Source of the DNA: Nitrospirota bacterium
Lineage (GTDB): Bacteria; Nitrospirota; Nitrospiria; JACQBW01
DNA: 34,243 bases
Direction: 5' to 3'
NCBI GenBank assembly: GCA_016178585.1
Contig: JACOTA010000066.1
Span: 1 to 34,243, forward strand
Below, piece by piece: positions 1 to 34,243 of the stretch (its first letter is position 1; each line of letters begins with the position of its first letter). The notes beneath the pieces were generated by a model. That model saw only the letters and a list, made by a program, of their open reading frames with translations, had not been told where the DNA came from and searched no databases. A program made the translations under genes and the position numbers.

Positions 1-135
1 AAATTCCCCATAATATCTTTTTCCAAGAAACACCATATCGCGGATAATCAGGAGCGACCACTTGTCCCCAATAACATCGAGGGTAAAAGCGATGGGGCAT
101 CCAGACTGCCTACAATTATCCTTTGGTTTAGCCAT
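1..135 (-). CDS. HxlR-family winged-helix regulator, partial (N-terminus)
   Basis: The first 45 codons are present; the gene runs off the left edge. The reverse strand reads MAKPKDNCRQSGCPIAFTLD followed by VIGDKWSLLIIRDMVFLGKR, the typical start of HxlR/YodB/HypR-type repressors, including the conserved Cys-Pro just before the first helix. Family members are dimeric DNA-binding proteins, and several sense quinones or hypochlorite through that N-terminal cysteine. It is divergent from the VOC gene at 232, the usual layout of an HxlR repressor and its target. The predicted -10 box (TATAAT, 149 to 144 on this strand) lies so close to the ATG that the transcript would be leaderless or nearly so, and no Shine-Dalgarno sequence is visible. 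Family assignment is firm; the inducer is unknown. Confidence 0.82.
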   Translation of the reverse strand, partial: MAKPKDNCRQSGCPIAFTLDVIGDKWSLLIIRDMVFLGKRYYGEF

Positions 136-143
136 TTAAATGC

Positions 144-187
144 ATTATATAAAAATAACTTGCATTATGCAATTATTTTGGTATACT
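144..187. promoter_or_regulatory. Back-to-back promoters sharing one palindromic -35 element
   Basis: The perfect palindrome TTGCATTATGCAA (160-172) supplies the -35 hexamer TTGCAT to both strands. Forward: TTGCAT 160-165, 16-nt spacer, TATACT 182-187, reading toward the VOC gene. Reverse: TTGCAT 172-167, 17-nt spacer, TATAAT 149-144, reading toward the HxlR gene. Both -10 boxes are close to consensus. A protein bound at the palindrome would control both genes. This is read from the sequence; no transcript evidence is available. Confidence 0.6.
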
Positions 188-191
188 ACGA

Positions 192-212
192 TTACTTGCA
201 TATTAAAAGTAA
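192..212. promoter_or_regulatory. Candidate HxlR operator (inverted repeat)
   Basis: TTACTT (192-197) and AAGTAA (207-212) form a perfect 6-bp inverted repeat with a 9-bp spacer. It starts five bases after the forward -10 box and covers the expected transcription start of the VOC gene, which is a position for repression. HxlR-type repressors often bind AT-rich dyads of this kind. The assignment to the adjacent regulator is inference. Confidence 0.4.
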
Positions 213-231
213 TAAAACAAAGGAGACTCCT

Positions 232-597
232 ATGAATAATTTTGTCGTTTGGTTTGAAATTCCGGTTAATAATTTGGATAGAGCAATGAAGTTCTACTCA
301 ACGGTCATGGCGGTCGAATTACAGCCAGTTGCCATGGGTCCAAAAAAGGGAGCTATGTTTCCCTTTACACAGAATGTTGCATCAGGCTCCCTTCTTGAAA
401 GCAAAGAAAAAAAACCAAGCAACATGGGCACAATGGTTTATCTCAATGGCGGTGAGGATCTGTCGGTTCCACTGAAACGGGTAAAAGGTGCAGGCGGAAA
501 GATTGTTCAAGAAAAAATCAGTATTGGTGAAAATGGCTTCATGGCGATCTTTGAAGACACCGAAGGTAATCATGTTGCGCTTCACAGCCGGAAATAA
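232..597 (+). CDS. VOC-family (glyoxalase/bleomycin-resistance-like) protein
   Basis: A 121-residue single-domain protein. The N-terminal segment VVWFEIPVNNLDRAMKFYST and the end FEDTEGNHVALHS match the two beta-alpha-beta-beta-beta halves of the vicinal-oxygen-chelate fold; the terminal E-G-N-x-V-x-L-H is the usual second metal-ligand region. Such proteins are cytosolic dimers acting in glyoxal, quinone or antibiotic detoxification, but the substrate cannot be told from sequence. The ATG at 232 is chosen because AAAGGAG (219-225) precedes it at good distance; an upstream in-frame ATG at 160 lies inside the promoter. The gene is divergent from an HxlR regulator, suggesting induction by a reactive electrophile. 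Confidence 0.85.
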   Translation: MNNFVVWFEIPVNNLDRAMKFYSTVMAVELQPVAMGPKKGAMFPFTQNVASGSLLESKEKKPSNMGTMVYLNGGEDLSVPLKRVKGAGGKIVQEKISIGENGFMAIFEDTEGNHVALHSRK

Positions 598-620
598 ATG
601 GAGCTTGTGGAGACCTTCCC

Positions 621-902
621 ATGCATAACAATCGACGATGGATGGCGATTTCAGCAGCGACTGGGCTCGCTTTCTTCCTTATCGCCAACTTCACGGACTT
701 CTTCGTAGGGTTGAATATTGTGTCCGGTCTGATTCAAATCGTGATCAACATCTTTGTCTTCGTGACATGGTTGGGTGGGTATCGCACTAGTCATGGTCGT
801 GTGCGGTTTCTTGCGTTCTTTGGAGTTATTGCGCCACCTATATTGGCAGGAACTACGCTCTACCGCGTTGTCATCCCTTTCTTCTTTCGGTTTGTTCATT
901 GA
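621..902 (+). CDS. Small integral membrane protein, unknown function
   Basis: A 93-residue, very hydrophobic protein with three likely membrane segments (about residues 8-28, 32-52 and 62-85). Aromatic residues are abundant (many Phe) and there is no Cys. It starts 23 bases after the VOC stop codon with GTGGAG upstream of the ATG, so it may be co-transcribed with that gene. I do not recognise the family. The intact reading frame, the ribosome-binding site and the regular hydrophobic pattern support a real gene. Confidence 0.6.
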   Translation: MHNNRRWMAISAATGLAFFLIANFTDFFVGLNIVSGLIQIVINIFVFVTWLGGYRTSHGRVRFLAFFGVIAPPILAGTTLYRVVIPFFFRFVH

Positions 903-1018
903 ATACTGTTAACGAACTTGCAAGGATCGCGGTGATATTGAGTTTTGATTATTATAAAGAGAGGGTTTTCCCGTGAGCGATCTTTGTCCAAGGAGATTTG
1001 AGGCAAGGAGGGGGCAAT

Positions 1019-1474
1019 ATGACTAGACTAAATCACGAAATCTTTATCAATGTGCCGCCAGAAAAGGTTTGGAAGACTCTGGCGAATCTAGAAGCGGTAG
1101 CAAAGTATAATCCTGGGGTTGCTCACGCCAAATACATCACTGCTCAGAAGGAGGGGGTCGGAGCCACCCGGCAATGCGAACTTAAAAATAAGAGTGTGCT
1201 CAAAGAAAGAGTCATTGGTTGGAATCCAATTCAGTCAATGACGATGGAGCTTTCCGAAAGTGATTGGCCTGTCCAAGACATGCAATGGACCACGGATCTC
1301 ACCTCCAAAAACGGGGGAACATTTATCACTCAAAAATTGCAGTACCGACCTAAAGGGGTAATGGGTACGATTTTGAATTTCCTCATCATGAAGAGAATGA
1401 TGAATAAGTCCTTAAATGAAATCTTTGAAAGTATGAAAAAGTACATTGAAGCTGGACAGAGTATGAACTGTTAA
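1019..1474 (+). CDS. SRPBCC-family (polyketide cyclase/START-like) protein
   Basis: A 151-residue protein with the START-like fold signature: the opening strand HEIFINVPPEKVWKTLANLE, a central charged beta-sheet and a long C-terminal helix (about 115-147) that closes the hydrophobic pocket. Such proteins bind small hydrophobic ligands; the ligand is unknown. The ATG at 1019 is preferred over the upstream GTG-type start because the strong site AGGAGGGGG lies just before it. It stands about 115 bases after the preceding gene and has no recognisable partner. This is the first of five intact SRPBCC genes in the window. Confidence 0.82.
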   Translation: MTRLNHEIFINVPPEKVWKTLANLEAVAKYNPGVAHAKYITAQKEGVGATRQCELKNKSVLKERVIGWNPIQSMTMELSESDWPVQDMQWTTDLTSKNGGTFITQKLQYRPKGVMGTILNFLIMKRMMNKSLNEIFESMKKYIEAGQSMNC

Positions 1475-1546
1475 ATCAAACAAGCTGAATCCGTGTCCGA
1501 AATTTCAGGGCAAGATCAACCTAACCCGTTTGCTTTTAGGAGTTAA

Positions 1547-1915
1547 ATGAAAAAGGGCCTGACAATTCTCTTGCTCATCATTTTAATAATGTTTTTCTCG
1601 ATATTTGCTCTCATCACTAAGTTTCAACACGAAGATTTAAAGACCATTCAAAAAGCAAAACAGGTTGACTCATTTATCGTAACATTTTGTATGGAAAATA
1701 AAATAATCCCGTCTTTGTTAGCCCTTAAAGAGCACTTTCCTGACCTAAATTGGAAGACTGGCTGGTTTTTTTACACCAATGAAAGAGATTGGATGAGACT
1801 TCAGTATCCAATGCGCTGGTGGAATAAAGAAGCCATTGGAACCCGAAGGATCTCGGAATTTACTGCTACGGTTTATGCCTACGCGGTGGATTACCATTGT
1901 AAGGATGGCCCGTGA
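1547..1915 (+). CDS. Hypothetical single-pass membrane protein
   Basis: 122 residues. Residues 4-24 form one strongly hydrophobic helix preceded by two Lys, so the protein is probably anchored with the rest outside the cytoplasm. The soluble part is rich in Trp and Tyr (TGWFFYTNERDW, MRWWNKEAIGTR) and has two Cys. AGGAG precedes the ATG. Its stop codon overlaps the GTG start of the next gene by four bases (GTGA), indicating translational coupling. I do not recognise the family. Confidence 0.6.
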   Translation: MKKGLTILLLIILIMFFSIFALITKFQHEDLKTIQKAKQVDSFIVTFCMENKIIPSLLALKEHFPDLNWKTGWFFYTNERDWMRLQYPMRWWNKEAIGTRRISEFTATVYAYAVDYHCKDGP

Positions 1916-2592
1916 ACTTAAAATACATTGCTATAGCAGGTGGAGGTTTATCAATTCTTACGGCGCTGGTCCTAACCTGGCCGAATTGGCTTCCCATCTG
2001 GCTTCCCATCAACTCGCCTCCTCTTTATGAAAAAGATGCTCGCGAGTATTTGCAGAAAAAAGAAGTTTCTTCGGAAGTCATTCGAAAACTCGAAGAAAGA
2101 AAACTTCTTTCAGAGGCTGAAGTTCTGGAATTATCAAAATTTAAAAATGTGGCCGTTCTGCATTTGCTGGCCAGTAATCCGGGCGCTACAGAGGATCTCC
2201 TTCGTCAATTGGCTGACCATAGATCAAAGGTGGTTCTCTGGGGAGTCGCATCTAATAAAAACACTCCCCTTGAAATATTATTAAAATTTAGAACTCCGGG
2301 AGATTACACCACAATGAATTGTTACCTCGCCAGAAACCCTGGTCTGCCCGAACCCTTGATTCGCGAAATGTATAAACAAGGCGAAGCAAGCCTTTTCGAT
2401 TTTGCTCTGAATGAAAGTCTTCCCGCCGATCTGATGGAAGAGCTGCTGTCGAAAGACGAGACAGTAAGATTTGGCCTCTCATTGAATTTGAAAATTCCTG
2501 ATCATATCTGTCAAGCTTTGGCCAATGATCCTGACGAGCTCGTGCGAAGAAACTTAAGAAAAAAGTGTCCGGTCCAGCCTGCGGGAAAGTAA
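1912..2592 (+). CDS. Membrane-anchored protein with leucine-rich-variant (LRV)-like repeats
   Basis: 226 residues starting at GTG, which overlaps the previous stop. An N-terminal hydrophobic anchor (about 5-27) is followed by a helical region (38-75) and then about four to five repeats of roughly 24 residues with the pattern L-A-x-N-P-x-x-x-x-x-L-L-R-x-L-A, for example LLASNPGATEDLLRQLADHR and YLARNPGLPEPLIREMYKQG. This is the rhythm of LRV or HEAT-like alpha repeats, which serve as protein-binding scaffolds. No catalytic motif is visible. Coupling with the 1547 gene suggests the two membrane proteins act together; the function is unknown. Confidence 0.65.
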   Translation: MNLKYIAIAGGGLSILTALVLTWPNWLPIWLPINSPPLYEKDAREYLQKKEVSSEVIRKLEERKLLSEAEVLELSKFKNVAVLHLLASNPGATEDLLRQLADHRSKVVLWGVASNKNTPLEILLKFRTPGDYTTMNCYLARNPGLPEPLIREMYKQGEASLFDFALNESLPADLMEELLSKDETVRFGLSLNLKIPDHICQALANDPDELVRRNLRKKCPVQPAGK

Positions 2593-2640
2593 GGATGACC
2601 TGATTTATCAACCCAGTGCCTGTTAACTCCTCTAATTATT

Positions 2641-3204
2641 ATGACAAGCAAAGATAACAATCTATATATTATCGAAGATGGATTCCATTACCTGCAATAT
2701 ATATTCGTTATTGGAGGGATTTTAATTGTGATGATGGGTCTTCTCGTGGCAGTTGAAAAGGTCACAACCCTGGTGTTAACGGGGATAGGAATGACCTTGC
2801 TGGGTTTTATTGTGGAAAGAAAAAAAACGATCTTTGATAGCTATAAGAGGACCGTTTTTATAAAAGGCTTCCGATTGTTATGGCAAAACACTCTCTCCGT
2901 TCCGTTTGAGGATTGTCTTGATGTTGTTGCGATAATGTCCGTTGATCAGATGGAAAGAACCAGCATCCCCCACCGGATGTTTCGTCTCCAGCTTATCACC
3001 AAGAACGGCCCTCTCTTTCTCCTGAATACCAATTATCCGGATCTGGCCGAATTGTCGGAGATACTTCTACATATCCGAAATGTCCTTGGATTGAAAAAGG
3101 TGGATGATGTTGCAGAACACAACTGGAAGTACGCTGAAGAGGAAGGAAATGAACTGCAGAAACGCCTGTGGGAAACCTATATCAACATCCATAAAAAAAA
3201 ATGA
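2641..3204 (+). CDS. Hypothetical membrane protein with C-terminal soluble domain
   Basis: 187 residues with two adjacent membrane helices (about 20-38 and 42-58) followed by a soluble domain of strands and a final helix. The domain start (KRTVFIKGFRLLWQNTLSVP) resembles bacterial PH-like modules that follow a helical hairpin, but that is only a general impression. There is no clear Shine-Dalgarno sequence before the ATG. It follows the 1912 gene by 48 bases in the same direction and may belong to the same transcript. Confidence 0.55.
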   Translation: MTSKDNNLYIIEDGFHYLQYIFVIGGILIVMMGLLVAVEKVTTLVLTGIGMTLLGFIVERKKTIFDSYKRTVFIKGFRLLWQNTLSVPFEDCLDVVAIMSVDQMERTSIPHRMFRLQLITKNGPLFLLNTNYPDLAELSEILLHIRNVLGLKKVDDVAEHNWKYAEEEGNELQKRLWETYINIHKKK

Positions 3205-3454
3205 AAATAGAAAAAATAACTTTCATGATCTGATAACATCAGTTATGTGTCGCTTCTAAACTCAGCTATCATTGTAAAAGCAACGCAATTGTCAAATCCC
3301 CAATGGAACAACTCTTTGAGTATATCGAAGGAAAAGAGATTTTTATGGATGGGTCAGGAGGAGCAAAACCTCTAAACTTTATAAACCGTACAATAAACCT
3401 TACAATTGTCAACGGGGGAAAGTAATATTTCCATTTTACGGAGGTTGGCAAAAT
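3205..3454 (+). other. Intergenic stretch with a small open frame (3303-3425)
   Basis: 250 bases without a convincing gene. An open frame of 40 codons starts at ATG 3303 and stops at 3425 (begins MEQLFEYIEGKEIFMDGSGG); the frame is readable somewhat upstream of the ATG, as in a gene remnant. No Shine-Dalgarno site precedes it. The imperfect dyad CTGATaaCATCAG lies near 3229-3241, and ACGGAGG (about 3439-3445) is the ribosome-binding site of the sigma factor gene. Confidence 0.3.
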
Positions 3455-4117
3455 GTGTTATACAGTCATAGGCAGGAAATTGAATTGGAAATGAAAAAAT
3501 CAAAGGCTGACCAGAAACTCATGGAAAAATTCGAATTATCCTCGCCCGATAAATGGGTCGATTCCTACGGAGATTATCTTTATCGCTGCGCACTGGCCCG
3601 TGTCAGGGACCCAAAACTCGCCGAGGAGATTGTCCAGGAAACGTTTCTGGCAGGGCTTCAATCCCGGGATCAGTTCAGGGGGGAATCTTCGGAGCGGGGT
3701 TGGCTCGTGGGGATTCTTAAACACAAGGTGATTGAATACTTCAGAAAAACTAGCCGTGAATTTACGGTTGAAACCCCCGAACCCTTTGGAGATGAATTCG
3801 AGGGGGTTTTTGACGAAATCGGCCACTGGAAAGGGGATAAAACAGGGCCCTGCGAATGGAACCAGAATCCGGATACCCTCTTAGAGCGAAAAGAATTTTG
3901 GATTGCGCTTGATGGGTGCCTTTCGAGGCTCCCTTCCCGAATGGCCAATGTATTTTCGTTAAGGGAAATCGACGATATTGGCAGTGAGAAGATCTGTGAA
4001 GTGTTAGATATTTCGACTTCGAACCTTTGGGTGCTCCTTCATCGCGCGCGTATGCAGTTAAGGCAATGTCTCGAAATTCAGTTTTTTGGCACAAAATCGC
4101 CTGAAGGGAAGGTCTGA
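3455..4117 (+). CDS. ECF-type RNA polymerase sigma factor (TIGR02943-like)
   Basis: 220 residues from GTG 3455 (ACGGAGG nine bases upstream); an in-frame ATG at 3491 is an alternative start. Region 2 is clear (WVDSYGDYLYRCALARVRDP, AEEIVQETFLAGLQSRDQFR, RGWLVGILKHKVIEYFRK) and region 4 carries the helix-turn-helix (LSRLPSRMANVFSLREIDDI, ISTSNLWVLLHRARMQLRQC). The sequence style, with the linker FDEIGHWKGD and a W-N-Q-N-P-D motif, matches the TIGR02943 subgroup. Its TGA overlaps the start of a zinc-finger anti-sigma gene (TGATG). The downstream genes suggest it controls a periplasmic methionine-oxidation response. Confidence 0.9.
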   Translation: MLYSHRQEIELEMKKSKADQKLMEKFELSSPDKWVDSYGDYLYRCALARVRDPKLAEEIVQETFLAGLQSRDQFRGESSERGWLVGILKHKVIEYFRKTSREFTVETPEPFGDEFEGVFDEIGHWKGDKTGPCEWNQNPDTLLERKEFWIALDGCLSRLPSRMANVFSLREIDDIGSEKICEVLDISTSNLWVLLHRARMQLRQCLEIQFFGTKSPEGKV

Positions 4118-4404
4118 TGCGCCAATGGGTCGTTAATTTCCTTTCACGTCATACCCCTTCCTGCAAAGAGATGGTTCGACTTATATCTGATTCAATGGAA
4201 AAACAGCCTTCGATCCGGTTGCGGATTAAAATGGCCCTTCATTATTTAATTTGTAAATGGTGCCTCCGTTATAAAAAACAGCTTTTCTTTATCAGAAAAA
4301 TGTTAAAGCTCCATCCCGGGAAAATCGAAGAAGATGTTTCGATAGTCCTCTCCCCCGAAGCCCGGAAACGGCTGAACTGGTCTTTAAATCCCAAAAACCC
4401 GTAA
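4117..4404 (+). CDS. Zinc-finger (zf-HC2-like) anti-sigma factor
   Basis: 95 residues, overlapping the sigma gene by one base. The conserved pattern S-R-H-T-P-S-C-K-E-M (His11, Cys15) followed by I-C-K-W-C (Cys45, Cys48) is the H-x3-C...C-x2-C zinc site of ZAS-type anti-sigma factors. It is soluble, with no membrane helix, so it would act in the cytosol as a redox-sensitive anti-sigma factor. This differs from the multi-pass NrsF anti-sigma factor of the comparable Azospira locus. Thiol oxidation releasing zinc and the sigma factor is the usual mechanism in this class; for this protein it is inference. Confidence 0.8.
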   Translation: MRQWVVNFLSRHTPSCKEMVRLISDSMEKQPSIRLRIKMALHYLICKWCLRYKKQLFFIRKMLKLHPGKIEEDVSIVLSPEARKRLNWSLNPKNP

Positions 4405-4510
4405 TTTCCACCTTTCCGAAAGGTTTTTGAAAGGTTTTCTCCCCAAAAACGACTTTCTTCTAACTGCATGTCCAAATCTTTTAACAAATCGATTTAATTC
4501 AAAAATATTT

Positions 4511-4538
4511 GTAAGGTTTTGTTGATTCAACCGACGTA
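4511..4538 (+). promoter_or_regulatory. Candidate ECF promoter for the Met-rich peptide operon
   Basis: GTAAGG (4511-4516) and CGAC/GACGTA (4532-4538) are separated by about 16 bases, the usual ECF spacing, and resemble GTAAC/CGWC-type ECF boxes. The site lies in the 297-base gap between the anti-sigma gene and the Met-rich peptide gene, leaving a leader of about 160 bases. I found no clear second copy upstream of the sigma gene, which weakens the call. Confidence 0.3.
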
Positions 4539-4587
4539 TGTTTGAAGAGTCGATCATTTAACCGCTTTCAAATAAAGGAGGAAAGTT

Positions 4588-4611
4588 ATGCACAGTTCAT
4601 TCTTCGAATGA
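4588..4611 (+). CDS. Seven-codon mini-ORF in the mrpX leader
   Basis: ATG at 4588 follows an excellent Shine-Dalgarno sequence, AAAGGAGG (4575-4582), at five bases, but the frame encodes only MHSSFFE before TGA at 4609. It may be a regulatory leader peptide for the downstream gene or the remnant of a deleted gene. The strong ribosome-binding site is what makes it noteworthy; translation is not shown. Confidence 0.35.
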   Translation: MHSSFFE

Positions 4612-4701
4612 TTTCATGGGTGTTTTAATTCAGTAAAATGAATTTACCTGATTGCCAATAAAAAAACTAAAAAGGATCTAACCTAATATAAGGAGAAACA
4701 G

Positions 4702-5040
4702 ATGAGAACAGGATCGAAAGCAAATCATTTCATTTTTGCGTCAGCGTTGTTAGGAACTCTCTTGATTGCAATGCCGGCATTTTCGATGGAGCCCGACACC
4801 ATGAAGATGGAGGACAAAAAAGGGGAAATGATGCAAAGCGAACAGATGAGTGCCGATAAAATGACCCAGACAGCGGACGAAAAGAGTATGAAGAAAGAGA
4901 AGGAAATGAAAAAGAAGGGAATGAAGATGAAGAAAAAAGAGATGAAAAAAGATGGAATGATGAAAGAAGACAATATGATGAAGGATAACGGAATGAAAAA
5001 AGATCAAATGGGTAAGGACGAAATGAAAATGAATAAATAA
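4702..5040 (+). CDS. Secreted Met/Lys-rich (MXKDX-repeat, MrpX-like) peptide
   Basis: 112 residues. Residues 1-28 form a signal peptide with a likely cut after MPAFS. The mature chain of about 84 residues holds about 20 Met and about 24 Lys, no Cys, His, Phe, Tyr or Trp, and is built from short M-K-x-D/K-x units, e.g. GMMKEDNMMKDNGMKKDQMG. This is the composition of pentapeptide-MXKDX proteins and of MrpX, a periplasmic methionine sink that absorbs hypochlorite and is re-reduced by a YedYZ-type reductase. A good AAGGAG site precedes the ATG. The neighbouring cytochrome b and molybdopterin genes fit that role. A copper/silver-binding role is an alternative for a Met-rich peptide. Confidence 0.82.
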   Translation: MRTGSKANHFIFASALLGTLLIAMPAFSMEPDTMKMEDKKGEMMQSEQMSADKMTQTADEKSMKKEKEMKKKGMKMKKKEMKKDGMMKEDNMMKDNGMKKDQMGKDEMKMNK

Positions 5041-5080
5041 GATCCGGCAACGATTCCTTGTAAATATCATGGGGTTTACC

Positions 5081-5890
5081 ATGAATAAACAATATCTTGA
5101 TATCAAGCGGCACGGGTTATGGGTGCGGTTGTCGCACTGGCTTAATGTTGTGCCTCTTTTTATTCTGGTGATGAGCGGTTTTCAGATTTTTAACGCGCAT
5201 CCCCATCTTTATTGGGGCGATCGATCCGATCGTGACCAGGCGTTTTTTTCGATCCAATCAGAAACAACGGAAGAAAATAAGATTAAAGGTGAGTTGGCGA
5301 TTTTGGGTCATTCTTTTGACACGACCGGTTTTTTAGGTGCATCAACCAGAAGTGACGGAGAAGTGACCCGGATCGCCTTTCCTGGATGGATTACGATTCC
5401 AGGGGTCCAATGGCTGGCTATGGCTCGCCGGTGGCACCTCTTTTTTGCCTGGTTTTTTGTGTTAAATGGAATTTTGTTTTTTCTATATAGTTTTTGTTTT
5501 GGACATTTTTTAAAAGACCTTTTTCCCACCTGGAAAGAGTTTGGACGAATCAGGAAAAGCCTGATTGATCATGTTTTGTTTAGACATCCAAAGGGAGAAG
5601 AGACAGCTCGTTACAATATTTTGCAGAAAATAGCCTACCTCGGAGTTCTTTTTATCTTGGCCCCCCTCATCATTTTAACCGGTATGGCCATGTCGCCAAG
5701 AATAGACGCCATTGCTCCATGGTTGACCGTCCTGTTTGGAGGAAGGCAATCAGCGCGCTCCTTTCATTTCATTAGCTGTTTTCTTTTTATCGGTTTCTTT
5801 TTTATTCATATTTTCATGGTATTTACCACCGGGGTTTTCAATAATTTGAGATCAATGATTACGGGCAGGTATAGAATTCAAGTGAAGTGA
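5081..5890 (+). CDS. Cytochrome b561-type membrane subunit (YedZ1/Ni-hydrogenase cyt b-like)
   Basis: About 269 residues with four main membrane helices. Haem-ligand candidates are visible: His in RLSHWLN of helix 1, AHPHLYWG in the first loop, RRWHLFFAW in helix 2, and SFHFISC and FFIHIF in helix 4. The loop G-x-I-T-I-P and GWITIPGVQWLAM is typical of the b-type cytochrome partnered with periplasmic molybdopterin proteins. It would pass quinol electrons to the YedY-like protein encoded 36 bases downstream. ATG 5081 is preferred because its product begins at the usual point; an in-frame ATG 12 bases upstream (5069) is possible. Neither start has a strong ribosome-binding site. Confidence 0.85.
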   Translation: MNKQYLDIKRHGLWVRLSHWLNVVPLFILVMSGFQIFNAHPHLYWGDRSDRDQAFFSIQSETTEENKIKGELAILGHSFDTTGFLGASTRSDGEVTRIAFPGWITIPGVQWLAMARRWHLFFAWFFVLNGILFFLYSFCFGHFLKDLFPTWKEFGRIRKSLIDHVLFRHPKGEETARYNILQKIAYLGVLFILAPLIILTGMAMSPRIDAIAPWLTVLFGGRQSARSFHFISCFLFIGFFFIHIFMVFTTGVFNNLRSMITGRYRIQVK

Positions 5891-5926
5891 AAAAACGCTC
5901 TCTAAAGGCATAAAAGGAATACAAAC

Positions 5927-6697
5927 ATGGAAGACCAAAATAATTGGAAACGGCGCAATTTCATTAAGGGGGCCTTCCTGGGAGTGGTTGCGCTCTCGTT
6001 AACTGGATGCGATTATTTTAGCAGAAATAAAACTTTTACAAAAATTTTGAGCCAAGCCGAAACACTCAATCGAAAACTGCAAAAGGCCATCAGACCGAGA
6101 GCCGCAATGGCAAAAGAATTTTCCGAAACTGATCTCTCGCCGATATTTCCTGTCAACGGGAACAGTAATCCTGAAAATTCCACGTATCAGAGGCATTTAG
6201 GGGAAGGATTTGAAAATTGGACGTTAGCTATTAACGGGTTGGTCGAAAACCCCTTGCGTTTTTCGCTTAACGAGATTAAGCAATTTCCATCACGAGTTCA
6301 AATCACAAGGCATGATTGCGTGGAAGGATGGAGCGCTATCGGAAAGTGGAAAGGGGTTAAACTAGGAGATCTATTGGATAGGGTAAGATTGAAACCAACC
6401 GCACGTTATGTGATATTTCATTGTGCGGATTCTGATGAAGATGACGTTGTTTATTATGAAAGTATTGACCTTGAAGACGCCTTTCATCCCCAAACGATTC
6501 TCGCCTATGAATTAAATGACAAACCCCTTCCGGTTGCCAATGGGGCACCCATTCGTCTCAGAGTGGAAAGACAATTGGGGTATAAAATGGCTAAATTCAT
6601 TATGGAAATTGAAGTTTCAGATCGTCTTAGTCATGTGGGAGAGGGTCAAGGAGGTTACTGGGAAGACCAAGGGTATGAGTGGTACGCAGGGATTTAA
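5927..6697 (+). CDS. Molybdopterin-dependent oxidoreductase, YedY/MsrP-like, Tat lipoprotein
   Basis: 256 residues. A twin-arginine motif (KRRNFIKG, 8-15) and a lipobox (LSLTGC, Cys28) predict Tat export and lipid anchoring. The sulfite-oxidase-type Mo domain spans about 96-250; Cys131 in RHDCVEGWSAIGKWKG is the expected molybdenum ligand, and GAPIRLRVERQLGYK is the typical pterin-binding end. It is shorter than E. coli MsrP and lacks a dimerisation domain. Placed directly after a cytochrome b and a Met-rich peptide, it most likely reduces periplasmic methionine sulfoxide, as YedY1 is proposed to do. Other sulfite-oxidase-type reactions are not excluded. Confidence 0.87.
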   Translation: MEDQNNWKRRNFIKGAFLGVVALSLTGCDYFSRNKTFTKILSQAETLNRKLQKAIRPRAAMAKEFSETDLSPIFPVNGNSNPENSTYQRHLGEGFENWTLAINGLVENPLRFSLNEIKQFPSRVQITRHDCVEGWSAIGKWKGVKLGDLLDRVRLKPTARYVIFHCADSDEDDVVYYESIDLEDAFHPQTILAYELNDKPLPVANGAPIRLRVERQLGYKMAKFIMEIEVSDRLSHVGEGQGGYWEDQGYEWYAGI

Positions 6698-6833
6698 GGA
6701 ACATATCTGAGAACGCTCCAGAGCCTTTAACGAAGGAATCTTATTTTGAGGAATTCCCCAAAGTATTTGCGGCAATTTACAAAGGACAGATTTTCTGAAG
6801 AACACTCTAAACAAAGTAAAAGACACCGCAGGC

Positions 6834-7274
6834 GTGATTGCCCCGCCTCCGTTGCTTTATGCGGCTGGTCTCGTTGCGGGATTTCTTTTGCATACGGTCT
6901 TTCCGCTTCGGATCCCATTCGGCGCCATGCCGGCGGTTTTGGGTCTATGCCTGATCGGAACGGGTGTTTTGCTGGCTGCGGCAGGTTTCCGGACGATGAG
7001 CCGTGTCGGCACCCATGTCGACCCGTTTAAACCTACGACGGCGCTGGTCACGGATGGACCGTTCCGCTTCAGTCGCAATCCATTGTATCTGTCATTGACT
7101 CTGCTCTACGGCGGGATCGCCCTTTTCATGAATCTTCCGTGGGCCATTCTATTCCTTCCGATCGTTCTCTTGATCATGCGCCGGGGCGTGATTGACCGTG
7201 AAGAACGCTATCTGGAGCAAAAATTCGGCGTTGCGTATTCACGTTATAAACAGAGAGTTCGAAGGTGGATTTGA
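6834..7274 (+). CDS. Isoprenylcysteine carboxyl methyltransferase (ICMT)-family membrane protein
   Basis: 146 residues from GTG 6834. Four to five membrane helices, with the family signature LVTDGPFRFSRNPLYLSLTL and the end DREERYLEQKFGVAYSRYKQ. In bacteria such proteins are SAM-dependent membrane methyltransferases of mostly unknown substrate. Homologues usually begin with a short segment before IAPPP, and the frame is open upstream with K-D-T-A-G-V, so the true start may be the CTG at 6795, preceded by AAAGGA. It follows the MsrP-like gene by 136 bases, a gap with no recognised gene. Confidence 0.8.
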   Translation: MIAPPPLLYAAGLVAGFLLHTVFPLRIPFGAMPAVLGLCLIGTGVLLAAAGFRTMSRVGTHVDPFKPTTALVTDGPFRFSRNPLYLSLTLLYGGIALFMNLPWAILFLPIVLLIMRRGVIDREERYLEQKFGVAYSRYKQRVRRWI

Positions 7275-7278
7275 CGTT

Positions 7279-7328
7279 CACCCTTTCAAGGCCGACGCGC
7301 CCAGTCGGTGTCCGGCTCAAGCGGGGTG
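7279..7328. other. Intergenic imperfect hairpin
   Basis: CACCC (7279-7283) pairs with GGGTG (7324-7328), and inside it CCGAC (7292-7296) pairs with GTCGG (7304-7308) around a 7-base loop. There is no T-run, so it is not a typical intrinsic terminator. Its size and the TTCAAGGCCGAC stretch recall integron attC arms, but the AAC/GTT core triplets are missing. Confidence 0.3.
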
Positions 7329-7360
7329 TCAGGCATTACCAATAACAGGAGCACTAAGAA

Positions 7361-8503
7361 ATGGCTATGGCGACGAAAACCTGGGGTACCATCCTGCTTT
7401 TCGTTCTCACGTTAGGATGCAGTACGAATTTCCCAAAAATTCCTGCTGAGGGGAGTATGCATGGACACATGTTAAGAACCACCGTAGATTCCGAAATCGC
7501 GCGATACTATCTCGAAGCTTATCTGGCGGATAAAAAAACCAATACACAGTTTGATAAACAAATTGAAACCGCGCTGGAAAGCGCCAAAACGATGCCCCTG
7601 TGGCATGAGAAGCTAAGCTATCTATCGAACCAGTTATCGGTGGATTTTGCCGCCCTGTATCTGGCTAAGTCCATATTAGAAGATTTGCGAAATCAGCGGG
7701 CTCAATCGGTTTATGAAGAATCCGTCAGACGAGACACACTGGAACGCGCGCTACCCAAATTACCCTCGGAGTCGTCATCCTATCTCGTACTTTTTGTGCC
7801 GGGCCTGTTCTATCAGTCGGAAAAAGAAAACGGTGCGGATTTGTCCAACCCCAGAAGGGTCGTGACGCAAATGGGTCTGGAAAACCGTTTTATTGAAATT
7901 GATCAAAGCGGCACTGTTGAGCATAACGCTGTTCTGATTGAACAAGCCATTCTTCATCATAGCGGTTCTGGTAAGGGGCTGATTTTAGTGAGCGCCAGTA
8001 AAGGCGGGCCAGAAGTCGCACTGGCTTTGAGTACTCTCGAAAAATTGCAACAACCCCATCAAGTCAAGGCATGGATCAACATCGGTGGTCTCCTGCAAGG
8101 CAGCGCTCTGGCTGATTCGGCTTTGGAGTGGCCAAAACGCGTCTTAGTCCGCTTTGTCTTTTGGTGGAAAGGTTGGGATTTGGCAAGCCTCGAGAGTATT
8201 ACCACTCAACAAAGTCAGACTCGCTTTCAAAAGTTTGCATTACCTAAACAGGTGCTCATCATCAATTACATTGGCATCCCCTTATCCGGTAATATCAGTC
8301 AGCGTGCAATGGATGGTTATCTTGACCTGCGCCATCAAGGGCCAAACGACGGCTTGACCTTGATCCCCGATGAGATTGCGCCAAACAACCGCACGATCGT
8401 GGAACTTGGATTGGATCATTTTCTATCGGCCCCGGATATTGACTTACGAACCGGCGCTCTGACTTACACCCTGATTCAGATGCTTTTAAAAACAAACCCT
8501 TGA
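7361..8503 (+). CDS. Lipoprotein with alpha/beta-hydrolase-like domain
   Basis: 380 residues. The signal ends in a lipobox (TLGC, Cys20). From about residue 138 the pattern is that of an alpha/beta hydrolase: YLVLFVPGLF as the first core strand, and LILVSASKGGPEVALAL with a nucleophile-elbow-like S-A-S-K-G-G centred on Ser213. A late Asp-containing loop and GLDHFLSAPD near the end could give the remaining triad residues. The N-terminal 130 residues are a helical domain I do not recognise. AGGAGC precedes the ATG. It lies between the ICMT and MsrA genes, ten bases before the latter's first possible start, so it is probably co-transcribed with msrA. Confidence 0.7.
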   Translation: MAMATKTWGTILLFVLTLGCSTNFPKIPAEGSMHGHMLRTTVDSEIARYYLEAYLADKKTNTQFDKQIETALESAKTMPLWHEKLSYLSNQLSVDFAALYLAKSILEDLRNQRAQSVYEESVRRDTLERALPKLPSESSSYLVLFVPGLFYQSEKENGADLSNPRRVVTQMGLENRFIEIDQSGTVEHNAVLIEQAILHHSGSGKGLILVSASKGGPEVALALSTLEKLQQPHQVKAWINIGGLLQGSALADSALEWPKRVLVRFVFWWKGWDLASLESITTQQSQTRFQKFALPKQVLIINYIGIPLSGNISQRAMDGYLDLRHQGPNDGLTLIPDEIAPNNRTIVELGLDHFLSAPDIDLRTGALTYTLIQMLLKTNP

Positions 8504-8557
8504 GGAGCGCCAATGAATCGAAGAATTTTTCTTAACAGGCTTTCAGGAGACACTTTC

Positions 8558-9199
8558 ATGAAAAGATTTGGTTTTAAGAATATTTGGATATTCGTCGCAC
8601 TTTGGATAGTCTTCGTTTCCATGCCTGGTCGCTCAGCTGAAATTCCCGTAAACCCGGATACCCGACTGGAAATAGCGACCTTTGCCGGAGGTTGTTTCTG
8701 GTGTATGGTTCCCCCTTTCAAGAAACTGGAGGGGGTCATTTCAGTCACTTCGGGCTATACGGGAGGTCATGTCGAAAATCCTACTTATGAGCAGGTTTCG
8801 GCCGGAGGAACGGGCCACGCCGAAGCTGTGCAGATTAAATACGATCCCGGTCGAATCAGTTATGGGACTCTGTTGAATGTTTTCTGGCATAACATCGACC
8901 CGACAGTCGTCGACTACCAGTTTTGCGATCATGGCAATCAGTACAGAAGCGAGGTTTTTTACCATACCGATATGCAGAAACGGCTGGCGGAGGAGTCCAG
9001 GGCCGCCCTCGAAAAAACAAAGCCGTTTAAGGGCCCCATTGTCACAAAAATAACCCCGGCGTTAAAATTTTACCCGGCAGAGGAATATCACCAGGATTTT
9101 TATAATAAAAGTCCTATTCGCTATAAATTTTATCGCCACCGTTGCGGGCGGGATCAACGGCTCGAAGAGCTATGGGGAAAATCAAACACTCCCCATTAA
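8558..9199 (+). CDS. msrA: Exported peptide-methionine (S)-S-oxide reductase MsrA
   Basis: 213 residues. A signal peptide (about 1-27, GRSA then E) precedes the MsrA domain, with the catalytic motif GCFWC (45-49), the segment GYTGGHVENPTYEQVSAGGT, and YHQDFYNK near the end; a late Cys in HRCGRD is a candidate resolving cysteine. The ATG at 8558 is chosen because AGGAGA precedes it and the signal peptide starts there; an in-frame ATG at 8513 would add 15 residues. A periplasmic MsrA repairs the S-diastereomer of methionine sulfoxide and complements the MsrP-like enzyme and the Met-rich peptide upstream. Family assignment is firm. Confidence 0.93.
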   Translation: MKRFGFKNIWIFVALWIVFVSMPGRSAEIPVNPDTRLEIATFAGGCFWCMVPPFKKLEGVISVTSGYTGGHVENPTYEQVSAGGTGHAEAVQIKYDPGRISYGTLLNVFWHNIDPTVVDYQFCDHGNQYRSEVFYHTDMQKRLAEESRAALEKTKPFKGPIVTKITPALKFYPAEEYHQDFYNKSPIRYKFYRHRCGRDQRLEELWGKSNTPH

Positions 9200-9204
9200 A
9201 AATG

Positions 9205-9888
9205 TTAGACCGTGATATAGGACAGTACTTTGCCCATGAGCTTGTTAATCTCGGCATACGCAGATTCAGTTGCCGCCCGTATGGCCTGTTCTGTTTGAAT
9301 ATATACGCCGTCACCCAACTCGCCGCGGCAGTTCCGAATAAGTAAATCGGCTGTCCGGGGCGTTGTTTCCAAATGGAACTGTAACCCGATGACGTTCTTG
9401 CCGATCTGGAATGCCTGATTTTCGCAAACGGAGCTTTTCGCGAGGCGCACAGCGCCAGGAGGCAGATCAAACGTTTCGCCATGCCAGTGAAACACTGGCA
9501 CTTGCCGAGGAAAGCGGAACACATCTCCGTTAGCGTCCACGGCTTCGATCGGGAACCAGCCGATTTCCTTCTCCGCATTGGCATACACCCGCGCGCCCAA
9601 CGCGCTTGCAATAAGTTGGGCGCCCAGGCAAACGCCCACGACCGACTGTCCCCGGCGAACGGCCTCTTGAAGGAACCGCTTTTCTTGCTTGAGCCACGGA
9701 TATTCCCGTTCGTCGTTAACACTCATCGGGCCGCCCATCGCGACCACGACGTCAACGGTCCGAGGGTTTGGCAGTTCCGATGACTCGTAGAAGCGAGTGT
9801 ATTGAACATCTGCCCCTGTCTCGGCCAGCCAGGCCTCGATACTCCCGAGACCTTCAAAAGGCACATGCTGAAGAACGTGAACCTTCAT
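9205..9888 (-). CDS. Class I glutamine amidotransferase (GMP-synthase-like)
   Basis: 227 residues. The nucleophile elbow GVCLGAQLIA places the catalytic Cys at 87; His172 and Glu174 in GLQFHLE complete the triad. VVVAMGGPMSVNDE is the family's oxyanion-strand region. Stand-alone proteins of this type are annotated as type 1 glutamine amidotransferases and often act in gamma-glutamyl or related hydrolysis; the substrate is unknown. GGCAGGAG precedes the ATG. The stop codon lies inside GTCTAAC on this strand and the gene starts shortly after GTTAGCC, so both ends carry integron-core-like sequence. It converges with msrA with only five bases between stops. Confidence 0.88.
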   Translation of the reverse strand: MKVHVLQHVPFEGLGSIEAWLAETGADVQYTRFYESSELPNPRTVDVVVAMGGPMSVNDEREYPWLKQEKRFLQEAVRRGQSVVGVCLGAQLIASALGARVYANAEKEIGWFPIEAVDANGDVFRFPRQVPVFHWHGETFDLPPGAVRLAKSSVCENQAFQIGKNVIGLQFHLETTPRTADLLIRNCRGELGDGVYIQTEQAIRAATESAYAEINKLMGKVLSYITV

Positions 9889-9912
9889 ATCTCCTGCCTG
9901 TCTCCTGTACGG

Positions 9913-11397
9913 CTAACGTTTAAAATGTGGAATCGCAGACTTTTTCAGCCTAACGATTGGGCTAACCGTGGTGAAAAAGCTGTGCGAAGCCCCGCTTTTG
10001 CACGGACGTGTTGAGCGATTTATCAAGCATCTGCATTTCGCAGATACCTCAGCTGAACCAAACCTGTGGGGTAGGTCTTGGACCCCACAAGCCGACCTTG
10101 TTTCCGCATCTTTAACTCCAAAGGGCTCACTGGACAAATTTAAGTTTAGAAATAAAACGCCTCCTTCCGATTTTAAAGACATTTTCTTTATTTCGAACAA
10201 TTCCTCTGGATGTTCCATCCGGTATTCTCCCAGACGCTTCACCCAGGCTTCCGGAACCAGATAGTGCGGTATTTTTTCAAAAGGAAACGGGGCGGGCAAT
10301 CCTTTTAACAAGGCAACATCCCGGCCTTCTACGGTTTCAAATTGAACCGGATAGTTCATTAAAGGGATGGAGATCAGGCCGAATAGCATCTTTGCAGGAA
10401 TAAACGTATCATGATTTATGGGAACAAGATCAAGTCTGTTTCCCATTGCTGTGACATTTAATTTCTCACCTTTTTGTGAAATGGCCGATAATCCTCCAAA
10501 AATCACATAATCACCGGCATATTTCTGTAGCGTTTGAATGGGGACTTTAACAGGTTTAAATTGAGGCGGGGGTGGAGGCTGAGGAGGCTGAATGCCATAT
10601 TTGGCCTCAAGCGCCAATTCCATTGCTTTCAGGCTAACCTGGTTGCCAAAACTTCGTGCTTCGGCTGTATTGGCCAGAATAACCACGCCTAGTTTTTGTT
10701 CCGGTAATACCGTCAGGGTTCCAAAGAAAGGAGGATATCCCCCGTCATGCCAGGCGATTCTGCTCACTCCTGATACCTCCAGTCCATTAAGCATCCAGGC
10801 CATCCCGATTTCATGTCCAAAATCGAGAGCCAATCCACGATATTGAGGGGTAAACATCTCTTTGAGGGTTTCCGGATTCAGGACCCGGCTCTCTTGTGAA
10901 CTTCCTTCAGCAAAAATAAATCTCATAAACTGCGCCATGTCTCTGACATTGGAAAGCATGGAACCGGCCGGCAGATCCCGAAGAGAGAGTCTACGCATCT
11001 CTTTTCCCTCTCGGTATCCTTTGGAATAATAGTTTCCAAAATCAGGGATAAGTCCGAAAGATGAATGAATCATCCCTAAAGGTTGCAATAAATCGCGTTG
11101 CATTGCCGTTTCATAATCTTCTCCGCTTATTTTTTCAATGATTCGACCTAAAAGACTAAAATCAAGATTGGAATATTTGTATTGAGTCTGCGGCGGGCTC
11201 GCCAGGCTTTCTTCTTTAAGAGTGTCAACCAATCGGGATAATGAATCCGGTTTTTCGACCCACATTCCTTTGAGATAGTCCGCAGGCAATCCGGAATGAT
11301 GGGCCATGAGAGATCTTGGCGTAATGGGGAGAGCGTGGCCAAACCGGCTTCGGATTGAAAAATCAGAAAGATAGTTTGTCGCCGTTAGCGATAACGG
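9913..11397 (-). pseudogene. Class C beta-lactamase-like serine hydrolase, truncated at the 5' end
   Basis: The frame matches serine hydrolases of the AmpC/PBP class but the N-terminal part with the S-x-x-K nucleophile is gone. What remains starts around SDFSIRSRFGHALPITPRSL and MAHHSGLP (Met at 11307), followed by the Y-S-N motif (YKYSNLDFSLLGRI), the H-D-G-G motif that replaces KTG, and a C-terminal lipocalin-like domain preceded by a proline stretch. Upstream the family-like frame runs into the 3' end of the MarR gene and stops at 11398. The last 55-60 residues (after about SSEPFGVKDA) do not look like the family and read through a hairpin region. Without S-x-x-K it cannot be an active hydrolase. 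Confidence 0.75.
9960..10016. other. attC-like imperfect hairpin
   Basis: A 57-base element bounded by GGCTAAC and GTTGAGC, whose AAC/GTT triplets are the conserved part of integron core sites. Inside, AAAAGC pairs with GCTTTT and GTG with CAC around a mostly unpaired centre, with single mismatched bases as in attC arms. It lies between the reverse-strand hydrolase remnant and the amidotransferase gene. Further dyads follow (ATCTGC/GCAGAT at 10029-10045, TGTGGGGT/ACCCCACA at 10065-10089). No integrase gene is in the window. Confidence 0.3.
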
Positions 11398-11833
11398 TCA
11401 TTGTGAGCGATTTATAAATACGAAGCTCCTTTCTGGTTAAACAGGAAAAAAAATCATGATCCGCGTTTTCTATTGCTACAATCGCTTTTGCGATGATTCT
11501 TTTTCCATGACCCGTGAACCTGATATTGACGGCTCTGCTGTCTAAATGAGATTGTTTTCTTAAGACAAACCCATTTTTCTCAAGCTGTCTAATGGATTTT
11601 GAAACTGTCATTTTGTCGATTTTCGCATGTTCGACAATATGCGCCTGGGTCGTCGGCTGACGCGTCTGCTCAAACCACCTGAGAGAAGCCATGATGGCGA
11701 ATTGCGTTTGAGTGATGCCGAACTCGCCGAGCACTTCGGCAAGTTTTCTCTGCCACAACGTGGTAATCTTCCAAAGCAGGAAACCTGCGCTCTCATCCGC
11801 CTTATCATGCTTAAAGGGCGATGGCTCAGACAT
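11363..11833 (-). CDS. MarR-family transcriptional regulator
   Basis: 156 residues with the winged helix-turn-helix: FGITQTQFAIMASLRWFEQT, KIDKMTVSKSIRQLEKNGFV as recognition helix, and the wing RKQSHLDSRAVNIRFTGHGK. It starts inside the end of the SRPBCC gene (8-base overlap), so the two are translationally coupled. One Cys lies at about residue 130. The last few residues (DKLSF) are encoded by sequence that in another frame belongs to the hydrolase remnant, so the extreme C-terminus may be non-native. It probably represses its own operon through the palindrome at 12278. Confidence 0.87.
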   Translation of the reverse strand: MSEPSPFKHDKADESAGFLLWKITTLWQRKLAEVLGEFGITQTQFAIMASLRWFEQTRQPTTQAHIVEHAKIDKMTVSKSIRQLEKNGFVLRKQSHLDSRAVNIRFTGHGKRIIAKAIVAIENADHDFFSCLTRKELRIYKSLTMTVIANGDKLSF

Positions 11834-12245
11834 TCAGTGCCCGCTCAATCAGCTTTTCTGTTTGCTCTTTCATTCCCTTCGCGACATCCTCCGCCACGAG
11901 CTTTCTCCAGAGGAAGGATAAGAACCCTTCGATGCTCACGGTGGTCTTGATCTCCATCTCGTTGCCCTGCGTGATAAATTCGTGCGATCCGCACATTCGG
12001 GCCAATGGAAAGCGAGTTAAATCCGTGAATGCTTTGTTGGGCTCCACTTTGATCAATTCAATCGTCACCTTTGGACCCCCTTTCGGTTTCAACAAAAAGA
12101 TATTGCCGGTCTTAAACTCGCCAACTAATTTGGCATATTCAATGTCGTTCTGCCAGGCATGCCATTGATTGACATCGGCCCATACTTTCCAGACTTGATC
12201 CGCTTTCAGTTTTTTTGTTTTTATGCTGTACGTTTTACTCCACAT
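11826..12245 (-). CDS. SRPBCC-family protein in operon with MarR
   Basis: 139 residues beginning MWSKTYSIKTKKLKADQVWK, the first strand and helix of the START-like fold, with W-A-D-V-N-Q-W-H-A-W and a long final helix (about 110-137). Ligand unknown. AGGAGG (12256-12251 on this strand) lies six bases before the ATG. It is the first gene of a two-gene operon with the MarR regulator. The arrangement suggests that a small hydrophobic compound bound by this protein or by MarR induces both. Confidence 0.83.
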   Translation of the reverse strand: MWSKTYSIKTKKLKADQVWKVWADVNQWHAWQNDIEYAKLVGEFKTGNIFLLKPKGGPKVTIELIKVEPNKAFTDLTRFPLARMCGSHEFITQGNEMEIKTTVSIEGFLSFLWRKLVAEDVAKGMKEQTEKLIERALNV

Positions 12246-12277
12246 GCCATCCTCCTGACTATGAATGATAGGAGATC

Positions 12278-12307
12278 AATAGTAAACTAGTTTACTATTT
12301 GTTGCAA
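12278..12307 (-). promoter_or_regulatory. MarR operator palindrome overlapping the SRPBCC-MarR promoter
   Basis: A perfect 22-bp palindrome occupies 12278-12299 (half-site AATAGTAAACT). On the reverse strand a -35 box TTGCAA (12307-12302) and a -10 box TACTAT (12284-12279) are separated by 17 bases, so the palindrome fills the spacer and the -10 box. Length and AT-rich dyad are typical of MarR operators, and the regulator is the second gene of this operon. Confidence 0.72.
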
Positions 12308-12373
12308 CCGTTATTTTCGATCAGCTCAATGGAAGAATAGAGAATAAATAGGATGAAATCAGGTCTACTGAGG

Positions 12374-12425
12374 TGATATTATAGCGTTACGTCAGTAAGC
12401 GGACTGACGAAGTAAAAATCCAGGA
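12374..12425. repeat. Hairpin repeat, copy 1
   Basis: About 52 bases nearly identical to 29812-29863. The core TTACGTCAGT (12387-12396), loop AAGCGG and ACTGACGAAGTAA (12403-12415) fold into a hairpin with a 3-base bulge, flanked by conserved TGATATTAT on the left and T-C-C-A-G-G-A on the right. It stands about 50 bases before the zinc-ribbon gene. There is no T-run, so it is not a simple terminator. Confidence 0.75.
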
Positions 12426-12473
12426 AGATGGCTTTAAAGTAAGCGGTATCTTTTTTATTACAAGGAGGAGCAT

Positions 12474-12713
12474 ATGGAAGGCAAGGTGCTATGCGAAAGC
12501 TGTGGAATGCCGATAGCAGGCGGGAAGTATTGCCAATATTGCGTCGACGAGAAGGGAAATCTACAAACGTTCGAGGAGCGTTTCGAGCGAATGGTGCAGT
12601 GGGTGTTCGGAAAAGAACCGTCAACTCCGCGCGCTGAGGTAGAAAGACGCACGCGGGCCCGCATGCAAACTCTGCCCGCTTGGAAAGAGCACCCGAAACT
12701 AAAGGCGAAATAA
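12474..12713 (+). CDS. Small zinc-ribbon protein
   Basis: 79 residues. CESCGMPIAGGKYCQYCVDE carries four Cys in the C-x2-C...C-x2-C spacing of the putative zinc-ribbon family (Zn_ribbon_2, PF12674). The rest (EERFERMVQWVFG) is helical and charged. AAGGAGGAG precedes the ATG. It is followed after one base by the DUF3052 gene and then DUF1697, so the three form a transcript. Biological role unknown; zinc binding is inferred from the Cys pattern. Confidence 0.83.
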   Translation: MEGKVLCESCGMPIAGGKYCQYCVDEKGNLQTFEERFERMVQWVFGKEPSTPRAEVERRTRARMQTLPAWKEHPKLKAK

Positions 12714-12714
12714 C

Positions 12715-13140
12715 ATGGCTGGATATTCTGGATCTTCGCTTCCCAAGAAGCTCGGTCTCAAGCCGCCCATGACTTTGGTTGCCATTGATGCCCCGCAGGA
12801 ATATCGCTCATGGCTTGGTGAACTGCCTGCGGGTGTTCATATCGTTACAAAGGTTGCCAAAACGGTTCAGGCGGCGCATTTCTTCGTCACAAAGCGCTTA
12901 CTCTTGGAACAAAATCTGGCGAGATTTCGCAAACAACTGGAGCAGTCCGGGTTCGTGTGGGTCTCTTGGCCGAAGAAGGCGTCAAAGGTCGAAACAGACA
13001 TCACCGAAGACACCATAAGGGAAGTCGCGTTGCCACTCGGGCTCGTTGACATTAAAGTGTGCGCTGTCAGTGATGTATGGTCCGGGCTAAAGCTTGTCAT
13101 TCGCAAAAGTGAAAGAACAGCAGGCAATTTTTACCAGTAG
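12715..13140 (+). CDS. DUF3052-family protein
   Basis: 141 residues beginning MAGYSGSSLPKKLGLKPPMT, the recognisable opening of DUF3052, with FVWVSWPKKASKVETDITED and REVALPLGLVDIKVCAVSDV as the second conserved block. These small cytosolic proteins have no established biochemical role. The gene starts one base after the zinc-ribbon stop codon, indicating tight coupling, and is intact at both ends. Confidence 0.87.
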   Translation: MAGYSGSSLPKKLGLKPPMTLVAIDAPQEYRSWLGELPAGVHIVTKVAKTVQAAHFFVTKRLLLEQNLARFRKQLEQSGFVWVSWPKKASKVETDITEDTIREVALPLGLVDIKVCAVSDVWSGLKLVIRKSERTAGNFYQ

Positions 13141-13159
13141 CCATAGAAAGCAAGATCGG

Positions 13160-13729
13160 ATGAACACTTACATTGCCCTACTAAGGGCTATTAATGCCGG
13201 CGGTGTCAATTCACTGTCCATGAAGGACTTGGTGAAACTGCTGGAAAGTATGGGGCTCGGAAACATCAAGACCTATATACAAACCGGCAACGCTGTTTTT
13301 CTTGGCAAGGAAACCGATGCAATAGAACTTCCCGATAAGATCAAGGCCAGGATTAAGCGCAGCCATGGATTTGCCCCTGAAGTGATTCTCTTGAGGCTGG
13401 AGGAGTTGGAATGCGCGATTGCATCTAACCCTTACCCGGAAGCCGATTCAGACCCCAAAGCATTGCACCTGACCTTCTTGACCTGCACGCCAAAAGCGCC
13501 GGATTTGGCCGCTCTCGATAAAATTCGGAAAGAGAGCGAGCGCTTCGTGCTCAAGGGCAGAGTTTTTTACTTTCACGCGCCCGAAGGAGTTGCGCGATCA
13601 AAGTCGTTCTCGCGAATCGAAAAATCGCTCGGTGTTTTCGGCACGGCGCGCAACTGGCGTACAGCTAGCAGGATTCTGGAAATGGCCCGGCAGATCGCAT
13701 CAACCGACGCCGCTTTGCGGCATGGATGA
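13160..13729 (+). CDS. DUF1697-family protein
   Basis: 189 residues. MNTYIALLRAINAGGVNSLS followed by KTYIQTGNAVFLG and the end RSKSFSRIEKSLGVFGTARNW are the DUF1697 hallmarks. These proteins have a ferredoxin-like duplicated fold and no known enzymatic activity. ATG 13160 is chosen because homologues begin M-x-x-Y-I-A-L-L-R; an upstream in-frame start at 13094 overlaps the previous gene. A second, N-terminally truncated DUF1697 copy (about 60 percent similar by eye) is fused to another gene at 30410. Confidence 0.9.
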   Translation: MNTYIALLRAINAGGVNSLSMKDLVKLLESMGLGNIKTYIQTGNAVFLGKETDAIELPDKIKARIKRSHGFAPEVILLRLEELECAIASNPYPEADSDPKALHLTFLTCTPKAPDLAALDKIRKESERFVLKGRVFYFHAPEGVARSKSFSRIEKSLGVFGTARNWRTASRILEMARQIASTDAALRHG

Positions 13730-13741
13730 TAACTTAATCCC

Positions 13742-15190
13742 CTACTGAAACCAGGCTTCAAGGGCGATGATTCCCCCTAACATGGCTACACCGGCCGCGG
13801 AGAGGGCGGGAAGTATCCGATTTATCCGGCTGAATTTTTCAAATCTGCCGATCATCCCTTTTAGATAAACCATCAGAATGCCGATTCCAATCAGAGTGCT
13901 CGCAAGCCCCATGCTAAACGCCAGAATCAAAAAAAGGCCAAACACAATCTGATGAAAAGCGATTGCGCCAAGTAAAACAACCAGAGCGGACGGACAGGGG
14001 ATAATTCCACCGCTGATTCCCAACCCCAGAAGAGTGGTCGAACCGATGCTTCCGTCAGGATGTGATAAATGAGAATGTCCATGGTGATGAGAGTGGGCGT
14101 GATGGCCTCCATCTTCGTGCTCCCTATGATGGCTGTCCGTGAGGGTCTGCTGGCGGTTTAAAGAACGGATTCTTTTTATGAACAGACTCGCGCCGATGAC
14201 CAAAATCATCAGACCGGAAAAAAGCCCCAGCCAGGGATAGAGCCGTTCAGGAAGAATATATTTTGATAAATAAAGGGTTAAGAACCCCAAAATGAAGACG
14301 CCGGCCGTATGGGAAAGGGTAACGATTAAACCAAGGGCAAAAACGTGTCGCGCTTTGGCGCGGGATCCGATTAAGTATCCGGCAACAATCGTCTTTCCAT
14401 GGCCGGGAGACAAAGCATGAAAAGTCCCCAGGCCAAAGGCAATCAGCAAAGAGACCCAGATCATCGCCCCCTTTGGGGATGTCCCATTGATTAACTCCGT
14501 GAACTTGTCTGTGGGGGTCTTCATGGGTCTGGCGTTAGCGCCCCCGTTTTTTCCAAAGGAAGCGGATTGGGTCAAAGGCCCGGTTTTATAGTAAAAATGA
14601 GCATCCAGAGTTTGTGGAGGGCTTTTGATTTCTTTTTCCGGGTAGGAACGGAGCTCATTCCCTGAGATCGGAACGGAGGAACCCACGAGCGTAATTTCTT
14701 TATCTCCAGCCGCGGAAACCTCTTTCCATCCCGTCCGGCCCGCATAATTGTTATCTTGATAGAAAACCTCTGCCGTTTCGTTTCTCGGGACGCTTGATTC
14801 GGCCTGGTAGACAATCGAAATCCGGAGAGTGGGAAGCCCGCCCGATCCGGGCGGAAACTTGATCTCCTGAGAAAGAGGCGTTAGTTTTTTTTCATTTCCG
14901 CTAATTTTAAGCGTGAGTCCCCTGGTCAATTCCACTCTCTTGATCATTAGATAAGCCTCTTGTTCGGAGAGGGTGATCGTTCCATTTTGGTCCGTGTCCA
15001 TTTTCTGCCGTTCCTGGAAGGTTGGAATTTCCGCAAAATCAAGAATATAACGAATTTCAATCCCTTTGTCTCTTGCCTGAATCCCCGAATAGTGGTTAAT
15101 AGAAAAATTTCCCATCGGATGGGCTTCTGATAATTCTAAATGGGCAAGAACCCCGATTAAACTCAAAAATAAAATAAGATATCGTTTCAT
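13742..15190 (-). CDS. NicO-type nickel/cobalt transporter with extracytoplasmic EF-hand domain
   Basis: About 482 residues. A signal peptide (AHLELSEAHPMGNFS) leads into an extracytoplasmic domain of about 200 residues carrying a canonical EF-hand calcium loop, DTDQNGTITLSE. The membrane part has about six helices with the NicO signature HALSPGHGKTIVAGYLIGSR, and a His-rich cytoplasmic loop (HHAHSHHHGHSHLSH) likely to bind metal. Family members move Ni2+/Co2+ or act as efflux proteins. Start: ATG 15190 has GGAG at good spacing; ATGs at 15193 and 15202 are in frame. It is the last gene of a reverse operon with TPR, DUF4331 and lipoprotein genes, 27 bases after the TPR stop. Confidence 0.85.
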   Translation of the reverse strand: MKRYLILFLSLIGVLAHLELSEAHPMGNFSINHYSGIQARDKGIEIRYILDFAEIPTFQERQKMDTDQNGTITLSEQEAYLMIKRVELTRGLTLKISGNEKKLTPLSQEIKFPPGSGGLPTLRISIVYQAESSVPRNETAEVFYQDNNYAGRTGWKEVSAAGDKEITLVGSSVPISGNELRSYPEKEIKSPPQTLDAHFYYKTGPLTQSASFGKNGGANARPMKTPTDKFTELINGTSPKGAMIWVSLLIAFGLGTFHALSPGHGKTIVAGYLIGSRAKARHVFALGLIVTLSHTAGVFILGFLTLYLSKYILPERLYPWLGLFSGLMILVIGASLFIKRIRSLNRQQTLTDSHHREHEDGGHHAHSHHHGHSHLSHPDGSIGSTTLLGLGISGGIIPCPSALVVLLGAIAFHQIVFGLFLILAFSMGLASTLIGIGILMVYLKGMIGRFEKFSRINRILPALSAAGVAMLGGIIALEAWFQ

Positions 15191-15217
15191 CATACGCTCC
15201 ATCCTGGTTACGGCTGG

Positions 15218-16483
15218 CTAGCCAGGGGACTTTAGGGTTTCTTCCGCTAATCTGGCATAAACAGGGTGAAAGTAAGGATTTAATTTTAGAGCTTTCTCCA
15301 GGCAACTTTTACTCTCTTTTCTCTTTCCCTCTGCCAGAAAGATCATTCCGGCATGAAACAAAATTCGGGCGTCTGGCGTCCCCAGTTTTAACGCCCTCTT
15401 CACGGCATGATCTGCTTTGGTATAATCTTTATTTTGGTAATAAACCCAGGAGAGAATATCATAGGTATAAATGTCGCGCCGGGCATCAAGCTCTTTTTCG
15501 GCTATCTGCACCGCTTTTTGCGGGTCGATCTGGTGCTCCGCGTAATAGAGGGCGAGATCTCTATTATACAAAACCTGATTAAGGGTATCTAAACGGGCGA
15601 TATGTTCAATGAGAGCGAATTGTTCTTTTGCTCTTTGAATCTTTCCCATTCTTGTTTCGATATCCCCAAGCGCCGCGATGTAGGCCGGATAGGGGACAAC
15701 CTCTACGGCTTTTTGATAGAAAGCCTCCGCATCATCCATCTTCCCCTGGCTTTCTCTTATTTTACCCATCCCGGCAAAACCTCTATGATAGCCGGGAAAA
15801 ATTTTTAAAGCAGCCTGATAGGCGCTTTCTGACTCTTTTATCTTTCCAGTATTGAAATAGAGGTCGCCTAATTCAACCTCGCACCAGGCGGTGTTTTCGG
15901 CATAAGGGGCCCCCGCGCGAATCGCGGTTTTCCAGAGCGTGATGGCGCCTTCGGCATCGCCATAAAGAAAACGGAGATGAGCCGAGCGGCTATAGGACCC
16001 CTGATCGGGCCGTAGATTGACCATTTTCTGGGCAAAATCGGCCGCCTTTTTATAATCTCCCAGTTCAAGATAGGCGTCGCTTAAGAGGCCGTAATAAAAG
16101 CTCTCCCGAGGCTGTTCATGAACGGCCATGCCCGCCGACTTCGCCGCCGCCGTAAAATCATGCTTAAAAAGGGATATCCAGGCCTGAAGACCCATAGCCT
16201 CGCCATTTTTCGGATCCTCGGCCATGGTTTTTTTCAACAGGATTTCAGCGCGATTGAAATAAAGAGCGTCCACCGTTTCTCTTCCTTTCTGAATATAGAG
16301 ACGCGCAAGCGCATTTCTCCATTCAATTTTCTGTGGAACCTTTGCGACCCTTGCCTCAAGATGTTCAATCTGACGATCGAGGGGTGTCGCGGCCGCCGCC
16401 CCTTTCGGCATCCATGTTGCCGGGGCCAGAATGAACAGAATCAAAAGAAGAAAATTTTTAAAAAATTTGATTTGAGCTTTCAT
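15218..16483 (-). CDS. Exported tetratricopeptide-repeat protein
   Basis: About 421 residues from ATG 16483. A signal peptide (residues 1-32, ending GAAAATP) is followed by roughly nine to ten TPR units, for example FYYGLLSDAYLELGDYKKAA, GDLYFNTGKIKESESAYQAA and GKIRESQGKMDDAEAFYQKA. An in-frame ATG 66 bases upstream (16549) is less likely because the signal peptide starts here. It lies between the DUF4331 and NicO genes in the same direction. TPR proteins of this kind scaffold envelope complexes; the partners are presumably the neighbouring gene products. Confidence 0.85.
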   Translation of the reverse strand: MKAQIKFFKNFLLLILFILAPATWMPKGAAAATPLDRQIEHLEARVAKVPQKIEWRNALARLYIQKGRETVDALYFNRAEILLKKTMAEDPKNGEAMGLQAWISLFKHDFTAAAKSAGMAVHEQPRESFYYGLLSDAYLELGDYKKAADFAQKMVNLRPDQGSYSRSAHLRFLYGDAEGAITLWKTAIRAGAPYAENTAWCEVELGDLYFNTGKIKESESAYQAALKIFPGYHRGFAGMGKIRESQGKMDDAEAFYQKAVEVVPYPAYIAALGDIETRMGKIQRAKEQFALIEHIARLDTLNQVLYNRDLALYYAEHQIDPQKAVQIAEKELDARRDIYTYDILSWVYYQNKDYTKADHAVKRALKLGTPDARILFHAGMIFLAEGKRKESKSCLEKALKLNPYFHPVYARLAEETLKSPG

Positions 16484-16618
16484 ATCAGAGTGTCCGGGTA
16501 AAAGAGTTTTCAAGATAACCGGGGAAGTGACAACGCGTTCCGCTGTCAATCCCCCGGTCTGCTCCCTGTTCTACGTGAATGGAATACTTCCTGGCGTAGT
16601 TTTTCAACGACCAGACCT

Positions 16619-18100
16619 TTATGGTCTTCCGCTGAATGGGGTGGAAAGAAATGGGAAATTAAGCGAAATCCCATTCGCCGTCACATCCGTTCCGACCACT
16701 CCGTTGGCTCCGCTGTTATAGTTCACGCCGTCACCCAGACCGGGTGTGGATGGGTTGGTCAGCGCTCCCCCAACAACCCGAAGCGCGATATCGGTGACAT
16801 CGTCATTCGGCCGGCGGCCGTTGGGCCATGCCCCATAATCCGGAGTCGAAACGCCGGAGACGTCATGAGCGAGGATCCCTAACCGATGCTGATCCGCAGC
16901 CGGAACAGGAGCAACACCCATATCGAGGCGGAGAAGATCGGCGAGAGGTTCCTCATCCTCAGTAGTAATTGTTCCGCAGAGATTTGTACCGTAGGGGGTG
17001 TACCTCAGGAGGGTATTGGCAAGGTCATTTCGATGGGTCGTTGGAAAAGAGGTGCTGAAGACCAAGTTCAGGGCGGTGGCAAGGGACGAATTACAATAAT
17101 AATCAAGGAATTGTCTTTCATCTTCCGCATAGACCGCGTTCCAGTTATCTTTATCTTTAGTTGCGATAATGAGTTCGTTGACAAGAGGATTTCCCATCCT
17201 GGAAACCTGGACATACCTCGCGGAGTTTTGCCGTGTATTTTTTTGTCTGATGACCGTCACTTTAGGTCTGCTTGTGGATGCATATGCTCCAATGACTTTA
17301 TTGACCGCTCCGTTAATCGTTCCCTGAATCTCGGTAATCGGCAACTCAATCGCGATGGTATTCACATTTAATCCTTTTAAAGTGTCGACTGATCCAGCGA
17401 CGTTTGCCGCGTCATTGGCATCATCAGCCAGGGAAAGAATGGGAGAAACGCGCAGATTTAAGGTGTCGAATGCTCCTCCCAGGTCGATATAGAAGGTATC
17501 GTCACGCTGGCCCGCGAAGACTCTTCCACCATTGCTGAGAGAATAGATTCCTTTAGCCGCAAGCCCCGGATAGTCGGCGATCGTTCTTGAACCCACATTG
17601 GAGGGGACGGCGTACATCGTTCCTGTGCCGATGTCTCGTGGCGGCTGGCCATACCTGGTTTCCGTTACGCTATAGCTCTGGCGAAGGAGAAGTCCCTCAG
17701 ATCCGGATCCGTCCAGCGCTGAAATGGTGCCGGGAACCGCGACGAAACCGAGAGGAAACAGGTCGCCAGGGTTTCTGACTTCGGTCTTGAAACGGAGCTG
17801 ATAGACAATATTTTCCGCAATATTGTTTTTGTTGTTATCGATATGAATTTCATAGGAAACATCGTCAGCGAAATTAAAGAAATTCGGCCCGCTGGCTGGA
17901 TTTTCCATTGGGATGACATTCATGATAAACACCACTTTAGTCGGGTTTTGCCAGCTGACAAAAGCGTAGAAATCAGTAATATCCGCCGCCGGATCGAGTG
18001 AGATCAACGGGGCTTCCCGGTGGCTTGCCCCAAATGAGGGAGAAGCCATTAAAAAGGTCAGGAAGGAAATTAAAATTCCTTTTTTAATTCTGTTAAACAT
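16619..18100 (-). CDS. DUF4331-family exported protein
   Basis: 493 residues. A signal peptide (cut after SPSFGA, about residue 25) is followed directly by S-H-R-E-A-P and LDPAADITDFYAF, the diagnostic start of DUF4331. The rest is a large beta-rich domain rich in Asn, Asp and Gly; NNGVNYNSGANG-like loops and G-R-R-P-N-D-D-V-T-D lie near the C-terminus. The function of DUF4331 is unknown. It follows a small lipoprotein by 33 bases and precedes TPR and NicO genes. I recall this grouping from other genomes, where a metal or envelope role has been suspected but not shown. Confidence 0.88.
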   Translation of the reverse strand: MFNRIKKGILISFLTFLMASPSFGASHREAPLISLDPAADITDFYAFVSWQNPTKVVFIMNVIPMENPASGPNFFNFADDVSYEIHIDNNKNNIAENIVYQLRFKTEVRNPGDLFPLGFVAVPGTISALDGSGSEGLLLRQSYSVTETRYGQPPRDIGTGTMYAVPSNVGSRTIADYPGLAAKGIYSLSNGGRVFAGQRDDTFYIDLGGAFDTLNLRVSPILSLADDANDAANVAGSVDTLKGLNVNTIAIELPITEIQGTINGAVNKVIGAYASTSRPKVTVIRQKNTRQNSARYVQVSRMGNPLVNELIIATKDKDNWNAVYAEDERQFLDYYCNSSLATALNLVFSTSFPTTHRNDLANTLLRYTPYGTNLCGTITTEDEEPLADLLRLDMGVAPVPAADQHRLGILAHDVSGVSTPDYGAWPNGRRPNDDVTDIALRVVGGALTNPSTPGLGDGVNYNSGANGVVGTDVTANGISLNFPFLSTPFSGRP

Positions 18101-18133
18101 TTTTATCTCCTTGAAAAATCAGTAAATTAATAA

Positions 18134-18361
18134 TTAGGGTTTTTCCCTTAATACAGGGGTTGAAGCGGGAGCGTTCATGGATTCTCCCGAGAGGATCAGA
18201 TTATTTTCAGCCGGTGTCAGATCGTACGAGACAGCCTGAAGCTGATCATTATTAACGTCTTTAACTGGAGACCCCGCGCCGGCTGAACTTGAACCCGAGC
18301 AACCGGCAGAAAATAAGCCGGCTGTTAAGAAAGTCCAGAGAGCCCATTGATCTATTTTCAT
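18134..18361 (-). CDS. Small lipoprotein
   Basis: 75 residues from ATG 18361, which has an excellent AAAAAGGAGGTGAT site. A short signal with the lipobox LFSAGC (Cys21) is followed by a Ser/Gly/Ala linker and a short conserved-looking tail. It is the first gene of the operon that continues with DUF4331, TPR and NicO. No domain recognised. Confidence 0.72.
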   Translation of the reverse strand: MKIDQWALWTFLTAGLFSAGCSGSSSAGAGSPVKDVNNDQLQAVSYDLTPAENNLILSGESMNAPASTPVLREKP

Positions 18362-18441
18362 ATTTATCACCTCCTTTTTATTGTCAAGGTTTGAGTCCAA
18401 TCCCAAGACCAGCGATAGACTTCGCACCCACTTATTAATCA

Positions 18442-18519
18442 TGTCATTGCGAGCACCGAAGGGTGCGTGGCAATCTTATCGTAAAGTCTTGAGATTGCTT
18501 CACTTTGTTCGCAATGACA
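18442..18519. repeat. Palindromic dispersed repeat (TGTCATTGCGA type)
   Basis: TGTCATTGCGA (18442-18452) is exactly mirrored by TCGCAATGACA (18509-18519), and GCAATCT (18470-18476) by AGATTGC (18492-18498). This 78-bp double dyad is the familiar MITE-like element found dispersed in many bacterial genomes. One copy is seen here, upstream of the lipoprotein-DUF4331 operon. Confidence 0.82.
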
Positions 18520-18852
18520 GCTTTCTAACTCTGTTCTTGGTTATTCGGATTTATATTTTAAAAAATTGTATTCGAAGTGGAATTGGTCGCATTCGGCAGA
18601 TCAACATCCGTTCTCAAAGAAACGGCGGGTCTATTGAAGAGGTTATGAAAAAACTTCCTGGAGAAGCAAAAGCGGAGACCGAAGCGATCGATAAGCAAGC
18701 ACGAGAAAAATTAGAAGGCGCCCTAAAGCAACTCTGACTCTATTTTCTACACGAGCCAACTGGATTCATAGGAGAAGAACGCCGACTGTGACTCTGAAGG
18801 GGACTTCGAGATCGCACGGCATTAGACGGGTGGAACACGAGTTCAGAGAGAG
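18520..18852 (+). other. Intergenic stretch with a possible gene remnant
   Basis: 333 bases without a convincing gene. A forward frame from ATG 18645 to 18737 gives 30 residues rich in Lys, Glu and Ala (EAKAETEAIDKQAREKLEGA) that look like a real C-terminal helix; the frame is open further upstream into the palindromic repeat, suggesting a gene tail cut off by repeat insertion. No start site or domain can be defined. Confidence 0.25.
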
Positions 18853-19557
18853 CTACCTCAACATCTCGTTTTGGGGAGAAGAAATGACAAGTAGCAGGCA
18901 GCCTTCATCTGAGGACGTATCGTGATGTTCAGTATCGGATTCGGCACGATGGTAATCGCCGGGTTTGAGTTCTCGCCCCCCGCAGAAACAGCCTCCTTCG
19001 AGCACATAGAGTTCCTCAGCCTCCACATGACGATGCGGAGCATAGCGGGTTCCAGGTTCAATACGAACAAGCGCGGTGGCACGACGGGAGACCGGATCGA
19101 AAAAGAGCGCTTTTACCGAAATCCCTGGCGCCATCTCTTGCCAGATGCCCTCCGAAGCCTTGACGAAGGTCAAGCCTTTGAGCGGATCGAGTTTTACATC
19201 GATATGTCCTTCGACACGTGCCAAGAGCCGTTCACGGAGAGAAGCCCGAGGCGCAACCGGCACGGCATTCAGCGCCAGTGCGTTCGCCACGCGCTCAAAT
19301 TGCGCAGTCTCGCGCGCTGCCTCCTGAGCCACAGTGGCCAAGAGCCGTTCACGCAGTCCTGCGCGTGGGACAACGGGGATCACCGAATCCGCCAAGGCAT
19401 CCGTCACCGCATGATACGCCGTTACTGCCTGCCGCAGAGGAAGCGATTCCCCCTGGAGCCGAACGGCAAACGCCGGACGATCGTCATGCTCCAAAACTCC
19501 GAGGGCATGGAGCGCCGCCTGCTCTTCCAATTCTTGTGTCAGCCGAACCTCGGTCAT
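18853..19557 (-). CDS. Cupin-domain anti-sigma factor (ChrR/RskA-like)
   Basis: 234 residues. The N-terminal part (1-120) is an anti-sigma region with an internal duplication: TDALADSVIPVVPRAGLRER and ANALALNAVPVAPRASLRER, about 50 residues apart. The C-terminal cupin (about 130-225) carries the metal-type pattern APHRHVEAEELYVLEGG and DYHRAESDTEHHD. ChrR-type proteins hold an ECF sigma factor until singlet oxygen or a peroxide disrupts them. Its ATG overlaps the sigma stop codon by four bases. The N-terminal H-x3-C-x2-C zinc site of classical ChrR is not visible, so signal sensing may differ. Confidence 0.83.
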   Translation of the reverse strand: MTEVRLTQELEEQAALHALGVLEHDDRPAFAVRLQGESLPLRQAVTAYHAVTDALADSVIPVVPRAGLRERLLATVAQEAARETAQFERVANALALNAVPVAPRASLRERLLARVEGHIDVKLDPLKGLTFVKASEGIWQEMAPGISVKALFFDPVSRRATALVRIEPGTRYAPHRHVEAEELYVLEGGCFCGGRELKPGDYHRAESDTEHHDTSSDEGCLLLVISSPQNEMLR

Positions 19558-20156
19558 GAGATCAGTCCTTCTTCGTAGGGCGCGAGCGCCTCGCGCAGCT
19601 TGATCATACCCAATCGCATTCTTGTTTTCACAGTCCCCAGAGGGAGTTTCAGCTTGTCCGCGATTTCGCTTTGGCTCAGCCCATAGAAATAGGCGAGGGC
19701 GATGGCTTGCCGCTGTTCAGCGGTGAGTAACGTCATAGCCTGTTGCACATACCTTCGGCGTTCTTGCCCCGCCAGATACTGCTCCGGTGTCTCGGAGTCG
19801 CTCGCAAAAAACTCGACCGTATCCAGTGATTCAAGGCGTCCACGCTCGCCTGCCCCGGCACGGTACCGATCGATCGCCCTCGTACGAGCGAGGGTCATCA
19901 GCCAGGCACCCGGCGTACCCCGCGTTTCATCGTAGCTATGGGCCTGACGCCAGGCCTGTGTATAGACGTCCAACGTCACTTCTTCTGCTGCTTCGCGATT
20001 GCCGAGAATCTTCAGGACCAGTCCGTAGACTTGGGGGCTGGTTTGATCGTAGAGCGTGGCGAACGCGGCCTGATCGCCCTGGGCAGTTTGGGCGATCAGT
20101 TGTCCCCATTCCTGCTCATGGACTCGTCTCTTTGTCTCCACAGGCACCAATAACAT
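19554..20156 (-). CDS. ECF RNA polymerase sigma factor (RpoE/SigK-like)
   Basis: 200 residues from ATG 20156. Region 2: AAFATLYDQTSPQVYGLVLK and EEVTLDVYTQAWRQAHSYDE; then WLMTLARTRAIDRYRA; region 4: LLTAEQRQAIALAYFYGLSQ, SEIADKLKLPLGTVKTRMRL. It resembles the ECF group paired with cupin anti-sigma factors. The ATG is preferred because GGGGGG lies upstream; the frame is open for another 43 codons. Both genes of the pair are visibly more GC-rich than the flanks, consistent with separate acquisition. Targets are unknown; the pair forms one coupled transcript. Confidence 0.88.
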   Translation of the reverse strand: MLLVPVETKRRVHEQEWGQLIAQTAQGDQAAFATLYDQTSPQVYGLVLKILGNREAAEEVTLDVYTQAWRQAHSYDETRGTPGAWLMTLARTRAIDRYRAGAGERGRLESLDTVEFFASDSETPEQYLAGQERRRYVQQAMTLLTAEQRQAIALAYFYGLSQSEIADKLKLPLGTVKTRMRLGMIKLREALAPYEEGLIS

Positions 20157-20297
20157 AAAGCCCCCCCTGAGACCTAATACGAGATCATGGGGGAGATTGG
20201 ATTTATAGTTTGGACACTTTTTTTCTGATAGGTATTTTCTTTTGAGGCGGCAGGCCCAATACCCCAACGAAGCGTTCATTCCCACCTCAAAGCATCT

Positions 20298-20900
20298 TCA
20301 GAGTAGCCATCTTTTGCCTTTCTTGTCAATCAAAAAATCGCGTCGATCCCTCAAGCTCTTGGTCATACCAAAGGCTCCCTCGTGATTCATCACAATGAAC
20401 TCTGCCAGTTGCCTCGGATTGATTTCTTTCTTCAAGAATCCTCGCCGTTTGGCTTTTCGAAGATAGCCTTCTATGCCATCAATCCAGAGCTCAAGAACAT
20501 CTCTGAGTTTGTCCCGGAATACCGGGTCAACCGACGACATTTCTTGAATCAGGTTGTTCAAAGGACAACCGAGAGGAATGTGCTCATCGGGAGTCGCGTC
20601 AATCACTTTCTTCAGGACCTTTACAATGCCTTCAATAGGGTTGTCGTATTTTTCCAGTGGACGGATCCATCGATCAAGAACCATTTCACTCAAAGTCTCA
20701 TCTACGAGAGCGTATCCTAAAGCTTGTTTTGTTGGAAAGTGGTGAAAAAAGGCCCCTTTTGTCATTTGGGTCTTGTCGACGATTTGATCAATGCTAACCC
20801 CTTGAAAACCGCCCTTGAGGATTTCCATAAAAGCAACTTCGAGAATCCTGGCTCGGGTTTTTACCGGGTCTCTTGATCTTATTTTCGGAGATTTTTTCAT
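20298..20900 (-). CDS. TetR-family regulator, copy A (altered C-terminus)
   Basis: 200 residues. The N-terminal helix-turn-helix (SIDQIVDKTQMTKGAFFHHF) is typical TetR/AcrR, and the ligand domain carries the GCPLNNLIQEMSS segment with Cys112. The first 186 residues differ from copy B (32700) at only five positions (25, 70, 84, 140, 152). After SLRDR the two diverge: copy A ends RDFLIDKKGKRWLL, whereas copy B has the family-like FRSLHAMLKSYLDSA helix. Copy A has therefore lost its last helix, which usually helps dimerise, and may be impaired. It is divergent from the SRPBCC gene at 21017 and reads over a shared operator. Confidence 0.85.
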   Translation of the reverse strand: MKKSPKIRSRDPVKTRARILEVAFMEILKGGFQGVSIDQIVDKTQMTKGAFFHHFPTKQALGYALVDETLSEMVLDRWIRPLEKYDNPIEGIVKVLKKVIDATPDEHIPLGCPLNNLIQEMSSVDPVFRDKLRDVLELWIDGIEGYLRKAKRRGFLKKEINPRQLAEFIVMNHEGAFGMTKSLRDRRDFLIDKKGKRWLL

Positions 20901-20984
20901 ATCATATTAATTTTATCATTTTTCTTGACTACATACCAATAAGTATGTTATTTCTTTTTCTCAAGTCACTGGCCTGTGCCCAAT
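20344..20984. repeat. Duplicated TetR-operator module, copy A
   Basis: 641 bases matching 32767-33406 with roughly 93-95 percent identity by eye. It covers the TetR gene except its 3' end and the whole divergent control region up to the shared GGCCTGTGCCCAAT. Outside these limits the sequences differ, and the divergent target genes are unrelated. Confidence 0.85.
20925..20953 (+). promoter_or_regulatory. Promoter with TetR operator as its spacer, copy A
   Basis: TTGACT (20925-20930), a 17-base spacer, and TTATTT (20948-20953) form a sigma70-type promoter toward the SRPBCC gene. The dyad ACATACCAATAAGTATGT (20931-20948) fills the spacer exactly; one half-site base differs from the perfect copy at 33354. 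This placement is typical for direct TetR repression. Confidence 0.7.
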
Positions 20985-21016
20985 CGGCAGTTCCACAATC
21001 GAAATTGGAGGTCATC

Positions 21017-21544
21017 ATGCTTAAAGTATTTCTTATTGCTTTGGGAATAGTCGTTCTAGCGTTTGCAGCATTTGTGGCTTCTCGCCCTGGCACGTTTCGC
21101 TATGAAAGAAGCGGCCTGATTAATGCGAGTTCTGAAGAAATATACCCTTACTTAATTAGCTTCAAATCAGGAAGTGAGTGGAATCCGTATGAAAAAATTG
21201 ATCCAAGTATGAAAAAGAGTTACTCAGGACCTGAGACGGGCGTGGGATCGATTATGGAATTTGATGGCAACAGCGATGTGGGGTCTGGGCGACTTGAAAT
21301 TATCAATGTCATCCCTAACCAGCAAGTCGAGATCAAGTTGATGATGTTACGCCCGCTTAAGGCCACAAATATTGTTCAATATAAATTGAATCCAAAAGAT
21401 CAAGGGACTCTGTTCACATGGACAATGTCTGGTGACAATAACTTTCTTTCCAAGTTGGTCAGTATCTTCATCAATTGCGACAAAATGCTGGGCGATCAGT
21501 TTAACCAAGGCATTCAGAATCTTAAAACCGTTGTCGAATCTTAA
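21017..21544 (+). CDS. SRPBCC-family protein with N-terminal membrane anchor
   Basis: 175 residues from ATG 21017 (TTGGAGG upstream). One hydrophobic segment (3-24) precedes the START-like domain: RSGLINASSEEIYPYLISFK, SEWNPYEKIDPSMKKSYSGP and GSIMEFDGNSDVGSGRLEII are typical of polyketide-cyclase-type SRPBCC proteins, ending in a long helix. A longer in-frame start at 20873 would lie inside the TetR gene and is unlikely. Divergent from TetR copy A and driven by the operator promoter, so it is the presumed target. Ligand unknown. Confidence 0.85.
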   Translation: MLKVFLIALGIVVLAFAAFVASRPGTFRYERSGLINASSEEIYPYLISFKSGSEWNPYEKIDPSMKKSYSGPETGVGSIMEFDGNSDVGSGRLEIINVIPNQQVEIKLMMLRPLKATNIVQYKLNPKDQGTLFTWTMSGDNNFLSKLVSIFINCDKMLGDQFNQGIQNLKTVVES

Positions 21545-21640
21545 AGAAGTTGGATTCCAAAAGATTATACTGCTCCGGTTATAAAAAGCGATTTTCGAGT
21601 GGGTGGATCGTATCTGTTTTCGATGAGATCCCCAACTTGA
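21545..21640 (+). pseudogene. AHSA1/SRPBCC gene fragment
   Basis: The frame from 21545 reads SWIPKDYTAPVIKSDFRVGG then SYLFSMRSPT and stops at 21640. This is the conserved W-x-P-K...D-x-R-V-G-G...M-R-S-P core of AHSA1 proteins without its N-terminus or C-terminus. It starts at the last bases of the preceding SRPBCC gene, showing an abrupt junction. Confidence 0.68.
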
Positions 21641-21707
21641 TACCATAAAACATATGTATATTAAATCAAATAGTAACGCTGAAGGTGGTTGCAGAGTGAT
21701 TTTGTCG

Positions 21708-21781
21708 TCAAGCCAAGCGTGCAGACGGTCGCCAAGATCGCTAAAGCGTTAGATGTTCCAATGGAAGATTTGGTGAAATAA
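21708..21781 (+). pseudogene. XRE-family regulator fragment (3' end)
   Basis: KPSVQTVAKIAKALDVPMED followed by LVK and TAA is the C-terminal helix pair of a Cro/CI-type helix-turn-helix protein. Everything upstream of it is missing. It ends three bases before the next start codon. Confidence 0.62.
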
Positions 21782-21783
21782 TT

Positions 21784-22587
21784 ATGGCTACAAAAATCGA
21801 CTTAGCAGAAGAAGACAAAATTTACTATACGGCTAAAACAAAACCACAGATGGTTGAGTTTTTTGAAATTCCTTACCTTACAATAGAGGGCAAGGGTGAG
21901 CCGGCGGGAAAAATGTTTACTGAAGCAGTTCAAGCTCTATACCCATTTGCCTATGGTATAAAAAGTATATGTAAAAAATCGGGCAAAGATTTTGCCGTAG
22001 CAAAACTTGAAGGTCTTTGGTGGGTAAAATCAAATAAGCCTCCCTTAGAAGTGCCTCGGCAAGAATGGTACTGGAAATTACTTATTCGGCTCCCCGATTT
22101 TGTTACTTCAGAAATCACAGAGAAGGCAAGGGTGGAAGTCATGAAAAAGAAAAAAGTTGATTTACTTAAAGATATTCTCTTTGAGAAGATAACTGAAGGA
22201 AAATGTATTCAAGTTTTGCATATCGGTCCTTACGCCACCGAGCCGGGAACCATTGTGGAAATGAGAAAGATGATGGAATTGAATAATTTTGTCGAGAATG
22301 GCTTGCACCATGAAATTTATCTGTCCGATCCAAGATTTAAAGACATGCTTGGTTGGGGATTCATTCTCTGGCTTATTGGTTATGTTCTCGGCATAATTCT
22401 TTTTTCTTTTGTTCCGGTATCCGTGGTTGGCTGGATTATTATGCCGGTTGGCATCGCTATCACGCTTTGGGTATTACTGAAAAAAATAAAAGCAGATTCG
22501 CTTCAGTATTATGCGCTACTGGCTTTTATTTGGGTATTGATTGCTGTCGTCTTTGATTATTTTTTCATCGTTCAAGCCTTTGTATAG
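21784..22587 (+). CDS. Chimera: GyrI-like domain fused to a membrane-protein domain
   Basis: 267 residues. Residues 1-184 are a GyrI-like small-molecule-binding protein (FEIPYLTIEGKGEPAGKMFT, KLEGLWWV, VLHIGPYATEPGTIVEMRKM, GLHHEIYLSDPR); stand-alone homologues end about 15-20 residues later. From about residue 186 the sequence switches to an unrelated three-helix membrane protein (MLGWGFILWLIGYVLGIILF, GWIIMPVGIAITLWVLLKKI) that itself seems cut short at FFIVQAFV. The join is in frame near 22336. Either a deletion has merged two genes or this is a membrane-tethered ligand-binding protein. The surrounding fragments favour deletion. Confidence 0.72.
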   Translation: MATKIDLAEEDKIYYTAKTKPQMVEFFEIPYLTIEGKGEPAGKMFTEAVQALYPFAYGIKSICKKSGKDFAVAKLEGLWWVKSNKPPLEVPRQEWYWKLLIRLPDFVTSEITEKARVEVMKKKKVDLLKDILFEKITEGKCIQVLHIGPYATEPGTIVEMRKMMELNNFVENGLHHEIYLSDPRFKDMLGWGFILWLIGYVLGIILFSFVPVSVVGWIIMPVGIAITLWVLLKKIKADSLQYYALLAFIWVLIAVVFDYFFIVQAFV

Positions 22588-22830
22588 TTGGCGTGGAAAG
22601 TATGGACTGATCCCGAACTTGTCATGCGATGGTGGGGGGGACCCGATTGCTTCTCGTGTCCTTCCGTGATAATAGATTTTCGCGAGGGTGGAAAGTCCAT
22701 CGTCTGTATGCGTGCGCCAAAAGAATTTGGCGGACAGGACATGTACAGCACATGGGCATATACGAAAATCGTTCCCCTTAGTCGCTTTGAATACATTCAC
22801 AATTTGAGTGTATTAAAAAATAATAACTAA
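22588..22830 (+). pseudogene. AHSA1/SRPBCC gene fragment, truncated at both ends
   Basis: The frame continues directly after the TAG of the preceding chimera and reads WKVWTDPELVMRWWGGPDCF, IDFREGGKSIVCMRAPKEFG and VPLSRFEYIHNLS, the central part of an AHSA1 protein. The first strand is missing, and after HNLS the frame ends in a short non-family tail (VLKNNN). Only a TTG could serve as start. It overlaps in coverage with the fragment at 21545 and so comes from a different AHSA1 gene. Confidence 0.7.
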
Positions 22831-22841
22831 TAAACAAATAT

Positions 22842-23231
22842 ATGAATAAGAACATTTTCAAAAGTATCGGAACCGTCGATGCTGGTTTCATTACAGTTGC
22901 TATTTTATCAATTGGAACAGATTATGTCTTTGAATCACTCGGCATTTTTCCTCCGCAATCTAATCCTGGCGCGTATGTGACATGGATGCTTGCACTCGCA
23001 CTTTTTTATCGCAGTATCTATACGGTGGTTGGCGGGTACGTAACAGTGCTATGGGCTCCGCAAAACCCCATACGTCATGTCTACGCCCTTATGGTTCTCG
23101 GCGGAATTGGTGGTATCGCTGGGCTGATTGATGGATGGCATTTGGGCAATCATTGGTATACGGTCACCCTCGCAATAACTGGGCCACTTTTTGTGTTGTT
23201 GGGCGGGAAATTAAAAATGAATAACCCATAA
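22842..23231 (+). CDS. Small four-helix membrane protein, unknown function
   Basis: 129 residues with four predicted membrane helices (about 13-33, 45-68, 80-98 and 106-123) and polar loops containing WAPQNPIRH and DGWHLGNHW. It appears intact, beginning MNKNIFKSIGTVDAGFITVA. It is four bases upstream of the next small membrane gene, suggesting coupling. I do not recognise a named family. Confidence 0.65.
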   Translation: MNKNIFKSIGTVDAGFITVAILSIGTDYVFESLGIFPPQSNPGAYVTWMLALALFYRSIYTVVGGYVTVLWAPQNPIRHVYALMVLGGIGGIAGLIDGWHLGNHWYTVTLAITGPLFVLLGGKLKMNNP

Positions 23232-23235
23232 TTAT

Positions 23236-23472
23236 ATGGAAGCAGGCGCTTTTAATTACCTCGTCATTATTTCCGCTGCTGTCGCGAGTTTTGTTCTTGG
23301 CGGTGCGTATGTCGCCCTTTTCGGTAAGCAATTGGCGAAACTCAACGGTTCTACCGATGCGGAAACGCAAGCAAAACAAAAACCAAACCCGAAGGGTCTC
23401 ATTGGTATTTTTCTAGCAAATCTCGCTATGGCTTTTGGGCTTGCGTATTTTATCGGTTCACTCGGTAAGTAA
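23236..23472 (+). CDS. DUF1761-like membrane protein, probably truncated
   Basis: 78 residues. NYLVIISAAVASFVLGGAYV and FGKQLAKLNG resemble the start of DUF1761 proteins (usually about 130 residues with four helices). Only two helices are present, and the frame stops after AYFIGSLGK, about where the second half should start. Four bases separate it from the previous gene. A natural short protein cannot be excluded. Confidence 0.5.
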   Translation: MEAGAFNYLVIISAAVASFVLGGAYVALFGKQLAKLNGSTDAETQAKQKPNPKGLIGIFLANLAMAFGLAYFIGSLGK

Positions 23473-23776
23473 TACCCTACTTGATTAAAAGCACTTATTT
23501 CTGTGAAAAAACATTCGCAGAATCAATACGTTTCAGAATTTCGGAATAAATTCACATAGTGGTCTTAAATTAGTTTATTCCCTGTTTTTTGCAGTCAGTA
23601 ACAAATTTTCGAGTCACTGAAAATAATGGAGAATTATTTCCTAGCGTTCGTTCTGGTTCGGATGATACTGGAGAACTTAAAGAAGGCCTATGGACTTGGT
23701 TAGGCCAACCGAAGATATTGATTAATAGAGCCTTCCCGTTTTCGTAGCTGGCGAAACTTAGGCGAGAGAATTACAG
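23473..23776 (+). other. Intergenic stretch with a coding-like remnant
   Basis: 304 bases. From about 23578 to the TAG near 23745 a forward frame without a good start reads TNFRVTENNGELFPSVRSGS, DDTGELKEGLWTWLGQPKIL and NRAFPFS; the composition looks protein-coding but I do not recognise it. The stretch ends with ACTTAGGCGAGAG shortly before the next gene, a weak likeness to an integron core site. Confidence 0.28.
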
Positions 23777-24832
23777 ATGACTCTAAGGATTCACGGGAAG
23801 ACTCGATCTTGTCGTATTGGCACCCTTAGCTTTTCGTTTTTGGCGTTGTTTCTTGTCATAGGCTCATGCACCCTTACAAAACCGAACGCCAGGCCGCAAG
23901 AGATTGATTTGACTGAACGGTTTAACGTGGACGGTGCAGAACTTTATCTTTTGACCCGCGGTCAAGATCGACGTGCACCGGTGGTGCTGTGGCTTCACGG
24001 CGGCCCAGGCGGGCCGGAAGGACCGCTCTTTCAGTACTTCAATAGGGATCTCGAACGTCACTTCGTGGTTATTTATTGGGACCAGCGTGGTACAGGTCGC
24101 TCTTTCAGTCCACAATCGGATCCAGCGCGGCTGACAATCGCTCAACACATCAAAGATCTGGATGCGATTGTCGATCACCTACGGCAGAGTCTAGGTCGAG
24201 GGAAGATCGTTCTCATGGGGCATTCTTGGGGTGCGACATTGGGGGTTCTTTACACCCGTGAACACCCGGAGAAAGTTGAAGCCCTTTTTGCCATTTCACC
24301 TCTTGTCAACGGGCTCGCTGGACAACAAAAGGAGTATGACTTCGTGAGTACAGAAGCGAAGCGCCGAAGCGACTACCGAGCGCAATCGCGTCTCCTTGAA
24401 ATTGGCCAGCCACCTTATGGGACAGTGGAACAGCTGCTCGAAGTGGAGGACCTAAGCAATAAATTTGGAGGTGTGTTCCATATCCAACCAAACCGCACCT
24501 TGCTGCTGCTCCGAGGCTTTTTCGGAGGACTGGTAAAGCCGTGGGAGTTGCCGCGTTTTTTTCACGCTAACAAGGTCTCGCTGACTGTGATGAACAAAGA
24601 ACTGCTCGACCTTGATTTGTCGCGTTCCGCTCCACGTATCGAAGTCCCTGTCTACTTTCTACTTGGCCGTTACGACTGCCACGCGGACGCAACCCTCGCA
24701 GCCGAATATTTTGAAACTCTCAAAGGGCCTTACAAAAAACTCATCTGGTTCGAGAATTCTGCCCACAACATTCCGTTCGAGGAGCCCAATCAATTCAACG
24801 ATATTGTGGTTCAGGAGCTGCGGATGAGATGA
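23777..24832 (+). CDS. Lipoprotein alpha/beta hydrolase (proline iminopeptidase-like)
   Basis: 351 residues. A signal with lipobox (VIGSC, Cys31) is followed by an alpha/beta-hydrolase domain. HGGPG (74-78) is the oxyanion motif of the proline iminopeptidase/S33 group, WDQRGTGRS follows, and GHSWG places the nucleophile at Ser150. GRYDCHAD and SAHNIPFEEP supply the likely Asp and His of the triad. It would act at the envelope on a small peptide or ester. No clear partner is nearby; a 229-base gap separates it from the ExbB operon. Confidence 0.86.
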   Translation: MTLRIHGKTRSCRIGTLSFSFLALFLVIGSCTLTKPNARPQEIDLTERFNVDGAELYLLTRGQDRRAPVVLWLHGGPGGPEGPLFQYFNRDLERHFVVIYWDQRGTGRSFSPQSDPARLTIAQHIKDLDAIVDHLRQSLGRGKIVLMGHSWGATLGVLYTREHPEKVEALFAISPLVNGLAGQQKEYDFVSTEAKRRSDYRAQSRLLEIGQPPYGTVEQLLEVEDLSNKFGGVFHIQPNRTLLLLRGFFGGLVKPWELPRFFHANKVSLTVMNKELLDLDLSRSAPRIEVPVYFLLGRYDCHADATLAAEYFETLKGPYKKLIWFENSAHNIPFEEPNQFNDIVVQELRMR

Positions 24833-24961
24833 TCAGTGGTGATATTGAAAAACGTTAAAATGCTGAACTAAAACACCGGCGGGCGATGATGTCCCGAATT
24901 TGTCGCCAATCATTTTTAGTTTAATGGTGCAAAGTCATTGTAAATACACTCCAGGAATATC

Positions 24962-24991
24962 TTGATTTTCAACCTGGGGATTTGCTGTAAT
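24962..24991 (+). promoter_or_regulatory. Candidate promoter of the exbB-exbD-tonB operon
   Basis: TTGATT (24962-24967), 18-base spacer, TGTAAT (24986-24991), 70 bases before the exbB start. No Fur-box-like sequence is apparent nearby, so iron control is not indicated by sequence. The rest of the 229-base gap holds nothing recognised. Confidence 0.4.
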
Positions 24992-25061
24992 ATTGCGGAA
25001 TTGAAAAAGTCCGACGAAGCCGACTGAAAAATAAAGTGTAAAAAAAGGATGAAGGCACCCG

Positions 25062-25685
25062 ATGGGAATTCAACAAACTTTTTTAGGCCTCAGCGCCATA
25101 GGCGGGGTATGGATCATGTACCTCTTGTTTGGGCTCAGTATTTTATCGATTGCCATTATTTTTGAAAGATTTTTTTATTTTCAGGCTAACCGATTGATGC
25201 CTGAAAGCCAGAAAATCGAATTGCAAAAAGGGATTTCAAAGGGTAAAGTCGTCGATACAGTTCGCAGTCTCCCGTCGTCATTTCCGGACGCACGGATGGT
25301 CAAATCTGCGCTTAATGAATGGCCCCTCTCTCTTGAAATCATTGAACAAAAGTTCGTCGCCGGGCTGATAATTGAACAAAAACAGTTTGAAAAACGTCTT
25401 TTATTTCTGGGAACTCTGGGAAACAATGCCCCGTTTATCGGTCTGTTAGGAACGGTTCTTGGAATCATAAAAGCATTTTATGATATTTCTATCGCCGGTT
25501 CAGGAGGTCCCAGTGTGGTAATGATGGGAATTGCCGAGGCGTTGATTACCACAGCGTTTGGGCTCTTTGTCGCCATTCCGGCAGTGATTGCCTATAACTA
25601 TTTTCAACGACGCGCCCGGCAGATCAAACAACAGATGGAGCAGGTTGCGCTAACCCTTTTAATCTTTTTAAAGAAACCGGAATGA
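25062..25685 (+). CDS. exbB: MotA/TolQ/ExbB proton-channel protein
   Basis: 207 residues with three membrane helices (about 13-35, 112-134 and 153-176). NNAPFIGLLGTVLGIIKAFY and GIAEALITTAFGLFVAIPAV are the conserved ExbB/TolQ pore helices. With ExbD it forms the inner-membrane motor that energises TonB using proton-motive force. It heads a four-gene operon ending with the receptor gene, so this motor is probably dedicated to that receptor. Confidence 0.92.
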   Translation: MGIQQTFLGLSAIGGVWIMYLLFGLSILSIAIIFERFFYFQANRLMPESQKIELQKGISKGKVVDTVRSLPSSFPDARMVKSALNEWPLSLEIIEQKFVAGLIIEQKQFEKRLLFLGTLGNNAPFIGLLGTVLGIIKAFYDISIAGSGGPSVVMMGIAEALITTAFGLFVAIPAVIAYNYFQRRARQIKQQMEQVALTLLIFLKKPE

Positions 25686-25694
25686 GAGACTCTT

Positions 25695-26117
25695 TTGCTT
25701 AGAAAATCCCTGATTCCCGACACCGAAGAAGAAAATCTTTTGACCGGAATTAATATCATTCCATTGGTCGATATTTCATTGGTCCTATTGATTATTTTTA
25801 TGGTGACAACCTCTTTTTTAATCCCTCCGATTTTGCGCCTGAACCTTCCCAAAGGCCAAACAGCTCAAGCGGCTCCACTCTCTCCTATTGTCATTACGGT
25901 CGAAAAAGACGGAAGGCTTTTTCTCAACAAACAATCTGTGACAGAGCAAACCCTTGCTCTCCTTTTTAAAGAGGATGCTCAAAAAGATCCTGACATGCAA
26001 GTGTTCATTCAGGCCGATACCCGATCAGAATATGGAAAGATTGTGACCTTGATCGATCTGGCCCGCCAGAACGGATTAACCCGCTTTGGCCTGATGATGG
26101 AGAAAGAAAAACCTTAG
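25695..26117 (+). CDS. exbD: ExbD/TolR-family protein
   Basis: 140 residues starting at TTG 25695, nine bases after exbB. One membrane helix carries the essential Asp in IIPLVDISLVLLIIFMVTTS, followed by the periplasmic domain (IVITVEKDGRLFLNKQSVTE, VFIQADTRSEYGKIVTLIDL). The Asp is the proton-translocating residue of the motor. The frame has no earlier ATG, so the TTG start is likely. Confidence 0.92.
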   Translation: MLRKSLIPDTEEENLLTGINIIPLVDISLVLLIIFMVTTSFLIPPILRLNLPKGQTAQAAPLSPIVITVEKDGRLFLNKQSVTEQTLALLFKEDAQKDPDMQVFIQADTRSEYGKIVTLIDLARQNGLTRFGLMMEKEKP

Positions 26118-26125
26118 TTACTTCT

Positions 26126-26842
26126 ATGATAGGGAGTCAGGGATTCAAACAGGCAAGAAAAGATGTTGTTTTTATATTCATTTCTTTAGGTTTTCATCTT
26201 GTTTTGTTGGGAACTCTTATTCAACGAATAAAATCCCCTTACCCTGTTACGAATCCAGTGGAAATTGTGATACTCCATCCTGATGCTCAACAGCTATCTC
26301 CGCAGGTCAAAAAAAGACCATCCCCTCTGGTCTCCATTCATCGTCCTCGTTCAGTTCCAGCCCCTGCGATGATCAAAAAACAGGAACCTCCTCCCGAACC
26401 AAAAACTGAACCTGTTCCGTCGAACCCTTCTCCCGGCCCCACCCTGCCCGAATCCTCACAAGATTCGAATCTGTCGGAAACCTCCGGAAAATTAAAATCA
26501 GATCAAAACCCGGGCGGAACTTCCTCTTTACTAATTCCACAGGAACCGGCATATGCTCCATTATTTAAGGTGACCCGGTTGCCGGCTGTTCTAAAAGAGG
26601 TCAAACCCGCTTATCCTCAACTTGCCAAAAGCCTTCAAAAAGAGGCCGCTGTCTTGTTAGAAGTAAGGCTTTCGGAAAAAGGGGAGGTGTTAAAAGTCAG
26701 GATCATCCGGGGAGCCGGTAACGGATTTGAAGAAGCCGCCATTGAAGCGATGAAACAATTTCTGTTTGAACCCGCCTATGTGGGGGAAAAACAGGTGCCG
26801 GTGATCATTCAATATTCAATAAAGTTTAAATTAACGGATTAA
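26126..26842 (+). CDS. tonB: TonB energy-transducer protein
   Basis: 238 residues. An N-terminal membrane helix (about 13-31) is followed by a Pro-rich periplasmic spacer (about 50-140, e.g. KKQEPPPEPKTEPVPSNPSP) and a TonB C-terminal domain (about 155-237) with VKPAYPQLAKSLQKEAAVLL, LSEKGEVLKVRIIRGAGNGF and AAIEAMKQFLFEPAYV. It transmits energy from ExbBD to outer-membrane receptors. It starts eight bases after exbD. Confidence 0.92.
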   Translation: MIGSQGFKQARKDVVFIFISLGFHLVLLGTLIQRIKSPYPVTNPVEIVILHPDAQQLSPQVKKRPSPLVSIHRPRSVPAPAMIKKQEPPPEPKTEPVPSNPSPGPTLPESSQDSNLSETSGKLKSDQNPGGTSSLLIPQEPAYAPLFKVTRLPAVLKEVKPAYPQLAKSLQKEAAVLLEVRLSEKGEVLKVRIIRGAGNGFEEAAIEAMKQFLFEPAYVGEKQVPVIIQYSIKFKLTD

Positions 26843-26869
26843 CAACTTTGGCTGGAGAAAAGCTTTAAT

Positions 26870-29101
26870 ATGAAGGGATTATTCTTTTGTCTATTGGTCA
26901 TGAGTATTTCTGGAACCAGCTTTGCTGAAGAAGCAAAACCGGTTGAAAATACGGGAAAATTCCATGGAAATCTGGTGGAGAAAGGAACAAAAATACCGGT
27001 TGCGGGCGCTAATCTCTTTTTAGAGCCCGGAGGATATACAGCCTCTACCGACGAACAGGGGAATTTTTCAATCGAAAATATTTTCCCAGGAACTTACCGT
27101 TTCATTATTGTAGCGATTTCATATAAAAAAATTGAGGATCTTTCGATTGTGATTAAAAGCGGGATCGAGTTGTCTCAGACCTATTACCTGGAGCCGGAAA
27201 AAACGGGCGGGTTTGAGACGGTCGTTGAAGAAGCCAGAAAAGCGCCGGATCCCGGGCGCCAGACGCTCGACCGGGAAGAGATCAAAAAAATTCCAGGAAC
27301 CGGTGGCGACCCCATACTTGCCGTTCAGGCCCTTCCAGGAGTCACCCCTGCTCCGGCTGGAAATGGCTACTTTTATGCCCGGGGTTCCGGACCCTTTGAT
27401 AATGTGGTTTTCCTTGACCGGGTTCCCGTTTTTCTACCTCTCCATTTTACCGGTTTAGATAGTACCATTAATCCCGATTTAATCCAGACGCTTGATTTTT
27501 TCGCGGGGGGATTTGAGGCGCGGTTCGGCGACGCCATGGGCGCGGTGATTGATATGACAAGCCGAAATGGCCGGCAAGACCGGTTTGGCGCGAAAATAAA
27601 TACCAGCCCGGTGCAGATGGAGGGAAGGGTAGAAGGTCCGGTCGGAAAAGATTCTACGCTATACCTTTCCGGGAGAAAAGGGCTCTTGGAATATTACATC
27701 CCCTCCTCGGACGAGGGGACATTTATTCCTGTTTTTAACGATTATCAGGCAAAATTCAATCATCATTTTTCGGATCAGAATGAAATTTCATTTCTTGTTT
27801 TTGGTTCTTATGACGGGTTTTCTTTTAAATCTAAAAAACCTAATCCCCGGGACCCCTTATTGGACAATTTTAACTCCGCTGTTAGTTTTCATGATCAGGG
27901 GATCACCTTAAAATCAATCTTAACCCCGCGGTTAAGTTCCATATTAACCCTATTTCATGATAACAACGCCACCCACTTTAATATCGGAGCAATCCGGTCT
28001 GTTGATGTCGATTCAGATCAACTCAGGTTAAAAGAAGATTTGACTTATGATCTGGGAAAGCAATATTTTGCCTTTGGCGTCGAAGGGGGCCATGCTAATT
28101 TAGCGGTTGATCTATTTATTCCCGTTCCCTGTCCCCCCTCAGATCCAAACTGCACCTTTTCTAATTCAATCCCTAAAACGGCGCATCTTTCCGAAAAGGC
28201 GGAAGGAGGAGATTTTTATCTGGCGGATACCCTCCACCTGACTCCGGTGTTTGACCTTACCCTGGGGGGACGGCTCGATTATTTTGGCCCGACGGAGGCA
28301 CGAGATTTAAGCCCTAGAATTTCGGCTCTATACAAGTTCAGGAAGAATCAGCGGATAAAAGCGTCGTATGGACATTATTTTGAATGGCCTGATCGAAACG
28401 GGGAGTTTATTGAGGGTTATGGGACGCCGGGAATCGGTTCCAGCCGATCGACTCATTATGTCGTGGGATATGAACAGGATCTCAATGGAGGTGTCGATCT
28501 CGATTTTCAGGTCTATTATAAAACCATGGACTTTCTGTTTGTTCCCTCGGCTCAGCCGGGGATGAATTTCGATAATTCAGGCATTGGATATGCGGCCGGA
28601 GCCGAAATTTTTCTTCGCCATAAATTAACCGACCGGTTTTTCGGATGGATTTCCTATTCTTATCTTCAAGGCCGATTGAAAGATGATCGTCAAGATTGGC
28701 GGATATCGGAATATGAACGGCCTCACACCCTGACGCTGGTTGGAAGTTACCAGATGAATGAACGGTGGAATATGGGGGGAAGGTGGCGGTATATTTCGGG
28801 AACCCCTTATACGCCGTTAGTGGACAGCTCCTTTAATACCGCCACCAATCAATATGATCTGGTATTTGGTCCGGTCAACTCGGCCAGACTGGACGCGACC
28901 CATCAACTGGATCTTCGGGTCGAATACAAAAAAGTATACAACACCTGGATGATGACCTATTACCTTGAAATCTGGAACCTTTATAATCACTTAAATCCCG
29001 CGGGTGTCTCTTATGAAACCAATTCACAGAACAAGCTGGTTCAAAAAGTCCAAACCCTCTATGAGATGATCCCTTTTATCGGTTTAATGGCTGAATTTTA
29101 A
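26870..29101 (+). CDS. TonB-dependent outer-membrane receptor with N-terminal carboxypeptidase-regulatory-like domain
   Basis: 743 residues. A signal peptide (about 1-19, cut after SFA) is followed by a CarboxypepD_reg-like domain (about 30-108, with VEKGTKIPVAGANLFLEPGG and DEQGNFSIENIFPGTYRF), a TonB-box-like stretch (GGFETVVEEAR), the plug (about 125-235) and a beta-barrel ending in Phe, as outer-membrane proteins do. It is shorter than most siderophore receptors. Substrate unknown. It is the last gene of the exbBD-tonB operon, 27 bases after tonB. Confidence 0.9.
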   Translation: MKGLFFCLLVMSISGTSFAEEAKPVENTGKFHGNLVEKGTKIPVAGANLFLEPGGYTASTDEQGNFSIENIFPGTYRFIIVAISYKKIEDLSIVIKSGIELSQTYYLEPEKTGGFETVVEEARKAPDPGRQTLDREEIKKIPGTGGDPILAVQALPGVTPAPAGNGYFYARGSGPFDNVVFLDRVPVFLPLHFTGLDSTINPDLIQTLDFFAGGFEARFGDAMGAVIDMTSRNGRQDRFGAKINTSPVQMEGRVEGPVGKDSTLYLSGRKGLLEYYIPSSDEGTFIPVFNDYQAKFNHHFSDQNEISFLVFGSYDGFSFKSKKPNPRDPLLDNFNSAVSFHDQGITLKSILTPRLSSILTLFHDNNATHFNIGAIRSVDVDSDQLRLKEDLTYDLGKQYFAFGVEGGHANLAVDLFIPVPCPPSDPNCTFSNSIPKTAHLSEKAEGGDFYLADTLHLTPVFDLTLGGRLDYFGPTEARDLSPRISALYKFRKNQRIKASYGHYFEWPDRNGEFIEGYGTPGIGSSRSTHYVVGYEQDLNGGVDLDFQVYYKTMDFLFVPSAQPGMNFDNSGIGYAAGAEIFLRHKLTDRFFGWISYSYLQGRLKDDRQDWRISEYERPHTLTLVGSYQMNERWNMGGRWRYISGTPYTPLVDSSFNTATNQYDLVFGPVNSARLDATHQLDLRVEYKKVYNTWMMTYYLEIWNLYNHLNPAGVSYETNSQNKLVQKVQTLYEMIPFIGLMAEF

Positions 29102-29228
29102 ACTCTGAACAAAAATCGAGATCGTAATAGCGATAGAATTGCTATCTGTAATTCGATTTGTTACTATCCAGAAACAAGATTCAGGTAGTAAAATTAATAA
29201 TTTTAAATTTCTTACGACTTGGTTCTGC

Positions 29229-29762
29229 GTTGGGCGTAACAGAGAAAATCAGATGAAAGTACTCAATATTCATGAGCGTGGGCTTGAAGCGGACCCGATA
29301 CAAATTGGCGCGCTCATTGATTTACTTGCGTCTAAAGAAGATCGGTTGTGGCCAAAACATGTATGGCCGCGTATGGAACTTGACCGCTCGCTTGGAGTTG
29401 GTGCAAAGGGTGGACATGGCCCAATAAGGTACTTTGTCGAGGAGTACATACCGGGCAAATCAATCAAATTTCATTTCACTGGCCCGAAAGGCTTCGATGG
29501 TTTTCATGGATACGAAATTGTGAACGGCTATAAACTACCAGTTGTCCTAAGGCATACACTGAAAATGAATACCTGTGGCCCCGCTATATGGTCGTGGCCT
29601 TTGGTTTATCGGCCAATGCATGACGCCTTGATGGAGGACTCTCTTGCTACGGCGCAAGTAGCACTCGGGTTACCGCCAAAAATACAATCATGGTCACTTT
29701 GGGTAAAGATTCTTCGTTGGATTGTTTCGGGCGGCAAGGCACGTTCACAGAATACGCCCAAC
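29229..29762 (+). mobile_element. Integron-cassette-like unit around the 29253 gene (tentative)
   Basis: GTTGGGC (29229-29235), a match to the integron core GTTRRRY, lies 18 bases before the start codon. Its exact complement GCCCAAC (29756-29762, RYYYAAC) lies near the stop codon and is followed by AACTCTTTCAACACGCACG, which resembles the 5' arm of attC sites. The complementary pair at the two ends of a single-gene unit is what an integrated cassette shows. The 3' half of the attC site is not recognisable and no integrase is in view. Confidence 0.35.
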
Positions 29763-29801
29763 AACTCTTTCAACACGCACGTAAACCCGAATAGGGAATA
29801 G
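29253..29801 (+). CDS. SRPBCC-like protein in a cassette-like unit
   Basis: 182 residues from ATG 29253. LWPKHVWPRMELDRSLGVGA, GHGPIRYFVEEYIPGKSIKF and CGPAIWSWPLVYRPMHDALM fit the SRPBCC/START-like group with a long final helix. The preceding frame opens at 29139 but has no good start there. The C-terminal residues (NNSFNTHVNPNRE) are encoded within the attC-like sequence, as is common for integron cassette genes. Ligand unknown. Confidence 0.75.
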   Translation: MKVLNIHERGLEADPIQIGALIDLLASKEDRLWPKHVWPRMELDRSLGVGAKGGHGPIRYFVEEYIPGKSIKFHFTGPKGFDGFHGYEIVNGYKLPVVLRHTLKMNTCGPAIWSWPLVYRPMHDALMEDSLATAQVALGLPPKIQSWSLWVKILRWIVSGGKARSQNTPNNSFNTHVNPNRE

Positions 29802-29811
29802 GCCACTTAGT

Positions 29812-29863
29812 TGATATTATTGCTTTACGTCAGTAAGCGGGCTGACGAAGTAAATTTTCAGGA
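29812..29863. repeat. Hairpin repeat, copy 2
   Basis: Matches 12374-12425 with about six mismatches. TTACGTCAGT (29825-29834), loop AAGCGG, GCTGACGAAGTAA (29841-29853). It stands 85 bases before the SnoaL-like gene. The two copies lie in the same orientation, each upstream of a small gene group that ends with a DUF1697 sequence. Confidence 0.75.
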
Positions 29864-29947
29864 GATTGACAATAAAATAGACCTGGTCCCTTTTTTTGCT
29901 TTTTTTGTGAGTTTTATAGTTAGCCGGAGGTCAAAGGAGATATTATC

Positions 29948-30340
29948 ATGAATAATGAATCGGATGTAGCCGCAACCATTATTGCTATGGAACGAGGGGC
30001 CTTAGACCGATGGGGCAAGGGAGACCCCTCCGGTTATTTGGAGATATCCGTCCCCGAGGTGGTTTATTTTGATCCCTTTTTAGAGCGTCGCCTGAATGGT
30101 CTGGAGGCGCTCACTCGCTATTACGAGCTCCTCCGGGGGCAAGTTCGAATTGACCGTGATGAGATCATTAACCCGGTCGTCCAGATGTGCGGTGATGTGG
30201 CTGTTCTGACGTTTAACTACGTTTCGTATACCGGAGAAACGCAGATGCGCTGGAATTGTACGGAAGTGTATCAGCGCCAGAACGGTAGCTGGCGTATCAT
30301 TCAGACCCACTGGTCAATCACCCAGCACTTGAAGGCATAG
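29948..30340 (+). CDS. SnoaL-like/DUF4440 nuclear-transport-factor-2-fold protein
   Basis: 130 residues. AMERGALDRWGKGDPSGYLE, VVYFDPFLERRLNGLEALTR and TEVYQRQNGSWRIIQTHWSI are the helices and final strands of the NTF2-like fold found in ketosteroid-isomerase and SnoaL relatives. Such single-domain proteins bind or transform small hydrophobic molecules. AAAGGAG precedes the ATG. It is 85 bases after hairpin-repeat copy 2. Substrate unknown. Confidence 0.85.
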   Translation: MNNESDVAATIIAMERGALDRWGKGDPSGYLEISVPEVVYFDPFLERRLNGLEALTRYYELLRGQVRIDRDEIINPVVQMCGDVAVLTFNYVSYTGETQMRWNCTEVYQRQNGSWRIIQTHWSITQHLKA

Positions 30341-30359
30341 CGGCCCGTTGCCGTCACGA

Positions 30360-30379
30360 CGGTTAACGCGGAAGTTAAC
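30360..30379. promoter_or_regulatory. Inverted repeat before the hydrolase-DUF1697 chimera
   Basis: GGTTAAC (30360-30366) and GTTAACC (30373-30379) form a perfect 7-bp inverted repeat with a 6-bp spacer, 30 bases before the next start codon. A second dyad (CCGT/ACGG with a 4-base loop) lies just upstream. It could be an operator or a recombination-site remnant; no regulator is assigned. Confidence 0.35.
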
Positions 30380-30409
30380 CATTTCAATACCAGATCGGGT
30401 AAGAACGAT

Positions 30410-31210
30410 ATGGCGATGCGTTATTTGTTACTATTGATTCCACTAAGCCTCACAGGGTGCTCGATTGCTATGGTGAAACCGTTAGCTGAGAAAAAAACTG
30501 CTGATATCGGCGGCCCTAAACTGGAGTATGTGATGGCCGGTGAAGGGAATCCGGTTATAGTATTTTTGAGCGGTTACGGAGCCGACATCGACACTTCATG
30601 GGGCAGAATCTTTCCGGAAGTTAAAACGATCAGCATGGTCTTTGCCTATAACCGGTTTAATTATGGTAAGAGCGATAAGGTTGACGTGCCGCAAACGGGA
30701 ACCGAGATCATCGCCAACTTGTTGCCGATGAAGGAATGGGTCTGTCTACTGGAAAAATTAGGTCTGAACAATGTCAAGACCTACATTCAAAGCGGTAACG
30801 CTGTTTTTCAGAGCAAGAAAACAGGCGCTTCAGAACTTTCTGACAGAATCGGAGTCGCGATCCGGAGTGGTCATGGTTTTGCTCCACATGTGATTATATT
30901 GAAATGGGATGAGCTGAAAGATGCTGTTGAGTCGAACCCCTATCCGAAAGCGGAATCCGAGCCAAAGACCCTGCATCTGACTTTCCTGGCCTCCGTGCCA
31001 GAGAGCCCAGATCTGATCACCCTTCAAAACATCAAGAAAGATAGCGAACGATTTGCTCTCAAGGGGAAGATTTTCTACCTTCATGCGCCCGAAGGTATTG
31101 CGAGGTCAAAGCTTTTCGCACGCATTGAAAAATCGCTTGGTATGTCCGGGACGGCGCGGAACTGGCGCTCGGTCAGCAACATCAAGTCAATAGCGGAACA
31201 GATGGGCTGA
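30410..31210 (+). CDS. Chimera: lipoprotein alpha/beta-hydrolase N-terminus fused to DUF1697
   Basis: 266 residues. Residues 1-104 are a lipoprotein (lipobox SLTGC, Cys17) and the first strands of an alpha/beta hydrolase (VIVFLSGYGADIDTSWGRIF, FAYNRFNYGKSDKVDVPQTG), without the catalytic Ser. At about residue 105 it switches in frame to DUF1697 lacking its first 20-25 residues (LPMKEWVCLLEKLGLNNVKT, then KTYIQSGNAVF-like block, ending SLGMSGTARNWRS). Neither half is complete. The product would carry a normally cytosolic DUF1697 domain behind a lipoprotein signal, so it is probably non-functional or a deletion product. Confidence 0.8.
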   Translation: MAMRYLLLLIPLSLTGCSIAMVKPLAEKKTADIGGPKLEYVMAGEGNPVIVFLSGYGADIDTSWGRIFPEVKTISMVFAYNRFNYGKSDKVDVPQTGTEIIANLLPMKEWVCLLEKLGLNNVKTYIQSGNAVFQSKKTGASELSDRIGVAIRSGHGFAPHVIILKWDELKDAVESNPYPKAESEPKTLHLTFLASVPESPDLITLQNIKKDSERFALKGKIFYLHAPEGIARSKLFARIEKSLGMSGTARNWRSVSNIKSIAEQMG

Positions 31211-31393
31211 CGATGCCCCAACAAGGTCCAGATTGCACGAACGTGTCACACCAGGCACAAAATTACAGTACGAAAATTCCGGGACACTACTTATTGATTG
31301 ACTTTCACAATATAGTTTTATGTTTTTTCTAAATCGCTATCCGTGAGTCTTGGAACACATGGCTACGAAAAGCAAGAAAACAATAGATGACAT
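31211..31393. other. Intergenic stretch, mosaic remnant
   Basis: 183 bases. It begins GATGCCCCAACAAGG just after the DUF1697 stop codon, again somewhat like the 5' arm of an integron attC site. Near 31360 a 12-codon start-like frame (MATKSKKTIDDI) is cut off immediately before the HicB gene. No complete gene is seen. Confidence 0.3.
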
Positions 31394-31639
31394 TTAATCG
31401 TTCGTTCGCCTGCCGGAAAATGGTTTATCCGGCTCCTTGCCGTGCCTTGCACAAAAATTGAGGTACACATCGATAGATTTTTTGAACTCAAGTTTGAGTT
31501 CTTTGACCGATGTACCTTGAAAGGTAATGACGTCCCGTGTATTTATTACTTCACCGTGAAATAAATCCGTTTCATCATCAAATTCCGCATACCCAATATA
31601 TCCCTTGTATTCCATTATGGAATCAAATTTATTTTTCAA
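31394..31639 (-). CDS. HicB-family antitoxin, orphan and probably C-terminally truncated
   Basis: 81 residues. YKGYIGYAEFDDETDLFHGE, VINTRDVITFQGTSVKELKL and YLNFCARHGKEPDKPFSG are the HicB partial-RNase-H-fold signature. HicB antitoxins of this length class usually continue after P-F-S-G into a short DNA-binding tail; here the frame ends R-R-T-N-D at once. No hicA toxin gene is adjacent. It is therefore a relic or solitary antitoxin. It is divergent from the AHSA1 gene across an AT-rich control region. Confidence 0.75.
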   Translation of the reverse strand: MKNKFDSIMEYKGYIGYAEFDDETDLFHGEVINTRDVITFQGTSVKELKLEFKKSIDVYLNFCARHGKEPDKPFSGRRTND

Positions 31640-31656
31640 CTAAAATTAATTATTTA

Positions 31657-31706
31657 AGTAATTACTAAAATATTATTTGACATTTAAGATAATACTTAAT
31701 TATAAT
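31657..31706 (+). promoter_or_regulatory. Strong sigma70 promoter with adjacent palindrome
   Basis: TTGACA (31677-31682), 18-base spacer, TATAAT (31701-31706): both boxes match the consensus exactly. AGTAATTACT (31657-31666) is a perfect 10-bp palindrome just upstream and a candidate operator for the ArsR regulator encoded second in the operon. The promoter drives the AHSA1 and ArsR genes. Confidence 0.75.
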
Positions 31707-31746
31707 TAAAGGGATCATATTAATATGGAATTCTTAAGGAGGGGCC

Positions 31747-32280
31747 ATGACAAGGAAACCAGATGACGAGATGCCAACTACAGCGCTTGGCAAGATGTGC
31801 GCCGAGGGCGACCATGCGACGCTCGTTTTTAACAGAATATATCCACACGCGATCAATCTCGTCTGGGATGCGATTACTGATCCAGAACAGGTTAAATCTT
31901 GGTTCATGAGTTCATTCAAGATCGATGCTCGCCCAGGAGGTACGGTAGATCTGGTTTCTGGCCCTGCACAATTTCACTCTGTTGGAAGAATTTTAGCCTG
32001 GGAACCTCCCTGCATCTTTGAATACGAGTGGAAGGTGGCACCACGGACAGAGCTCCCAATTGGAGAAGATGCCGTTGTCAGATGGGAGCTGGTGGCTTCA
32101 GGAGCCTCTACGGTTGTCACGGTGACATATCGAAGACTGACGAAACAAACGGCGCTAGGTTTCACTCCTGGCCTCCACACCTTCCTCGATCGGTTGGCAG
32201 CCCAGCTTGACAGGAAACCACTTCCAGATTGGATGAGTCGATTCGGTGAGGTCCAGCGTCTATACCCGGGATGGAAATAA
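31747..32280 (+). CDS. AHSA1/SRPBCC-family protein
   Basis: 177 residues. ATLVFNRIYPHAINLVWDAI, TDPEQVKSWFMSSFKIDARP and GGTVDLVSG form the AHSA1 core, and residues 140-175 the closing helix. GGAGGGGCC precedes the ATG. It is followed after 51 bases by an ArsR regulator in the same direction. AHSA1 and ArsR genes are commonly paired, but the ligand is unknown in most cases. This gene is intact, unlike the AHSA1 fragments at 21545 and 22588. Confidence 0.88.
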   Translation: MTRKPDDEMPTTALGKMCAEGDHATLVFNRIYPHAINLVWDAITDPEQVKSWFMSSFKIDARPGGTVDLVSGPAQFHSVGRILAWEPPCIFEYEWKVAPRTELPIGEDAVVRWELVASGASTVVTVTYRRLTKQTALGFTPGLHTFLDRLAAQLDRKPLPDWMSRFGEVQRLYPGWK

Positions 32281-32331
32281 CTTTAGATTCGGCGTTGACT
32301 ATTATTGGATTGATTAACTTTTGCGAGGGAA

Positions 32332-32676
32332 ATGTCAATCATGCGACCGCTACAGAAAAATGATGTATTTCACGCAATTTCCCACCCTGCAAGGAGGACC
32401 ATTCTCGTTCTCCTTAAGGGGGGTGAGAAACCGGCAAGTGAGCTTGTTGAACCATTCGGTATGTCGTTCGCAGCAATTTCCCAACATCTTAAAATATTAA
32501 AAAAAGCGGAATTGGTTTCAGAAAAAAGAAATGGAAGACAAAGGATTTACCGCCTCCACCCGAAGCCTCTAAGAAATGTTTCAACCTGGGTTGATGAATT
32601 TGAAGCATTTTGGAACTCAAAGTTGGATGCATTGGCAGAGCATTTGAATCGAAAGCACGGAAAAAAGAAACGCTGA
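32332..32676 (+). CDS. ArsR-family transcriptional regulator
   Basis: 114 residues with the winged helix: VFHAISHPARRTILVLLKGG, GMSFAAISQHLKILKKAELV as recognition helix, and the wing KRNGRQRIYRL. It has no Cys, so the metal sites of classical ArsR/SmtB are absent; it belongs to the metal-independent group usually paired with AHSA1 proteins. It is co-transcribed with the AHSA1 gene and probably represses the promoter at 31677. It converges with TetR copy B, with 23 bases between stop codons. Confidence 0.9.
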   Translation: MSIMRPLQKNDVFHAISHPARRTILVLLKGGEKPASELVEPFGMSFAAISQHLKILKKAELVSEKRNGRQRIYRLHPKPLRNVSTWVDEFEAFWNSKLDALAEHLNRKHGKKKR

Positions 32677-32699
32677 GTAACATCAACACTCAAAAAAAC

Positions 32700-33323
32700 T
32701 TACTTTGCAATTGTCGCACTATCCAGATAACTCTTGAGCATGGCGTGCAGAGATCTAAACACTTTTCGATCTCTCAAGCTTTTAGTCATACCGAAGGCTC
32801 CCTCGTGATTCATCACGATAAACTCCGCCAGTTGCCTCGGATTAATTTCTTTCTTCAAGAATCCTCGTTGTTTGGCTTTTCGAAGATAGCCTTCTATGCC
32901 ATCCATCCAGAGCTCAAGAACATCTCTGAGTTTGTCCCGGAATACCGGATCAACCGACGACATTTCTTGAATCAGGTTGTTCAAAGGACAGCCGAGAGGA
33001 ATGTGCTCATCGGGAGTCGCGTCAATCACTTTCTTCAGGACCTTTACAATGCCTTCAATGGGGTTGTCGTATTCTTCTAGTGGACGGATCCATCGATCAA
33101 GAACCATTTCACTCAAAATCTCATCTACGAGGGCATATCCTAAAGCTTGTTTGGTTGGAAAGTGGTGAAAAAAGGCCCCTTTTGTCATTTGGGTCTTGTC
33201 GACGATTTGATCAATGCTAACGCCTTGAAAACCGCCCTTGAGGATTTCCGTAAAAGCAACTTCGAGGATCCTGGCGCGGGTCTTTACTGGATCCCGTGAT
33301 CTTATTTTCGGCGATTTTTTCAT
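32700..33323 (-). CDS. TetR-family regulator, copy B (intact)
   Basis: 207 residues with helix-turn-helix SIDQIVDKTQMTKGAFFHHF and ligand domain containing GCPLNNLIQEMSS (Cys112). It has the complete C-terminal helix FRSLHAMLKSYLDSA that copy A lacks. It is divergent from the PhnB-like VOC gene across a control region with a perfect operator. The pairing with VOC here and with SRPBCC in copy A suggests the same inducer controls both targets. Sensing through Cys112, as in the electrophile sensor NemR, is speculation. Confidence 0.9.
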   Translation of the reverse strand: MKKSPKIRSRDPVKTRARILEVAFTEILKGGFQGVSIDQIVDKTQMTKGAFFHHFPTKQALGYALVDEILSEMVLDRWIRPLEEYDNPIEGIVKVLKKVIDATPDEHIPLGCPLNNLIQEMSSVDPVFRDKLRDVLELWMDGIEGYLRKAKQRGFLKKEINPRQLAEFIVMNHEGAFGMTKSLRDRKVFRSLHAMLKSYLDSATIAK

Positions 33324-33406
33324 ACCGTATTCATTCTATCATTTTTCTTGACTACATACCAAAAGGTATGTTATTTCTTTTCTAAAGTCGCTGGCCTGTG
33401 CCCAAT
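32767..33406. repeat. Duplicated TetR-operator module, copy B
   Basis: 640 bases matching 20344-20984, in the same orientation, about 12.4 kb away. It includes the TetR coding region except its 3' end, the operator and the promoter. The sequence beyond each border is unrelated. Confidence 0.85.
33348..33376 (+). promoter_or_regulatory. Promoter with perfect TetR operator as its spacer, copy B
   Basis: TTGACT (33348-33353), 17-base spacer, TTATTT (33371-33376). The perfect dyad ACATACCAAAAGGTATGT (33354-33371; 7-bp arms, AAAA centre) fills the spacer. Conservation between copies supports operator function. Confidence 0.75.
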
Positions 33407-33440
33407 GGATTGAATCCAAAAGAGAAAGGAAAATAAACTT

Positions 33441-33905
33441 ATGCAAAAAATCACTCCCTTTTTATGGTTTGACAAAGAAGCCAAATCGGCGGCCGAGTTC
33501 TATACGTCCGTCTTCAAAGACTCAAAAATCAAGAATACAACAACGCTTCATGATACCCCTTCGGGAACGGTCGAGATTGTCACCATTGAACTGTTGGGTC
33601 AAGAATTTACCCTGATGAGCGCCGGACCGCTTTTCAAATTCAACGAGGCGATATCGTTCGTGGTGAATTGTGAAACTCAAGAAGAGATTGATTACTACTG
33701 GGAGAAACTCTCCGCGGACCCAAAGGCAGGACAGTGCGGCTGGCTCAAAGACAAATATGGCCTCTCGTGGCAGATTGTTCCCACGGTTATGGACGATATG
33801 CTCAAGAACAAAGACGCGAAAAAGGTGGCGCGAGTAACTGAAGCGTTTCTCAAAATGAAAAAATTTGATATTGAAAAATTAAAGCAGGCATACGAAGGGA
33901 AATGA
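33441..33905 (+). CDS. PhnB-like VOC-family protein (3-demethylubiquinone methyltransferase-like domain)
   Basis: 154 residues. MQKITPFLWFDKEAKSAAEF, YTSVFKDSKI and AISFVVNCETQEEIDYYWEK, then DPKAGQCGWLKDKYGLSWQI, are the hallmarks of the PF06983 VOC group. These proteins lack a methyltransferase fold despite the old name; function is mostly unknown. AGAAAGGA precedes the ATG. It lies 65 bases downstream of the TetR-controlled promoter and is the presumed target of copy B. Confidence 0.9.
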   Translation: MQKITPFLWFDKEAKSAAEFYTSVFKDSKIKNTTTLHDTPSGTVEIVTIELLGQEFTLMSAGPLFKFNEAISFVVNCETQEEIDYYWEKLSADPKAGQCGWLKDKYGLSWQIVPTVMDDMLKNKDAKKVARVTEAFLKMKKFDIEKLKQAYEGK

Positions 33906-33945
33906 GAATTCGCCGCTAAAAATTTATAAATAAAAGAGTAAAATT

Positions 33946-34029
33946 ATGAAAATAAATTATATCAATCCCGAGAATATGGCGAAAAGAGGGACTTCAAGTT
34001 TTCCAGCAAAAATGGGGAGACAATCATAA
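33946..34029 (+). pseudogene. Possible RidA-family gene start, interrupted
   Basis: A 27-codon frame begins MKINYINPENMAKRGT, which resembles the start of RidA/YjgF proteins, then switches to an unrelated tail and stops. The sequence beyond belongs to the transposase-bearing region. The likely explanation is insertion of the element into the gene. The match rests on about 15 residues. Confidence 0.3.
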
Positions 34030-34134
34030 TTTTCCAACGATAACCGTTCTATTTGTTAGCGATGACGCATGCATTTTCGAAACAATAATCGGCCATGATT
34101 GAACGGGTGTGAGACAAATTTATGGGTAAACTTC

Positions 34135-34243
34135 TCACCCGGTTGCCCGATTTCCCCAAAACTCCTCCCACCGGCCGCTGATCTGGCAGCAGCGCAGGGC
34201 GATAATCGCATTGGCGCCTTTGACGGTCCATCTCATTCCCGAC
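34135..34243 (-). mobile_element. Transposase gene, C-terminal end (ISKra4-like), partial
   Basis: The reverse strand from the window edge reads GMRWTVKGANAIIALRCCQI and SGRWEEFWGNRATG before TGA (34137-34135). W-x-x-x-G-A-N-A-I-x-A-L-R-x-C...G-R-W/F-E-x-F-W is the C-terminal signature of ISKra4-type transposases. The rest lies outside the window. The element's end should fall between the stop codon and the RidA-like remnant (about 33990-34130), but I cannot place the terminal repeat. Confidence 0.65.

Follow-up and report, generated by a model that had tools for sequence, protein, structure and literature searches.

A run of truncated genes in a Nitrospirota contig, probably a relic of imported accessory genes, and its link to Paceibacteria

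Introduction

The 2.2-kb stretch considered here is closest in kind to a decaying imported accessory region (a pseudogene cluster), and the window around it (the whole stretch of DNA that was analysed, an entire contig of 34,243 bp from a genome of 2.45 Mb in 82 contigs) shares with such regions truncated homologues, few point mutations, an odd phylogenetic affinity and joins that lie inside coding sequence. It differs from them in that part of its truncation, the tail of an XRE-family gene, appears to have been present already in the donor lineage. The nearest individual counterpart is Kaiserbacteria contig JACRFL010000002.1 (L010), which carries ICMT, an XRE tail, a GyrI-like gene and the start of a membrane-protein gene. 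The order XRE tail, GyrI, membrane protein is common to L010 and the window; however, GyrI is intact in L010, its membrane protein is cut after ~15 codons and the upstream gene differs.

Layout of the region and its flanks

The stretch is a run of cut genes, flanked on the left by an intact SRPBCC gene and on the right by an intact gene for an alpha/beta-hydrolase. There are six pieces, namely an AHSA1 core, an XRE tail, a GyrI-like gene fused in frame with a membrane protein, a second AHSA1 fragment and half of a DUF1761 gene, and a complete-looking orphan gene sits between the last two. The features are as follows.

21017 to 21544, plus strand: intact SRPBCC or polyketide-cyclase-like gene, left flank (open reading frame; Pfam Polyketide_cyc2, E 3e-5, full profile span 3-142)
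21545 to 21637, plus strand: AHSA1a, an AHSA1 core of ~29 codons that lacks both ends (Pfam AHSA1 positions 19-42 of 125, E 0.14; PDB 2lf2, E 0.1)
21638 to 21692, no strand: unassigned 55 bp separating AHSA1a from the XRE tail (no match found)
21693 to 21781, plus strand: 3' end (~28 codons and stop) of a small XRE-family regulator gene (HTH_3 positions 35-55 of 55)
21784 to 22335, plus strand: GyrI-like gene that retains its start codon but not its final ~18 codons (87% nucleotide match to Kaiserbacteria)
22336 to 22584, plus strand: membrane-protein gene short of ~5 codons at its start and ~30 at its end, continuing the GyrI frame (intact homologue in G002)
22588 to 22830, plus strand: AHSA1b, without its own start codon and with the C-terminal half missing (Pfam AHSA1 positions 8-66 of 125, E 8e-9)
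22842 to 23231, plus strand: 129-aa membrane protein of no family, apparently complete (open reading frame; no Pfam or NCBIfam family)
23236 to 23472, plus strand: N-terminal half of a DUF1761 gene (DUF1761 positions 2-67 of 123)
23589 to 23747, plus strand: 52-codon open frame, coding nature unsupported (no family or DNA match)
23777 to 24832, plus strand: intact alpha/beta-hydrolase gene, right flank (Pfam Abhydrolase_1, E 4e-20)

All pieces from AHSA1a to DUF1761 lie on the plus strand. A sequence-only reading had described a fragment cluster with these identities and few internal frameshifts; profile searches and intact homologues bear out its coordinates with small corrections, and the recognised pieces contain neither frameshifts nor internal stops. 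The region is single-copy, with no second copy found in its own genome, a whole-region DNA search against plasmids gave no match and Rfam and tRNA scans of the window returned nothing.

The XRE tail and the GyrI-like gene

The XRE tail matches HTH_3 positions 35-55 of 55 over window positions 21695-21778 (E 7e-4), and its region is 82-91% identical at the nucleotide level to XRE genes and tails in Paceibacteria, where 53 of the 384 sampled genomes hold matches to the tail or gene; one relative (L016) is 91% identical over 76 bp. Among the other genomes of the window's class, 57 in all, none gave a DNA match to the XRE tail or to GyrI. Window positions 21730-22335 are 87% identical over 606 bp to L010 of Kaiserbacteria genome G058, in a match that starts inside the XRE tail, upstream of GyrI, and the GyrI part is 89% identical in amino acids. 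The XRE stop and the GyrI start are 2 bp apart in the window and 4 bp apart in the aligned L010. Because Kaiserbacteria shows this adjacency with near-identical spacing, it evidently predates the arrival of the piece here and was imported rather than made in the window genome; on these nucleotide comparisons, the XRE tail and GyrI piece evidently belongs to the Paceibacteria gene pool.

A scan of the GyrI-membrane frame against genome contigs gave two relatives, L010 and a Woesearchaeota contig (L011), and the chimera was not found in viral contigs. Import of a Patescibacteria-type module would be the simplest reading, with one close GyrI relative found and a direction of transfer that we infer from distribution alone.

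The GyrI/membrane-protein join

The frame at 21784-22587 encodes 267 aa, with GyrI joined in frame to the membrane protein. L010 encodes a full-length GyrI (203 aa, ending ...DPRKTPPQKMKTILRQPVKSKK), with the membrane-protein start 3 bp past its stop (MTKQFLKDALGCGFI, then a stop). Since both genes share a frame in L010, the deletion stays in frame; relative to L010, the loss at the join is 75-78 bp. The GyrI-like profile is covered over positions 2-139 of 155 in the window (E 2e-7), as against 2-154 in the intact Kaiserbacteria protein. The membrane part is 72% identical in nucleotides to an intact 121-aa gene of G002 (L003:1386-1751), a genome of the window's own family, and homologues also occur in Paceibacteria L015 and L022. 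The presence of the gene in G002 means that the membrane protein need not be Patescibacteria-derived; closest relatives outside the window's own class were found for the XRE tail and GyrI.

Truncation relative to intact homologues was found for GyrI, the membrane protein, AHSA1b, DUF1761 and XRE, and comparison of the aligned sequences thus presents neighbouring pieces as cut genes and the GyrI/membrane join as an evident in-frame deletion relative to the Kaiserbacteria spacing. Of the joins listed in the sequence-only reading, the GyrI/membrane fusion was evidently made locally, and the XRE tail and GyrI were already adjacent in Kaiserbacteria. Of the microhomology that it proposed to look for, the GyrI/membrane join shows at most one base.

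Between the window and Kaiserbacteria, GyrI has dS 0.47, dN 0.059 and dN/dS 0.12. Pairwise counts with the Woesearchaeota outgroup place ~13 nonsynonymous changes on the window branch and ~11 on the Kaiserbacteria branch, with no excess of amino-acid change on the former. The membrane part has dN/dS 0.07 against G002, a comparison in which dS is near saturation. The purifying signature in GyrI suggests that the trimming is young and that most of the divergence arose under selection; with no acceleration on the branch, the truncation would be too young for any loss of selection to show.

The remaining pieces

The AHSA1a match is weak when taken alone, and AHSA1b is 53% identical in amino acids to a Paenibacillus SRPBCC gene. 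As the two overlap in the profile, they are the remains of two different genes, not of one split gene. For the 129-aa protein, the only relatives found are ~24-25% identical, and searches of plasmids and viral contigs gave no match. DUF1761 homologues in Paceibacteria are open frames of 135-216 aa, compared with 78 aa in the window. The 52-codon frame, previously called an unrecognised coding remnant, had no homologue in family or DNA searches, so that this label is unsupported. Close DNA relatives of AHSA1a, AHSA1b, the 129-aa gene and DUF1761 were found in none of 384 Paceibacteria genomes, 58 genomes of the class or the plasmids, and with no close parents found, the joins other than those flanking GyrI cannot be placed to the base.

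Origin of the region

The region is best explained as the remains, no longer functional, of accessory genes that were gained by horizontal transfer and then trimmed by a few short deletions, a reading to which we give a probability of roughly 0.6. A Patescibacteria-type segment would have entered a non-Patescibacteria genome, in a region already rich in accessory genes, and a few short deletions would then have removed the ends of genes no longer needed, probably by illegitimate end joining with little or no microhomology. The XRE tail of the donor lineage may itself be the leftover of a small integrative element composed of a large serine recombinase, a divergent XRE gene and cargo, with the recombinase and the front of XRE lost. 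The earlier interpretation had offered recent deletions or active recombination; the first is supported by the dN/dS values and the in-frame GyrI/membrane deletion, and the second is not borne out, as the window holds no integrase, attC pair or tRNA.

XRE genes, serine recombinases and tRNA-Ser in Paceibacteria

Paceibacteria XRE loci were collected by two further searches and 36 fetched regions. Among 65 XRE places, 29 begin near the first residue and the rest start between residues 7 and 53, a few of these truncated starts being contig-end cuts. The genes and tails precede varied cargo by a few bases (cytidine-deaminase-like, VOC, cupin, HNH-like and others, names read from the sequence by eye with no family search). 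Of the truncated tails, at least seven follow a tRNA-Ser gene at a distance of 0-100 bp, two of them (L027 and L040) at 0 bp. A motif made of the tRNA-Ser end and GTTRGGAA (CCGCCAGTTNGGAA) had 50 matches in 37 of 286 genomes, versus 4 for the reversed control pattern; several matches coincide exactly with the end of a tRNA-Ser gene, and others with decayed ends that resemble those of a tRNA. The site CCGCCAGTTRGGAA at these tRNA-Ser ends contains AGTTGG or AGTTAG.

Two loci, L180 and L182, encode a large serine recombinase of 482 and 493 aa, respectively (Pfam Resolvase, Recombinase and Zn ribbon), whose gene end falls inside the tRNA-Ser-end site, and an inverted copy of the site precedes the gene start. 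Among the 22 intact XRE genes for which 400 bp or more of upstream sequence is available, 10 have this recombinase beside them, always divergently, compared with 2 of 30 truncated tails, one of them divergent (Fisher P 0.002), in a sample drawn from draft genomes by similarity to one XRE type, with loci that are not independent. Among 18 control loci (DUF1761 and membrane-protein neighbourhoods), there was one weak partial recombinase match.

Candidate integrative elements, with divergent XRE and cargo behind, are L180 (3111-4670), L182 (1130-2767), L108, L048, L038 and L080; in L182, the recombinase 3' end that overlaps the tRNA-Ser 3' end reads HFPNWRRG. In L125, L127, L129, L134, L140-L142, L144, L148, L151 and others, CCGCCAGTTRGGAA at tRNA-Ser ends is followed by a hairpin-rich repeat of ~100 bp, which in several loci (e.g. 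L125) matches the final ~40 codons of the recombinase gene; in L127 it is a ~97-bp palindrome.

Taken together, the XRE tails, the recombinase and tRNA-Ser look like a family of small integrative elements, of which no published description was found in the openly accessible literature, a search result that is not proof of absence. It is possible, and we put it forward tentatively, that Paceibacteria harbour undescribed minimal integrative elements in which the end of a large serine recombinase gene overlaps the 3' end of tRNA-Ser, an XRE repressor lies divergent to it and the cargo (for example GyrI, VOC, cupin, deaminase or HNH proteins) can be exchanged; that loss of the recombinase leaves an immobile unit of XRE tail and cargo, spreading to other phyla; and that the window holds one exported module.

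Joins and alternative explanations

A site-specific recombinase might have strung cassettes or fragments together, in which case the joins would be strand-exchange points and not deletion scars. A motif test, as proposed in the sequence-only reading, was run over nine joins. In its composition-corrected form, 4 of the 9 joins have AGTTGG or its complement no more than 15 bp away (three in the 2.2-kb stretch, one at 30720), a score matched by none of 1000 random position sets, and related Paceibacteria XRE tails stand at tRNA-Ser ends whose CCGCCAGTTRGGAA site holds AGTTGG or AGTTAG, with XRE genes divergent to a serine recombinase. However, AGTTGG was picked post hoc, the joins having been chosen first, the plain shared-6-mer test gave P 0.066 and the AHSA1a occurrence overlaps a conserved tryptophan codon. 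The breakpoints of 32 truncated XRE genes in Paceibacteria showed no enrichment of AGTTGG either, their best 6-mer being CCGCCA (the tRNA end), and the window lacks both recombinase and tRNA. The common motif that the sequence-only reading had proposed to look for at the joins is a weak lead, and strand exchange as their cause seems unlikely.

An error of short-read assembly or binning, by which pieces of several organisms were joined, is suggested by a draft in 82 contigs and by a 600-bp piece 87% identical to another phylum. Against it, the adjacency of the XRE tail and GyrI recurs in an independent assembly, pieces of 90-800 bp between intact genes would be unusual for a chimera and the contamination estimate is 0.05%. 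In addition, the left part of the contig at 14.2-20.2 kb, where genes for TPR and DUF4331 proteins, a ChrR-like anti-sigma factor and a sigma factor were recognised by eye, has counterparts in many genomes of the class, which supports correct binning. Artefact of this kind is, on balance, quite unlikely. Beyond that part, the accessory genes begin at ~20343, with a truncated TetR copy:

20298 to 20900, minus strand: TetR gene, C-terminal codons cut at ~20342 (near-copy of 32700-33323, 94% identical across 642 bp, with homology ending at 20343)

As similar joins occur here and at 30410-31210, the pattern extends beyond the 2.2 kb.

The 267-aa fusion and the other frames could also be working, newly fused genes, as the fusion is in frame, keeps its start codon, has no stops and carries a purifying signature over both parts. 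Nevertheless, GyrI has lost the end of its domain and the membrane part ~30 C-terminal residues, the pieces next to them are missing a start or half of a domain and the same fusion was absent from the other genomes searched, so that a functional role is most improbable. An integron cassette array in decay, which small same-strand accessory genes of cassette-like kinds might recall, is very unlikely, since a core-motif scan found no attC-like pairs around the pieces and no integrase was recognised on reading the list of open reading frames of the 34-kb contig.

Other features of the contig

The TetR gene and ~80 bp of divergent promoter are duplicated at 20343-20983 and 32766-33406 (94%), facing an SRPBCC and a VOC/PhnB-like gene, respectively, the left copy being cut at its 3' end. 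The frame at 30410-31210 is a second in-frame chimera, in which a lipase-like N-terminus runs into DUF1697 (profile 17-137), and a DUF1697-like paralogue lies at 13094-13729. At 20226-20338 on the minus strand, a conserved promoter and leader (TTGACA...TATCCT-like, then GAGGC...GCCTC) stand upstream of the sigma-factor operon; the leader also precedes a truncated-haemoglobin-like gene (L008) and other genes of the class (L004, L005), and has no Rfam family. A mobile-element remnant was considered for this segment and rejected because of these further occurrences. A 75-bp intergenic repeat at 12367-12441 and 29805-29879 is 80% identical between its copies, with a hairpin TTACGTCAG...CTGACGAAGTAA. 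A repeat of ~140-160 bp at 18381-18541 recurs at 96-100% identity on three further contigs of this genome, in one case at a contig end. The right contig end (34104-34239) matches contig ends in G005, with copies in G040 and G023, and is probably a mobile or repeated element that breaks assembly.

Comparison with known systems

By itself, the stretch is a case of ordinary genome decay after gene import, and its value is that of a tracer. An XRE tail that seems meaningless in one genome is a recurrent scar in Paceibacteria, tied to a serine recombinase and tRNA-Ser, and the more novel lead is the element behind that tail, the window itself being modest. If the element family is real, it would offer a testable route by which reduced bacteria gain and pass on accessory genes, also to other phyla.

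Set against the Paceibacteria serine-recombinase element, the window has no recombinase, no tRNA-Ser and no CCGCCAGTTRGGAA site. Searches by tblastn with the large serine recombinases R1-R3 gave no match in the window loci (14.2-34.2 kb), the window contains no tRNA and none of the AGTTGG occurrences listed for 20-34 kb has a CCGCC flank. Lacking the recombinase and the tRNA-Ser site, the window falls outside the element family. What it does have is an XRE of that family followed by a cargo gene, in the form of the XRE tail and GyrI, and the tail is a member of the XRE family whose genes stand divergent to the recombinase in the elements of L180, L182 and L108. The window thus holds at most an eroded module derived from this family of elements.
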